46,278 nucleotides of DNA from a virus: IMG/VR virus record IMGVR_UViG_3300001918_000028, positions 1 to 46,278 of that record. One strand, written 5' to 3'. Of this stretch, positions 1-46,278 are shown piece by piece (within the stretch, counting starts at the first letter, position 1; the number at the start of each line of letters is the position of its first letter). Both the position numbers and the translations under genes were made by a program. Below the pieces are notes generated by a model. The model was not told where the DNA came from. It ran no database searches and was given only the letters and a program-made list of their open reading frames with translations.

Positions 1-1689
1 ATGACCCGGAGCGAGGCAGCGCACTTGCGTGGCAAGCCGGGATTTCATTTCTCGATACAGCTCGCTGGGATGTGTCATTCTCGGACGAAATCGATTCGGG
101 GATCCCGACGCCGTATGTCAGCTTCCGCCCTACCGACCCCCAAAGAGGCCAAACCAACGGAGCGGCCAATTGTGCCGCTCAGCGATCGGCGTACCGAAGA
201 GCTGGTGATCGCATTCGTCGGAGCTGTCGGCTCAGGCGTCTCAAAATCCGCCTCACTCATGGCAGAAATTATGCGCTCCGAGTACGCATATACTGTACAT
301 TCAATACGAATCAGCGAAATAATTAGAGATGCAGCGTCTAGTATTGGCATTTCAGTTCCGGCAAACGGCGTACTCCTTCACGATCGCATAAAGAGACTGC
401 AAAATGCTGGCAATTCTCTCCGAAAAGCCATGTCCACCTCGTATTTGGCGGAGAAAGCAGTAGAGCGGATTGCCGTCGACAGAAAGATTAATGATGGTTA
501 TGCAGAGGTAGAGGCAGGAATTGACCCAATTCCTCTTAGCAGGCGGCGCGTCCACATAATCGACTCTCTTAAACACCCCAGCGAAGTTAATTTGCTGCGC
601 GATGTTTATGGCGATACGTTCTGGCTTATTGGCGTATTTGCGCCGGAGGCTGTTCGAGTTTCGCGCCTGAAGGGGCTTGGACACGCAGCCGGAGAGATGA
701 GCAAGACGATCGAAGATGATGAGTCGGATGGACTCGCGCATGGCCAAAAAGTTAGAGATACCGCACATCAAGCTGATTTTTTTGTGCGCAACGATGCTGA
801 GAACGATGTCGGGTTGCGCAAAACCTTAAGCAGATTCTTGAGGATTTTATTTAACATTGGCGTAAACACTCCAACCCGCGACGAAGCCGCAATGGATAAA
901 GCCACGGCCCAAGCATCAAATTCGGCTTGCATGTCGCGACAGGTCGGTGCCGCAATCTACAGTGAATCTGGAGAGCTTATCGGGATAGGCGCGAATGATG
1001 TTCCGAAAGCGGGGGGCGGATTGTATTGTACCGAAGATGATGAAAAAGATCATCGTTGCTTTAAATGGCGCGACGGGGTCTGCCACAATGACCAACGCAA
1101 GAAGTCATTGTATCGCGCGATACATCAGGAGCTAAAAGGCGCTGGACTTTTGGATCATGCGGCAAGTGAAGATCGTATAACGGAAGCTCTGAAGAAGACT
1201 GACGTTAAAAATTTGATTGAGTATTCCAGAGCGGTTCATGCCGAGATGGAAGCAATACTATCTGTAGCGCGGGCGGGAAAAGCCGGGCTAGTCGGATCGA
1301 CGCTCTATTCCACAACTTTCCCCTGCCACAGTTGTGCGCGTCACGCCGTAGCCAGCGGGATCAATCGTGTATTTTACATTGAGCCATATGCAAAAAGCCT
1401 CGCTGCCGATCTGCATGGTGACGCTGTGTCGGTGTCTGAAGTCGATTTGGGAAAGAAGATGGTTTTCCTTCAGTACGAGGGAGTTGCTCCGAAGAACATG
1501 ATCCGCCTTTTCAAGCATGGGCATGAAAGAAAGGCGGACGGTCGTGCTGTTGTAGCTAGTCAAACGACCGCGACACCTGTCTTCCCAGCGCCCCTCGATG
1601 GCTTCAGCACACGTGAGAAGCTGATCCTCGACAAGGTGAGGACGATCGAGCAAAAAGGGTCACGAGAGCGGGCTCAGGCGGGAGATTGA
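1..1689 (+). CDS. dcdV: Anti-phage dCTP/dCMP deaminase, DcdV/AvcD type
   Basis: Two-domain nucleotide deaminase. The N-terminal P-loop-like region (about residues 70-84, GAVGSGVSKS) resembles the nucleotide-binding domain of DcdV/AvcD. The C-terminal half is a zinc deoxycytidylate deaminase, with His-Ala-Glu at 413-415 and Pro-Cys-x-x-Cys at 441-445. Between the domains is a Cys-containing insert near 340-365. Known family members deaminate dCTP/dCMP after infection and deplete the pool that phages need for DNA synthesis. The frame is open from base 1, but the first ~38 residues look non-native, and the ATG at 115 (residue 39) after a GGGGA-like site is a likely true start. The 5' half is visibly more AT-rich than the phage genes, which suggests separate acquisition. 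The regulatory RNA (AvcI) known upstream of some homologues would lie outside this window. Confidence 0.88.
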   Translation: MTRSEAAHLRGKPGFHFSIQLAGMCHSRTKSIRGSRRRMSASALPTPKEAKPTERPIVPLSDRRTEELVIAFVGAVGSGVSKSASLMAEIMRSEYAYTVHSIRISEIIRDAASSIGISVPANGVLLHDRIKRLQNAGNSLRKAMSTSYLAEKAVERIAVDRKINDGYAEVEAGIDPIPLSRRRVHIIDSLKHPSEVNLLRDVYGDTFWLIGVFAPEAVRVSRLKGLGHAAGEMSKTIEDDESDGLAHGQKVRDTAHQADFFVRNDAENDVGLRKTLSRFLRILFNIGVNTPTRDEAAMDKATAQASNSACMSRQVGAAIYSESGELIGIGANDVPKAGGGLYCTEDDEKDHRCFKWRDGVCHNDQRKKSLYRAIHQELKGAGLLDHAASEDRITEALKKTDVKNLIEYSRAVHAEMEAILSVARAGKAGLVGSTLYSTTFPCHSCARHAVASGINRVFYIEPYAKSLAADLHGDAVSVSEVDLGKKMVFLQYEGVAPKNMIRLFKHGHERKADGRAVVASQTTATPVFPAPLDGFSTREKLILDKVRTIEQKGSRERAQAGD

Positions 1690-1916
1690 CGGTGGCAAAG
1701 CGCGCGCGGATGTCGTTCCAGCCATCGTTGCTCCTCCCCGTGGCTGGTCGGCGTCCGGAGTCGCCCTCCTCCGCAGGACAATCCGCGCAGGGCGCTATTC
1801 AGAGTGTGGCGAATGAGAGCACAGTATCGTCAGACCAGTTTCGGGAAGTCCGAGACGCGTTGATCGACGAACTCGCCCGCACCGGCATACATCGCGTTGC
1901 TCGAAGGCTGAGCTGA
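1686..1916 (+). CDS. Small unknown protein overlapping the deaminase gene
   Basis: A 76-aa ORF whose TTG start overlaps the stop of the deaminase gene in a TTGA; an ATG at 1710 would give 68 aa. I do not recognise it. The first half is rich in Ser, Pro, Ala and Gly and probably disordered. The last ~28 residues (from SSDQFREVRD) look helical and charged. The overlap implies translational coupling to the deaminase, so it may be an accessory or regulatory partner. Its TGA stop is the exact 3-bp target duplicated by the neighbouring insertion sequence. It may also be a spurious ORF; codon bias is weak. Confidence 0.45.
   Translation: MTVAKRARMSFQPSLLLPVAGRRPESPSSAGQSAQGAIQSVANESTVSSDQFREVRDALIDELARTGIHRVARRLS
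1914..1916. repeat. IS target-site duplication (TGA), left copy
   Basis: TGA directly left of the IS terminal repeat; the second copy is at 2845-2847. The left copy doubles as the stop codon of the 76-aa ORF. Removing the IS and one TGA leaves the same stop, so the insertion did not shorten that ORF. Confidence 0.8.
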
Positions 1917-2844
1917 GAGTCTGTCTCGAATCTCATGCGCAACGTGCGATGCGGCGAAGCAGGATGATGACGGAGGCGGCGTAGAGGAAGGCGTTGGCGG
2001 AGGCGATGGTGGCCTCGAAATCCTTGGCGAGGCGTCGGTTTCGGCCGATCCAGGCGAAGAAGCGCTCGACCACCCAGCGGCGGGCATGAACGGCGAAGCC
2101 GACCTGATCCTTCGGCTTGCGCACGATCTCGACGCGGATCGCGGTGGCACGGGCGACGCGGTCCCCTGCGTAGCCGCTGTCCATGAAGGCGAGTTGCACG
2201 AAGGGCCAGCGGCTGCGCGACATGCGCATCAGCGGCGGCGCGCCGTCGCGGTCCTGGACGTTGGCGGGATGGTTGTCGAGCGTCAGTCCCCGACCGTCGG
2301 TGTCCACCATCGCGTGCCGCTTGCGGCCCTTGATCTTCTTGCCCGCGTCGTAGCCCCGCGGGCCGCCGCTCTCGGTGGTCTTGACGCTCTGGCTGTCGAT
2401 CACCGCAGCCGTCGGGCTGGCCTCGCGACCGGCGCGCTCGCGGTCGAGCATGACGAGGTGATGGTTGATCGCCTCGAACACGCCGCCATCGCGCAGCCTG
2501 ACAAACCAGCGGTAGACCGTGCGCCAGGGCGGGAAACTGTCGGGAAGCAGGCGCCAGGTGCAGCCCGCCCGCAGCATGTAGAAGATGGCGTTGGCGATCT
2601 CGCGTAGTGGCCAGGCACGCCGCCGCCCGCGACCAGGCGCGCCGGGCAGCAGCGGTTCCAGGATCTGCCATTCGTCGTCCGTCAGGTCACTCGCATAGCG
2701 CAGGCCCGCGCGGCTATGCTGCCCTCGGGTGGCCGGGGTCCACATCGTGTCGTTCGTCCAAGGTGTCGCAACCCGGTCGAATCACGGTACAGCCCGGCCA
2801 TCCAGCCCCACAGGCTCATATCGAGGGTGTTTCGAGACAGCCTC
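1917..2844 (-). mobile_element. IS5-family (IS1031-like) insertion sequence, complete
   Basis: A 928-bp element. Its left end GAGTCTGTCTCGAA (1917-1930) is matched in inverted orientation by TTCGAGACAGCCTC (2831-2844), with one mismatch. It is flanked by a 3-bp TGA duplication (1914-1916 and 2845-2847), the TNA target type used by IS1031-group elements. One uninterrupted DDE transposase gene fills it. Both ends and the target duplication are intact, so the insertion looks recent. Confidence 0.9.
1933..2745 (-). CDS. IS5-family transposase
   Basis: A 270-aa DDE transposase. The N-terminal DUF4096-like region (LTDDEWQILEPLLP near residue 21, then a Trp/Tyr-rich stretch to ~80) is followed by the catalytic domain. 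Candidate catalytic residues are Asp117 (in IDSQSVK), Asp189 (in MDSGYAG) and Glu227 (in VVERFFAWIGRNRRL), the usual IS5 spacing. It is a single frame with no frameshift needed, and the length is typical of IS1031 relatives. It acts on the terminal repeats at 1917-1930 and 2831-2844. Its strand agrees with the phage tail genes, but it lies beyond the last of them and is independent of them. Confidence 0.95.
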   Translation of the reverse strand: MWTPATRGQHSRAGLRYASDLTDDEWQILEPLLPGAPGRGRRRAWPLREIANAIFYMLRAGCTWRLLPDSFPPWRTVYRWFVRLRDGGVFEAINHHLVMLDRERAGREASPTAAVIDSQSVKTTESGGPRGYDAGKKIKGRKRHAMVDTDGRGLTLDNHPANVQDRDGAPPLMRMSRSRWPFVQLAFMDSGYAGDRVARATAIRVEIVRKPKDQVGFAVHARRWVVERFFAWIGRNRRLAKDFEATIASANAFLYAASVIILLRRIARCA

Positions 2845-2903
2845 TGAGACGATCAGAGCAACGTAGCGGCGTTCAGCCGTGGCGAAGCTCTGCGCACCCG
2901 AAT

Positions 2904-4745
2904 CTATGCGATTCGCCGCTTCGTCACCCCCACTGACAGCGTCGCCGCTGCCAGATCGAACGTCGCGCCCGAGATGTTCCGCGCCATCACCCGCACCGTG
3001 TTGTTTGACCACACTGCGGCATCGAGCTCGATGAACCGCGTCGACGACACCAGAGATGCGGTCGCGAGGTCGCCGGCCCGCGCCCCGTTCACCGTGACGT
3101 CGATCAGCGCGGTGGCCCCCGGCGCCAGGCTCGGGAGGTCCCAGGACACCTCCGCCGCAAACTCCCGTCGCCCTGAGCCAAACAGCGCTCCCGTAAGCAA
3201 CGGCGTGCCGTTCAGCACCGCTGGCGCGGCCTCCGGCAGCCCGTAGAGCCGCAGCGATTGCAGGTCGATCGGCCCGTCAAACCCGATCACCCCGACCTGC
3301 GCATAGGCCACAGATGCGCCGACGCGGATGGTCTGCCGCCGATTGAAGTTGGCATCATCCATCGGCGCACCGGCGTTCCACCCCTTTGCCGGCCCGTTCC
3401 ACTGCATCGTGGTGATCGAGGCCAGCACGTCCCCCGCGATGTCCTCGCGGACGTTCCCCGCGCCGTCGAACACGCGCACGAACAGCCGCCCGCCCGAGGC
3501 GCCGCTCGTCAGCCAATGCGCCAGGGCGAATTCTTTCGCCTGGGAGGTGTCGAGCATCCACCCCAGCCCGCGGTTCGCCGCCAGCGACACCGCGCGATCG
3601 GTCGGCGTGAGGTCCGTCAGCCCGTTGAAGCAGAAATCCGCCATGAAGGTCGCGGTGGTGGTGGAGGTGGCGATGGTGATCAGCCCCTCCACCCCGACCT
3701 CGGTCGCCGACTGCCGAAACGCCGCGGCGCGGGTGTTCGGCACGCCGGCGAGAAAGCGCTGAAAGCGCGACGCCGGTGCCCGGTGCCGGTTGATCACTGC
3801 ATTGCCGCAGCGGTTGGCCGTTGCGGTGTAGTCGATCCCGACCAGGTAGGTGTTGGTCCAGGCAATGTCGTACTCGCAATCCTGCGCGCCCGCCGTGTGC
3901 CGCGCCGCCAGCGGCGAGCAGGCTTCCATGCGCATGTTGCGCGCGATGATGGCGGAGCCCGAGGTCTGGTTCAGGAAGGGAATGGCGATGTTGCTGCCGG
4001 CCTGGCGCAGTTCGAAGTTCGGCGCGTCAAAGACGTGCCGGTTGTGGTTGGAGTAGGCGCCGGCCTCATTCCCGAACCGCACGCCGAACCGGTCCAGTGC
4101 GGCATTTACCCCGGTCGCCTGGGCGAAGTGGCCGCCGTAGTAGCGGATGGAGGTGTTCCATGCCGTGGCCGTCGCGCACCAGATGTCGAGACCGATGCGG
4201 TTGTTGACGATGCGCCCCAGCGTGAAGGTGCTGTCCTCGACGCCGCGGCCATCACCCAGCGTCCGCATGCCGATCGTGAAGCCTTCGACGCGGCGCAGCT
4301 CGATCTGGCTCGCATCGACGTTGCGCACGGTGATGCCGATGTCCGCCTCTGAGGACCAGTCCGACAGCGTCTGCCGGATGACGTTCAGGCCCGTGTAGAG
4401 CTTCTCGGCATTGCGGATGGTGCCGCCACCGCCCAGCACCAGCACGGAGGTGGGCGCGGTGCCCGTGTAGCGGATGGTGCCCTGCATGATCAGGCCACGC
4501 GCGCCGCCCGGCAGGGTCACGGTGCCGGAGACGTTCCAGGTGCCGGGCGGTATCACCGCGAATTTCTGGTCGGCACCGGCGCGATCGAAAGCCGCCTGGA
4601 TGGCGATGCGATCATCCGCCACGCCATCGCCGAGCCCTCCGAAGTCGTTCGGCAGCACCGCCTCACGATCACGGAGGTACTTCGCGAAGTCGCTCTTGTT
4701 GAGGTTGGCGTTGAGGACCAGCAGGTCATCGATGCGCGCCGGCAT
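2904..4745 (-). CDS. Tail spike / receptor-binding protein with pectate-lyase-like beta-helix
   Basis: A 613-aa protein. After a short N-terminal adaptor (about residues 1-25) it carries the DFGGLGDGVADDRIAIQAA signature (~34-53) of the pectate lyase superfamily 3 fold, then repetitive right-handed beta-helix-like sequence to about residue 430. The ~150-residue C-terminal region may be a beta-sandwich for trimerisation or carbohydrate binding. It is the last gene of the minus-strand tail operon, 12 nt after the J-like gene, the usual place of a receptor-binding protein. It probably binds, and may cleave, a host surface polysaccharide; the substrate cannot be read from sequence. Confidence 0.82.
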   Translation of the reverse strand: MPARIDDLLVLNANLNKSDFAKYLRDREAVLPNDFGGLGDGVADDRIAIQAAFDRAGADQKFAVIPPGTWNVSGTVTLPGGARGLIMQGTIRYTGTAPTSVLVLGGGGTIRNAEKLYTGLNVIRQTLSDWSSEADIGITVRNVDASQIELRRVEGFTIGMRTLGDGRGVEDSTFTLGRIVNNRIGLDIWCATATAWNTSIRYYGGHFAQATGVNAALDRFGVRFGNEAGAYSNHNRHVFDAPNFELRQAGSNIAIPFLNQTSGSAIIARNMRMEACSPLAARHTAGAQDCEYDIAWTNTYLVGIDYTATANRCGNAVINRHRAPASRFQRFLAGVPNTRAAAFRQSATEVGVEGLITIATSTTTATFMADFCFNGLTDLTPTDRAVSLAANRGLGWMLDTSQAKEFALAHWLTSGASGGRLFVRVFDGAGNVREDIAGDVLASITTMQWNGPAKGWNAGAPMDDANFNRRQTIRVGASVAYAQVGVIGFDGPIDLQSLRLYGLPEAAPAVLNGTPLLTGALFGSGRREFAAEVSWDLPSLAPGATALIDVTVNGARAGDLATASLVSSTRFIELDAAVWSNNTVRVMARNISGATFDLAAATLSVGVTKRRIA

Positions 4746-4757
4746 GGCGTTCTCCGA

Positions 4758-6779
4758 TCAGAGGGCGGTGGCGGTGACCGGGCCGGCGAAGGCGGAGACG
4801 TTGCCCTCGGCCGAGACGCTGCGGAGCCAGTACCAGCGAGTCTGGCCGGTGGTGAGGCCGGTGCGGTCCCAGGGCAGCGCGGTCGGCTCGCTGGCCAGCT
4901 TGGTCGCGGCGGCGAGGCTGGCGCTGCTGGCCTCGAACACCTGCAGCCGGACCCCGTCCGCGGGAAAGCCGCCGGACAGGCGCACGCCGCCCGTGATGCC
5001 GGTCGTGGCCAGGCCGGACGCGGCGGCCGGCACCAGCGCCTCGCGCCAGCCTGACACCGCGCCGCTGCGCGCCTGCGCCCGCACGCGAAAGGCGGTTGGC
5101 TCCGCGGTCGGGATGGCGACGGCGGTGGCGCCGAAGCCGCCGGCATAGCCCTGCCACACCGCAACCGAGGCCGGCCGGAACTCGATCTCGTAACCCGCGA
5201 GATAAGCCGAGCCCACCGCCGACCAGGAGACGGCTATCGCCGAGAAGGATGTCCCGAGCGGCGTCTCCACCAGGATGGCCGCCGGCGCGGCGATCACGCC
5301 CGGGTTCGGCAGCACCACGGACGGGTTCTGCCCCGTCGCGCGCTCATCTGTCGCCGGGTTCCAGGCCCAGACGGCCGGATCTTCCTCGGCGAGCTGCAGG
5401 TTCACCCCGCCATCGGGTGCCAGGGCCCATCCCGTCACCCGCGCCGGAAATGGCGTCAGGCGTTCCAGCGCCACCGTCACCCCATCCCAGGGCCGCAGCC
5501 GCAGCGCCGAGAGGTTGGCCTGCATCGCCACCTCGCGCTGGCGGCGGTTGCGTTCCAGTTCGATTTTCATAAGGCGCTGGACCGTCGCCGCCGAGGTGGT
5601 GAGCGGGAACTCCATGTCCCGGTAGATCGCCTCGCCGCCATCCTCGGTGACGTGGTTGCTGGCCAGCAGCGGTGGCGCGTCGGTCGGCTGCCAGGCCGCG
5701 GCCGGCTCGACATAGACGGCCCGCACCCCGTTGAAGAGATCCCGCCGCGGCCGTGAGCCCACGATGGTGACGTCCCCGCGCAGATCGTCGGAGGTGAGTG
5801 TCGCCGCCGGCAGCGCCGGCGCGCCGGCATGGATGTAGAAACGCCCTCCACTCACCACCAGCGCGCCGGCCATGGCGGCGACCAGCTTGCGGGTGATGGC
5901 GATCTTGCCCTCGCCCAGTGTGACGGCACCGTTGACGGTGTAGCGGCGCTCGGCGGTGCCATCGCGGCGGCCCATGATCTCGTCGCAGATGTTGGCCGCG
6001 GCCATGAGCGCGGGCAGATCGATATCAGCCCAGGCGGCGCGCCAGCCGAAGGGCGAGGTCAGGTACCAGGCCAAGCACAGCGCCGGATTGTCGGACCAGC
6101 CCGTGGCGCCGGTGCGCGGATCGAGGATGGTGTCCGCCCCCTCGACGATCGCCGACAGGCTGGGCGCGCCGGAGGGGAAGGCTTCGGGTCGCAGCTTAAG
6201 GCGGACGGCGAGATAGGCGCGGCCCTGGCCACGATGCGCCGTGGTCCACTGGCCGCCGGTGTCCGCCACGAGGTTGGCATTGGCGGCCTGGCCGGGATCG
6301 CCGAGCGCACGATCGATCCGCAGCAGGCCGGCGAACTTCGCGTCGGTGGAGGCGGTGCCATTGAGGAAGACCTCGCCGATGGCGCGGACGCGATGCGCCG
6401 CCAGCACCACCACGACGTGGAGGAAGCCGTCGGCGCGAGCCTCGTCGTCGGTGGCGGAATGCAGGAACACCACGGGGCCCGAGGTGCGGCAGCGGCCGAA
6501 GACGATCTGGTGCTCGGTGATGGGCTGGCGGAAGGACTGGGTGCGGCCGGCACCGGGCGTGCGGGGATCGAAGCCGGAGCCGGGACCGGTGTCGGTCCCT
6601 GGCGTGACGTTGGCGCTGCGGGCGGCGGAGGGCGACTTGGGGCGGAAGACGGCGGCGCCCACGGCGGAGACCACCAGGGCGGCGCCGGCGGCCGCCACGG
6701 CGCCCAGGACGCCGCCACCAATGACGGCCGAGGCGGCAGCACCTGCGGCGGCGGCGATGAAGGGGATGGCAACGGGCAT
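4758..6779 (-). CDS. Phage tail tip protein, J-like
   Basis: A 673-aa protein. A strongly hydrophobic Ala/Gly-rich N terminus (about residues 3-45) is followed by the region TEHQIVFGRCRTSGPVVF typical of host-specificity/central-fibre (J-like) tail proteins. The C-terminal third contains one or two fibronectin-III-like modules (ILVETPLGTSFSAIAVSW near 500; WYWLRSVSAEGNVS near the end). It probably forms the tail tip that joins the tube to the spike. Its start overlaps the stop of the DUF6950 gene by one base, and the tail spike follows closely. It is shorter than lambda J (over 1,100 aa) but in the range of alphaproteobacterial prophage homologues. Confidence 0.82.
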   Translation of the reverse strand: MPVAIPFIAAAAGAAASAVIGGGVLGAVAAAGAALVVSAVGAAVFRPKSPSAARSANVTPGTDTGPGSGFDPRTPGAGRTQSFRQPITEHQIVFGRCRTSGPVVFLHSATDDEARADGFLHVVVVLAAHRVRAIGEVFLNGTASTDAKFAGLLRIDRALGDPGQAANANLVADTGGQWTTAHRGQGRAYLAVRLKLRPEAFPSGAPSLSAIVEGADTILDPRTGATGWSDNPALCLAWYLTSPFGWRAAWADIDLPALMAAANICDEIMGRRDGTAERRYTVNGAVTLGEGKIAITRKLVAAMAGALVVSGGRFYIHAGAPALPAATLTSDDLRGDVTIVGSRPRRDLFNGVRAVYVEPAAAWQPTDAPPLLASNHVTEDGGEAIYRDMEFPLTTSAATVQRLMKIELERNRRQREVAMQANLSALRLRPWDGVTVALERLTPFPARVTGWALAPDGGVNLQLAEEDPAVWAWNPATDERATGQNPSVVLPNPGVIAAPAAILVETPLGTSFSAIAVSWSAVGSAYLAGYEIEFRPASVAVWQGYAGGFGATAVAIPTAEPTAFRVRAQARSGAVSGWREALVPAAASGLATTGITGGVRLSGGFPADGVRLQVFEASSASLAAATKLASEPTALPWDRTGLTTGQTRWYWLRSVSAEGNVSAFAGPVTATAL

Positions 6780-7138
6780 CAGCCAACCCTCCAGGCGATG
6801 GTGCAGGCGGTGATGGGGAGGCGCAGCAGCCCCACGGGCCCGACGAAGGCCACGCGGCCGGCGTCCAGCACGACGCCGAGACGGTCGGGACCTTCGGCCA
6901 GGACCACGTCGCCAGCGCGGGCGAAGGGCACCGGCACGCGGGGGTAGCCGGCGGTGTCCGCCATCTCCGCCCAGCAGGGTCGGTGCTGCCAGGAGGGACG
7001 CCGCCCGGTGGACGCGACCACCGCTGCCATGGCGAAGCGCCCGCAGTTCCAGCGCGCCGCGTCGAAGGGCCGATGCTCGGCTGCGGTGATGAGGGCGGCC
7101 AGCCGCTCGGGCCAGTCGGTGCGGCGGCCGATAAGCAT
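6779..7138 (-). CDS. DUF6950 family tail-tip protein (NlpC/P60-like position)
   Basis: A 119-aa protein beginning MLIGRRTDWPERL, with the family core RWNCGRFAMAAV (a Cys like that of NlpC/P60 amidases) and GDVVLAEGPDRLGV near the C terminus. Members sit between the distal tail genes and the J-like protein, where lambda has gpK. They are presumed tail-tip or peptidoglycan-related proteins, with function unproven. The ATG at 7138 is chosen because upstream sequence is unrelated to the family. Its first ~45 bp is repeated imperfectly at 7693-7734 on the far side of the GNAT gene, so the original 5' end was separated from the tail operon by that cassette. It may have lost its native coupling to the upstream gene. 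Confidence 0.8.
   Translation of the reverse strand: MLIGRRTDWPERLAALITAAEHRPFDAARWNCGRFAMAAVVASTGRRPSWQHRPCWAEMADTAGYPRVPVPFARAGDVVLAEGPDRLGVVLDAGRVAFVGPVGLLRLPITACTIAWRVG
7080..7121. repeat. Imperfect 42-bp direct repeat, copy 1 (inside DUF6950 5' end)
   Basis: About 34 of 42 bases match 7693-7734 in the same orientation. Both encode, on the minus strand, the DWPERL-ALITAA start of DUF6950. Differences are mostly synonymous, so the copies are related alleles and not a fresh duplication. Confidence 0.75.
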
Positions 7139-7234
7139 GGGTCCGACTCCCCCCAACGGGGCTAGAAGGCCGTAACTCTTGACCTCCGCGTGGCGAACAC
7201 CCATCCGAACCAGAGTGGGTTGTGGAGAGACAAC

Positions 7235-7702
7235 GTGGCGATCAGACCAATAGAGCGCGATGACCTACCGGGTCTGAAGGCCATCATTGATGCGAACGAG
7301 TTGTTTCCCGCAGCGATGCTCGACGAGATGGCGGCCGGGTACTTCGACGGCAATTCATCCAGCGAGATGTGGCTCACGGTCGACGACGGCGGCCCTATCG
7401 CAATAGCGTATTGCGCCCCCGAGCGAATGACCCAAGGGACGTGGAACCTCCTGCTGATCGCCGTGCATCCTGTTCAGCAAGGTCAAGGAGTCGGCGCGAA
7501 GCTGACCAAGCATATCGAGTATAGCCTGGCAGCGTCTGGTGAGCGCGTTTTGCTCGTTGAGACGTCGGGTCTGCCGGAGTTCGCTCGCACCCGCTCGTTC
7601 TATCGCCGGCTTGGCTACACCGAAGAGGCGCGCATCCGAGACTTCTATCAGGCCGGCGAAGATAAGATCATTTTCCACAAGGCGCTCAATTCGCCGCAGT
7701 GA
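7235..7702 (+). CDS. GNAT family N-acetyltransferase (antisense cargo gene)
   Basis: A 155-aa protein from GTG 7235, preceded by GGAG at 7222-7225; an upstream in-frame GTG at 7190 would give 170 aa. The GNAT fold is shown by LLLIAVHPVQQGQGVGAKL, which holds the acetyl-CoA-binding Q-x-x-G-x-G/A motif, by ARTRSFYRRLGY (motif B) and by the C-terminal FYQAGEDKIIFHK. The substrate is unknown. It runs against the surrounding tail genes and lies between two imperfect copies of the DUF6950 gene start, as expected for inserted cargo. Its last codons and stop come from the phage-derived repeat. A TTGACC at 7179-7184 may be a -35 box, but no good -10 is visible. Confidence 0.85.
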   Translation: MAIRPIERDDLPGLKAIIDANELFPAAMLDEMAAGYFDGNSSSEMWLTVDDGGPIAIAYCAPERMTQGTWNLLLIAVHPVQQGQGVGAKLTKHIEYSLAASGERVLLVETSGLPEFARTRSFYRRLGYTEEARIRDFYQAGEDKIIFHKALNSPQ

Positions 7703-7745
7703 TCAGGGCTGTTAGCCGCTCCGGCCAGTCGGCCAGCCGGGTCAC
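7686..7745 (-). pseudogene. 5' remnant of a DUF6950 gene cut off by the GNAT cassette
   Basis: A GTG start at 7745 overlaps the stop of the 188-aa tail gene (GTGA), exactly where DUF6950 would start in an uninterrupted operon. It encodes VTRLADWPERLTALITAAN and then stops. Residues 6-18 match residues 8-20 of the complete DUF6950 protein at 7138. The frame is lost where GNAT-cassette DNA begins. This is a scar and not a functional gene. Confidence 0.75.
7693..7734. repeat. Imperfect 42-bp direct repeat, copy 2 (beyond GNAT)
   Basis: Partner of 7080-7121. The GNAT stop codon lies inside this copy. Confidence 0.75.
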
Positions 7746-8308
7746 TGGATCGGCAGCCGGATCTCCGCCTCCTGGAGCGCCGGCACGAACTCGAAGAACC
7801 GATCGCCGGGGTATTCGGCCTGCTGGTCGGCGTCCGTGTAGCGGCGCACCTCGGCGCGCTCGAGGTCGACCAGGCGGCTCTCGCAGGCCAGCGCCACGGA
7901 GGGCTCCGCGCCGTCCGTGACCTCCATCGTGTCCATCAGCCCCGCCCAGAGCGGGAACGGGTCCGCCACGAAGGCCCCCTGGGCATCGAGCAACGCGCCC
8001 CACAGCGTGACCGGCCGCAGGCGATAGCTACGCTCGGCCAGGGCGATATCCACCACCTCCTGCGGCACGGGCGACAGCGCGAGGGTGAGCCGCACCGCGC
8101 GCAGCTCCACCGTCTCCTCCACATCCGAGATGGCGCCGATGCTGCCGGCGCCCTCGAACACCTTCCCGGCCCAATCCAGCGGCCCGAGCCCGGACCAGAC
8201 GCGAAAGGGACCGGTGGCGAAGTCGAGCTCGACCAGCACCACCGGCGTGGCGATCGGCGCCGTGGCAGCCGCCGCCGCCTGGTTGCTGAGGCGTGGGGTG
8301 CCGGACAT
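7742..8308 (-). CDS. Distal tail (minor tail/hub) protein
   Basis: A 188-aa protein starting MSGTPRLSNQ. The conserved-looking C terminus (RRYTDADQQAEYPGDRFFEF) is shared by minor tail proteins found just before the NlpC/P60-type and J genes in alphaproteobacterial prophages, a position equivalent to lambda gpL. I cannot assign a Pfam family with confidence. ATG at 8308 overlaps the upstream stop by one base (TGATG), and its own stop overlaps the DUF6950 remnant's GTG. This places it firmly in the tail operon. Confidence 0.72.
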   Translation of the reverse strand: MSGTPRLSNQAAAAATAPIATPVVLVELDFATGPFRVWSGLGPLDWAGKVFEGAGSIGAISDVEETVELRAVRLTLALSPVPQEVVDIALAERSYRLRPVTLWGALLDAQGAFVADPFPLWAGLMDTMEVTDGAEPSVALACESRLVDLERAEVRRYTDADQQAEYPGDRFFEFVPALQEAEIRLPIQ

Positions 8309-8994
8309 CAGAGGGCCTCCTCCATGCGGACGGTGACGGCGGCGAAGGGCCCGGGCCGCGTCGGGTTGGCGGCCTCGTCGTCCGACACCAGGCGCATCGG
8401 GACGCTCGGCAGCGACAGGATCAGCGGCTCGCCCACCACCACCGCGGCGCGCAGCGGTGGCGCGATGGCGAGGGTGGCCGTGCCCGCGCCCGAGGCGGCG
8501 ATGGCGGCGGTGGCGATGTAGAGCCGTCCGCCCAAGCCGATGTAGTCGCCGGCGCCGACCGCCACCATGCTGGGCCACCAGCCCTGCGTGACGATCGACA
8601 GCGCTCCGCGCGGCGCGCCGGACGCCAGAGACGGATTGCCAGAGCCGACGACCATGCCCGTCCCATCTGTGAAGATGGTCGCGTCGGAGAAGCTGTACGG
8701 CCCGGTCGGCACATCGCCCTGGCTGCGCGGATCGCCGGTTCGGTATTCGCGCCGCCAATCCCAAATGCGCACCGTGTTGGCGGAACCGGCGAGTGCGGCC
8801 AGCAGCCCATCCATCACGCCGGCCTGCACGCGGCCTAGCGGCTCGAAGCTCGCCTCCGCCACCCAGCGCGCCCCCTCGCGCCGCAGCACCTGCGTTGCGC
8901 GGGTGACGGGCGAGACGAAACGCAGGGTGTTGTGCTGCAGGTAAAAGCTCAGCCGCGACGGGCGCAGCGTGGCGGGCCAAGCGTATTCCGTCAT
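8308..8994 (-). CDS. Distal tail / minor tail protein, unknown family
   Basis: A 228-aa protein starting MTEYAWPATL. The N-terminal half (RPSRLSFYLQHNTLRFVSP) and the central SGAPRGALSIVTQGWWPSM and GAGDYIGLGGRLYIAT segments are beta-rich. It lies 5 nt after the tape measure gene and one base before the 188-aa minor tail gene, where lambda encodes gpM-type proteins. It probably joins the tail tube to the tip. The role is inferred from position only. Confidence 0.68.
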   Translation of the reverse strand: MTEYAWPATLRPSRLSFYLQHNTLRFVSPVTRATQVLRREGARWVAEASFEPLGRVQAGVMDGLLAALAGSANTVRIWDWRREYRTGDPRSQGDVPTGPYSFSDATIFTDGTGMVVGSGNPSLASGAPRGALSIVTQGWWPSMVAVGAGDYIGLGGRLYIATAAIAASGAGTATLAIAPPLRAAVVVGEPLILSLPSVPMRLVSDDEAANPTRPGPFAAVTVRMEEAL

Positions 8995-8999
8995 TGGCC

Positions 9000-11156
9000 C
9001 TATCCCCGCACGATGGAGGTGGCGCTGCCGCCGCGGCGGATGGCGTCGAGCGTGGCCGCGCTGGCCTGCCGGACGATCTGCGCCGACAGCACGCGCAGTC
9101 GCGCCTCGACCCCGGCATCGGCGCCGCGCGCGTCGATGGTGATGCTCTGGTTGATCACTGGTCCGCCTGGCGCCATGCCATTGGGCAGCACGGTGCCGCT
9201 GCGGTTCGGCACGAACCATTCGGGGCCGCGCTCGCCCACGATGTAGGGCTGGCCGCCCGCTACCGGCCCGCCCTCGGCGCGGAACAACCCGCCCAGTGCC
9301 GAGCCCAGCCCCGAGAAGATCGAGCCGAAGTCGAAGCCGGCCAGGCTGGAGGTCACCGCCGTGCCGAGCGGCTCGGTGATGGTGCGGCGGACCACGATGC
9401 GGGCGATGTCCTGCAGGATGCCCTGCAGCACCTTCGAGAAACTCTCGCCCTTGATGATCGCGTCCTCAAAGGCCGAGGAGAAGGTCAGGCCGAGTTCCCG
9501 CGCCGTGTTGCTGGTGCGCTCGGTCGCCTGCTGGACGCGCTGCTGGCTGCGCTCCAACTCCTCCAGCGCGGCATTGGCTTCGCGGGAGACGGTCTCGTCC
9601 GGGATGGGGCGGCCGATGCGTTCGGAGCGTTCGACCAGCCGGCCGAGGGTTTCCAGGCGGCGGGTGTAGCGTTCCTGCGCGTTCTCGTTGTTCTGGATTA
9701 GCCGCTCGCGCTCGCGGATGATGTCGTTGATCTCGCGCTCGGCCTCGCGGTCCGGGCGCGGGATGGCGGCCACGCGGCGGGTGGTTCCCTCGATGCGGCG
9801 CAGCGCCTCGTCACGCTCGCGCAGCGCCAGGGTTTCGAGGCGCGTGCGATCGGCGGCGGTGATGCCGCCGGCGGCCTCGGCCTCACGCAGGCGGCGGACG
9901 CGGTCGTCGTACTCGCTGTTGATCCGGAAGCGATCGTCGAGCGCCTTGCGCAGTTCCTCGGCATCGGCGGCGGTGCGGCGGCGACGCGCCTCTGCGGCCT
10001 GGGCAGCGGCGCTCTCCTGCTCGGTGCGCTGGCGCTCGCCGGCCGCCGCCTCCCCGCGGGTGATCTCCTCCTGCAGTTCGGCATACTGGCGGCGGAGTTC
10101 CTCCAGCCGGGCAGCGCGATCCACGCCCGCCTGCTGCTGGGCGGTGCCGACCAGGCCGCCGCGGATCGAGCCGCGGCGGGGCTGCGAGCGGAGGCTGTCA
10201 CGGCCGTCGCTCTCCGCCTCGAGGCGGGCGATCTGGGCGCGCAGCGCCTCGGCCTGGGCGCGGCGGTCGGCCTCCTGCTCGCTGGGCAGCAGCAGGCCGG
10301 AGCCGCGGCGCACCCCGTCCAGCACGCGGGCGGCGCCGGAGAGCGCGCGGGCCAGCGCGTTGGACAGGCCGATCGCCTGGTCGAGCCGGGCCAGGAACTG
10401 GTCGGCGGCAGCCGTCAGCTGTCCGAAGGCGCGGCCGACCGAAAGCGGCGCGCGCTCGAACTCGCCGTTCAGCCGCTCGACCGCGCGCAGCAGAGCGGGG
10501 AACACCGTGTCGGCGGTGAGCTTGCCCTCGGAGCCGAGCTTGCGGAGCTCGCCGATGGAGACGCCGAGCTCGCGCGCCAGCGCCTGCGCCAGGGTCGGCA
10601 GGCCTTCGAGGATGGAGCGCAGCTCGTCGCCCTGCAGGGTGCCCGAGGCCAGCGCCTGCGCCAGCTGCTGGGTGGAGGAGGCGATCTCCTGCTGCGAGGC
10701 GCCCGACGCGATGGCGATGCGCTGCAGGCCGCCGACCAGGGTGGCGACCTGGTCGGAGGTGGCGCCGATCTCGCGCGCCGCGATCGAGAAGCGCGCGAAG
10801 GCGTCCACGCTCTCGCGGACGGCGACGCCGGTCTGCAAGCTGTCGCGATACAGCCGGTCGTAGATCTCGCCGGCACGCTCGACCGAACCCAGGGCGGTAT
10901 TCAGCCGGCCCATCGACTGGGTGAGCGCGTCGCCGGCCACGACCACGGCGCGCAGTCCGGCGGCAAGGCCGGCGATCTGCACGCCACGGACCGCGACATC
11001 CAGCAGGTCCAGCGCGCGGGAGGCGCGGTCGGCACCGCCCTGGATGCGCTCCAGGCTGCGGCTCCCGGTCTCGCCGACCTCGCGCAGCTCCTGCTTGACC
11101 CGGGCGGCGTCGTCCAGCGACAGCCGGACCGAGACGCGGCGGGTGGCGTCAGCCAT
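9000..11156 (-). CDS. Tail tape measure protein
   Basis: A 718-aa protein. The N-terminal tape-measure domain (about residues 55-260) contains TGVAVRESVDAFARFSIA and GGLQRIAIASGASQQEIAS. A long Arg/Glu/Ala-rich coiled-coil region (~290-590) follows, and the Gly-rich C-terminal end contains GLGSALGGLFRAEGGPV and FVPNRSGTVLPNG, typical of this family. It sets tail length and is ejected during infection. It starts 29 nt after the stop of the frameshifted chaperone extension. For phages of this kind the length predicts a medium tail of about 100 nm (rule-of-thumb inference). Confidence 0.92.
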   Translation of the reverse strand: MADATRRVSVRLSLDDAARVKQELREVGETGSRSLERIQGGADRASRALDLLDVAVRGVQIAGLAAGLRAVVVAGDALTQSMGRLNTALGSVERAGEIYDRLYRDSLQTGVAVRESVDAFARFSIAAREIGATSDQVATLVGGLQRIAIASGASQQEIASSTQQLAQALASGTLQGDELRSILEGLPTLAQALARELGVSIGELRKLGSEGKLTADTVFPALLRAVERLNGEFERAPLSVGRAFGQLTAAADQFLARLDQAIGLSNALARALSGAARVLDGVRRGSGLLLPSEQEADRRAQAEALRAQIARLEAESDGRDSLRSQPRRGSIRGGLVGTAQQQAGVDRAARLEELRRQYAELQEEITRGEAAAGERQRTEQESAAAQAAEARRRRTAADAEELRKALDDRFRINSEYDDRVRRLREAEAAGGITAADRTRLETLALRERDEALRRIEGTTRRVAAIPRPDREAEREINDIIRERERLIQNNENAQERYTRRLETLGRLVERSERIGRPIPDETVSREANAALEELERSQQRVQQATERTSNTARELGLTFSSAFEDAIIKGESFSKVLQGILQDIARIVVRRTITEPLGTAVTSSLAGFDFGSIFSGLGSALGGLFRAEGGPVAGGQPYIVGERGPEWFVPNRSGTVLPNGMAPGGPVINQSITIDARGADAGVEARLRVLSAQIVRQASAATLDAIRRGGSATSIVRG

Positions 11157-11185
11157 GCGTCACGCCTCCTGCGTCGGTGGGGTGG

Positions 11186-11509
11186 TCAGGGTCCGGGGGG
11201 ATCGGTGCGGCGCGCGGCGCTGCCGGCGGCGAGGCCCATGCGCATGGCTAGGAGCAACTCGGCGGCGGCCCAGCCGGAGGCGCCCATCTCGCGCGCGGTG
11301 GCGAGCGCGGCCGGCATGTCGAGGTCGAGACCGGCCATGGTCGCCGTGGCGCAGGTGGTGCCGGCGGCCCAGGCTGCGGCGCCCTCGACGCTGGCGGGTG
11401 CGTTGGCGGCGTAGGGGCAGGCGAGGCCGCAGTCGCGATCGAGGGCGGCGCAGCCGCGGCAGTAATCAGGGCCCTGGCCGAAATGCCATTCGGCCCGGGC
11501 CCTTAGCCG
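11186..11509 (-). CDS. Tail assembly chaperone frameshift extension (gpT-like part of GT)
   Basis: A reading frame with no start codon of its own near the junction. It is read by a minus-one shift at GGGAAAC (11509-11515) from the upstream chaperone. The fusion would be 231 aa: 124 residues from gene G, then RLRARAEWHFGQ and onward for 107 residues. The extension has a four-Cys cluster (YCRGCAALDRDCGLACPY), perhaps metal-binding, and an Ala-rich helical C terminus. In lambda, GT binds the tape measure and recruits tail tube subunits. The extension ends 29 nt before the tape measure start, as expected. Confidence 0.85.
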   Translation of the reverse strand, partial: RLRARAEWHFGQGPDYCRGCAALDRDCGLACPYAANAPASVEGAAAWAAGTTCATATMAGLDLDMPAALATAREMGASGWAAAELLLAMRMGLAAGSAARRTDPPGP

Positions 11510-11515
11510 TTTCCC
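11469..11515 (-). promoter_or_regulatory. Programmed -1 ribosomal frameshift signal
   Basis: On the minus strand, slippery heptamer G GGA AAC (11515-11509) is read in frame as GAG-GGA-AAC. A 6-nt spacer GGCTAA holds the zero-frame stop. The stem arms GGGCCCGGGCCGAA (11502-11489) and TTCGGCCAGGGCCC (11482-11469) pair over 14 positions with one mismatch around a 6-nt loop. The minus-one frame is open for 107 further codons. Confidence 0.88.
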
Positions 11516-11880
11516 TCCAGGGCCACGGCGGCGACCTGGCCTGTGGCGCGATCCCAGAAGGCGGCGGCCATCTCGTCCATGTCCATCAGGCGTTCGACGG
11601 CTTCGGGGGAGAGCGGAAGCGGCTTGCCGGCGGCGTCGCCCACACCTTCCCAAGCGGTGACGGCGTGGCGGGCGAGCGCCTTGACTAGGAACGCGAAGGC
11701 GAGACCGCGGGCCATGTCGGGGTCCAGGTCCGCCTCCGCGGCTCGCAGCGCGCCAAGGCGACGGGCCGAGCCGGCCTGGGCGGCGGCCATGACGGCGGTT
11801 GTGACGGGGCGGATTTCCACGCGGACACCGCGCGGCAGGTCAAGCCAGTACGGCTCGACCGGGAGGTCGAGGGTGAGCAT
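11503..11880 (-). CDS. Tail assembly chaperone G
   Basis: A 125-aa protein from ATG 11880 (GGAG 8 nt upstream), starting MLTLDLPVEPYWLDLP. Mostly alpha-helical, with MDMDEMAAAFWDRATG near the C terminus. It lies before the tape measure gene, and its 3' end contains the frameshift signal. Zero-frame termination at TAA 11503-11505 gives the short form, as with lambda gpG. The tail tube gene that normally precedes it directly lies 1.9 kb away because the DUF262 cassette has been inserted. Confidence 0.83.
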   Translation of the reverse strand: MLTLDLPVEPYWLDLPRGVRVEIRPVTTAVMAAAQAGSARRLGALRAAEADLDPDMARGLAFAFLVKALARHAVTAWEGVGDAAGKPLPLSPEAVERLMDMDEMAAAFWDRATGQVAAVALEGNG

Positions 11881-12074
11881 ATTCGGGTCTCCGAACGGTG
11901 GGTTGCGAGAAGAGAGCGCCTCGCGGCGCGCGGAACGGCACGACAAGCCGGCTACGGCTTCGCCCCTGACGGTCGGCTGCGGAGAAATGGCGAGGTTCGA
12001 CTGGCGAAACGCTGAGCGATCCGGCAGCTTCGCGCATCGCAGCCAAAAACCGAACTGTAATCGAGTCCTGTCGA

Positions 12075-13706
12075 ATGGAAGCAGCTGAACGCACGCTTGG
12101 TCAGGTTCTCACCGACCAGATCCGGTATGAGATCCCGCCCTACCAGCGTCCCTACTCTTGGGAGGCCGGCAACGTCGAGCAATTGCTGGATGACGTATGG
12201 GAAGCCTTCCAGGCGAAGGACGAAGAGTACTTCATCAGTTCGCTGATCACGATCGAGAAGAAAAGGGCGGAGCGCTACGAGGTAGTGGACGGCCAGCAGC
12301 GCCTTACAACGCTGAATCTAATTTTCGCGCGCCTCCGCGATGCACTGGATGAGCCAGCGCGGTCGGCTCTTGGCGCAGTCGTGCTGCCGAAGAACGTGCT
12401 GACGGGCGAGGAAGAGGCGCCCCGACTGACCCTACGCGCCAAGGATCAGCCCTTCTTTCGCCGACACGTTCTCGCTGCGATCCCTCTGACCGAGGCAATC
12501 CGCAGAGAAATCGCCAAAGACCAGGACGCGCCCAAGCGTCGCCTCATCGAGAATCTGGAGGTGATTGACGCGTTCCTGGCCGGCAAAAATCAGCAAGCGC
12601 TGAGGCTATTCGCCAACTTCCTGCTGAAGAGCGTCTACGTCGTGTTCGTGACGACCACCTCCCTGCAATCCGCCCATAGGCTCTTCAACGTCCTGAACGC
12701 ACGTGGCGTGCCGCTCTCGAACGCCGACCTCATCAAGAACATGCTGTTCGGAAAGCTTACCGGGAGCGTCGACCGAAGCGCGGAACTCGATGAACGGTGG
12801 CTTGAGCTCGAAGAGACGATTGGGATCGAGCGTATGGACCAGTTCCTCGGCCACCATCGGACTGCGGTGACGGCAGCAAAAGCCCGGAAGACGCTGCAAG
12901 AAGAATACCACCCTCTCATCGCGGCAAGCTCCTCGCCATTCGAGTTTTTGGATGTGGTAACAACCTCGGCGCGGAACTACGTGCGAATCCAGCAGAATGA
13001 GTTCGATGGTGCTACTGCCCGCCGATCGCTGCGGTCACTTCACCGAGTTGAATTCGAAGAATGGGTGCCGCCGCTCCTGGCGTTTCTCAACGCCCCGGTG
13101 CCGGCCATGCAGGAGGGTGAGTTCATCGCCTTGCTGGAAAAAATCACGTATCAAAACTGGGTGCGGCGCCTCGCCTTTACAGCGCGGTTGACGGTCTACT
13201 TTCAGCTCATCAGCGCGCTGCGCACCGGAGCCCCCGCCGAGCAGGTACAAGCGATTTTCCAACAGAACGGCCGCGATGATGAGTTCCGGACACTGCTGGA
13301 CGGTGAGGTTTACGGGAAGCCGTTTGCGCAGGCACTGCTGCTGCGCATTGAGGAGGCGGACCAGGATGAGTCCGTCACCAAGGATTATGGGGGCAAGATC
13401 ACCATCGAGCATGTGCTGCCGCAGGCGCTGAAGGACGCTTACTGGCGCGAGCGCTTCTCGGACGACGCGCATCGGCAGTTCGTGCATCGGCTGGGAAACC
13501 TCGCCCTCCTCGCCGGAACAAAGAATTACCGATCCCAGTATTTCGCGTTCGACCGCAAAAAGGCGATCTATAAGGAGCGGAACAACAAGGTTTCGTTTGA
13601 TACGACCAAGCGAATTCTCGACGAACCCGAGTGGGGTGCCGACGCGATCGCCACAAGGCAGCAGGCCATGATGGAGAGCGCTCTGCGTCTCTGGAGTCTT
13701 GGCTGA
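12075..13706 (+). CDS. DUF262/DUF1524 (GmrSD-like) nuclease, probable phage defence
   Basis: A 543-aa protein. The N-terminal DUF262 (ParB/Srx-fold) domain has IPPYQRPYSWE (20-30) and the hallmark VVDGQQRLTTL (~70). The C-terminal DUF1524 HNH-type nuclease region has ITIEHVLPQ (His-x-x-Pro) and RLGNLALLAGTKNYRSQ near residue 460. GmrS and GmrD domains fused in one chain form type IV restriction enzymes that use NTP to cut modified phage DNA. Related proteins act in other defence systems. It runs against the tail operon between tail tube and chaperone genes and has lower GC, both signs of inserted cargo. ATG 12075 gives the conserved N terminus, although the RBS is weak. Confidence 0.87.
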   Translation: MEAAERTLGQVLTDQIRYEIPPYQRPYSWEAGNVEQLLDDVWEAFQAKDEEYFISSLITIEKKRAERYEVVDGQQRLTTLNLIFARLRDALDEPARSALGAVVLPKNVLTGEEEAPRLTLRAKDQPFFRRHVLAAIPLTEAIRREIAKDQDAPKRRLIENLEVIDAFLAGKNQQALRLFANFLLKSVYVVFVTTTSLQSAHRLFNVLNARGVPLSNADLIKNMLFGKLTGSVDRSAELDERWLELEETIGIERMDQFLGHHRTAVTAAKARKTLQEEYHPLIAASSSPFEFLDVVTTSARNYVRIQQNEFDGATARRSLRSLHRVEFEEWVPPLLAFLNAPVPAMQEGEFIALLEKITYQNWVRRLAFTARLTVYFQLISALRTGAPAEQVQAIFQQNGRDDEFRTLLDGEVYGKPFAQALLLRIEEADQDESVTKDYGGKITIEHVLPQALKDAYWRERFSDDAHRQFVHRLGNLALLAGTKNYRSQYFAFDRKKAIYKERNNKVSFDTTKRILDEPEWGADAIATRQQAMMESALRLWSLG

Positions 13707-13801
13707 CGAGTTCGTCCACCACGCGCGAGGCCCTGCACGAGTCTTCATGCCGGCTCGTTATCAGAACGACGGCTCGACCACGCTTCCTCGTGTTCTGTCG
13801 C

Positions 13802-14755
13802 TTACGCGTACTCCGTCCCTGCCTGCTGGTTCCGCAGCACCGCCGTCATCATCCGCGTCGCCGTCGCGTTGAAGGCGGCCCTGAAGTCGAAGCTGGCCTC
13901 CACTCCGGCTGGCCCCTCGATCGGCGTCTTGGCCAGCGCGAGATAGACCTCGTGCAGTGTGATGGTCAGGCTGCGGTTGGCGTCGATGGTGAAGGCCAGG
14001 GCGAATTCCGCCGAGGTGCCGGCCTGCGCCTGCGCCAGCAGCGTCGTGTTTTCGAAGCGCACCGTGATCTGGCCGGTGCAGCGGGCGATGCCTGGATCCA
14101 CGCCCTCGACCCGGCGATCGGCGCGGATGGTGCGCACCGCCTCCATCCCGTTGGCATAGGTGAGCCGCGCGCCGGTGACCTGCGCCAGGGCCACGCTGCT
14201 GCGCGTAATGCTGCCCTGTGCCTTGTTGAATGCCGTGTAGGCGGCGCTGGTCGGCGTGCCGCCTGACGTGGCGCCTGTGCGCACCGAGCCCTGACCCATG
14301 AGCCCGAAGGTCGCCGTCGCCGCGCCGGTCGGTGTGAAGTCCATTTCCAGCGTGTCGGCGCGCACGCCTGTGCAGACGTCGAAGCTTGGCACGTCAGGAT
14401 AGCCGATCTCCATCGCGTTGCTCGGCAGCGCGACCGCGCCCGAGCCGAAGGTATGGATGAAGTTGGTGGTGCCCGTGGTGGTGGGCGCGCCCAGCAGCAG
14501 CCGCAGCCAGTGGCCGATGTTGATCAGGTCGACCGGTACCACCGCCTGGCCGGCAACCGTCACCGTGTCGAGGAAGGGCGCTGCCGGATCGCGGTTGCTG
14601 CCCACGCCGATGACATCGGCATCCAGCAGCGGCTGCTCCGCGCCGAGGTCGCAGGAGAGGAACGGCATGCGCCGCCAGTTGCTGCCGGGGGCGGTGCCGT
14701 AGGTGGTCTCGGGCAGCATTAGCAGGCGGCAATTCGCGCCGATGGCACGGGGCAT
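13802..14755 (-). CDS. Major tail tube protein
   Basis: A 317-aa protein starting MPRAIGANCRLLMLPETTYG. The N terminus plus the central NAMEIGYPDVPSFDVCTGV region and alternating Thr/Ala/Gly beta-rich sequence match phage tail tube proteins of alphaproteobacterial siphoviruses. It follows the tail terminator gene by 21 nt. In the ancestral operon it would directly precede the chaperone G gene; here the DUF262 gene intervenes. The C-terminal half is Ig-like in composition. Confidence 0.8.
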   Translation of the reverse strand: MPRAIGANCRLLMLPETTYGTAPGSNWRRMPFLSCDLGAEQPLLDADVIGVGSNRDPAAPFLDTVTVAGQAVVPVDLINIGHWLRLLLGAPTTTGTTNFIHTFGSGAVALPSNAMEIGYPDVPSFDVCTGVRADTLEMDFTPTGAATATFGLMGQGSVRTGATSGGTPTSAAYTAFNKAQGSITRSSVALAQVTGARLTYANGMEAVRTIRADRRVEGVDPGIARCTGQITVRFENTTLLAQAQAGTSAEFALAFTIDANRSLTITLHEVYLALAKTPIEGPAGVEASFDFRAAFNATATRMMTAVLRNQQAGTEYA

Positions 14756-14776
14756 GGGCTTTCTCCTGGAGAGGGA

Positions 14777-15223
14777 TCAGGCCAGCGGCGAGCCGGCGAC
14801 GGTGAACCAGAGGGTGACGGGGATGGCGGCGGCACGGGCTGCGGCAGCGCCCTCGAACTCGACATCCTCGAAGTTGGCACTGCCGGGCTGCGCCCATTCC
14901 ACCGCCCCACCGAGGGTGCGGTTGGCGGTGATCGCGGTGCCGATGTCCACCAGCAGCGCGTCGAGCAGCGTGTTGCGTGCGGCGGGCGTGGCGCCGGCGA
15001 CAGTGATCTCGATCTCGGCGCGATGCTCGACCTGCCAGGCGAGTGGCGAGAGGATCGGCGTTTCCTCGACGCTCTCGCCGTCACGGACCAAGACGAGCCC
15101 GCCGGCGGGGATGCGCTGCGGGATGGTCTCGCCGCGCAGCACGATCGGCGCCGGGTTCCGAACGGCGAGCGCCGTGACCAGCCGGCTGTGCAGCGCGGCG
15201 ATGGCGGTCTCGCGCGCGCTCAC
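14777..15223 (-). CDS. Tail terminator-like protein (often labelled acyl-CoA transferase)
   Basis: A 148-aa protein starting MSARETAIAALHSRLVTAL. The pattern of an N-terminal helix, a central beta-sheet (PAGGLVLVRDGESVEET) and the C-terminal AAAIPVTLWFTVAGSPLA fits the gpU-like tail terminator family. Database labels calling such proteins acyl-CoA transferases have no support in the sequence. ATG 15223 overlaps the stop of the DUF6441 gene by 4 nt (ATGA). It caps the growing tail tube and forms the tail side of the head-tail joint. Confidence 0.75.
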   Translation of the reverse strand: MSARETAIAALHSRLVTALAVRNPAPIVLRGETIPQRIPAGGLVLVRDGESVEETPILSPLAWQVEHRAEIEITVAGATPAARNTLLDALLVDIGTAITANRTLGGAVEWAQPGSANFEDVEFEGAAAARAAAIPVTLWFTVAGSPLA

Positions 15224-15945
15224 GCTGACCTCCCGCTCTCGCGCTCCCAGGTCGCCACGAAGCGCCCTGGCAGCCGGCGCAGCCCACGCTCAGCCGCACC
15301 CCGCACGTCGAGCCGCTTGGCCAGCTTCACCTGGGACAGCAGGAGGAACATCGGCACCATCCCCTGTTCCAGCAGGCCGCGCGCCCAGGCCTCGCGGCCT
15401 TTGCGGTTGGCCGTGCCAACTTCTGTCACGCCGCCCGCCACCAGCCGCGTTCGGCGACGCCGCCCGGTCTGCTCTCCCTGCCGCAACGGCAGGCACCAGA
15501 CAAAGCCGCGCCCAGACTTGAAGGGGCGCAGGAAGCCCTGGCCGGAGGCGACCATCTGCGCCGCCGTAACCCGCATGCCCTTCTCGCCGCGGCCCCGGCG
15601 CCCACGCGCTGCGTTGAACCCGGTCGGGATGGCGAGGAACTTCCCGCCACCCTTGGCGTGGATCAGCGCTCCGCGCTCAAAGGCGTCGATGACGTTCGGC
15701 ACCTTGGTGAAGACCAGCCCGGCCGGTCGCAGCGACTGCCCGGACCGCGGGAAGATCATCGACCGCCAGGCATTGGCGATGCCGCGCGCGTTGCCCGAGA
15801 AGGCCGTCGTCACCTGGCGGCGCAGCTCGGCCTTCACCTGCTCGGTCTCGGCACGGATCGCCGTCATGGCCGCGCGCTCGCCCGCCCGCACCTCGTCCAC
15901 CAGCACCTTGCGCAGGTCGCCGACGATGGCGGCACCGAGGCGCAT
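15220..15945 (-). CDS. DUF6441 family head-tail protein
   Basis: A 241-aa basic protein starting MRLGAAIVGDLRKVLVDEV, with an N-terminal amphipathic helix region to ~60, then SMIFPRSGQSLRPAGLVF and KFLAIPTGFNAARGRRGRG, and a C-terminal KLAKRLDVRGAAERGL helix. DUF6441 proteins lie between head and tail genes in siphovirus-type prophages and probably correspond to neck or tail-completion proteins of the HK97 gp10/lambda Z type. The exact role is inferred from position. Confidence 0.75.
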   Translation of the reverse strand: MRLGAAIVGDLRKVLVDEVRAGERAAMTAIRAETEQVKAELRRQVTTAFSGNARGIANAWRSMIFPRSGQSLRPAGLVFTKVPNVIDAFERGALIHAKGGGKFLAIPTGFNAARGRRGRGEKGMRVTAAQMVASGQGFLRPFKSGRGFVWCLPLRQGEQTGRRRRTRLVAGGVTEVGTANRKGREAWARGLLEQGMVPMFLLLSQVKLAKRLDVRGAAERGLRRLPGRFVATWERESGRSA

Positions 15946-15948
15946 GGA

Positions 15949-16248
15949 TCAGCGCCCGCCGAATTTGCGGCTGAGGATCCGAAGCAGCAGGTCATGCAGC
16001 GCGGCATAGCCGAGCGTCCCGGCCAGCCACGCAACCGCGAAGAGCCACCAGCCATCGAGCTCGAAGGCATGGGCGATGAGCCAGGCGCCGGTGCCGAGGC
16101 TGCCGCCGGCCAGCGCGTGCAGCAGATAGGCACGGGTCAGCAGCGGCCGGTCGGCCGAGGAGAAGCGCGCCATCGCCCCGAGCGCACCCAGGGCACCGGC
16201 GAGCAATGCCTCACCGATGATGCTGCCGATGCGCTCAGGGTCGATCAT
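15949..16248 (-). CDS. Small membrane protein, holin candidate
   Basis: A 99-aa protein with three predicted membrane segments (about residues 12-28, 42-62 and 66-88), a charged loop DRPLLTR and a basic C terminus (LSRKFGGR). Size, topology and closeness to the endolysin-like gene suggest a holin that permeabilises the inner membrane. It lies inside the morphogenesis operon, 3 nt before DUF6441. It could instead be a membrane protein of unknown function. Confidence 0.6.
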   Translation of the reverse strand: MIDPERIGSIIGEALLAGALGALGAMARFSSADRPLLTRAYLLHALAGGSLGTGAWLIAHAFELDGWWLFAVAWLAGTLGYAALHDLLLRILSRKFGGR

Positions 16249-16258
16249 GTCGGTGCTC

Positions 16259-16567
16259 CTATCGGCGGCAGAAGACGCGCCAGGCGATGCCGGCGGCGTC
16301 TCGCTCGGCGTGCTGGACGTTCAGCGTGTCGGCGCCGAGGGTGAAGGTGTCGTCCGCCTCGACCGCGGGCAGCACGGCGATGGCGACGGTCAGGACGTCC
16401 GAGGCCTGGATGACGCTGGTGCCGAAGGCGTCGCCGAGACGGTCCGGCGCCGAGCGGACCACGCGGAGCAGGACCGGAACCCCGGTCCCACCCGCGCGAT
16501 AGCTCGCATCCGCACCAATGTTCGAATCCGCGGCCAGCGCGTCCATGGCCGCGGCGAATGCGCTCAC
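16259..16567 (-). CDS. Head-tail joining protein, small
   Basis: A 102-aa protein. GTG 16567 overlaps the upstream stop as GTGA; the first ATG (16546) would give 95 aa. It has a beta-rich sequence with ADTFGTSV-type loops, and the C-terminal GADTLNVQHAERDAAGIAWRV resembles gpFII-like or stopper proteins that join the filled head to the tail. The assignment rests on size, predicted beta-barrel pattern and position. Confidence 0.6.
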   Translation of the reverse strand: MSAFAAAMDALAADSNIGADASYRAGGTGVPVLLRVVRSAPDRLGDAFGTSVIQASDVLTVAIAVLPAVEADDTFTLGADTLNVQHAERDAAGIAWRVFCRR

Positions 16568-17202
16568 GCTGGCCGCCGCAGCCGCCAGGCGAGCACGCCG
16601 ATGACTGCCGCCACGATGACGGCGATGGCGACAGCGGGCGCCAGCGTGCCCAGCGCCTGGATGGCGGGGGCCGCCTGGGCCACGGCGGTGGCGATGCCCG
16701 CCGCACCCACCAGCACCGCGCCACGCCCGGTGCCGGTGACAGCCGCCACCTCGCGGAGGGTCACCGGCGCGGCGGGCGGCACGCCGGCGAGCGTGAGGGC
16801 CCGGTCGATCACCGCGGCCGGATAGGCGAGCCCGGCGCATTCATGGTGGATGATGGCCTCGACCAGCGGGCGCAGGTGATCGTGCCGATGCAGGTCGATC
16901 GTCTCGTCCGGCCCGACGCCGATCCGCCGCGCCACCACCGCGATGTAGGCTGCGGTGTCGTTCTCCACCTTGGGCGCCCAGCGCTCGATGATCGCCCGCG
17001 GCGTCCGCAGCTTGTGCCGGTCCTGGTAGGTGACCAGCAGGACCGCCAGCGCGCGGATGCCGAATTCATGGCTGATGAAGCGGCAGAAGCGTCCGTCAGT
17101 GGGTGGCTCGGCGAGGCCCTGCCATTTGTTTGCCGGGACGTGCTCGATGTTCCCGGGGTTCCGGTTGCGATAGCCCCGCGTGGCCTTCGGATCGAGGCTC
17201 AT
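16564..17202 (-). CDS. Endolysin-like muralytic protein with C-terminal membrane segments
   Basis: A 212-aa protein. Its N terminus has the motif RGYRNRNPGNIEH, typical of phage peptidoglycan-degrading/virion muralytic proteins (RNxNPGN family), and a helical catalytic-type region to about residue 145. The C terminus (~160-208) is strongly hydrophobic and ends in WRLRRPA, so the protein may be anchored or exported by these segments. The family is thought to cleave murein glycan; catalytic residues cannot be fixed from sequence alone. Its stop overlaps the start of the head-tail joining gene by 4 nt. It lies close to the holin candidate, inside the structural operon. Confidence 0.7.
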   Translation of the reverse strand: MSLDPKATRGYRNRNPGNIEHVPANKWQGLAEPPTDGRFCRFISHEFGIRALAVLLVTYQDRHKLRTPRAIIERWAPKVENDTAAYIAVVARRIGVGPDETIDLHRHDHLRPLVEAIIHHECAGLAYPAAVIDRALTLAGVPPAAPVTLREVAAVTGTGRGAVLVGAAGIATAVAQAAPAIQALGTLAPAVAIAVIVAAVIGVLAWRLRRPA

Positions 17203-17546
17203 GCGCCGGACGCCGGAACACGCAGCAGCACGGCGCGGACCGTGGCGTCGCCCGCCAGCGCCGCCACCGTGGCCATCCCAACCTGGAAATTGCCGGTGGC
17301 GGTGGTGGTGAGGCGGCGGTTGGTGTTGTCCCAGAACAGCCGCGCCCCGGCGGTGATCGCCAGCGCCGGCTCCTTGGTGATGTCAAAGACGCCCTTGGTC
17401 TGGCACTCGATGACGGCGTTCTGCACGCCGTCGACGGCGGCCACGCCGAAGAGCGCGCCGACCAGGACGCCCTGGCCGGAGGTGACGCCGCCCGCATAGG
17501 GGACGGCGAGCGCCAGGCTGTCGCCAGGCTGCACGTAGTTGCGCAT
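17199..17546 (-). CDS. DUF2190 capsid-associated protein
   Basis: A 115-aa protein starting MRNYVQPGDSLALAVPYAGG, with the family pattern SGQGVLVGALFGVA, KGVFDITK and GARLFWDNTNRRLT. DUF2190 proteins are small beta-rich proteins directly after the major capsid gene and are presumed capsid decoration or cement proteins. Start 17546 has AAGAGG upstream. Its stop overlaps the endolysin-like start (ATGA). A strong hairpin lies between it and the capsid gene. Confidence 0.8.
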   Translation of the reverse strand: MRNYVQPGDSLALAVPYAGGVTSGQGVLVGALFGVAAVDGVQNAVIECQTKGVFDITKEPALAITAGARLFWDNTNRRLTTTATGNFQVGMATVAALAGDATVRAVLLRVPASGA

Positions 17547-17565
17547 GGGGAAGAGGTCTCCACAA

Positions 17566-17599
17566 ACGCAGAAGGCGTCCCGAAGGACGCCCTCTGCGT
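17566..17599 (-). terminator. UUCG-tetraloop hairpin after the capsid gene (attenuator/terminator)
   Basis: On the minus strand the arms CGCAGAGGGCGTCC (17598-17585) and GGACGCCTTCTGCG (17580-17567) pair over 14 bp with one G-U, extended by an outer A-U. They close the extra-stable loop C(UUCG)G. Only three U follow, so complete termination is doubtful. A role in partial termination or in stabilising the capsid mRNA 3' end is more likely. Confidence 0.7.
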
Positions 17600-17636
17600 G
17601 GATTGATGATGGATGGACTGATGCGGGCGGTGGGGA

Positions 17637-19736
17637 TCAGGTGCCCGGGTTGAACCAGGCGCCGCGCCAGTCGATGGCGCCCACGCCGAAGTCGAAGATC
17701 ACCGAGACCTCGACGCCATCGACGCCCTGGACATTGCCGGTGGTGACCTGCGGCCCCTCGGCCCCATTCAGATAGCCGTAGACGTAGACCGGCGCGGCCA
17801 TCGGATCCGAGAACAGGTACCAACGGTTGGCCGGGATCAGCGGCTCGACCAGCGGCTGCACGAAGCCGGCGTAGACGTTGGCGTTGCTGGTCTGCGTCGC
17901 CTGCACCGAGACCGTGAGCTGCCGGGCGGCGAGTTCCTGGTTCGGCCCGACCAGCAGGCGCATCTGCGCGCCGACCGCGATCGGCAGACCGTCGAGGGTC
18001 TTCTGGCGCATGACCGCGGCCCGGCCGAGCGCCAGGTTCGGCAGGTCGAGCGCGGTGCCCGCGCCCGCCTTGTTGGCCCGCGCCGCCGCCGTCCCGAAGA
18101 CCGCGGCCGCGCCGGTGGTGAGCGTCGGGCCGTCGCCGCCGGCGCTGTTCACCAGCGCATAGGCCGTGGCGTTCTCGAAATCCGCGACGCGCCGGCCGAT
18201 CATGCTGGCGAAGTCGGTGAAGGCGCCGAGGTCGTCGTTGACCAGCATCTGCCGCGTGACGCGGATGCGCCGGGCGAAGGTCTGCAGGAAGACCAGCTCC
18301 TGGCTCTCCGACATGGTGCCAGCCTGCACCTCGCCATTCTCCGACAGCGGCAGCAGCGTCGGGAAGTCGCCGACGCGGAGGTGCCGGTGCGGCTTGAAGT
18401 CCCGGAAGTCGCGCCGCAGGAACAGCGTGCGGTAGGTCGGTGCGGCCGGCGCATAGGCGGCCAGCAGCATCTTGTTGGCCGCGGCCGAGAGCAGCGCCGG
18501 AAAGTCGCTGGTGGTGTGGAAGGCGCGCTCGGCCAGGATGGTCGGGTTGCGCGGCACATTGCGCTCGCCGCGGGCGCGGAGCAGTTCGCCGATCATGTCC
18601 GAGGGGCGCCAGCCGAGGAACTCGGTGTGGCGACCGGTGGCCGGGGCCTGGTAGCCGGGCATGGTGCGAGCGGCGAGTGCCTCGGCCATGGCGTCGAGGA
18701 GCTGCGACGGGTCCTCGTTGGAGGGGCCGGTGTCGGGGCGCGCCGGCAGGGACGGGCGCGCGGCGCTGCTGGTGAAGGCCTCCCAGAGCCGACCGCGCAG
18801 CACCTCCGGGGAGACGCGGTCCCGGATGGCAGCCTCACGCATGGTATCGAGCATGTCGGGGGTGACGAGGCCGCGGGCTGCGGCCAGCACCGGCTCATAG
18901 CCGGCAATGCGCTCGACGGCGGCGCGCTCCGCCTCGGCGCGGATGGCGTCCAGATCGGGCGCCGGCGGCGCCGCACGGGTCGGCTCAGGCGGGGTGGCGG
19001 TCGTCGTGGTCACGGGGACCTCCTGGTGCGGGATGGTGGGCGGCGCGGGCGGCGCCGGCGCGGGATCCGGCGAAGCCGGCGTCGTCTCGGGCATGGGTGG
19101 TTCCTCGGGGATGGTCAGGGCGGGTTCGATGGCGGTGGCGGGGGCGCCCTGGTCCCCCTCGCCACGGACGACTGCGGCCGCGTCCACCGGGACGGGCACG
19201 ATCGAGATCTCGTAGGGCTCCCAATCCACCGCGCGGTGGATGGTCTGGCCGGTGGCGGCGTCGGGCCGGGGCTCGTAGCGATGCACGCGGTATCCGACGC
19301 TCACCGACTGCAATGTGCCGTCGGCGACGCGCTGCCAGACCGGCTCGACGTCATCGGCGCCGCTGAATTGCAGGGTGGCGTAGCCACGACCGGCCTCGAG
19401 GCGGGCGGCGGTGACGCGGCCCAGCACGTCACGCGTCCCGGCACGGCGATGCGTGTCCAGCACAGGCGCGCGACCGGAGCGGAGCGAGTCCATGCGCACC
19501 GCCTCTGGCCGCATGTCGAGCTCTTCGAGGATCGGCCCATAGGGCGGCACGAAATTGCGGGCCCGCGCGCCGGTGCTCCATACCACCTCCACCGTCCGCG
19601 CGGCGCGATCGACGGTGACGGGCGCCGCCAGGGCGCGGCAGGCTACGATCGATTGCCCAGCGGTGGGCAGTCGATCGGGCGCAGGGTCCTGCTCCGGCGC
19701 GGGGAGGTCCCCGCACGGCTCGATCGGCTCGGTCAT
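17637..19736 (-). CDS. Prohead protease / major capsid protein fusion
   Basis: A 699-aa protein. The N-terminal ~190 residues are a phage prohead protease (HK97/U35 type), with candidate catalytic His96 in VLDTHRR and Ser in QSVSVGY (144-146). A Pro/Ala/Thr-rich linker (~195-265) and a helical delta/scaffold-like stretch (~265-330) follow. The last ~320 residues are a major capsid protein of Mu-like/HK97 fold, with FLQTFARRIRVTRQMLVNDDL and KTLDGLPIAVGAQMRLLVG. Such fusions are a recognised type in proteobacterial prophages. The protease presumably releases itself and the linker during maturation. It lies downstream of the portal, as expected. Confidence 0.88.
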   Translation of the reverse strand: MTEPIEPCGDLPAPEQDPAPDRLPTAGQSIVACRALAAPVTVDRAARTVEVVWSTGARARNFVPPYGPILEELDMRPEAVRMDSLRSGRAPVLDTHRRAGTRDVLGRVTAARLEAGRGYATLQFSGADDVEPVWQRVADGTLQSVSVGYRVHRYEPRPDAATGQTIHRAVDWEPYEISIVPVPVDAAAVVRGEGDQGAPATAIEPALTIPEEPPMPETTPASPDPAPAPPAPPTIPHQEVPVTTTTATPPEPTRAAPPAPDLDAIRAEAERAAVERIAGYEPVLAAARGLVTPDMLDTMREAAIRDRVSPEVLRGRLWEAFTSSAARPSLPARPDTGPSNEDPSQLLDAMAEALAARTMPGYQAPATGRHTEFLGWRPSDMIGELLRARGERNVPRNPTILAERAFHTTSDFPALLSAAANKMLLAAYAPAAPTYRTLFLRRDFRDFKPHRHLRVGDFPTLLPLSENGEVQAGTMSESQELVFLQTFARRIRVTRQMLVNDDLGAFTDFASMIGRRVADFENATAYALVNSAGGDGPTLTTGAAAVFGTAAARANKAGAGTALDLPNLALGRAAVMRQKTLDGLPIAVGAQMRLLVGPNQELAARQLTVSVQATQTSNANVYAGFVQPLVEPLIPANRWYLFSDPMAAPVYVYGYLNGAEGPQVTTGNVQGVDGVEVSVIFDFGVGAIDWRGAWFNPGT

Positions 19737-19760
19737 GAGATGTGCTCCTGGGCGGCGCCG

Positions 19761-21254
19761 TTACGGCGCGGCGAAGCCCTGCGCGTTGATGTAGACCTGC
19801 GCGCCGGTGGTGATGCAGGCGACGTTCATCGCCGTGGCGGCGGTGCCGCGTAGCGGCGTCGGGAAGGTGATCTCGACCGGGGCCGCCATCGCCGCCGGCA
19901 GCAGCTGGCGCCAGATCACCGTGGCGCCGTCCTTGATCACTACCTCCGTTGCCACTGTCGCGTGTGCATTGCGGATATCGATCGAGGTCACGTAGTTCCG
20001 GATGCCGGCCGCCGCCGCGGCACGGAGCACCACGTCGGTGGTGTTGATGATCCCACCCGCGGCAGCGGCGTACTGCCAGTCGGCTTCGGGGATCGCGTAG
20101 GGCTTGGTCACCAGCGCGCCGATCAGCGTCGCCAGCAGATCCACGCCGCGTGCCGTGCTGACGGCGACCGGGTTGGCCGAGTAGCCGGTGGCGGCCAGCA
20201 CCGGCAGCGCACCGCTGGTGTTGCGGGCCTGGCCGCCCACCGGCGTGACGGACGGCGCGATGGTGCTTAGGACGTTCACGCCCAGCCCCTGGCCCGCAAC
20301 CGACTGGCCGCGGCCGGCCGTGATTTCCGTCGTCAGCTCGGCATAGTCCGCGATGGTGACGAACTGGACCTTGATGTCCGTGTTCGAGGCCGGCGCGAGG
20401 TTGCGCGAGACCGAGGCCCAGCCGGTGTTCAGATACGCGCCGGTGAAGGTCGAGCCGACCAGGTCGAAGCTGTTCGCGTCGATCACGGTGATCGTGAAGC
20501 TGCCATTCGCCCCCGGCACGCCGGAGACGTCCGCCACCGTCACCACGTCGTTGGTGGCAAAGCCATGCGCCGCGCGGGTGATGCGCACCGCGCCACCGCC
20601 GTTGTTCGCCACCGCCGAGACGCCGCTGATGAACTGCCGATTCCGCACGCGGATCCGAAAGCGATACAGCGCATTCGGCTCCGGGATCTGCTGGTGCCGA
20701 ACATAGGAGTTCGAGCGCGCCGCCGTCGTGTCGAGCAGCCGGCCGTGGAAGTAGCACTCGTCGTTGGTCGGCTCGAGTTCCAGCACCGACCAGCCGGCCG
20801 GGGCCGTGGTCGGAATGGTGCTGCCGGATGTGCTGCCGAGGCGCGGGGCGCCCTCGCTCTGGACTTCGTAGTTCGCGAGCGTGGCGCTGGCCCCGTCCAG
20901 CCGCCAGGCCGCCGCACTGCGCCCGTCCGGCTGGGCGGTGGTGGGATCGATGCTGACGAGCTCGAGCCACACCGACTGGCCGACGATGCGCTGGCTCATG
21001 TTCACCGCCACCATGACCCGAAGCGGGATGGTGAAGGTGGTGCGGCTGGTGAGCGTCAGCTCGTCGTCCAGCGTGGTGCCGGTGGAGATGGTGATCGCGC
21101 CATCGGCCACTGTGTGCGCGATGCCGCCGCCGGTGGCCGCGATCTCCCAGCGGGCCGGATTGATCTCGGTGCCGTTGAAGCTGTCACGGAACTTCTTCTG
21201 CATGCTTTTGATCTTGAGCATGTCGTCGGTCCAGTCGTAGGCGCCTGCGATCAT
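19761..21254 (-). CDS. Large structural protein with lectin-like N-terminal domain
   Basis: A 497-aa protein starting MIAGAYDWTDDMLKIKSM. The N-terminal ~230 residues (FRDSFNGTEINPARWEIAA, and SVWLELVSID further on) have the pattern of a concanavalin-A-like/LamG beta-sandwich. A short beta domain follows (GVPGANGSFTITVIDANSF near 265), then repeats rich in Ala/Val/Thr to the end. It lies between portal and capsid genes, overlaps the portal stop (ATGA), and precedes the protease-capsid gene by 24 nt. It may be a capsid decoration or head fibre protein. I cannot name the family. Confidence 0.65.
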   Translation of the reverse strand: MIAGAYDWTDDMLKIKSMQKKFRDSFNGTEINPARWEIAATGGGIAHTVADGAITISTGTTLDDELTLTSRTTFTIPLRVMVAVNMSQRIVGQSVWLELVSIDPTTAQPDGRSAAAWRLDGASATLANYEVQSEGAPRLGSTSGSTIPTTAPAGWSVLELEPTNDECYFHGRLLDTTAARSNSYVRHQQIPEPNALYRFRIRVRNRQFISGVSAVANNGGGAVRITRAAHGFATNDVVTVADVSGVPGANGSFTITVIDANSFDLVGSTFTGAYLNTGWASVSRNLAPASNTDIKVQFVTIADYAELTTEITAGRGQSVAGQGLGVNVLSTIAPSVTPVGGQARNTSGALPVLAATGYSANPVAVSTARGVDLLATLIGALVTKPYAIPEADWQYAAAAGGIINTTDVVLRAAAAAGIRNYVTSIDIRNAHATVATEVVIKDGATVIWRQLLPAAMAAPVEITFPTPLRGTAATAMNVACITTGAQVYINAQGFAAP

Positions 21255-22735
21255 TGGGATGCTCCGGGTGTCGGCTCGGCGCGCGGCGACGCGGCACCGG
21301 TGGCGGCGATTTCGATGGCGGCGAGCTGAGCGGCGTCCTGGGCCGCGCCGGATTTCGCGACGCGGCGCGGATCGCTGTCGAGCGACAGGCCGGCCTCGTC
21401 GAGCAAGGCATTGGCCTCGCGGATCATCTCCACGACCTGGCGGAAGTCGTAGCCGAAGGCACCCACCGCCTCGGGCTGCGGGACAAAGCCGGCGCGCACC
21501 TGGGCGATCAGCGCCGTGGTGTCCTTCAGCGGGTCGATCATCTCGTGCGCGGGCGGGACGTGCGACAGGCCCTCGGGAACATCCGCGCCCCACAGTCCGA
21601 GCAGCGCGCCCTGCGCGTGAAAGCGGTCCGCGATCGGCCGCACCAGCATCGGGATCAACATCCCGTACTGCACCTGCTCGCAGAGCCGGCGGAACTCGAT
21701 CTTGCCGGCGCGGAGCGAGGAGTAGTTCGCCTGGGTGAGATCGCCCGCCACCTGGTCGTAGGTCAGGCCGGAGCCGACCGCCGACGCCTCCAGCGCGCGC
21801 CGGGCGAAGGCAGCGTGGCTGCCGCCACCGGAGGGATTCACCACCTCCACGGATCCCATGCCGCGGCGATAGAGGATCATGCCGGGCTCGAAGCTCTCCA
21901 CCGTTCGGCCCTGGGCGTCGCGCAAGAGGCCGGATGCCGGGCCGGTCATGGCATCGTCGCCATCCTCGGAGACGACCGCCGCCAGGCAGGCCTCGATCTT
22001 GGCCTTCATCAGCAGCGCGGCCTCGTAGTCGCCGAGATCGCGCAGCCGGGTCAGCACCGGGGCGAGCCAGGAGACGTCGCGCAGCTGGCCAGGCCGGCGC
22101 TTGCGATAGATGTGCAGCACGTCGCGCGCCGGCACGCGCTGGCTGCTCAACCAGGTGGCGCCGCCCGGCAGCGCCCAGGACGCGCCGGGGTGCACGCGAT
22201 GCAGCCAATAGCCGACCGGCTCCCCCGCCTCGCCGAGGCCGATGCCCTGCAAGGTGGGGACACCCTCGATGACGCCCTGCCGCGCCGCGTCGAGGTGATC
22301 GCTCTCCAGCACCTGGAGGCGCAGGCCGATCGGGTTGGCCGGCGTGATGTCGGCGGGCAGCAGGCGGACGAAGCATTCGCCGCTCTCAACGACGGCCCGC
22401 ATGACCAGCGCCTGGAGGCCGTAAAGGTCCAGTCGCCCCTCGGCGTCGCAGGCGGTGCTGTCGGACCAGAGCCGCCAAGCCTCGGCGTGCGCCTTGTCCG
22501 GCCAGCGGGTGGTGATGCCGGCGCCGACGGCATTGCCGGTCCAGAGGTCGACGATGCGGGCGGCGTAGGGATCGTTGCGGACAGCATCCCGGGCACGGCG
22601 CGCCACAGTGGGGGCCGCAGCACCAACCTCGGCCGTGGCGCTGCCGCCCGACGCTGCCCAGCTCGAGGCGCGGCTGTCCTGTGCGGCGGCATAGCCGCGA
22701 AAGGCGTGCCAGGCATCACGAAGGCGCCCCATCAC
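21251..22735 (-). CDS. Phage portal protein, lambda family
   Basis: A 494-aa protein. The N-terminal VARRARDAVRNDPYAARIVDLWTGNAVGAG and the central GVIEGVPTLQGIGLG and YDQVAGDLTQANYSSLRAGK segments are characteristic of the lambda (gpB-like) portal family. It forms the dodecameric DNA entry channel and head-tail joint. A second Met (22732) may be the real start, since it overlaps the stop of the gpW-like gene. It precedes the 497-aa structural gene with a 4-nt overlap. Confidence 0.9.
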   Translation of the reverse strand: MMGRLRDAWHAFRGYAAAQDSRASSWAASGGSATAEVGAAAPTVARRARDAVRNDPYAARIVDLWTGNAVGAGITTRWPDKAHAEAWRLWSDSTACDAEGRLDLYGLQALVMRAVVESGECFVRLLPADITPANPIGLRLQVLESDHLDAARQGVIEGVPTLQGIGLGEAGEPVGYWLHRVHPGASWALPGGATWLSSQRVPARDVLHIYRKRRPGQLRDVSWLAPVLTRLRDLGDYEAALLMKAKIEACLAAVVSEDGDDAMTGPASGLLRDAQGRTVESFEPGMILYRRGMGSVEVVNPSGGGSHAAFARRALEASAVGSGLTYDQVAGDLTQANYSSLRAGKIEFRRLCEQVQYGMLIPMLVRPIADRFHAQGALLGLWGADVPEGLSHVPPAHEMIDPLKDTTALIAQVRAGFVPQPEAVGAFGYDFRQVVEMIREANALLDEAGLSLDSDPRRVAKSGAAQDAAQLAAIEIAATGAASPRAEPTPGASQ

Positions 22736-22968
22736 TTGCTTCCCTCGCGGGAGAAGCTGGCGAAGGTCACGCTGGGGCGGCGCGCGGCGCTGTTCTCTGC
22801 GGCGTGCAGGACCGACAGGGCGCGGCCAAGCTCGTCGAGGGAGCGGTACTCCACGGTTCGGCCATCGAAGGTCACGCGCGTGGTGCCGCCGGTGAAGGCC
22901 GCGGCCAGGACTGCGGCGCGCGTGCCAGCAGGCTGTGCCAGCGCCCAGGCGAGGACGGTCGGATCCAT
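22732..22968 (-). CDS. gpW-like head-tail joining protein
   Basis: A 78-aa protein starting MDPTVLAWALAQPAGTRAAV. It has a gpW-like pattern of helix, beta hairpin (TRVTFDGRTVEYRS) and helix (LDELGRALSVLHAAE), and lies between the large terminase and the portal, as in lambda. It joins the portal to the tail-attachment proteins. Start 22968 is supported by AAGGAGGA a few bases upstream. Confidence 0.82.
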   Translation of the reverse strand: MDPTVLAWALAQPAGTRAAVLAAAFTGGTTRVTFDGRTVEYRSLDELGRALSVLHAAENSAARRPSVTFASFSREGSK

Positions 22969-22981
22969 GCTCGTCCTCCTT

Positions 22982-24907
22982 TCAGCGAAGCCAGCCGCTA
23001 CGTGGCGCGAGCCAGCCCCGCGGGCGCTGGGTGTCGGATGCGGCTGGCGCAGGTGGTGGCGACTGAGGAGCGACATTCCCGGCGGTGGGAATCTCGCTCG
23101 TCCGGAGCGGAGCATCGGCGATCTGGTCCCGCAGCTGCTGCCAGAAGCGGTCGCCATATCGATCCGCACCGAGCAGCCAGAGCGCCGCACGCGCCAGCAC
23201 CGCGCAGTCCAGCGCCTCGTTCCTCTCGCGCAGCTTGGCCCATTCCTGCCGCGCGAAGCCGCGCCGATCCTTCGTCGTGCGCAGCTGCTCGGCGACCAGC
23301 TGCTTGACCCATTCGACTTCGACGCCGCGCGGCAAGTGCACCCAGCCGGGCGGCCATTCCTCAGCGTCGCCGCGGCCGAGCCAAAGGCGGCGATAGAGAT
23401 CGGCCTTCCAGGTCGAGACCGACACGGTCCACAGCTTCAGCCCGCGGCGGAGCTTCTGGCCATTGACCAGCGCATCCACCGGCGTCGGGCCCTGGACGGG
23501 CTGCACCCGGTTCCAGCCATCGATCCCCTTGGTCGGCGCGATCCGTGGATCCCGCAGGCGCCGCAGGTGGCCATAGACGGCGGCGGTGTCGCGGCCGCCG
23601 GTGTCGACGCAGAGCCGGGCAATGCGCATCGCGCCACCGCCGTGGCGGGGCCAGTCGCGCGCCAGTACCCGGGCGAGGTCGTCCCAGGGCTCGCGGTCGC
23701 GCGGGCTGCCCGGGATCACCACGTGATCGACGAGCCAGGAGGAGAAGCCCTCCGCCCAGCCCCAGACGTCGCATTCGAGGCGGTCGTCCTGGACGTCCAC
23801 GCCGGCGGTGAGCACCAGCGCACCCGCGGGCACGACCCCCATGGCGAAATCCTCGCGGCGCTCGACCAGGCGCTCCCAATCCGGCGCCTCGCCCTGCTCC
23901 TGCCAGGTCTCGCCCAGGACAGTGTTCTTGAAGGTCTTGATGTCCTCGGGCTTGCCTTGGGCTGCCTCCCAATCGCGGGCGATCTGCTCCCAGGACAGCC
24001 AGCCTACGGGCGAGTAGAGCGCCGAGATATGGAAGCCAATGGTGTGCGGATCCTGCCCCTCGGCCGTCGCGCGCCACTCGCCGCCGCCGAGCATGGCGGT
24101 CTTGTCGTGCTCCTGCATCGGGTGGTCGCAGGCGGTGCAATGATACCGCGCCGTCTCCGGCGCACCCTTCTCCCAAATCAGCCGTTCAAAGCGCAGCCAC
24201 TGCATCTCGCCGCACGCTGTGCACGGTACGAAGAAGCGCCGCTGGTCGGAGGCGAGATACTCCCGCTCAATCCGGCTGCGGCCCGCGATGGTCGGCGTGC
24301 TGACCAGGAACGCCTTGCGCCGCCAGCCGAAGGTGCGGGCGCGCGCCTCGGCCAGGGCGATCGGATCACCCTCGCCAGCGACATCGCCGGGATAGGCATC
24401 CACCTCGTCGAGGAACAGGAACCGCGCCGTCATCGAGCGCAGCCCGACCGCGCTGTTGGCGCCGGTCAGCACCAGGATGCCGCCGGGGAATTCCTTCGAC
24501 AGCATCGTGTTGCCGCTGTCGCGCGCGCGGGCTGGTGCCACGCGCTCCCGCAGCGCCGGCGTTTCCTCCAGCAGCGGGTCGATGCGCTGGCGCGAGAAGC
24601 GCTTGGCCAGTTCCACGGTCGGCTGCACCGCCAGCGCGGGCGCTGGCACATGGTGCATGATGTAGCCGAGCCAGTTGTTGCCGCTCTCCGTGGCGCCGAC
24701 CTGCGCACCCTTCATGAAGACGACGCGGCGGGCGGGATGCACCGCGGAGAGCGCGTCCATCACGTCCTTCAGGTACGGCGTGCGGCTGGTGCGCCAGGGG
24801 CCGGGTTCCGCCGAGGCGCGGCTGCCGAGCATGCGATGCCGCTCGGCCCATTCCGAGACGGTGAGTTGCGGTGGCGGCCGGAGCATCGCGCCGACGCGGC
24901 GGCGCAC
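22982..24907 (-). CDS. terL: Terminase large subunit (GpA family)
   Basis: A 641-aa protein. The N-terminal ATPase has a Walker-A-like KGAQVGATESGNNW (66-79) and Walker B FLFLDEVDAYPGD (164-175). Two CxxC pairs (CTACGEMQ and CTACDHPM, ~235-270) probably bind zinc. The C-terminal nuclease has ALVLTAGVDVQDDRLE near 365 and VDTGG near 430, matching RNase H-like metal-binding Asp residues. It cuts concatemeric DNA and pumps it into the prohead through the portal. Length and family suggest cos-type packaging, but this is not proven here. It follows TerS by 4 nt. Confidence 0.93.
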   Translation of the reverse strand: MRRRVGAMLRPPPQLTVSEWAERHRMLGSRASAEPGPWRTSRTPYLKDVMDALSAVHPARRVVFMKGAQVGATESGNNWLGYIMHHVPAPALAVQPTVELAKRFSRQRIDPLLEETPALRERVAPARARDSGNTMLSKEFPGGILVLTGANSAVGLRSMTARFLFLDEVDAYPGDVAGEGDPIALAEARARTFGWRRKAFLVSTPTIAGRSRIEREYLASDQRRFFVPCTACGEMQWLRFERLIWEKGAPETARYHCTACDHPMQEHDKTAMLGGGEWRATAEGQDPHTIGFHISALYSPVGWLSWEQIARDWEAAQGKPEDIKTFKNTVLGETWQEQGEAPDWERLVERREDFAMGVVPAGALVLTAGVDVQDDRLECDVWGWAEGFSSWLVDHVVIPGSPRDREPWDDLARVLARDWPRHGGGAMRIARLCVDTGGRDTAAVYGHLRRLRDPRIAPTKGIDGWNRVQPVQGPTPVDALVNGQKLRRGLKLWTVSVSTWKADLYRRLWLGRGDAEEWPPGWVHLPRGVEVEWVKQLVAEQLRTTKDRRGFARQEWAKLRERNEALDCAVLARAALWLLGADRYGDRFWQQLRDQIADAPLRTSEIPTAGNVAPQSPPPAPAASDTQRPRGWLAPRSGWLR

Positions 24908-24911
24908 ATGC

Positions 24912-25427
24912 TCACGGCTGCGAAGACCGGTCCCCTCCGAGGCCTGCTGGATCGAAGCGATCGGCCGCCTCCGTCAGCAGGTCGTTGATGTGGCTCTGCA
25001 GGATGGTCTGCAGCAGATGCGGATCGACGCTGATCTCGGCGGCGATCAGCCCTGAGACGCGGGCCGGCCAGTTCAGCAGCGCGTCGCGCATGGTGCTGCC
25101 GATCTCGTCGAGCGCGGCATTGGCCTCGGTGACATCGAGCAGGCGGCGCTTGGTCTCGTCGAGCGAGAGGCGCTGCGCCTCCACCTTCAGGGCGAGCTGC
25201 GCGACCTTCAGCCGGGCGAAGGGCGTGCCGTCCGCGCCGGCGCCGCTGGCCAGGGGCGAGCGGGCGGGATCAGCGGTCTCCACCAGGCGACGTCGGGTCT
25301 TGTCGATGTCCCACTGGCCATCCGGCTCGCGGGCGATGCGGCCCGCCCGCTCAGCCTTGTGGATGGCGGTGTCGCTGACGCCGAGGCGACGGGCGGCCTC
25401 GCGCGTGGAGGCGGTCATTTCCGGCAT
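24912..25427 (-). CDS. Terminase small subunit (Nu1-like DNA-binding)
   Basis: A 171-aa protein from ATG 25427; an upstream Met at 25448 is less likely. The N terminus contains a winged HTH of excisionase/Nu1 type (REAARRLGVSDTAIHKAERAG, with PDGQWDIDKTRRRLVE as the wing). A coiled region follows (~60-110), then NWPARVSGLIAAEI, found in small terminases. It recognises the packaging site and loads TerL. The HTH is strongly similar to that of the replication-region HTH protein at 33794-34195. Confidence 0.85.
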   Translation of the reverse strand: MPEMTASTREAARRLGVSDTAIHKAERAGRIAREPDGQWDIDKTRRRLVETADPARSPLASGAGADGTPFARLKVAQLALKVEAQRLSLDETKRRLLDVTEANAALDEIGSTMRDALLNWPARVSGLIAAEISVDPHLLQTILQSHINDLLTEAADRFDPAGLGGDRSSQP

Positions 25428-25505
25428 GGCGGCGACTCTGCCTCCCATCGCGGAGCCGCGATGGGGGCCCGCAAGCCGCCGCGCGTGGTGGCGATGCCGG
25501 CCTTC

Positions 25506-25787
25506 TCAGAGGGGACGAAGGGCGCGCTGGCGAGCGGCTTCAAAGGCGGTGATGGCGGCGGACCAGTCCAGCGTGGCGCCGTCGCCGAGCATCTGCACCG
25601 GCGCGAGGGCCACGCGGCGGCGCGACCAGTAGTTCCCGTCGAGTGTGGCGAGCCAGCCTGCCAGCCCCTGTGCGGCAAGCGCCGCGGCGGCGGCCTCGAC
25701 CTCGGCTTCGCTGGGCGGCGCGGCGCGGCCCATCGTCACGTGCCGGCCGTCCTGCGCCAGGATGATCCAGCGGCGCTCGGAGGGCAT
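25506..25787 (-). CDS. Small unknown phage protein, 93 aa
   Basis: Starts MPSERRWIILAQDGRHVTMGR and has a charged helical region PSEAEVEAAAAALAAQG, then LDGNYWSRRRVALAPVQML and a helical C terminus. ATG 25787 overlaps the stop of the preceding 66-aa gene by one base, so the two are translated together. I recognise no family. It lies upstream of TerS with a 78-nt gap. Confidence 0.6.
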   Translation of the reverse strand: MPSERRWIILAQDGRHVTMGRAAPPSEAEVEAAAAALAAQGLAGWLATLDGNYWSRRRVALAPVQMLGDGATLDWSAAITAFEAARQRALRPL

Positions 25788-25987
25788 CAGCCCTCCTCCT
25801 TCTCGGTCTGCCAGGTGGCGTAGTCCACCGTGGCAAAGATCCCGCGCCCGTCGCTGGCGGTGCAGACCTGAATGGTGGCGCGGCCCACGCTGTCGGTGCT
25901 GCGCGGCGCGGTGGCGAGAAGCTGCTGCCAGGCGGCGCGGTCCTGCGGGCCTTCGGCAGTCTGGTGCGGGAGGATGGTGGTGATCAT
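25787..25987 (-). CDS. Small unknown phage protein, 66 aa
   Basis: Starts MITTILPHQTAEGPQDRAAW and ends DYATWQTEKEEG. It has no recognised domain. It starts with ACGGAGAC upstream, and a 30-bp element shared with the 78-aa gene lies 29-58 nt upstream of the ATG, so the two genes probably share a control signal. Stop and start overlap with the 93-aa gene. Confidence 0.55.
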   Translation of the reverse strand: MITTILPHQTAEGPQDRAAWQQLLATAPRSTDSVGRATIQVCTASDGRGIFATVDYATWQTEKEEG

Positions 25988-26015
25988 CGTCGTCTCCGTC
26001 TGGCGGGGCGGGGTG

Positions 26016-26045
26016 CCCTGCGCGTGACGGACGATTCGCGCTGTG
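26016..26045 (-). promoter_or_regulatory. Repeated 30-bp upstream element, copy 1
   Basis: Identical at 28 of 30 positions to 27353-27382 and at the same distance (29-58 nt versus 31-60 nt) from a start codon on the minus strand. The flanking ACGGAGAC Shine-Dalgarno sequence is shared too. Promoter, operator or leader function is inferred. Confidence 0.55.
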
Positions 26046-26069
26046 TCGGAGCGCAGCCAACTCGATAAG

Positions 26070-26098
26070 GCGCCGGGAATCTGGATGATCCCCGGCGC
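26070..26098 (-). terminator. GC-rich hairpin downstream of the DUF3489 gene
   Basis: Arms GCGCCGGG (26070-26077) and CCCGGCGC (26091-26098) with a 13-nt loop, 35 nt beyond the DUF3489 stop (minus strand). No U-run follows, so it is a weak or factor-dependent terminator, or an mRNA end. Confidence 0.45.
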
Positions 26099-26132
26099 TT
26101 CCGATCATGTTCAGCGGCGTGGCTGAGATGCT

Positions 26133-26990
26133 TCACTCCGCCAGAGCGTAGATGGTGAAGGAGCCCTTCGCGCCCGTCTTGTTCGGGCCGACCATCCGCT
26201 CGCGCGACTTCACCTCGACCGCGTGGCCCTTCTTCTTCAGCCCGGCGAAGAAGCCGCGGACCGTGTGCTGCGCCCAGCCCGTCGCCTCGGCGATCTGCGC
26301 GACCGTGGCGCCCTCTGGGCGGCGCAGCATGGCCAGCACCTGCTCCTGCTTTGTGCCCTCGCGCGGCTTGCGCGGCGCGGCGGGATCCCGCGCGACGCGG
26401 GCGGGCTTGCCGGCGAGCAGGGTGCGCAGGGCCTCCATCGGCGCGTCAAGAGCGCCGATCATGTCGCCCTCGCGGTTGGCCTCGTCATCCCAGGCGGCGA
26501 GCGCCGCCGCGGCAGCGTCGCGCAGGCTGGTGCGCGGCGCGGCGGCGCGTGCCGCGAGGGCCTGGTCCAGCATCGCGATCTCCTCCGTCAGGGGCGCGGC
26601 CTGGTCGGCTTCGGCGACCTTGGCTTCCTGTGTCGCGGGCTCCGCGGCGGGCGCCACCGTGGGCGCCGTGTCGGGCACGCTGCCCTCGATGCCCGAGCAG
26701 TCGGGCTCGCCGGCCTCCACGTCGCCCTCGTTCGGGTCGATGCCGATGGCGCGCAGCCCCTCGTCGGTGATGCGCGCCACGATCCAGGTGCCGTCCTCGT
26801 CCTGCCGCCAGCCCAGCCCGACGAAGTCCCGCGGCGCGTTGATCTCGGTGAGCAGGTTGTTCTTGATCAGGCTGCGGAAGACCGCGTTGCGGGCCGCGGC
26901 CGGCAGGGTCTTCGGCGCGCGGGCCAGGCCCATCTCGTGCTGCGCCGCGGCGCTGAGGATCACGCGCTGGCTGTCGGAAAGCTTGGTCAT
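26133..26990 (-). CDS. DUF3489 domain protein (phage HTH)
   Basis: A 285-aa protein. The N-terminal ~85 residues (KLSDSQRVILSAAAQHEMG) form a DUF3489-associated helical domain. A long Ala/Pro/Glu linker spans ~95-200. The C-terminal ~75 residues (GTKQEQVLAMLRRPEGATV, then a helix-turn-helix ending KKKGHAVEVKSRERMVGP) are the DUF3489 winged-HTH domain. Probably a transcription regulator or DNA-binding accessory factor of phage DNA metabolism. ATG 26990 marks the start of the conserved N terminus and has GGAGAC upstream. Confidence 0.8.
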   Translation of the reverse strand: MTKLSDSQRVILSAAAQHEMGLARAPKTLPAAARNAVFRSLIKNNLLTEINAPRDFVGLGWRQDEDGTWIVARITDEGLRAIGIDPNEGDVEAGEPDCSGIEGSVPDTAPTVAPAAEPATQEAKVAEADQAAPLTEEIAMLDQALAARAAAPRTSLRDAAAAALAAWDDEANREGDMIGALDAPMEALRTLLAGKPARVARDPAAPRKPREGTKQEQVLAMLRRPEGATVAQIAEATGWAQHTVRGFFAGLKKKGHAVEVKSRERMVGPNKTGAKGSFTIYALAE

Positions 26991-27085
26991 CGTGGTGGTC
27001 TCCGGTTCCGGGCGCCGGTCATCGGCCCCTACTGCCGGGAGCCCCGCCGGCGCTGCCGGTCGGGGCGGTGCGGGAGTGGCCCGCT

Positions 27086-27322
27086 TCATTCGGCCCATTC
27101 GCCGCGCTTCAGATAGGAGTCCGTCACCCGCGCCAGCAGGCTGTTCCAGTGCTGCAGGCTGGCATGCGCGCCCCAGAGCACCGTCTCGGGATCCGCGCCG
27201 AAGTGGTCCGCGCTCATCTGCTGAAGCTCGGCGACCATCGCGTCGAAGCGCGCCTTCTCGGCGAGGAAGGCTTCGAGGCTGCGTTCCTGGTTGCGGGCTG
27301 CGCGGGCGGTGCGGTCGGTCAT
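27086..27322 (-). CDS. Small helical phage protein, 78 aa
   Basis: Starts MTDRTARAARNQERSLEAF. It is rich in charged and Ala residues, probably a coiled coil up to ~45, then HFGADPETVLWGAH and a short C-terminal helix. No family recognised. It carries the second copy of the 30-bp element 31-60 nt upstream of its ATG, and ACGGAGAC as ribosome binding site. It lies between the first methyltransferase gene and the DUF3489 gene. Confidence 0.6.
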   Translation of the reverse strand: MTDRTARAARNQERSLEAFLAEKARFDAMVAELQQMSADHFGADPETVLWGAHASLQHWNSLLARVTDSYLKRGEWAE

Positions 27323-27352
27323 GCTGGTCTCCGTCTGTTGCTGCAGGGAATC

Positions 27353-27382
27353 CCCTGCGTGTGACGGACCATTCGCGCTGTG
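27353..27382 (-). promoter_or_regulatory. Repeated 30-bp upstream element, copy 2
   Basis: Partner of 26016-26045. The transcript from this copy could also form a 6-bp hairpin GCAGGG-GATT-CCCTGC (27343-27358) between the element and the start codon, which copy 1 lacks. Confidence 0.55.
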
Positions 27383-27421
27383 GCGCGCACGAGCCAAGCA
27401 AGATGCAGCGTCGTGAGATTG

Positions 27422-28690
27422 CTATGATTCGGCGGTTTGGATCACACCATGATCGACGATGCTGCGGGCCGTGGCGACATCGGCAAAGATGCGATCATCA
27501 CCCTCCAGAACCGCGGCTTCGCCGGTCGTCTCCTGCCAGCGGCGCACGATGACGTCTGCATAGGCAGGGTCGATCTCCAGCAGCACAGCGCGCCGCCCCG
27601 TGCGCTCCGCCGCGATCATGGTGGTGCCCGAGCCGCCGAAGCAGTCGAGCACCGTGTCGCGCAGCTTGCTGCTGTTGCGGATGGCGCGCTCCACCAGCGC
27701 CACCGGCTTCATGGTCGGATGCAGGTCGTTGCGCGCCGGCTTGTCGAAGTGCCAGACATTCCCCTGGTCGCGCGCACCGCACCAGTAGTGCTGCGCGCCC
27801 GCCTTCCAGCCATAGAGCATCGCCTCGAATTGCTGGTGGTAGTCGGCGCGGCCGAGCGCGAAGGTGTTCTTCGCCCAGATGATGGTGCTGGACCATTTGC
27901 CGCCCGCCTCCTGCCAGACGCGATGCAGCGTCGGCCATTCCGAGGAGGACATGCAGACGTAGCAGGCGCCCTTCGTCACCGAGAGCAGGTTGGCCAGCGC
28001 GGGGCGCAGGAACTCGGGAAAGCCGCCACCGAGCGCGTCGTTGGCGATGGTCATCTTGGCGGCGGTGCCGCCCTCGTAGGCCACGTTGTAGGGCGGATCG
28101 ACGAAGCCCATGTCGGCGAGGTGGCCGGCGCCGAGGGCGCGCTGCACGTCGACCAGCTTCGTCGCGTCGCCGCAGAGAAGGCGGTGGTCGCCACAGCGCC
28201 AGAGGTCGCCGGCGCGGGTGACCGGAACCACGGGCGGTGGCGGCGCCTCGTCGGCATCATCGCCGAGGCCGGCATCGGCAGCTGCCAGCAGCCGGTCGAG
28301 CTCCATGCCGGAGAAACCGAGCACGTCGAGGTCGACCACCGCCTCGTCGCGGATGCGGGCGATCTCCGCAGCCAGCAGTGCCTCGTCCCAGCCCGAGTTC
28401 AGCGCGATCTGGTTGTCGGCCAGGCGGAGCGCACGTGCCTGCGCGGGTGAGAGGTGGCCGAGCCGCAGCACCGGTAACGTGGTGAGCCCGAGCTGCTTCG
28501 CAGCCATGACGCGGCCGTGCCCGGCGATCAGCACGCCCTCGGCGTCAACCAGGACCGGATTGACGAAGCCGAACTCGGCGATTGACGCCGCGATCTGCGC
28601 CACCTGGGACGGGGAGTGGGTCCGGGCGTTTTCCGCGTAGGGGACCAGCCCCGCCACCGGCAGGGTGGAGACAGCGAGATCAGGCAGCAT
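27422..28690 (-). CDS. ParB-like / DNA methyltransferase fusion (DPPY type)
   Basis: A 422-aa protein from ATG 28690. Residues ~8-95 form a ParB/Srx-like domain (VLIAGHGRVMAAKQLG). Residues ~160-395 form a beta-class N6-adenine/N4-cytosine methyltransferase with motif IV DPPYNV (198-203) and motif I VLDCFGGSGTTMIAA (~345-360). The target sequence is unknown. Its ATG lies within the end of the second methyltransferase gene (11-nt overlap). No restriction endonuclease is adjacent, so it is more likely a solitary phage methylase that protects phage DNA or tunes expression than half of a restriction-modification pair. Confidence 0.88.
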   Translation of the reverse strand: MLPDLAVSTLPVAGLVPYAENARTHSPSQVAQIAASIAEFGFVNPVLVDAEGVLIAGHGRVMAAKQLGLTTLPVLRLGHLSPAQARALRLADNQIALNSGWDEALLAAEIARIRDEAVVDLDVLGFSGMELDRLLAAADAGLGDDADEAPPPPVVPVTRAGDLWRCGDHRLLCGDATKLVDVQRALGAGHLADMGFVDPPYNVAYEGGTAAKMTIANDALGGGFPEFLRPALANLLSVTKGACYVCMSSSEWPTLHRVWQEAGGKWSSTIIWAKNTFALGRADYHQQFEAMLYGWKAGAQHYWCGARDQGNVWHFDKPARNDLHPTMKPVALVERAIRNSSKLRDTVLDCFGGSGTTMIAAERTGRRAVLLEIDPAYADVIVRRWQETTGEAAVLEGDDRIFADVATARSIVDHGVIQTAES

Positions 28691-30152
28691 TCGCGGTGAC
28701 CTCCTGCCTCGTTGCGGCGACCGCGTCGTAATCGCGACCGTCATCGGCCAGCGTCACCGGCATGTCCGGGTGCAGCATCCGCCACCGCGCCACGGCCAGG
28801 TCGACATAGGCCGGCGCCAGCTCGATCGCCCGCACGCGGCGACCGGTGCGCTGGCCGGCGATGATGGTGGTGCCGGCGCCGCCGAAGGGCTCAAACACCA
28901 TGTCGCCCTCGTCGGCATAGGCACGCATCAGGAAGTCCGGCAGCGCGACGGGGAACACCGCGGGATGCTCCGTCTCGATGCCGCGAGCCTTGTGCCGCGT
29001 GATGCGCAATACGTTGTCTGGGATCCGGGTCTCCTGCACGCCCTGGCCGGCATGCTGCCATTCGCCGACGGTGCCGTCCTTGGCGCGGAGGCCACCCTTC
29101 TCGGAGTTGACGTGTCCCGCCCAGCGGCAGGGGATGATCTTGTTGGGACGCCGGGCCTCGCGATTGAAGTGGAACAGAAGCTCGAAGGCGGGCGACAGCC
29201 GCCCGTTCCAATCGCCCGGCAGGCCGGGCCCCTGGTCCCAGGTGTAGAGCCCGAAGCGGCGCCAGCCGCGGGTGCGCATCCAGTCGAGCCAGCCGGCCCA
29301 ATAGGGCTGCCATTCATTGTCGCGATGGATCAGCCCGAGGTTCACCAGCACCTGGCCATCGGGCCGCATGGCCACGTCGAGATGCTGGAAGACGCCCTGC
29401 ATCAGAGCGTCCCAATCCGTGACGCCGCCGGTGGTGTAGTCCCGCTGGTTCCCGTAGGGCGGGGAGGTGAACAGCAGCGCCGCGCGGTCCTCACCCATCA
29501 CGCGCGCCACTGAGGCGGCGTCGGTGCTGTCGCCGCAGAGCAAGCGATGATCGCCCAGTAGCCAGAGATCGCCTGGACGAGTGACGGCCTGGCGCGGCGG
29601 CTCCGCATCGGCGTCGGCGGGGTCCTCCGCCGGTGCATCCTCGGTGCCTGCCGCGCCCGCCGCGCCGCCCCCCTCGGCGGGATCCGCGGACAGAGCCTCG
29701 GGCGCGTCGCCGTCGGACACGGCATCTCCAGCCGCCGCGAGGATGTCCGCGAGTTCCCCCGCCGAGAAGCCGAGTGCGCCGAGGTCGATGTCCGGCACCG
29801 CCTGCACCGCGGCCAGCGCGTCCCGGAGCATCGCCTGGTCCCAGGTCGCATTCTCCGCGATGCGGTTGTCGGCGAGGCGCAACGCCTCCTTTTGCGCCGC
29901 CGACAGGTGTCGCAGCACGATCACAGGCACCTTGGCCATGCCGAGCGCGGACGCCGCCTCGAGCCGGCCGTGGCCGGCGATCAGCACGTCGTCCTCATCG
30001 ACCAGCAGCGGGTTGGTGAAGCCGAAGGCCAGCATGCTGGCCTTGATCTGCTCCAACTGCTCGGCGCTGTGCACGCGGGCGTTGCCGGCATGTGGGCGCA
30101 GCTCCGCCACCGGACGCAGCAGGATCTTCGCCGCCATCCAGGGGAGCGTCAT
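28680..30152 (-). CDS. ParB-like / DNA methyltransferase fusion (TSPPY type)
   Basis: A 490-aa protein from ATG 30152. The N-terminal ParB-like domain (~10-100, VLIAGHGRLEAASALG) is about half identical to that of the neighbouring methyltransferase. The catalytic half has TSPPYGNQ (motif IV) and PFGGAGTTIIAGQRTG (motif I). An Ala/Pro/Asp-rich linker joins them. TSPPY suggests N4-cytosine methylation or another adenine target. The two genes appear to be an old tandem duplication with diverged catalytic centres, overlapping by 11 nt. The long 353-nt leader upstream contains two related dyads (30326-30376). Confidence 0.88.
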   Translation of the reverse strand: MTLPWMAAKILLRPVAELRPHAGNARVHSAEQLEQIKASMLAFGFTNPLLVDEDDVLIAGHGRLEAASALGMAKVPVIVLRHLSAAQKEALRLADNRIAENATWDQAMLRDALAAVQAVPDIDLGALGFSAGELADILAAAGDAVSDGDAPEALSADPAEGGGAAGAAGTEDAPAEDPADADAEPPRQAVTRPGDLWLLGDHRLLCGDSTDAASVARVMGEDRAALLFTSPPYGNQRDYTTGGVTDWDALMQGVFQHLDVAMRPDGQVLVNLGLIHRDNEWQPYWAGWLDWMRTRGWRRFGLYTWDQGPGLPGDWNGRLSPAFELLFHFNREARRPNKIIPCRWAGHVNSEKGGLRAKDGTVGEWQHAGQGVQETRIPDNVLRITRHKARGIETEHPAVFPVALPDFLMRAYADEGDMVFEPFGGAGTTIIAGQRTGRRVRAIELAPAYVDLAVARWRMLHPDMPVTLADDGRDYDAVAATRQEVTANAA

Positions 30153-30325
30153 GATGCCATCCGGTTTGCAGGTGGTTTGCAGGGCTGCGGCCCGGCGTCG
30201 GTTTGCAGCCAACGACCTGAAGCCGCGGGCGAAGGCTGCAAACCGCAACCCATGTTTTCAGCCTGGCGCTAGCGATGTCGCGCGCTTCCGCCCCCCGCAC
30301 ACAGCGGGGCCAGGAAGGAACCATC

Positions 30326-30376
30326 GGCTCGCGAGCCACTGTCTCTATCGAGCGACGCTGCGGCTCTTGAGCCGCA
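30326..30376. promoter_or_regulatory. Two related GGCTC/GAGCC dyads in a gene-free leader
   Basis: The gap from 30153 to 30505 has no convincing gene. It holds two palindromes with the same half-site: GGCTCGCGAGCC (30326-30337, perfect) and TGCGGCTC-TT-GAGCCGCA (30359-30376, 8-bp arms). Centre spacing is 36 bp. They could be operators for the methyltransferase genes or, as RNA, hairpins ending the upstream transcript. I see no U-run and no clear -10/-35. Confidence 0.45.
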
Positions 30377-30505
30377 CTGCGGTCGCACCCTTTCCAGGTG
30401 TCCAGATGATAGGCCGTGTGGATTTCGGTGCGCAACGCGACATTCTTTTGCTGCGCTACGCATGATTGCGCTCATGCGATTTTTCTTCGATCGACGCGCC
30501 GCTCA

Positions 30506-31054
30506 TCACGCCGCCCTCGTCCGCGGCACGAGTCCGAAGTGCCCCGCCAGCACACTGAGCGTCGCCACCAGCATTCCCTGTGCCTGCGGCGGCGCGACGG
30601 GGCGTCCGCCCCATCCCTGGCGCATCGCCCACTCCCGCACCGACATCTCCAGGCCGACGACGTGCCAGGCGCACGAGCCCGCTGCACTGTCGTGGCCGCC
30701 GAGGGCATCCAGGGCCGCCCCGATCTTGCGGCGTGCGTCCATGTGGTGGTCGGACAGGGTATCAGCCGTCTGGCCTGGCAGGCGGACCAGCACCGACTTC
30801 GACATGCCATCCAGGGCGGCGCTGCGGAACAGGGCGCGGAAGTAGCCGCCAGCGTCGTGCATCTGCTGGGTGATGGTCCCGTTCGCCAGCATCATGCCGA
30901 GCGTGTCCACGGCGCGACGATGCTGCACCGGAGTGCCCGTCTCGGGATCGGCCTCACGGATCGGGTCCGAGAAGCCGCCATGCTGGAGCCGCCACTTCGA
31001 GGGGCCCATCGCTTCCTTCTGCTTCGTGGTCTTCGCCTTCCGCTTACCGGCCAT
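30506..31054 (-). CDS. DUF6456-like phage protein
   Basis: A 182-aa protein from ATG 31054. A basic N terminus (MAGKRKAKTTKQKEAMG) is followed by GGFSDPIREADPETG and a helical C-terminal half, RRKIGAALDALGGHDSAAG and then EWAMRQGWGG, that resembles the CcrM/DnaA-associated DUF6456 pattern of alphaproteobacteria. This family assignment is tentative. The gene overlaps the 76-aa gene by 11 nt, as the phage early genes do. Confidence 0.55.
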   Translation of the reverse strand: MAGKRKAKTTKQKEAMGPSKWRLQHGGFSDPIREADPETGTPVQHRRAVDTLGMMLANGTITQQMHDAGGYFRALFRSAALDGMSKSVLVRLPGQTADTLSDHHMDARRKIGAALDALGGHDSAAGSCAWHVVGLEMSVREWAMRQGWGGRPVAPPQAQGMLVATLSVLAGHFGLVPRTRAA

Positions 31055-31274
31055 GAGTCTTCTCCTGCTGCCGTGGGCCCCAGCGGCGCACGGCTTCGTT
31101 CTGGATTGCCTGGCGCAGCCAGGGATCGGTGATGTCCTCGAGGTGCAGCGAGACAACGCCCTGCTGCTGCCAGACGCGGCGGCGCAGCATCTCCATCTCG
31201 GGCACGGTGGTTGCGCTGTGGCTTCCGCGGTCGAGGGACGAGCGAGGCGGGAAGGGCGCGCCAGGCAGGGTCAT
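31044..31274 (-). CDS. Small unknown phage protein, 76 aa
   Basis: From ATG 31274 with a strong GGGAGG ribosome-binding site 5 nt upstream. The second half (MEMLRRRVWQQQG, then DPWLRQAIQNEAVRRWG) is amphipathic and helical. No family recognised. Its 3' end overlaps the 182-aa gene by 11 nt. Upstream of it lies the iteron-like repeat region. A role in replication is suggested only by location. Confidence 0.6.
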   Translation of the reverse strand: MTLPGAPFPPRSSLDRGSHSATTVPEMEMLRRRVWQQQGVVSLHLEDITDPWLRQAIQNEAVRRWGPRQQEKTHGR

Positions 31275-31297
31275 GCCTGCCTCCCCCGACCGAGCCC

Positions 31298-31499
31298 TTG
31301 AAGAGTGGTGAAGAGTCGAGGGGGTGGGAGAGGTCTAACTATCTGATCAATATAACTATTCAATTCTTCAAACTCTTCAAAGGGTCTCTCTCCCCCGCAC
31401 GCCCGCCCGGACGTCTGCATACGCCCGCGTGAAAAGTTGAATTGTTGAAGAGTCCCGTTTTCTGCGGGTTTGCGCGCTTCATGCAGCATCACTCTTCAA
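31298..31499. repeat. Iteron-like TTGAAGAGT repeat cluster, candidate replication origin
   Basis: Four exact copies of the 9-mer TTGAAGAGT: 31298-31306 (+), 31372-31380 (-), 31445-31453 (+) and 31491-31499 (-). Two one-mismatch copies lie at 31308-31316 (+) and 31363-31371 (-). The first two plus-oriented copies are 10 bp apart and the two minus-oriented copies 9 bp apart. An AT-rich core (31336-31362) lies between these opposed pairs. The last copy is within the primase 3' end. Directly repeated binding sites beside an AT-rich core and a prim-pol gene are the usual form of phage and plasmid origins; a function as operator is also possible. Confidence 0.6.
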
Positions 31500-33797
31500 G
31501 CCCTCCTGCGGTTCGGTGGCGATGATCCAGCTGGTGCCCGGGCCCGACGCGTTCTGCGTGACCTCGATCGCGATCTGCTTGCTGTCGAGCAGCGTGGCGA
31601 TGGCGTCCTCCCGCTCGGCCTTCGAGAGGAACTGCGTCTTCCGGACGAAGGCGCTGCGGCTGATCCGGCCGGCCTTGCGGATGACCTCGAGGACCTTCTT
31701 GATGCGGGAATGCGCCGGCGTGTCGGCGACGAGACGCTCGGCTTCGCGCAGCAGGGTGCCGATGCAGTGCTCGACGAGCGCCGATGCCCAGGTGACGTCA
31801 CGGGCCTCGGTGATAGGCCGCGCGGGATCACGACTGACGGCGGCGATCATCGCCAGTTTGGCGGTGTTCTCTGCATATCGGCCGAAGAGCGCGGTGGCGT
31901 AGGTGCCGCGGTGCGACCGCAGGAGATCGGTGGCTTCGCGGCGGACGCGAGCCATGGTCGCCTCGGCGTCCGGGGTCAGCGGCACCGTGTAGGCATGGAT
32001 CGGCGCCGAGGATTCCATGGCATCGGCGATGTTCCCGCCGTGGCTGTGGCCGGGCACGCCGCGGGCGATCCCCTGCAGGGCGGACACCAGTGCGGGCGGC
32101 GGGTCCATCGCCGCCGGCGTCTCATTTCGCTCCGGGTAGTCGTCGTCGGTCAGGAAGACCAGGAAACGCGCAATCGAGCCATCGGCCAGCGCGCCACCCT
32201 CTAGCGCCGTCCACAGCGGGCCTGGGACGGTGACGCCCCAGATGCAGGCGCAGGGCTGCTCGATCGTGACGCGCGGCCGTGCTTTTTGATCGGCGTATTC
32301 CGCGCCGATGTAGGGCTCGGCCGCCGAGGTGTAGAGCTTCGTCAGTTCAGACCAGATCGCCGCCTTATGCGCCGGCGCGCGCTGGTTCAGGACCAGCTTC
32401 AGGAACTGGCCGAATTCGTCCACCTGGAACAGGCGGGCGGGATGCCGCTGCAGCGACGTGAGCAGCCCGGCCGAGGAGGCGAGATCCTCGCCGCCAAGGT
32501 ATCGGTCCAGGCCTGCGGCGTAGATCGCGCGCTTCGCGCAGCGCCGGGCGTGGTCCTTGCCGCCGCCGCTGTCGGCGATGCCGATGGCGTAGACGTTGCT
32601 GCGCAGATCGGTGGGCGTGCGATACCGGCGGCCAGCAATGGCGCCGACCAGGCAAATGGCGGCGCCAAGCGAGAGGAACGGCTGCGGGCTGACGGCGCTG
32701 GCCGTGGCGTAGTCCACGAACATGCGCAGCGCGCCATCCACCTGCAGCAGCTCGGGCGGGACGCGATAGGGCTTCGGCGGCGGTGCGATCGGCAGCGGCG
32801 TGACCGCGACCTTCGCCAGCAGGCCCGCCGCGGGATGCGGCTGTGCCGCCTGCTCGGCGGCAGTTCCGTTCAGCGTCAGCGCGGGATCCGGTACCCAGCC
32901 GCGCTGCTCGGCCAGCCAGTAGATTTTCCCTGCGCCGACGCTGTGCGGCCGCAGCGAGGCCCAGCGCCGCTCAGGGGTGTCTGATCGGCCCGACTGCCCC
33001 GATTTCCCAGACCGCCGTGACCAGTCGAGCCAGAGGTCGCGGCCCTCCTCACCGATCGCGGCCTTGATGGCGGCGCCGACGGTGATCCACTCGTTGCCCG
33101 GCAGGTCGTCATTCGGCAGCCAGGACAGCGCCGCGGCGATCGCGTCCCGCGTGCCCTTCGGGTCGCTGGGGCCGCGCCAGCTGCTGGTGGGCGCGTCCGC
33201 CAGGATCGAGTTGACCCGGACCTCGTCGGGCACGAGCTGCCAAGCGGCGTCCAGGAATGCCGCACATCCCGCTTCGTCGACCACCGGGAGGCGCGAGAGC
33301 GGCGTCTCCACCAGGCTGTCCTCCGGCCATTCATAAGGCCGCCCAGTGTCCGGGTGCACGGCATAGGCGACGAATTGCTGGCCGCGCGCCAGCAGCTCGA
33401 GGGGATGGCGCTTCCGGCCGGCGAAGGGCGTGGCAGCGCGATAGACCAGCAGCCGCTTCGGGGCGCGGCCGATGCGCAGGCAAGGCGTGTCGCCCAGCAT
33501 GGACGTGGCGAGCTGGGCGATCTGGATGGCCAGCGCGCCGACCAGGATGTCGATGTCGATGCCCACCACGGCGCCGGTGGCGATGCCCACGCCGCAGCCG
33601 GGCCAGCGGCGCCAGATGTCCACCTCGAAGGGCTTCGTCGGCCGATCGCAATGCCGCGTCCAGTCGGGATAGGGCGACCACTCCCCACCGGTGAAGCGGC
33701 CCGGCACCTTCGTGCCCGGCATGATGGGGATCACGGAATAGCCGTTGTCGACCAGGCGCTCGCCGTAATCGGCCATGAAGGAGGAAGCATCCGTCAT
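31479..33797 (-). CDS. Bifunctional primase-polymerase / helicase-like primase
   Basis: A 772-aa protein. The N-terminal prim-pol domain (1-165) has catalytic DID (81-83) and the GQQFVAYAVHP motif (~139-149). A PriCT-2-like domain lies at ~215-300 (WLPNDDLPGNEWITVGAA). A DUF3987-type ATPase/helicase domain (~350-740) has P-loop GIADSGGGKDHA (406-416, Lys414). It probably synthesises primers and unwinds or loads at the phage origin. ATG 33797 overlaps the HTH gene stop by 4 nt. Its 3' end contains one of the repeats of the candidate origin. Confidence 0.88.
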   Translation of the reverse strand: MTDASSFMADYGERLVDNGYSVIPIMPGTKVPGRFTGGEWSPYPDWTRHCDRPTKPFEVDIWRRWPGCGVGIATGAVVGIDIDILVGALAIQIAQLATSMLGDTPCLRIGRAPKRLLVYRAATPFAGRKRHPLELLARGQQFVAYAVHPDTGRPYEWPEDSLVETPLSRLPVVDEAGCAAFLDAAWQLVPDEVRVNSILADAPTSSWRGPSDPKGTRDAIAAALSWLPNDDLPGNEWITVGAAIKAAIGEEGRDLWLDWSRRSGKSGQSGRSDTPERRWASLRPHSVGAGKIYWLAEQRGWVPDPALTLNGTAAEQAAQPHPAAGLLAKVAVTPLPIAPPPKPYRVPPELLQVDGALRMFVDYATASAVSPQPFLSLGAAICLVGAIAGRRYRTPTDLRSNVYAIGIADSGGGKDHARRCAKRAIYAAGLDRYLGGEDLASSAGLLTSLQRHPARLFQVDEFGQFLKLVLNQRAPAHKAAIWSELTKLYTSAAEPYIGAEYADQKARPRVTIEQPCACIWGVTVPGPLWTALEGGALADGSIARFLVFLTDDDYPERNETPAAMDPPPALVSALQGIARGVPGHSHGGNIADAMESSAPIHAYTVPLTPDAEATMARVRREATDLLRSHRGTYATALFGRYAENTAKLAMIAAVSRDPARPITEARDVTWASALVEHCIGTLLREAERLVADTPAHSRIKKVLEVIRKAGRISRSAFVRKTQFLSKAEREDAIATLLDSKQIAIEVTQNASGPGTSWIIATEPQEGLKSDAA

Positions 33798-34195
33798 TCG
33801 CTGCCACGCTCCTGTGCGGCGATCGCTGCGTCGCAGGCGCGCTCCAGGCGCAGGATTTCGGGATAGAGGGCGGCCATCTGGCGGGCGGCCCGTTCGAGCG
33901 CCTGGCGCGCCCGCTCCAGCTCGGCGTGGATCCCGCGTGCCGGACCGCGAATGTCCGACGCCAGCTCGCCGACATGGTGCGCAGCCCGGGCCCAGGGCGG
34001 CTGCTTGGCGCGTGGACCATACGGTTTGCGCGGCGCAGGGGTGGCCTTGGTCGCGAGGCCGGCCTGCACCTTCTCGATGTCCCACGCGCCATTCGGCTCA
34101 CGCGCGATCCGTCCGGCGCGTTCAGCCTTCTGGATCGCGGTGTGCGAAATGCCGAGCCGGCGCGCGACCTCCCGGGCCGAGGTGACGCCACTCAT
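33794..34195 (-). CDS. HTH DNA-binding protein of the replication block
   Basis: A 133-aa protein. Residues 5-50 form an excisionase-type winged HTH (REVARRLGISHTAIQKAERAG, PNGAWDIEKVQAGL). The C-terminal ~60 residues are a long basic/acidic coiled coil (ELERARQALERAARQMAAL). The HTH resembles that of this phage's small terminase at ~80% of nucleotides. Between DUF6511 and the primase gene with 4-nt overlaps on both sides, it may bind the origin repeats and recruit the primase. That role is inference. Confidence 0.75.
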   Translation of the reverse strand: MSGVTSAREVARRLGISHTAIQKAERAGRIAREPNGAWDIEKVQAGLATKATPAPRKPYGPRAKQPPWARAAHHVGELASDIRGPARGIHAELERARQALERAARQMAALYPEILRLERACDAAIAAQERGSE

Positions 34196-34545
34196 GACCG
34201 GCCACCCGCAACGAGCGGCGGCGCTGGATGGCGACCCTGATCCAGCAGGCGAGCAAGCTCATCCTGGTAGGCGGTGATGATCACCTCCAGCAGCGTCAGC
34301 CATTCCGCCTCCGTCAGCACGGCAAGGTCGGTCTTGCCGATGCTCTCCAGGTATTCGCCCGCCATGGGGCTGGCCGCCGCAATCGCGGCAATCTCGTGCT
34401 CGTCGGGATCAATCACGCCCCACCTCCGGCAGAGCGCGTTCATGCAGCGCATGGAGCACGCCGGCAGCGGTTCGCTGGTTCGCACCCGCGGATCGAACCA
34501 GCCGAAGCCGCGCGCGGTGCGGAGACGACATGCTGCGCATCTCAC
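34192..34545 (-). CDS. DUF6511 zinc-ribbon protein
   Basis: A 117-aa protein starting MRCAACRLRTARGFGWFDPR, with Cys3/Cys6 and a second Cys pair (CSMRCMNALC) making a zinc-ribbon, and helical C-terminal two thirds (LTEAEWLTLLEVIITAYQD). DUF6511 proteins occur in phage replication operons, with function unknown. Both ends overlap neighbouring genes by 4 nt. The start overlaps the helicase stop. Confidence 0.78.
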   Translation of the reverse strand: MRCAACRLRTARGFGWFDPRVRTSEPLPACSMRCMNALCRRWGVIDPDEHEIAAIAAASPMAGEYLESIGKTDLAVLTEAEWLTLLEVIITAYQDELARLLDQGRHPAPPLVAGGRS

Positions 34546-36125
34546 ACGAACCTCGCGGCGGCGATCTCGGTGTACTGGCCGGCCGGCCGCACCTGGATCG
34601 CGATGGGACGACGCAGCTGGTCCAGCTGGCGCAGCGCCCCATCAACCGTCGTGGGGGGCGGCAGATTGCCGGCACGCCGTCGCCACCAGCCCACCGCCTT
34701 GTCGCGCGGGAAGCCGGTGTGCTCGAAGCACACCCATTCGCTGTGACGCGCGAGGCCGCATTCGTAGGTGACGCGCAGCGACGCCGGCTTCCCGGGCTTG
34801 TCGTGGCGCGCATAGGTGATGCCGGTCACGTCGCACCAGGCCGCCTGGATCTGCGTCGAGAGCAGCGCGTTCGACGCCGCCTGCGGCGCCACCTTCACGA
34901 CCGGCGGCGGGAACTCGTGATCACACTCGATGCAGTGCCGCGCGCTGGCGTGGTTGATGGTCTGGCACTCGGGACACACCTTGATCGGCGCCTCGCCATC
35001 GCCGGCAGGTTCCTTCTTCCGGCCATCCACCGTGTCGATCGGACCGTGCCGGGCGGTGTTGCCCGCAAAGTCCAGTACCAGGCAGTCATCCTTGCCTTCG
35101 GCGAGGCGCGTGCCGCGGCCGACCATCTGGACGTAGAGGCCGACGCTCTTGGTGGGGCGCAGGAGCGCGATAAGGTCGGTGCCCGGCGCATCGAAGCCGG
35201 TGGTCAGGACATTGGCGTTGGTGACGCACCGCAGCCGCCCCGCCTTGAACGCGGCCAGGATGCCGTCGCGCTCCGGCCCCGGCGTGTCGCCGGTGACCGT
35301 CTCGGCGGAGATGCCATGCTCGCGGATGGCGTCGCGGACATGGCGGGCGTGGGCCACGCCCGAGCAGAACACCAGCCAGGAGCCGCGGCCCTCGCCATGC
35401 TGGACGATCTCGGCCACCGCGGCGCGCGTGACCTCGTCGCGATCGACCGCCGCCTCGAGGTCCTTGGCAATGAACTCGCCGCCGCGGGTGCCGACGCCGC
35501 CGACGTCGAGCTGCGTCGAGGTCTGCTTGGGGACAACCGGGCAGAGATAGCCCTGCTGGATCATGTCCAGCACCGGCACCTCGAAGGCGATGTCGGTGAA
35601 GAGCCGGTCCTTGCCCTCGTGCAGCATGCCGCTGTCGAGCCGATAGGGCGTGGCGGTGAAGCCCACGACCTTCAGCAGGCCGGCGTTGATCTCGTTCAGC
35701 TGGGCCAGGAAGGAGCGGTACATGCCGCTATCGCCGCGGCCGAGGAGATGAGCCTCGTCGATCAGCACCAGGTCGCAGCGCTGCACCTGCCGCGCGTGGC
35801 GGTGGATGGACTGGATGCCGGCGAACAGGATCTGCGCATGGATGTCGCGGCGCGACAGGCCGGCCGAGTAGATGCCGGCCGGCGCCTCCGGCCAGGCGCG
35901 GAGCAGCGCCATGAAGTTCTGCTGGATGAGCTCCTTCACGTGGGTGAGGATCAGCACGCGGGTGTCGCCATAGGCGGCGATCGCCTCACGCGTGAAGCCG
36001 GCGATGCACAGGCTTTTTCCCGTGCCGGTCGGCATGACGACCAGCGGATTGCCGCTGCTGGCCGAGAAGTAGTCGTAGAGCGCCTCGATGGCGGCGCGCT
36101 GGTACGGGCGGAGGGAGAGGGTCAT
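34542..36125 (-). CDS. DEAD/DEAH-box helicase (superfamily 2, phage)
   Basis: A 527-aa protein. Walker A MPTGTGKS (31-38), DEAH at 123-126, SAT-like GFTATPYR near 155, and motif VI VQMVGRGTRLAEG near 340. A Zn-binding CPEC...CIEC follows at ~385-405, and ~100 C-terminal residues have no recognised motif. It probably remodels forks or recombination intermediates. Its start overlaps the nuclease stop (ATGA) and its stop overlaps DUF6511, so the genes are translationally coupled. The ~45 in-frame residues upstream belong to the neighbour's frame and are not counted. Confidence 0.9.
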   Translation of the reverse strand: MTLSLRPYQRAAIEALYDYFSASSGNPLVVMPTGTGKSLCIAGFTREAIAAYGDTRVLILTHVKELIQQNFMALLRAWPEAPAGIYSAGLSRRDIHAQILFAGIQSIHRHARQVQRCDLVLIDEAHLLGRGDSGMYRSFLAQLNEINAGLLKVVGFTATPYRLDSGMLHEGKDRLFTDIAFEVPVLDMIQQGYLCPVVPKQTSTQLDVGGVGTRGGEFIAKDLEAAVDRDEVTRAAVAEIVQHGEGRGSWLVFCSGVAHARHVRDAIREHGISAETVTGDTPGPERDGILAAFKAGRLRCVTNANVLTTGFDAPGTDLIALLRPTKSVGLYVQMVGRGTRLAEGKDDCLVLDFAGNTARHGPIDTVDGRKKEPAGDGEAPIKVCPECQTINHASARHCIECDHEFPPPVVKVAPQAASNALLSTQIQAAWCDVTGITYARHDKPGKPASLRVTYECGLARHSEWVCFEHTGFPRDKAVGWWRRRAGNLPPPTTVDGALRQLDQLRRPIAIQVRPAGQYTEIAAARFV

Positions 36126-37222
36126 GCCGCCACTCCCATCGCCACGGCGTCGACCTTGCTGAGCCAGCGCCCGCCCGTCTCGCAGCCGGTGCAGATCAGC
36201 TCGGCGACGTGCGGCCCCTTGCCGGGACCCACGCGATAGATCGTGCCGCGGCAGATGCGGCACGGCAGGTGCGAAACGATGTCCGGCGGCGTCGCGGCCG
36301 GCACGCCGTCACGCCATGCAGTGCCATCCGGCAGCCGATAGCTGACCCAATCCTCCCCGGCGTCGACCTGCTCGGCCGCCACGAAGTCGGGCAGGTAGAG
36401 ATGAGCCGCGCAGCCCGCCTCCTGATCGCGCCGGTCCAGCGGGGCCGCGTGCCGGGCGCAGTGCCAGTCGCCACCCTTCACGGGCGACGCATGCAGGCAG
36501 GACCGGCAATGCCGCTCCGGTGCGGCGCCGGCATGGCAGGCGGCATAGTGGTCGCAGAAGCGGCACTGCCACCAGGCCGGGTCATGGCTGATGCGGGCCG
36601 GCGGCCGGGCGGCGCCGATGATGCGCTCGGCCTTGGCCAGGATGCGCAGCCCGGCCTCGGCATCGTGCCGGATGCGCTCCTGGTAGAGCTCGTCCGTGTC
36701 CTTGCAGACCGACAGGTAGAAGGCCCGGTCGAGGCCGGCGAGCTGCATATAGGCCTGCATCTGCGCCCAATGCAGCGGCTTCGACACCGCGACGCCCTCG
36801 GCCTTCAGCTTGGTGAAGGACTTCGCGCTGTGCGTCTTGAACTCGCAGACGTGCCAGGTCGCCGGCGCCTCGGGCAGGCCGATCGCCACTGCGTCCATGC
36901 TGCCGCCGAAGTGGCCGGAGGCACCGCGCAGGTTCCACTGACGCCCCGTCGCGGGATCCAGGTCCAGGACGGTGACACCAATTCGGCGCAGGTCGGCGAC
37001 GAAGCGGGCCTCGGCCAGATTGCCGGTGTCGAACAGCCGGAGCAGCCGGCCGGTGTGCCGGGCCCGCGTGGCCCAGCGGAAGGAGTACCAGATGGCCCGC
37101 TCGCATTCGGCGCCGATCAGCGAGGCACCGAGATGCGCGCGATAGCCGCTATCCGCCGCCGCCTCATAGGCCGCGTAGATGGCGGTGACGGTGGGACATG
37201 CGGGCGGAGGAAGGGCAGCCAT
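36122..37222 (-). CDS. Cas4/RecB-like PD-(D/E)XK exonuclease
   Basis: A 366-aa protein from ATG 37222. The nuclease core has GASLIGAECERAIWYSFRW (~32-50), GGSMDAVAIG (Asp near 109) and CEFKTHSAKSF (Glu-x-Lys near 124-128), then YYLSVCKDTDELY. A Cys-rich C-terminal half (WWQCRFCDHYAACH, HCRSCLHAS) resembles the iron-sulphur/zinc clusters of Cas4-type nucleases. Its likely role is end resection for the phage recombination module. The start codon matches the onset of the conserved region, and it is followed by the helicase with 4-nt overlap. Confidence 0.87.
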   Translation of the reverse strand: MAALPPPACPTVTAIYAAYEAAADSGYRAHLGASLIGAECERAIWYSFRWATRARHTGRLLRLFDTGNLAEARFVADLRRIGVTVLDLDPATGRQWNLRGASGHFGGSMDAVAIGLPEAPATWHVCEFKTHSAKSFTKLKAEGVAVSKPLHWAQMQAYMQLAGLDRAFYLSVCKDTDELYQERIRHDAEAGLRILAKAERIIGAARPPARISHDPAWWQCRFCDHYAACHAGAAPERHCRSCLHASPVKGGDWHCARHAAPLDRRDQEAGCAAHLYLPDFVAAEQVDAGEDWVSYRLPDGTAWRDGVPAATPPDIVSHLPCRICRGTIYRVGPGKGPHVAELICTGCETGGRWLSKVDAVAMGVAA

Positions 37223-37280
37223 CGCCTGATCCTGGTTCGAGGGAGGAAGGCCGGCAGGCCGGCGGCCTGCCGGCTGATGG

Positions 37281-37820
37281 TCAGGCATTGCGGCGCCACG
37301 GCGGGGTCGCTGCCGCGCCGGTGCGGGCGGCCTGCGGAGGTGCCGCGGCTGCCGGACGGGGCCCCGGGGCGGCAGGGCGCGGGGCGGTGCCGGACGCAGC
37401 GCCAGCATTGGCCGCGGAATAGCCGGCCACCTTGTTCCGCGCCTCGCGGTAGACGCCGTACTTGTCGTTGCCGGCCGGCTCGACCCTCAGCGTCACGATC
37501 AGCGGCTTGAAGTGCAGTTGCTCGCTGTCGCTGACATGCACCTGGCCGACCGCGTGGCAGATGGCCGACAGCGTGCGCTGCGCGATCTCCACCGTCTGTT
37601 CGTTGCGGTTCACCAGATTCAGCTGGTCGAAGATTTTCCGGCGTGCCGAGGGGCCTTCCAACACCTCGAACACCAGCTTAAGGAGCTGCCCATCGCCGGC
37701 CTTGGTCGGCAGCATCTCGCTCTCGATCAGATGCGCGAGGTACTTGCCGGGCGGCAGCACCTCGAGCGGGACGGCGGGGGCGACCTCGGTCGCGTCAAAG
37801 GTTCCATTGAGGGATGCCAT
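37281..37820 (-). CDS. DUF669 protein (phage ssDNA-binding accessory)
   Basis: A 179-aa protein starting MASLNGTFDATEVAPAVPLE. The core PPGKYLAHLIESEM, LLKLVFEVLEG and KIFDQLNLVN is the DUF669 pattern, regularly found beside Sak4-like recombinases and suspected to act as a single-strand binding protein. The C-terminal 50 residues are Ala/Pro-rich and end in a charged PPWRRNA tail, not the acidic tail of true SSB. The next gene upstream is the Sak4-like ATPase, 3 nt away. Confidence 0.82.
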   Translation of the reverse strand: MASLNGTFDATEVAPAVPLEVLPPGKYLAHLIESEMLPTKAGDGQLLKLVFEVLEGPSARRKIFDQLNLVNRNEQTVEIAQRTLSAICHAVGQVHVSDSEQLHFKPLIVTLRVEPAGNDKYGVYREARNKVAGYSAANAGAASGTAPRPAAPGPRPAAAAPPQAARTGAAATPPWRRNA

Positions 37821-37823
37821 GGG

Positions 37824-38615
37824 TCAGCTCCGGGCTTCGGTGGTGGAGGCGGGCGCGGCGCTGGGCGGCGTCGCGTAGAAGGGGATGCCGGCGGCGAGCT
37901 CGGGCCAGGACAGCGGCAGCGTCTCGGCCAGCCCGAAGCGGTTCTTCGCGAGGAAGGCCGGCCGCTCGGCGGTGTGCAGGAGGCGGTCGCCACCGCTGAC
38001 GCCGCGGACCACCTTCTTGTTGAAGCCGACGTCCGACTTCAGGGTGCTGACGCGATAGTTCGCGAAGAGCACGGCATCGACATGTTCCTGCACCAGCGCC
38101 GATGCGCTGCGATGCAGCTTCGGCTGGTAGCGGTCGTAGGGTTCGGTCTCGGGGCTGTCGAAACGCTTGATCTCGGCATGCGCGATCAGGACCACGCCCA
38201 TGCCGCGCTCGTCGCGCAGCGCATTCACGCCGTCGAGGAAGCTGCGCCAGGTATCCAGCGCGGCGAGATACCCCTTGCCGTAGCCGAAGGACTCGATGTC
38301 CGGCTGGTTGTGCGTCTGCGCGGTGTGCTGCCAGACCAGCGGCTCCAGCCAGTCGAGGCTGTCCACCACCAGCGTCTCGAAGTCGTGCGCCTCGGTGTAG
38401 AGACTGCCGAGCGCCTCCATCACCGCGTCGAAGCTGCGCAGCACGCCGAAGGTGGAGGCGCTGATCGTGCCCAGCCCGTCCTCGGTCTGCACCACCACCG
38501 GTCGCGGCGCGGAGGTCGCAAACAGCGTCTTGCCGACACCGGCCACGCCATAGGTGAGCAGCCGCGGCGGGCGCGCGTCGCCACCACGCCGCAGGGATGC
38601 GAGGGAGATCGCCAT
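37824..38615 (-). CDS. Sak4-like AAA_24 ATPase, single-strand annealing/recombination
   Basis: A 263-aa RecA-core protein. Walker A GVAGVGKTLF (23-32), Walker B TLVVDSLDWL (81-90), and VVLIAHAEIKRF (~141-152), typical of Sak4/phage nucleotide-binding proteins (AAA_24). Such proteins anneal or pair single strands with help from SSB-like DUF669. With the nuclease, DUF669 and the resolvase it completes a phage recombination module. Its start overlaps the 62-aa gene stop by one base. Confidence 0.85.
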   Translation of the reverse strand: MAISLASLRRGGDARPPRLLTYGVAGVGKTLFATSAPRPVVVQTEDGLGTISASTFGVLRSFDAVMEALGSLYTEAHDFETLVVDSLDWLEPLVWQHTAQTHNQPDIESFGYGKGYLAALDTWRSFLDGVNALRDERGMGVVLIAHAEIKRFDSPETEPYDRYQPKLHRSASALVQEHVDAVLFANYRVSTLKSDVGFNKKVVRGVSGGDRLLHTAERPAFLAKNRFGLAETLPLSWPELAAGIPFYATPPSAAPASTTEARS

Positions 38616-38803
38616 CAGTGCGCCTCCCCCTTCACGGCGCGCGGCTTGGCCTTGATGACGTCGACCTTGATGTCGCCGCCGGCGCGCGCGACGACTTCGG
38701 TGAAGCTGTCGAGCGTCGGCTCGAAGGCGGCGACGTCCTTCGCGCGGGCGACGGCATCGCCCTGCACCGGGATGACGACCTGGATGCGGAGTTCGTGCGC
38801 CAT
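38615..38803 (-). CDS. Small unknown phage protein, 62 aa
   Basis: MAHELRIQVVIPVQGDAVAR is followed by an acidic and basic helix (DSFTEVVARAGGDIKVDVIK). Start and stop each overlap neighbours by one base. It travels with the Sak4/DUF669 block. No family recognised. Confidence 0.6.
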   Translation of the reverse strand: MAHELRIQVVIPVQGDAVARAKDVAAFEPTLDSFTEVVARAGGDIKVDVIKAKPRAVKGEAH

Positions 38804-39369
38804 CACGCGGCGTCCTTCTGTTCGAGGGTGTAAGAGGGACGGCCGGTGGCGACGGTGCGCGCCGGCTCGAAGACCGCACGGATGCGCGGCGGCCAGGCCG
38901 TGAAGCGGCTTTCCGGCACGCGGATCTCGGTGGTGACGTAGTCGGCGGGGTCCTCGCCCCACGACACGATGGTGGCGACCGCCGCGGCCAGCTTCGGCTG
39001 GTCCCACGCCGCCTTCTTCGGGAGGTCGGCGACGACCTCGAAGCCATCGTCGGGTACGCGGACACGGCCGGTGTCCTTGCCCTCGGCGCGACGCGCCGCG
39101 GCGGCGGGGCCGCCGTAGCGGGCATGCAGCGCGTCGTGCAGCAGGTCGGCGAGGTGCTTGGCATCGGCCTTCAGCGCCGCGACCTCTTCCAGCAGCAGCG
39201 CCAGATGATCGACGGGCAGGCGTGCGGCCTGCGCGGCGTCCATCTCGCGCAGCTGCGCCAGAGTGGTTCGGTTGGTCATGGTGGTCCCGTTCAAGGAGGA
39301 GGTGCCCGGCTGGATGGGCGATGCAGGCGGCCGGGCGGGCGCGGGCATCGGCATGGGGATGGCACTCAT
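38803..39369 (-). CDS. Unknown phage protein, 188 aa
   Basis: ATG 39369 overlaps the stop of the 42-aa membrane protein in an ATGA, which favours this start over ATG 39279 (158 aa). The N-terminal ~30 residues are Pro/Met-rich (disordered). Helices span ~35-85 (DAKHLADLLHDALHARYGG). The C-terminal half includes RVRVPDDGFEVVADLP and ADYVTTEIRVPESRFTAWP. I recognise no domain. Position suggests a role in recombination or early gene control. Confidence 0.65.
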   Translation of the reverse strand: MSAIPMPMPAPARPPASPIQPGTSSLNGTTMTNRTTLAQLREMDAAQAARLPVDHLALLLEEVAALKADAKHLADLLHDALHARYGGPAAAARRAEGKDTGRVRVPDDGFEVVADLPKKAAWDQPKLAAAVATIVSWGEDPADYVTTEIRVPESRFTAWPPRIRAVFEPARTVATGRPSYTLEQKDAA

Positions 39370-39494
39370 GGGATGGTCGCCAGCTCGGCGAGCCAGAGGA
39401 GCGCGATGAAGCCGCCGGCGAGCAGCACGCCTCCGGCCAGGGTGCGGAGCGCTTCGCCAATGGCGTGCAGGCGGCTGGCGGTGCGCGGGCTCAC
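39366..39494 (-). CDS. 42-aa single-pass membrane protein
   Basis: A GTG start at 39494 overlaps the resolvase stop (GTGA), and its stop overlaps the next gene's ATG (ATGA). Residues 17-38 (LRTLAGGVLLAGGFIALLWL) form one transmembrane helix, with a basic N terminus (SPRTASRLH). Exact overlaps at both ends show a real gene. It may be an exclusion or lysis-related peptide; no family can be named. Confidence 0.75.
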   Translation of the reverse strand: MSPRTASRLHAIGEALRTLAGGVLLAGGFIALLWLAELATIP

Positions 39495-39916
39495 TGCGTC
39501 ACCTCGGCGATCGCGTCGGGCGACGGCAGCGGGCCTTCCTCGGCCTGGCGCGCGCGGTAGGCACGCTCACGGTCGGCATCGGCGTCGGCGCAGCGCACGC
39601 TGCGGCGCGCGATCTCGATCCAGACGTGGAGCGGCAGGACCACCATCGGCGTCGCGCGATCGCGCCAGAGGAACAGCGCGTCGTTGCCGCCGAGCCAGCG
39701 CTCCAGCGTCTTGAAGCCGTCGCCCTCGCCGCGCGCCTTGACCTCGGCCTTCACCGGGTCGGCGCCGCGGACATAGAGATCGACGTCGGCGCCGTTGCCG
39801 CGGTAGCGAACGGCACCGGAGAGCGGGACCCGTTCGGCGCGCAGGCCGCACTTCGTGTGGATGTCGACGATGGCGCGCTCGCGGCGCAGGCCCTTATCGC
39901 GGGAGGATTTGCCCAT
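39491..39916 (-). CDS. Hjc-like Holliday junction resolvase (PD-(D/E)XK)
   Basis: A 141-aa protein starting MGKSSRDKGLRRERAIVDIH. The PD-(D/E)XK core shows Glu in RRERAIV (~14), ADVDLYV (Asp near 46) and AEVKARG (Glu-x-Lys near 57-59). Length and motif order match archaeal-type Hjc/phage resolvases. It cleaves four-way junctions made by the recombination module downstream in the operon. ATG 39916 follows the HTH gene by 8 nt. Confidence 0.8.
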   Translation of the reverse strand: MGKSSRDKGLRRERAIVDIHTKCGLRAERVPLSGAVRYRGNGADVDLYVRGADPVKAEVKARGEGDGFKTLERWLGGNDALFLWRDRATPMVVLPLHVWIEIARRSVRCADADADRERAYRARQAEEGPLPSPDAIAEVTQ

Positions 39917-39924
39917 GGCCGGCC

Positions 39925-40167
39925 TCACGCCGCCTGCCGGTGGGGCACCGGGGCGCGCATGTTCGCCTGCGCCGGCTGCGGCGCGCTGGTGGCGTCGCGG
40001 GTCTGTGCCGCCTCGAAGGCCTCGATGTCCTCGACGCGATAGGCAACGCGCCCGCCGAGCTTCAGAAAAGCCGGGCCCTGGCCCAGCCAACGCCAACGCT
40101 CCAACGTGCGGGGGCTGAGGCACCAGCGGCGCGCCACCTCCGCCTGCGTCAGATGCTTCACTGTCAT
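39925..40167 (-). CDS. Excisionase-like HTH protein
   Basis: An 80-aa protein with the HTH_17 pattern TQAEVARRWCLSPRTLERWRWLGQ and GPAFLKLGGRVAYRVEDIEAF (winged-helix, excisionase/AlpA type), then a disordered Gln/Ala/Pro tail. It may be the phage excisionase or the early-operon activator. It starts at ATG 40167, 13 nt from an imperfect palindrome that may be its own operator. Confidence 0.78.
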   Translation of the reverse strand: MTVKHLTQAEVARRWCLSPRTLERWRWLGQGPAFLKLGGRVAYRVEDIEAFEAAQTRDATSAPQPAQANMRAPVPHRQAA

Positions 40168-40179
40168 CGGTGTCTCCCT

Positions 40180-40255
40180 CGCGCTGGTTCGAACAACCGC
40201 GGGGAAGATCGCTTCAGGACAGGGAGAAGAAGGAGGTGGGGTTAGGGAGAAGAAG
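40180..40255. promoter_or_regulatory. Control region of the HTH gene: dyad and purine repeats
   Basis: The 102-bp gap (40168-40269) holds a 22-bp imperfect palindrome centred on GTTCGAAC (40180-40201, 18 of 22 positions symmetric) and a polypurine tract with GGGAGAAGAAG repeated at 40222-40232 and 40245-40255. It lies between the HTH start codon and the stop of the 311-aa gene, so it probably serves autoregulation. Confidence 0.35.
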
Positions 40256-40269
40256 AGGGAGAAATCGGC

Positions 40270-41205
40270 CTACAGGTCGAAGCCCCAGGCGCCCTTCGCC
40301 GAGGTGAGGTAGGGCTTCAGGAGCCTCCACTTCACGCCACCAAAGTGTCGGTGCAGCGTCCCATGGTCGGTGAGCTCGCTGATCGGCACGCGCTTGCCGG
40401 CTTTGAAGGCTTCTACCAACTTGCAAATGGCGTCGATGTGGCTGGCCGACTTGAAGACGATCGGCTCGCCACCGCGGATGCGCAGCCGCGTTCCATCGGG
40501 CGAGAGGTCCAGGGGACCCGGGGTGGCTTCGACTGCCACACCACGCATCCGGGCATCGAGAATCTCGCCGCTCACCGCCAGACTATCGTCAGCAGCCAGC
40601 ACGTCGCGGATCGGCACCAGGATCGTGCCAGGCAATGTCACCCCCCGAAGACGGGCGGCGCGACTGCTGCAGAGGATGATGAGATCCCGCGGATAGGGCC
40701 GTGCCTGCAATGCAGCCGAGACCTGGGCCCGCACAGCGGCGTGCCACATTCGGCGCACGAACCATGTCTGGACACGCGCTGGGCGCTTGCCAAGGCGGGC
40801 GTCGCCGATCTCCCAGAGCATCCCCTCGATCAATGGCCGCGGCGTGCGCGCGGAGGGCAGCGCCAGATCAGCTCCGATCGCGGCGAGGGTGTTGTTGATT
40901 TCGACGCGGTGCCGGGCGAGCCGTGCACCCGGCACCGCGATCAGACCGCCAGACGGGCTGAAGTACGCGAGCCCACCCGCCTGCTCGGATCGAACCAGCG
41001 TCACCGGTGCGTCGTCGTGATCCGCGAGCGATGCCGAGACGGTCTCGTGACCGTGGGGCACCAGCAGCCCGCATGCGCGCAACATGCCAACGGGGCCGGG
41101 CGACATCTCCGCCATGGCCCCGTTGAGGAAGGGCTCCTCCAGGTCCAGCACCTCGAGGAGCAGCGCGACAGCCTCGGCGGAGAGCCGGGGCGGTTCGTCA
41201 GACAT
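40270..41205 (-). CDS. Unknown protein downstream of ImmA (311 aa)
   Basis: Starts MSDEPPRLSAEAVALLLEV. The central region has VEINNTLAAIG and LIILCSSRAARLRGVTLPG; the C-terminal 80 residues (SASHIDAICKLVEAFKAGKR, then ISELTDHGTLHRHFGG) look like a winged-helix. No family recognised. It overlaps the upstream 399-aa gene by 8 nt, so the two are coupled; together with XRE and ImmA they form one apparent transcription unit. It could be a lysogeny-control, exclusion or defence effector gene. Confidence 0.7.
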   Translation of the reverse strand: MSDEPPRLSAEAVALLLEVLDLEEPFLNGAMAEMSPGPVGMLRACGLLVPHGHETVSASLADHDDAPVTLVRSEQAGGLAYFSPSGGLIAVPGARLARHRVEINNTLAAIGADLALPSARTPRPLIEGMLWEIGDARLGKRPARVQTWFVRRMWHAAVRAQVSAALQARPYPRDLIILCSSRAARLRGVTLPGTILVPIRDVLAADDSLAVSGEILDARMRGVAVEATPGPLDLSPDGTRLRIRGGEPIVFKSASHIDAICKLVEAFKAGKRVPISELTDHGTLHRHFGGVKWRLLKPYLTSAKGAWGFDL

Positions 41206-42397
41206 CCCGCAGCATCCGCCAGCGCTTCAGGTACTTCTCACCGACCAGGCGCTCGCGGTCGGTACGGTCCTTCAAATCGCAGCCCTTCGGCATGGAGATG
41301 GTGACCGGCAGCGTGCGACCGCCGCGCACCCCCGGCGTCGCATGGAACTTGATGGTGAAGCGGACCTGCGTGACCTTGTAGCCGCCGGCCAGCGGATCAC
41401 TTTCGCCAAAGCGTGCCTCCGCCATCTGCCAAATGCTGCGCTCGGCACCGCGCATGCATTCCAGCGTCACACGCTCGCCCTGCGTCTCGTAGGGCATCAG
41501 CCGAAGCAGCGTGACCTTCACGGACTCGATGTTGTCCTCGACGTCGTGGGGGAAATCGAAGGGCTGCAGCAGGTGGTCCAGTGAGTACTGGCGGATGGGG
41601 ATGCGGTCGCCCTGGAACGGGGCACCCAACATGTGTTCGGCGAACAGGCGCACCAGGTCTTCGCGCGTCTCCCGCGCCTGCGCCACCACCTCGATGGTGC
41701 CGGAGGCAGGCTCGTAGGTGATGGCCGCCTCGACCACCGGGCGGAAGGGAAGCCGGTCCAGCTTGCCGTTGACGAAGGCGCGGCGGTCCCCGGCGCGGCC
41801 TTCGCGGTAGATGGCGACCTGGATCAGCTCCGCATGCTCCCCTTCCAGCGACGGGCGGTAACGGTCGCAGATCTCCACCTCGACATGCTTCGTGTCGAAG
41901 TGCGTGGCGATGGCCGCCTTGAACGCCGTGTAGGGATCGCCGTCGCGCGGCACCGTCAGGCCGGGCAGGCATTCGAAACCATCCCACATGCGGCCATAGC
42001 GGCGGTCATCGGCGTAGCGGACTTCCTCGGCATGACCGAAGCCGGCCGGGTCCTTGAGGAACATCCACAGCGCCCGGGCATGCCCGTTCTCCAGGGAGTC
42101 TAGGGTCTCTGGGGAGCCCGTGATCGAATAGAGCGCGGCCTGACCGGGCTCGTCCGCCATGGCACCCACCCGATCGGCGTCGTTCATGACGCGCAGACGC
42201 TCAGCGTCGTCCATGGCGTCCACCGCCCGCAGCAGGGGCGGGACCACTTCGTTCGCGGCGCCCTCCCACACCACATCGGCCGGCAGGACCGCCTTGATGG
42301 ACATGAAGTAGGCATGGAGCGACGCGGGCGGCGTGCTCCGGATGAACTCCGGGACTGTCGGCACGGGGGGTCTTTCGATTAGGGGGGCGCCGGCCAA
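41198..42397 (-). CDS. Unknown protein downstream of ImmA (399 aa)
   Basis: It may start at TTG 42397 (GGAG 7 nt upstream, inside a 7-bp hairpin) or GTG 42364. Features seen: VPEFIRSTPPASLHAYFMSI near the N terminus, FVNGKLDRLPFRPVVEAAI in the middle, and GRTLPVTISMPKGCDLKDRT close to the end. Predicted alpha/beta with no signal peptide or membrane segment. No family recognised. Coupled to the 311-aa gene; see the XRE-ImmA finding. Confidence 0.7.
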   Translation of the reverse strand: MAGAPLIERPPVPTVPEFIRSTPPASLHAYFMSIKAVLPADVVWEGAANEVVPPLLRAVDAMDDAERLRVMNDADRVGAMADEPGQAALYSITGSPETLDSLENGHARALWMFLKDPAGFGHAEEVRYADDRRYGRMWDGFECLPGLTVPRDGDPYTAFKAAIATHFDTKHVEVEICDRYRPSLEGEHAELIQVAIYREGRAGDRRAFVNGKLDRLPFRPVVEAAITYEPASGTIEVVAQARETREDLVRLFAEHMLGAPFQGDRIPIRQYSLDHLLQPFDFPHDVEDNIESVKVTLLRLMPYETQGERVTLECMRGAERSIWQMAEARFGESDPLAGGYKVTQVRFTIKFHATPGVRGGRTLPVTISMPKGCDLKDRTDRERLVGEKYLKRWRMLRDV

Positions 42398-42422
42398 TCC
42401 GGCGCTCCGCTAATCGACGTAT

Positions 42423-42476
42423 CAAGACTCGGTGTGCGGGCACAAGCGAAAAGATACGCACAGGAGCGTAGTCTTG
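42423..42476. promoter_or_regulatory. Nested inverted repeats between ImmA and the 399-aa gene
   Basis: Outer arms CAAGACT (42423-42429)/AGTCTTG (42470-42476) and inner arms TGTGCG (42433-42438)/CGCACA (42457-42462) with an 18-nt centre. As RNA this forms a two-tier stem; as DNA it may be an operator. A second hairpin GCGCCGG-CCAAT-CCGGCGC lies at 42388-42406 at the start of the 399-aa gene. Confidence 0.45.
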
Positions 42477-42481
42477 TCGGC

Positions 42482-43204
42482 TTAGCCGAACAGCGTGGGG
42501 GGGCCTTCTGAATCGGCCAGGAGACCGAGTTTCCGCAGTCGAACCCGCGCTGCCTCACCAGAAACCTGGAAGCTGGCCATGACATGCCGCTCCGCTTCCG
42601 CGGCCGGCGCCGTGCCAATGACGGCGGCGCCATGGATCCCGTGGTCGCGCAGCAGGTCCCCAACGGACCGGCGCACCTGCTGGGCCGGCATCAGGATGGC
42701 ACCGCTGACGTAGCCGGCCTGCCATTCGAGCCAGTCGAACTCAGTGGTCCCCATCATGCTGTCGCGCTTGCAGACGGTCCGCGGCTCGGCACGTGCGGCC
42801 TCGAACATGTGCGGCGGCGCGGCGAACACGTGGTCAAACACGGCGCGGTGGTAGAAGGCGTGGCCCAGTTCATGCGCGAGGGTCATGCGGAGGCGATTCT
42901 GCCGGTTGGCCTGCTCGGTCAACTGGGCGGAGATCAGGATCTGCGGCAGCTGGCTGGGCAGGAAGCAGGTCATCCCCTCGACGTCGTCGCCCTCCTCGGA
43001 GAGGTCGGCATACTGGTCGAGGCTGCTGCTGTGCTGCTCGACCAGGACCGTGAGGTCATCGGTGGAGAGCGGGAAGCGGACCTCGCCATGACGCTCCTGC
43101 AGGAAGGCCGTGACCAGCCGCTCGCAATCGCGGTCGATCTCCGCTGCACGCAGGAAGAGCCGCTGCGGAAAGCGCCCTGACTTGTCGATCGACCAGCTCG
43201 CCAC
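42482..43204 (-). CDS. ImmA/IrrE family metallopeptidase
   Basis: A 240-aa protein from GTG 43204. The zinc site HELGH (111-115) and a third ligand Glu160 in LEWQAGYVSGAILMP match the M78/ImmA family. The C-terminal ~60 residues form a winged-helix-like region (VSGEAARVRLRKLGLL). These enzymes cleave an XRE repressor when DNA damage or other signals occur (ICEBs1 ImmR/ImmA). The XRE gene lies 10 nt upstream in the same operon, so induction of the prophage by repressor cleavage is likely. An AGGA precedes the GTG. Confidence 0.87.
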   Translation of the reverse strand: MASWSIDKSGRFPQRLFLRAAEIDRDCERLVTAFLQERHGEVRFPLSTDDLTVLVEQHSSSLDQYADLSEEGDDVEGMTCFLPSQLPQILISAQLTEQANRQNRLRMTLAHELGHAFYHRAVFDHVFAAPPHMFEAARAEPRTVCKRDSMMGTTEFDWLEWQAGYVSGAILMPAQQVRRSVGDLLRDHGIHGAAVIGTAPAAEAERHVMASFQVSGEAARVRLRKLGLLADSEGPPTLFG

Positions 43205-43214
43205 GCATGCAATC

Positions 43215-43541
43215 CTATTTCGAGAGGGCTTTCCGGAACGCCTTGAAGGCCCTGACCCTGGTCGCCGAATCGGTCGCGGCGGCGCGGAGGTCCTCGGGGA
43301 TCTTGCCGGCCAGCACGAACAGGTCATCCGCATCCACGGATAAGGCCCGGGCGAATTCTCTGATCAGCTGGTCGGAAGTCGGGCTGCGGCGGTCGTGCTC
43401 GATGTCGTTGAGGTACTGCGGCGATATCGACCCCGAGCCGTCCTCCTTCTGGACGGCGGCAGCCAGGTCCTTCTGGCTGATCCCCTTCTTCTTCCTGGCG
43501 GCAATGATGGCCTGTCCCAGGGTGGTGGTTGGCGTTGTCAT
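43215..43541 (-). CDS. XRE family repressor
   Basis: A 108-aa protein from ATG 43541; a further Met at 43577 would give 120 aa. HTH_3: LGQAIIAARKKKGISQKDLA (8-27), then SPQYLNDIEHDRRSPTSDQL (~39-58). C-terminal region DDLFVLAGKIPEDLRA. It fits a prophage repressor that ImmA cleaves. It heads the minus-strand operon, 290 nt from the divergent integration block, so it probably binds that gap. Confidence 0.85.
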   Translation of the reverse strand: MTTPTTTLGQAIIAARKKKGISQKDLAAAVQKEDGSGSISPQYLNDIEHDRRSPTSDQLIREFARALSVDADDLFVLAGKIPEDLRAAATDSATRVRAFKAFRKALSK

Positions 43542-43599
43542 CGCCCTTGCATCCGGCGAAATCCTTGCCTGTGGCACTTAGCGGAGTGGCGTAGTCGGC

Positions 43600-43667
43600 G
43601 CTTGACTCCTACGTCAAGCTGCGAAGCTGGACGTGGCGCAGGATTTAGCTTCCGGGATGAGTCCCGG
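43600..43667. promoter_or_regulatory. Divergent control region with operator-like dyads
   Basis: The gap from 43542 to 43830 between XRE and the integration operon contains a perfect inverted repeat GCTTGAC-TCCTAC-GTCAAGC (43600-43619), overlapping TTGACG (a possible XRE -35 box), and a smaller one CCGGGA-TGAG-TCCCGG (43652-43667). The -10 boxes are unclear (weak TACGCC). Probably the repressor operator; no gene is visible here. Confidence 0.5.
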
Positions 43668-43830
43668 CGCCGGAGGCGATTCGCGGCGCCGCGACCGACG
43701 TTGTGCGAAAGCTGGCCTGGCGACGCCCTACGCGGGATTTCGCAGCCATGCTTTTGTTCCCGCGGGCCTTCGCTAAGAGATTGTTTTCGCTGTTCTTCTT
43801 GGTTGGGCGACACGATCTTGCCTCCCAGCC

Positions 43831-44031
43831 ATGCCACCGAGCCCCTCCAATCCCCACCTCCCGCCGCACCTCCGCGAGGTCTGCAGCATCCTGGCCGCCG
43901 GCCTCGTGCGGCTGCGGAGCCGCGCTGCCGAGGAAGCTGCGCGCGAGGCTGCTGAGCAGGGAGAGCGCGGCCTACACTTCCCGGCACCCCAGCGCCTGCA
44001 TGCGAACCGGACCAACCGGAGACCCGCATGA
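43831..44031 (+). CDS. Small protein of the DUF2924-recombinase operon, 66 aa
   Basis: Starts MPPSPSNPHLPPHLREVCS. Has a helical middle (LAAGLVRLRSRAAEEAAREA) and ends GLHFPAPQRLHANRTNRRPA. Its stop overlaps the DUF2924 start (ATGA). Small genes of this pattern regularly precede DUF2924 genes; function unknown. Coupling to DUF2924 supports a real gene. Confidence 0.7.
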   Translation: MPPSPSNPHLPPHLREVCSILAAGLVRLRSRAAEEAAREAAEQGERGLHFPAPQRLHANRTNRRPA

Positions 44032-44534
44032 CACGCGCCACCAGATCCAAAGCCGGCACCCCGCCGGCGCCGACCATCCCCGCCATCCCGCCGGCCGACG
44101 TGCTCGGCCGGCTGGCGGCGCTGAAGACCACCGCGACGTCGGACCTGAAGCAGCAATGGCGGGAGCTCTTCGCCGCCGAGCCGCCGCCCTACAATCGTCG
44201 TTTCCTGGAGAGCCGCCTGGCCTACCGGATCCAGGAACTGGCCTATGGCGGCCTGAAGCCCGAGACGATCCAGCGCCTCGAGGCCCTGGGTGAACAACTC
44301 GATGGCGGGAACCCCGTCCTCCGCCGCATCCGCGGCGACGATAAGCCGATCACCGGCACGCGGCTGATCCGCGAGTACCAGGGCGTCGAGCACAGCGTCA
44401 CCGTGCTGCACGACGGCTACGAATATCAGGGCCGCCCCTACCAGTCGCTCTCCTCCATCGCGCGCGCCATCACCGGCACGCGCTGGAATGGCTGGCTGTT
44501 CTTTGGCCTGAAGAACCGGAGGGGCACGGCATGA
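44028..44534 (+). CDS. DUF2924 protein
   Basis: A 168-aa protein. The DUF2924 core includes LKQQWRELFAAEPPPYNRRF (about 40-59), LAYRIQELAYGG and the C-terminal GYEYQGRPYQSLSSIARAITGTRWNGWLFFGL, a winged DNA-binding-like end. Function unknown, but almost always found beside a serine recombinase of this type, so probably a partner in site-specific recombination or its control. Both ends overlap neighbours in ATGA. Confidence 0.85.
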   Translation: MTRATRSKAGTPPAPTIPAIPPADVLGRLAALKTTATSDLKQQWRELFAAEPPPYNRRFLESRLAYRIQELAYGGLKPETIQRLEALGEQLDGGNPVLRRIRGDDKPITGTRLIREYQGVEHSVTVLHDGYEYQGRPYQSLSSIARAITGTRWNGWLFFGLKNRRGTA

Positions 44535-45883
44535 AGCGCAAGCCGACCGCCGACGCCGCCATGCCGGCCACCGTCAGGAAGATCCGTGCCGCGGTGTACA
44601 CGCGGAAGTCGAGCGAGGAAGGGCTCGACATGGAGTTCAACTCCCTCGACGCGCAGCGCGAGGCCTGCGAGGCCTACATCACCAGCCAGCGGTCGGAGGG
44701 CTGGGTGCTGGTCCGCGATCGCTACGACGACGGGGGCGTTTCTGGCGGGACACTGGAGCGGCCCTCGCTGCGCCGCCTGCTGGCGGACATCGAGCGTGGG
44801 CTGATCGATGTGGTGGTGGTCTACAAGATCGACCGGCTGTCGCGCGCGCTGATGGACTTCGCCAAGCTGGTGGAAGTCTTCGACGCGAACAGCGTGACCT
44901 TTGTGTCGGTGACGCAGTCCTTTAACACGACCACCAGCATGGGCCGCCTCACGCTGAACATCCTGCTCAGCTTCGCGCAGTTCGAGCGCGAGGTCATTGG
45001 CGAGCGCATCCGGGACAAGGTGGCCGCGTCTCGGGCGCGCGGGATCTGGATGGGCGGCTTCGTGCCGCTCGGCTACGACGCGCGGGATCGCAAGCTGCTG
45101 GTGAATGAGGCGGAAGCGGCGCTGGTGCGGCGCATCTTCGAGGGCTTCGTCGAAACGGAATCCGGCACGAAGCTGGTCCAGGCACTGCGCGCCGAGGGCG
45201 CCACCACGAAGCGCGGCCGCGCTTTCACCAAGAGCGACGTGTATCGGGTGCTGAGCAACCGCACCTATCTCGCCGAGGCGATGCACAAGGGGAAGTCGCA
45301 TCCCGGCGAGCATGCTGCCATCGTGCCCCAGGCGATGTGGGATGCGGCGCACGCCCTGCTGGCGATCAGCCCGAAGACCCGCGCCAACCGCACCCGCCGC
45401 CAGACGCCTTCGCTGCTGCGCGGGCTGATCTTCGGGAGCGACGGGCGCGCCATGTCGCCGACCCATGCGCGGGGGCGCCGCGGGCAGCAGTACCGCTACT
45501 ATGTCAGCCAGTCGGTGCTGAAGGGCAGCGCCGAGGACGGGCCGGCCATCGCGCGCATTTCGGCCGCGGAAATCGAGGGCGCGGTCATCGCTCAGGTCCG
45601 GGGGCTGCTGCGCCAGCCGGAGGTGGTGCTGGGCGCCTGGCGCGCGGCGCGGGCCTCGGCGCCGGACATGACGGAGGACGAGGCCCGGCTGGCGCTGGAG
45701 CGGCTGGACCCGCTGTGGGAGGAGCTATTCCCCGCGGAGCAGGCGCGCATCATCCGCCTGCTGGTCGACCGAGTGGACATCGGGGTGGGCGGCGCCGACG
45801 TGCGGCTGAAGCTGGAAGGGCTGGCCAGCCTGGCACGGGACCTGGCGGCGCCAGCCACTGAACCGGCGAGCGCCGCAGCATGA
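44531..45883 (+). CDS. Large serine recombinase (phage integrase)
   Basis: A 450-aa protein. N-terminal resolvase domain with catalytic Ser27 in YTRKSSEEG, DDGGVSGGTLERP and KIDRLSRALMDF; a recombinase domain (~180-290) and a C-terminal region with FGSDGRAMSPTHARGRRGQQYRYYV, where the zinc-ribbon normally has four Cys but here has none. Joins attP and attB during integration; with a directionality factor it excises the prophage. Shorter C-terminal coiled-coil than classical phiC31-type. ATGA overlaps on both sides. Confidence 0.92.
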   Translation: MKRKPTADAAMPATVRKIRAAVYTRKSSEEGLDMEFNSLDAQREACEAYITSQRSEGWVLVRDRYDDGGVSGGTLERPSLRRLLADIERGLIDVVVVYKIDRLSRALMDFAKLVEVFDANSVTFVSVTQSFNTTTSMGRLTLNILLSFAQFEREVIGERIRDKVAASRARGIWMGGFVPLGYDARDRKLLVNEAEAALVRRIFEGFVETESGTKLVQALRAEGATTKRGRAFTKSDVYRVLSNRTYLAEAMHKGKSHPGEHAAIVPQAMWDAAHALLAISPKTRANRTRRQTPSLLRGLIFGSDGRAMSPTHARGRRGQQYRYYVSQSVLKGSAEDGPAIARISAAEIEGAVIAQVRGLLRQPEVVLGAWRAARASAPDMTEDEARLALERLDPLWEELFPAEQARIIRLLVDRVDIGVGGADVRLKLEGLASLARDLAAPATEPASAAA

Positions 45884-46278
45884 CCGGTGCCGCGCAGATG
45901 CTGACCGTCCGGGTGCCGCTGGCGGTCCGGAAGCAGCGGGGCGGGCGGAAGCTGATGATTGCGCCTGCGAGCACCACGAACCGGGGCTCCTCGGCTGCTG
46001 ACACCACGTTGGTGAAGGCGGTGGCCCGGGCGTTCCGGTGGCGGCGGATGATGGAGACCGGGCGCTTCGCCACCATCAACGAGCTGGCGGCGGCCGAGAA
46101 GATCAACTCGTCCTACGTCTCGCGCTTGCTCCGGCTCACACTGCTGGCGCCGGACATCGTCGAGGCGATCCTAGACGGGCGGCAGCCGGAGGGGATGACG
46201 CTGCCGGCGCTGATGGAGCCGTTTCCGGTGGAGTGGGAGAGCCAGCGACCGAAGAACGAAGAAGAAACAATGGCATAG
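45880..46278 (+). CDS. HTH-like protein after the recombinase, 132 aa
   Basis: Starts MTGAAQMLTVRVPLAVRKQR. An HTH-like segment ATINELAAAEKINSSYVSRL (about 75-94) is followed by LLAPDIVEAILDGRQP and TLPALMEPFPVEWESQR. This pattern recurs after DUF2924-type recombinase genes in alphaproteobacteria. Candidate recombination directionality factor or transcription regulator; unproven. Its start overlaps the recombinase stop (ATGA). The window ends with its stop. Confidence 0.75.
   Translation: MTGAAQMLTVRVPLAVRKQRGGRKLMIAPASTTNRGSSAADTTLVKAVARAFRWRRMMETGRFATINELAAAEKINSSYVSRLLRLTLLAPDIVEAILDGRQPEGMTLPALMEPFPVEWESQRPKNEEETMA

What the first reader, a model, noticed from the sequence alone, without database searches (positions are those of the whole stretch)
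11186..11880. Textbook -1 programmed frameshift linking tail chaperones G and GT
The minus strand carries G GGA AAC in the right frame, a 6-nt spacer with the zero-frame stop, then a 14-bp stem with a 6-nt loop. The shifted frame stays open for 107 codons and ends 29 nt before the tape measure. Seen directly; the lambda G/GT precedent is established knowledge. Standard gene calling would miss the fusion or annotate the T part with a false start.
Basis: partly seen in the sequence, partly recalled or inferred. Interest (0 to 1): 0.65.

Follow-up and report, generated by a model that had tools for sequence, protein, structure and literature searches.

The report
Frameshifted phage tail chaperone (G/GT)
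A virus of Roseomonas-like bacteria appears to make two versions of its tail-building helper protein by letting some ribosomes slip back one letter at a fixed spot, the same trick as phage lambda; the mechanism is known, but following it suggests that two protein families listed as 'unknown function' are the hidden second half of such proteins.

Summary
On the minus strand, gene G (11880..11503, 125 codons) carries GGGAAAC (11515..11509) in the -1 register, two codons before its stop. A strong hairpin follows, then a -1 frame open for 107 codons that ends 29 nt before the tape-measure gene. Relatives were fetched with the fused protein. In 277 of 279 distinct 500-nt cores an X XXA AAZ heptamer lies exactly 27 nt before the T domain's first conserved Trp codon; both exceptions are broken copies. 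The hairpin is stronger than synonymous recodings of the same peptide and carries a G-C/C-G swap. T almost never has a start codon of its own. So this is programmed -1 frameshifting making G and GT tail chaperones: a new member of a known kind (lambda; Rhodobacter phages, two of which I saw annotated as a join). New here: T is homologous to Pfam DUF7697, and DUF1799 sits at the same place. In 190 alphaproteobacterial genomes 11 of 11 DUF1799 and 7 of 8 DUF7697 places are -1-frame extensions behind a slippery site. T also holds four near-invariant cysteines (278 of 279 cores), a possible metal site. No protein or efficiency data exist here.

The parts
11503..11880 (-). gene G, tail assembly chaperone, 125 codons, zero-frame product
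   Evidence: phrog_313 'Tail assembly chaperone' E=2.2e-13 to residues 9-118
11509..11515 (-). slippery heptamer G GGA AAC
   Evidence: X XXA AAZ in 277 of 279 distinct relative cores
11503..11508 (-). 6-nt spacer; holds the zero-frame stop TAA (11505..11503)
11469..11502 (-). stimulatory hairpin: 6 bp (11502..11497 with 11474..11469), G.A mismatch (11496, 11475), 7 bp (11495..11489 with 11482..11476), loop 11488..11483
11186..11509 (-). -1-frame T extension, 107 residues, stop ends at 11186
11417..11461 (-). four-cysteine cluster of T (T residues C17, C20, C27, C31)
9000..11156 (-). tape measure protein, 718 aa
   Evidence: PF20155 TMP_3 E=1e-50
13802..14755 (-). tail tube protein upstream of G, 317 aa
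   Evidence: PF18906 Phage_tube_2 E=7.2e-51

Best explanation
Most ribosomes translating G stop at TAA and make gpG. A minority, slowed by the hairpin 6 nt downstream, slip back one base on G GGA AAC: the two tRNAs on GGA and AAC re-pair with GGG and AAA. They continue for 107 codons and make the 231-residue fusion gpGT. By analogy with lambda, many gpG and few gpGT coat the tape-measure protein and the T domain brings in tube subunits; both leave the finished tail. Shown here: the sequence anatomy, its conservation, coding constraint on T, constraint on the hairpin beyond the peptide, and near-absence of a T start. Inferred: that the shift happens, its efficiency, and the chaperone role.
For: Heptamer in register in 277 of 279 distinct cores: GGGAAAC 155, AAAAAAC 118, AAAAAAA 3, AAAAAAG 1, always 27 nt before the Trp codon. 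T varies mostly at third codon positions: mean minor-allele fraction 0.066/0.042/0.183 at positions 1/2/3, 71 sequences used of 72. The hairpin is more stable than synonymous recodings: median z -2.9 over 176 distinct regions, 82% below -2, against 5-11% for five control stretches in the same T genes. Column pair 15-46 is C-G 61, G-C 29, G-U 2, U-G 2, unpaired 1 of 95; 84.6% of cells paired against 39-49% when slid; 0 of 500 shuffles reach the paired percentage or the covariation score. No T-frame start codon in the 60 nt before the Trp codon in 270 of 277; only 3 of 277 have any T-frame start within 200 nt with an SD-like run. Placement: tail tube, then G, GT, tape measure. Two relatives annotated as a join. 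Searched without using the fusion, DUF1799 11 of 11 and DUF7697 7 of 8 places show the same layout.
Against: No protein or reporter data. RNAalifold found no consensus on the full 95-row alignment; it found 12 pairs only on a 22-row subset that I chose without the register-shifted rows. 46 of 500 shuffles reach the number of pairs with a change on both sides. In the subgroup with Arg or Ser in the fourth codon after the Trp the stem pairs one base out of register (seen by eye), so the counts treat part of it as unpaired. 4 of 176 hairpins are no better than recodings. Loci were drawn with the fused protein, so conservation is partly selected for. The A-site codon AAC is not the best slipper in E. 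coli (recalled). No sequence match to lambda G or T.
Confidence: 0.94

Rival explanations
1. T is a separate gene with its own start; the overlap with G is accidental.
For: A mechanical ORF list gives a TTG-started 155-aa ORF, 11653..11186; two phage records call T as its own ORF.
Against: 270 of 277 cores have no T-frame start in the 60 nt before the first conserved Trp, and only 3 of 277 have one within 200 nt with an SD-like run. T is conserved from the first codon after the heptamer (R1 invariant in 43 of 43).
Confidence: 0.02
2. G and T were one gene, broken by an indel or a sequencing error.
For: In three contigs (L246, L247, L326) with eight A's, G and T are one open frame. Decayed copies exist (L044, L137, L419).
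Against: The same frame break with the same heptamer recurs in nearly all of 279 cores from many projects and isolates, with T under coding constraint.
Confidence: 0.01
3. In the A-run relatives the frame change is made by RNA polymerase slippage rather than by the ribosome.
For: AAAAAAC is preceded by another A in many relatives (runs of 7 or 8), and long A runs can slip in transcription (recalled).
Against: The window has GGGAAAC, with no long run to slip on, and the hairpin at fixed spacing is shared by both heptamer classes.
Confidence: 0.03

Closest known systems
Phage lambda G/GT tail assembly chaperone frameshift (Levin 1993; Xu 2004, 2013, 2014, known to me from the reference list and passages of PMC5009743; originals not read)
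   Same: Tail-tube gene, G, GT, tape measure order; GGGAAA-type heptamer near the end of G in -1 register (lambda GGGAAAG at nt 398 of G, T 144 aa); T ends at the tape-measure gene.
   Different: No sequence similarity found. T here has a Cys4 cluster; the 144-residue lambda T read contains no cysteine. Here 29 nt separate T from the tape measure; in lambda they overlap. I did not fold the lambda site for comparison.
Rhodobacter capsulatus phages RcKemmy, RcKai and kin (11 records)
   Same: Homologous G and T, same GGGAAAC and spacing, annotated as a two-piece join in the two records I opened.
   Different: Zero-frame G runs about 30 codons past the site (152 codons); T overlaps the tape-measure gene.
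Pfam DUF7697 / PHROG phrog_11212
   Same: 35 and 36 of 43 representative T parts match; the window's T subfamily is homologous to other T's of the set (hhalign 99.3%, E 5e-20).
   Different: The window's own T is below Pfam's cut-off (14.4 of 27 bits). The Pfam model has 52 positions; the window's weak match covers T residues 61-86, so the model seems to lie behind the Cys4 part.
Pfam DUF1799
   Same: Same layout: in-register heptamer directly before the G stop, T in -1 frame, 11 of 11 places.
   Different: No conserved Cys4 motif in the T parts printed (by eye); homology to the DUF7697 type not shown (hhalign 7%), though 6 of 43 T's match it weakly, best E 1.5e-4.

Membership tests
lambda-type G/GT -1 frameshift of tail chaperones | gene pair lies between tail tube and tape measure | tested here: met
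   tail tube 13802..14755, tape measure 9000..11156; unassigned ORFs lie between tube and G
lambda-type G/GT -1 frameshift of tail chaperones | slippery heptamer in -1 register near the end of G | tested here: met
lambda-type G/GT -1 frameshift of tail chaperones | conserved -1 ORF that ends at the tape-measure gene and lacks its own start | tested here: met
lambda-type G/GT -1 frameshift of tail chaperones | upstream product belongs to a tail assembly chaperone family | tested here: met
   phrog_313, E=2.2e-13; Pfam and NCBIfam none at E 0.1 for the fusion
lambda-type G/GT -1 frameshift of tail chaperones | sequence homology to lambda G and T | tested here: inconclusive
   hhalign 0.15% for G, 3.9% for T; the family is described as having low similarity between phages (passage of PMC5009743)
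lambda-type G/GT -1 frameshift of tail chaperones | fusion protein made at low ratio and absent from virions | not testable with these tools
   needs protein data
Pfam DUF7697 (PF24752) | score over the curated cut-off | tested here: not met
   window T 14.4 bits of 27; 0 of 10 host genomes carrying the close relatives match at E 0.001
Pfam DUF7697 (PF24752) | homology to T parts of the set in which 35 of 43 match the model | tested here: met
   hhalign of 9 window-type T's against 22 other T's: 99.3%, E 5.4e-20

The most novel reading that the evidence does not exclude
The T extension of this large, mainly alphaproteobacterial family is a metal-binding domain: the four near-invariant cysteines (C-x2-C ... 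C-x2/3-C-P) right after the frameshift site bind zinc or an iron-sulfur cluster. Only the frameshifted chaperone carries the metal, so tube recruitment depends on it. The same stretch codes both for the hairpin and for the WxF motif next to the cluster. DUF7697 and DUF1799 are thereby explained as T domains.
Probability: 0.5. Interest if true: 0.55.

Novelty: new member of a known kind. Interest (0 to 1): 0.36.

Why it matters
The frameshift itself is textbook. Two by-products are useful. Two Pfam families of unknown function and one unassigned PHROG can be given a likely role, the T half of a frameshifted tail chaperone, and gene callers can be told where to join frames. And the Cys4 cluster makes a testable prediction about how T works, a domain for which no solved relative was found by sequence and none by Foldseek at a significant E-value.

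Tried and rejected
Rfam: no match at gathering scores. tRNA: none. PDB by sequence with the T profile: none at E 1. Foldseek of the T model (mean pLDDT 93.6): PDB best E 5.2; viral library best E 0.59, rank 3 'Tape measure chaperone [Serratia phage Scapp]' at E 2.0, not significant. VIA-align on the 6 chains Foldseek gave: best Z 3.0. AlphaFold places no metal, and I had no coordinates, so cysteine geometry was not tested. First analysis of the DUF loci was wrong for minus-strand hits, which were not turned; one search replaces it. RNAalifold on all 95 rows gave no structure. Rows dropped: 10 of 400 loci are not's count. Seven were seen to end or break before T; the others were not each inspected. 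L080 and L081 (the window itself) and L403 upward were left out. Searches return many of the same contigs, so counts use distinct 500-nt cores. The first motif filter missed 13 loci with W[DEA]F; one search showed all 13 carry AAAAAAC in register, and one search's wider filter admits them. The count of T parts rests on 43 representatives at under 75% identity chosen from 367 before that wider filter.

Full report
What is there. The minus strand carries G (11880..11503), the heptamer GGGAAAC (11515..11509) in the right register, a 6-nt spacer holding the zero-frame TAA, and a hairpin of 6 bp + G.A mismatch + 7 bp with the loop UGGCAU. A -1 frame of 107 codons follows, its stop ending at 11186, 29 nt before the tape-measure gene. 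G matches phrog_313, Tail assembly chaperone; the next gene is a tape measure protein and the tail tube gene lies upstream. In the window only this one of 258 open frames of at least 100 codons has such a heptamer within 12 nt of its stop.

Relatives. Scans with the fusion or alignments of it gave 79 viral loci, 80 bacterial genome loci, 80 viral (largely the same contigs), 80 viral and 80 viral (a few shared). tblastn against annotated phages gave 13 records. Named hosts with near-identical loci are mostly Acetobacteraceae: Roseomonas, Falsiroseomonas, Roseococcus, Siccirubricoccus (titles; the family is recalled for some). Of 400 loci examined, 390 pass the T filter and collapse to 279 distinct 500-nt cores. 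277 of 279 have X XXA AAZ in register exactly 27 nt before the conserved Trp codon. The two that do not are a contig with a stop codon in the site (L044 = L206) and a Humitalea locus where G and T lie on different contigs with foreign sequence at the break (L109; L068 = L119 = L232). One relative has lost the zero-frame stop (L165).

Is the hairpin selected? Random synonymous recoding of the 13 codons, using each locus's own codon usage, rarely does as well: median z -2.9 over 176 distinct regions, 82% below -2. Five control stretches of the same length further into T have medians -0.03 to -0.52 and 5-11% below -2. For the window itself z is -3.5, with 2 of 2000 recodings as stable. On 95 diverse rows the window's stem keeps 84.6% of cells paired against 39-49% for slid versions. 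The second base pair is C-G in 61 rows, G-C in 29 and wobble in 4, with 1 unpaired. That swap separates large groups of relatives, so it may be few events. Against this, RNAalifold gave nothing on all 95 rows and gave the stem only on 22 chosen rows. In the subgroup whose fourth codon after the Trp is Arg or Ser the stem is one base out of register (by eye).

Is T coding, and does it need the shift? T varies mainly at third positions. Upstream of the first conserved Trp, 270 of 277 cores have no T-frame start codon within 60 nt, and 3 of 277 have one within 200 nt with an SD-like run. So T is most likely reached from G.

What T is. The window's T matches no family above threshold. But 35 of 43 representative T parts match Pfam DUF7697 (best E 1.6e-26) and 36 of 43 match phrog_11212, a family with no function given. 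A profile of nine window-type T's aligns to a profile of 22 of the others along 97 columns, E 5.4e-20. Searching 190 alphaproteobacterial genomes with the Pfam models alone, without the fusion, gave 11 places of DUF1799 and 8 of DUF7697. All 11 and 7 of the 8 are the -1-frame partner of a G-like frame, with AAAAAAC, AAAAAAT or GGGAAAC in register; for DUF1799 the zero-frame stop follows the heptamer directly. The eighth is a decayed copy (L419). DUF1799 in phage VarioGold is likewise listed between a tail assembly chaperone and the tape measure (passages of PMC9658991). The only paper found with the word DUF1799 does not contain the word frameshift, and none was found with DUF7697. These families can therefore be read as T halves; their homology to each other is not shown.

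Cysteines. Four cysteines are invariant in 43 of 43 representatives and fit the pattern in 278 of 279 cores; L244 lacks one. The seven DUF7697 places with a heptamer also show a first C-x2-C pair in the T parts printed, with more cysteines behind (by eye, where the print is cut at 75 residues). The pattern C-x2-C ... C-x2/3-C-P resembles zinc knuckles or iron-sulfur sites (recalled). A confident AlphaFold model of T exists (mean pLDDT 93.6), without a significant fold match. Two library searches for tail assembly chaperones with zinc, or with cysteine, gave no listing whose title or abstract start bears on it; I did not open those papers for this point.

Known or new. Lambda-type G/GT frameshifting is described as widely conserved in long-tailed phages (passages of PMC5009743). 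A GeneTack survey measured 6% and 7% for two tail-chaperone genes (passage of PMC3711429). The authors of the Rhodobacter phage paper speak of the frameshift 'usually found' in these genes (passage of PMC8601537). RcKemmy and RcKai carry the join. Hence: a new member of a known kind, well supported by comparison, without product data.

Noticed in passing
L246 (= L327), L247, L326: Eight A's instead of seven put G and T into one open frame. Either a homopolymer error or a true reversed form in which slippage would make the short product.
   Followed up: partly
L109 and L119 (Humitalea rosea DSM 24525; L039 and L068 appear to be the same): G and T lie on different contigs, with foreign sequence joined at the spacer or stem, as if something had inserted between heptamer and hairpin.
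   Followed up: partly
L044 (= L206), L165, L137, L419: Damaged copies: nonsense in the slippery site, lost zero-frame stop, indel in G, decayed T.
   Followed up: partly
window 13035..13748, minus strand: A 237-aa ORF between tail tube and G without any Pfam, PHROG or NCBIfam match.
   Followed up: no
window 1..1689, plus strand: 562-aa ORF at the window edge with a cytidine deaminase / MafB19-like deaminase domain in its second half.
   Followed up: no
window 44531..45883, plus strand: Large serine recombinase, suggesting integration by this enzyme.
   Followed up: no
window 27422..28744, minus strand: DNA methylase with a weak ParB-like N-terminus, next to a DUF3489 protein (26133..27401).
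   Followed up: no
L082, L084 and many A-run relatives: Zero-frame G runs well past the slippery site (about 30 codons), so that stretch is read in two frames.
   Followed up: no

Follow-up and report, generated by a model that had tools for sequence, protein, structure and literature searches.

Which function is served by a cluster of short repeats at the 3' end of a phage primase gene, and which protein reads these repeats? The cluster lies in an IMG/VR virus record (IMGVR_UViG_3300001918_000028), analysed over its whole length of 46,278 nucleotides and referred to here as the window. Its genes include those for terminase, capsid, tail and tape measure and for a large serine recombinase (44531-45883, + strand), which is probably the integrase. 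The repeats very probably serve as origin of replication in a temperate phage that infects Roseomonas-like bacteria.

A search for TTGAAGAGT revealed four exact copies (31298-31306, +; 31372-31380, -; 31445-31453, +; 31491-31499, -) and three copies with one mismatch (31308-31316, +; 31355-31363, -; 31363-31371, -). The whole window contains nine copies with at most one mismatch, compared with 2.3 expected and a maximum of seven in 100 shuffles, and seven of these nine fall within the 202 bp from 31298 to 31499. When this region alone was shuffled 300 times, at most five related 9-mers were obtained, whereas the region itself holds eight. A chance origin of the cluster is very unlikely because of both the window-wide and the local excess, which confirmed the existence of the repeats described in the initial annotation. 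Their four exact copies and their extent of 202 bp also stood. However, the count of six did not: taking the repeat unit as 8 bp, the region contains nine units, since TGAAAAGT (31430-31437) and TGAATTGT (31438-31445) fill out a triple on the left.

Read along the primase strand, the site starts with an iteron in the last primase codons and continues with an inverted triple, a GC-rich spacer, a direct triple, an AT-rich stretch and an inverted outer pair. The outer left iteron (TTGAAGAGT; 31491..31499, -) lies within the stop-proximal codons of the 772 aa primase (31479..33797, -), so that the Prim-Pol gene, earlier described as lying beside the repeats, directly adjoins them and includes their outermost unit. 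The left, inverted array (31430..31453, +) comprises the three 8-bp iterons TGAAAAGT, TGAATTGT and TGAAGAGT with a period of 8 bp and has the same position in relatives. About 50 bp separate it from the right, direct array (31355..31380, -), whose iterons TGAAGAGT, TGAAGAAT and TGAATAGT follow each other at 9 and 8 bp. The spacer between the opposed arrays (31382..31429) has a GC content of 76% and holds a GGGGGAGAGAGACCC motif on the - strand, which is largely conserved across the Acetobacteraceae family. A stretch of 37 bp with 24% GC (31335..31371; TTGAAGAATTGAATAGTTATATTGATCAGATAGTTAG on the - strand) is a candidate unwinding element; it overlaps and flanks the direct triple and is therefore not the centre of the site. 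The outer right pair consists of TTGAAGAGT and GTGAAGAGT (31298..31316, +), and a 76-aa ORF (31044..31274, -) lies just downstream. Thus, the proposed opposed pairs around an AT-rich core proved to be opposed, but they are triples with additional outer units, and the DNA between them is GC-rich. Several short direct repeats beside an AT-rich element, as in iteron-type origins, are present here as nine 8-bp units and 37 bp at 24% GC. The GC skew, suggested earlier as a check, showed no clear turn at 31.4 kb and was uninformative.

Searches with the primase revealed close relatives in 78 viral and 37 genome loci, the latter mostly from Acetobacteraceae, e.g. Roseomonas, Roseococcus, Humitalea, Belnapia and Falsiroseomonas. 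A blastn search for the same DNA in known phages gave no match. In the Acetobacteraceae phages and prophages the layout directly 3' of the primase is kept, whereas the repeat sequence is replaced. We called the iteron types by eye, ahead of the protein comparison, and named them in the direction of the direct array: A (TTGAAGAG, the window), B (TTGATGAA/TTGACGTA), C (TTGAATTA and TTGAAGTA), D (TTCGGTTA), E (AATAACAA), F (TTGAACAAA) and G (TTGAGGAA), plus one divergent locus (L111). The expectation that related prophages carry the same 9-mer beside the primase therefore held only among loci of one iteron type; in the others, a different unit takes the place of the 9-mer in the same layout. An AT-rich stretch, often ATATATCA..TTAG-like, comes after the direct array in many relatives. 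Type B loci show a further peculiarity, as their first iteron provides the TGA stop codon of the primase (e.g. L014, around 7310-7330). Three MAG contigs labelled Opitutaceae, Phreatobacter and Methylocystis (L087, L091 and L116, respectively) carry Roseomonas-type phage primases with 74-89% identity and are possibly mis-binned.

To find the protein that tracks the iteron type, we compared the proteins of the window against all loci. Among the neighbouring proteins compared, only the C-terminal ~90 residues of the primase follow the iteron type throughout. The iteron type is not reflected in the primase up to about residue 680, nor in the RadD-like helicase, DUF6511, the Cas4-like nuclease, the methylases, the 76-aa ORF or a 182-aa protein; in type E, the middle part of the primase has diverged too. 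Individual alignments with the window primase, divided into three parts, showed identities of 97, 94 and 55% from the first to the last part for a type B primase (L014), and of 96, 94 and 43% for a type C primase (L017). Among 83 primases, the iteron types require 15 changes on the backbone tree and seven on the C-terminal tree, seven being the minimum for eight labels; these are quick trees with C and c merged and few columns for the C-terminus, and the typing by eye affects the numbers of changes but not the tree shapes. For pairs with backbones at least 95% identical, which are not independent of each other, C-terminal identity averaged 96.8% for the 145 pairs of the same type and 37.6% for the 72 pairs of different types. 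Co-variation is clean in the Acetobacteraceae family, whereas automatic typing was too noisy for a clean test in the second clade, the relatives of L111.

The same picture is obtained at the DNA level. Identity to phages of other iteron types drops to about 45-66% over the C-terminal coding part and the repeats, and is regained at 95-98% around 31197, in the 76-aa ORF, in five loci (L013, L014, L057, L017 and L063). In these profiles, one edge of the exchanged cassette falls near the boundary of the ATPase and the C-terminal domain (~31.7 kb). The other follows closely after the last iteron, at ~31.2 kb, where loci of different iteron types become similar again in the 76-aa ORF. One locus (L020) is still different past the site, and the cassette edges therefore vary. 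Another (L028) carries the same cassette, 89-93% identical, on a backbone of 79-85% identity. Roseococcus suduntuyensis DSM 19979 (L082) has a cassette almost identical to that of the window.

Domain searches with the window primase detected PF09250 (Prim-Pol) and PF08707 (PriCT_2) above the cut-off and gave no helicase match; its relatives match DUF3987. P-loop residues of a putative ATPase module are present, with a Walker A motif (GGGKD) whose K414 is invariant in the alignment. A search of solved structures with the primase sequence revealed no clear relative. The AlphaFold2 model of the C-terminal ~82 residues (691-772; 31482..31727, -), the proposed iteron-reading domain, supports a predicted winged helix with three helices and a two-strand wing, and its pLDDT exceeds 90 in much of the core. 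A structural search with this model retrieved generic winged-helix proteins with weak scores (best E-value 5e-3), so that the fold is supported and no family is assigned. The full-length protein was modelled poorly (mean pLDDT 62.5), also in its ATPase part, and the nearest folds of this model, MCM/ORC at low confidence, are at most a hint of such a resemblance. A QF(L/V)-like stretch at the recognition helix is common to the iteron types that have a TTGA half-site, and types D and E are without both, which suggests that the half-site may be tied to this stretch.

The joint change of repeat sequence and primase tail points to the primase itself as the origin-recognising protein. We consider it highly likely that the site is a replication origin, that the primase is its initiator and binds the iterons by its C-terminal winged helix, and that both are swapped as one cassette. 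Recognition of the putative origin by the predicted winged helix is supported by the sequence comparisons, and the earlier proposal of an origin or initiator-binding site is in line with the conserved layout and co-variation in relatives. The winged helix would bind the 8-bp iterons, three per opposed array and the outer units, and thereby bring together several copies of the primase/ATPase. Opening would then occur in the AT-rich DNA next to the direct array, with unwinding by the P-loop ATPase module followed by priming by the Prim-Pol domain. We infer unwinding and priming from the domain content and from the precedents of P4 alpha, pRN1 and SaPI/PICI, and binding and use as an origin are proposed in the same conditional sense. 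By trading winged helix and iterons as one cassette of ~450 bp, phages would alter origin specificity and leave the enzyme unchanged. A different initiator had been suggested initially, the 133-aa HTH protein encoded upstream (33794-34195). We rejected this candidate because many relatives that share the iterons do not encode it and because it does not track the iteron type. It resembles small-terminase-type HTH proteins (phrog_57).

Since the C-terminal coding part adjoins the iterons, simple linkage may account for some of the co-variation, and a recombination hot spot could exchange both, contiguous as they are in the DNA, even if the C-terminus did not read the repeats. Linkage as the whole explanation is, however, quite unlikely: none of the type changes that the backbone tree requires separates the C-terminus from the iterons, the breakpoints lie near the boundary of ATPase and winged helix and immediately beyond the last iteron, and the 76-aa ORF, although equally adjacent, is left behind in most exchanges. 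We regard it as unlikely, too, that the arms act as a DNA hairpin, i.e. a stem-loop origin of the kind suggested for pRN1 and Bordetella phage BIP-1, in which pairing matters instead of the repeat sequence. The mutually inverted arrays, with arms of ~24 bp and ~50 bp between them, do resemble the pRN1 stem-loop (21-nt stem, 58-nt loop; PMC4234260). A stem does not need the 8/9-bp repetition of units within one arm, though; the spacings of 8-8 in the left and 9-8 in the right arm make their pairing imperfect, and folding of the window site as DNA was unremarkable (z-score only -1.8). The fold computed for a type B locus (L014; z -0.2) began past its left array and is therefore no test of the stem.

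Two further readings concern other uses of DNA-binding sites. Intergenic repeats near an HTH protein of small-terminase type might be a packaging (cos/pac) site bound by the small terminase. This is extremely unlikely, as cos sites adjoin terminase genes, whereas the gene for the terminase large subunit lies at 22982-24907, more than 6 kb away; moreover, the repeats follow the primase C-terminus, and many relatives are without the 133-aa protein. An operator or attenuator of the downstream genes, used for autoregulation by the primase winged helix or by another regulator, would fit the position of the site ahead of the co-oriented 76-aa ORF and methylase genes and the co-variation with a DNA-binding domain. 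This reading is very unlikely: the site lies 3' of the gene for the co-varying protein, its iterons and AT-rich DNA are typical of origins, and promoter and terminator scans revealed nothing at the repeats. The single, weak terminator site lies outside them and an Rfam search for known RNAs at the repeats gave no match, which speaks against the alternative raised initially that the repeats are terminators. An operator role could exist in addition to origin function.

Some other genes of the window deserve mention. A GmrSD-type restriction endonuclease gene with both domains (12075-13706, +; lower GC, 0.59-0.61) lies on the opposite strand within the tail-gene region and is probable cargo. The same applies to the gene of a 562-aa protein with a dCMP/MafB19-like deaminase domain (1-1689, +), which lies in low-GC DNA (0.52) at the edge of the window and possibly has a defence or toxin-like role. 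Two adjacent, overlapping genes encoding fusions of ParB_N with an N6/N4 DNA methylase (27422-28744, - and 28680-30248, -) are located between the putative origin and the terminase.

To analyse the wider occurrence of the layout, five more viral scans were included, which gave 179 distinct loci in total. Tandem 8/9-bp repeats on both strands 3' of the primase were found in 126 of these loci, compared with 1, 4 and 9 loci in shuffled sets; shuffling was by single bases and some automatic matches are simple AT or GC repeats, so part of this excess may reflect local composition. Unmistakable layouts are present in L303 (TTGAGGGAT), L302, L307, L305 and L193, and clear ones in two distant named phages, Synechococcus phage Yong-M3-232 and Rhizobium phage RHph_TM3_3_14B. 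Among other phages with distant primases, the layout is not clear in Sinorhizobium phage NV1.1.1, and inspection of Pseudomonas phage 73 and Pseudoalteromonas phage H40/1 by eye did not reveal it. Such repeats are absent from a Sulfitobacter plasmid in which Prim-Pol and DUF3987 are encoded by separate genes. We put forward a tentative general reading: in Prim-Pol phages of a broad group, the C-terminal ~90 residues of the primase and an origin of inverted 8-bp iterons could form a self-contained specificity cassette, repeatedly swapped at the domain boundary, in which a conserved recognition helix would read the TTGA half-site and a variable wing the rest; the pRN1 and BPP-1 stem-loop origins might then be inverted iteron arrays. 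The proposed primase-read origin offers a rule for finding origins in many unannotated prophages, namely opposed 8/9-bp arrays directly 3' of the primase, and a natural set of matched winged-helix/iteron pairs for studies of DNA recognition.

Among known systems, the pRN1 ORF904/BPP-1 group has Prim-Pol and helical/PriCT_2 domains, a P-loop ATPase/helicase domain of superfamily 3 and a C-terminal winged helix (PMC4234260); the window primase has the first two, carries the P-loop residues of a putative ATPase and is predicted to have the winged helix. The origin region of this group likewise lies directly 3' of the gene as a poorly conserved island between conserved DNA (PMC4234260). Its published origin is a stem-loop without iterons (PMC4234260), whereas the window arms are tandem 8-bp iterons. 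The pRN1 paper left origin recognition open ("not yet identified sequence motifs"; PMC4234260), and the present proposal is a testable answer to how Prim-Pol replication proteins locate origins. BPP-1 (L124, about 310-420) carries an exact inverted repeat of ~20 bp, composed of two 9-bp units (TTTGCCTCG), at around 26.6-26.7 kb and ~400-500 nt beyond the 3' end of its primase gene. The repeat scoring did not single out BPP-1. The inverted repeat may be the BPP-1 origin instead of the published stem-loop.

Phage P4 alpha differs from the window primase, a Prim-Pol, in that its primase is of the Toprim (DnaG) type; P4 iterons also differ in sequence and arrangement. P4 alpha combines primase, helicase and a C-terminal winged-helix DNA-binding domain in one protein, which binds origin repeats, and pRN1 ORF904, with its origin just 3' of the gene, shares the C-terminal winged helix (PMC4234260). 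In PICIs, the origin is found 3' of rep, where AT-rich DNA is flanked by two iteron sets (PMC6092414), and the C-terminal domain of Cch2 binds iterons just downstream of its gene (PMC7581432). The window thus shares with the SaPI/PICI pri-rep-ori modules two iteron sets just 3' of the initiator gene and a C-terminal domain as (proposed) reader. However, those elements are satellites that lack a full set of virion genes, whereas genes for terminase, capsid, tail tube, tape measure and further tail proteins are present in the window; there, AT-rich DNA flanks one array, the inter-array DNA is GC-rich, and the primase is a Prim-Pol with a putative DUF3987-type ATPase. In the RepA/ori system of PLE, the DNA-binding domain of the initiator and the iterons also co-vary and are swapped as a module, with cognate pairing proven (PMC8263062); there, the domain is an N-terminal RepA_N, the iterons are ~30 bp long and the proteins are unrelated. 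The frequent exchange observed here may reflect selection on origin specificity, e.g. by incompatibility between co-resident prophages or by origin-directed interference as shown for PLE (PMC8263062). A literature search that covered few subscription journals found no paper on this layout or exchange for these phages. While a module of initiator domain and iterons is known in principle from P4, SaPI/PICI and PLE, the opposed 8-bp arrays with repeated winged-helix exchange in Prim-Pol phages appear to be new, as does the possible rereading of stem-loop origins.
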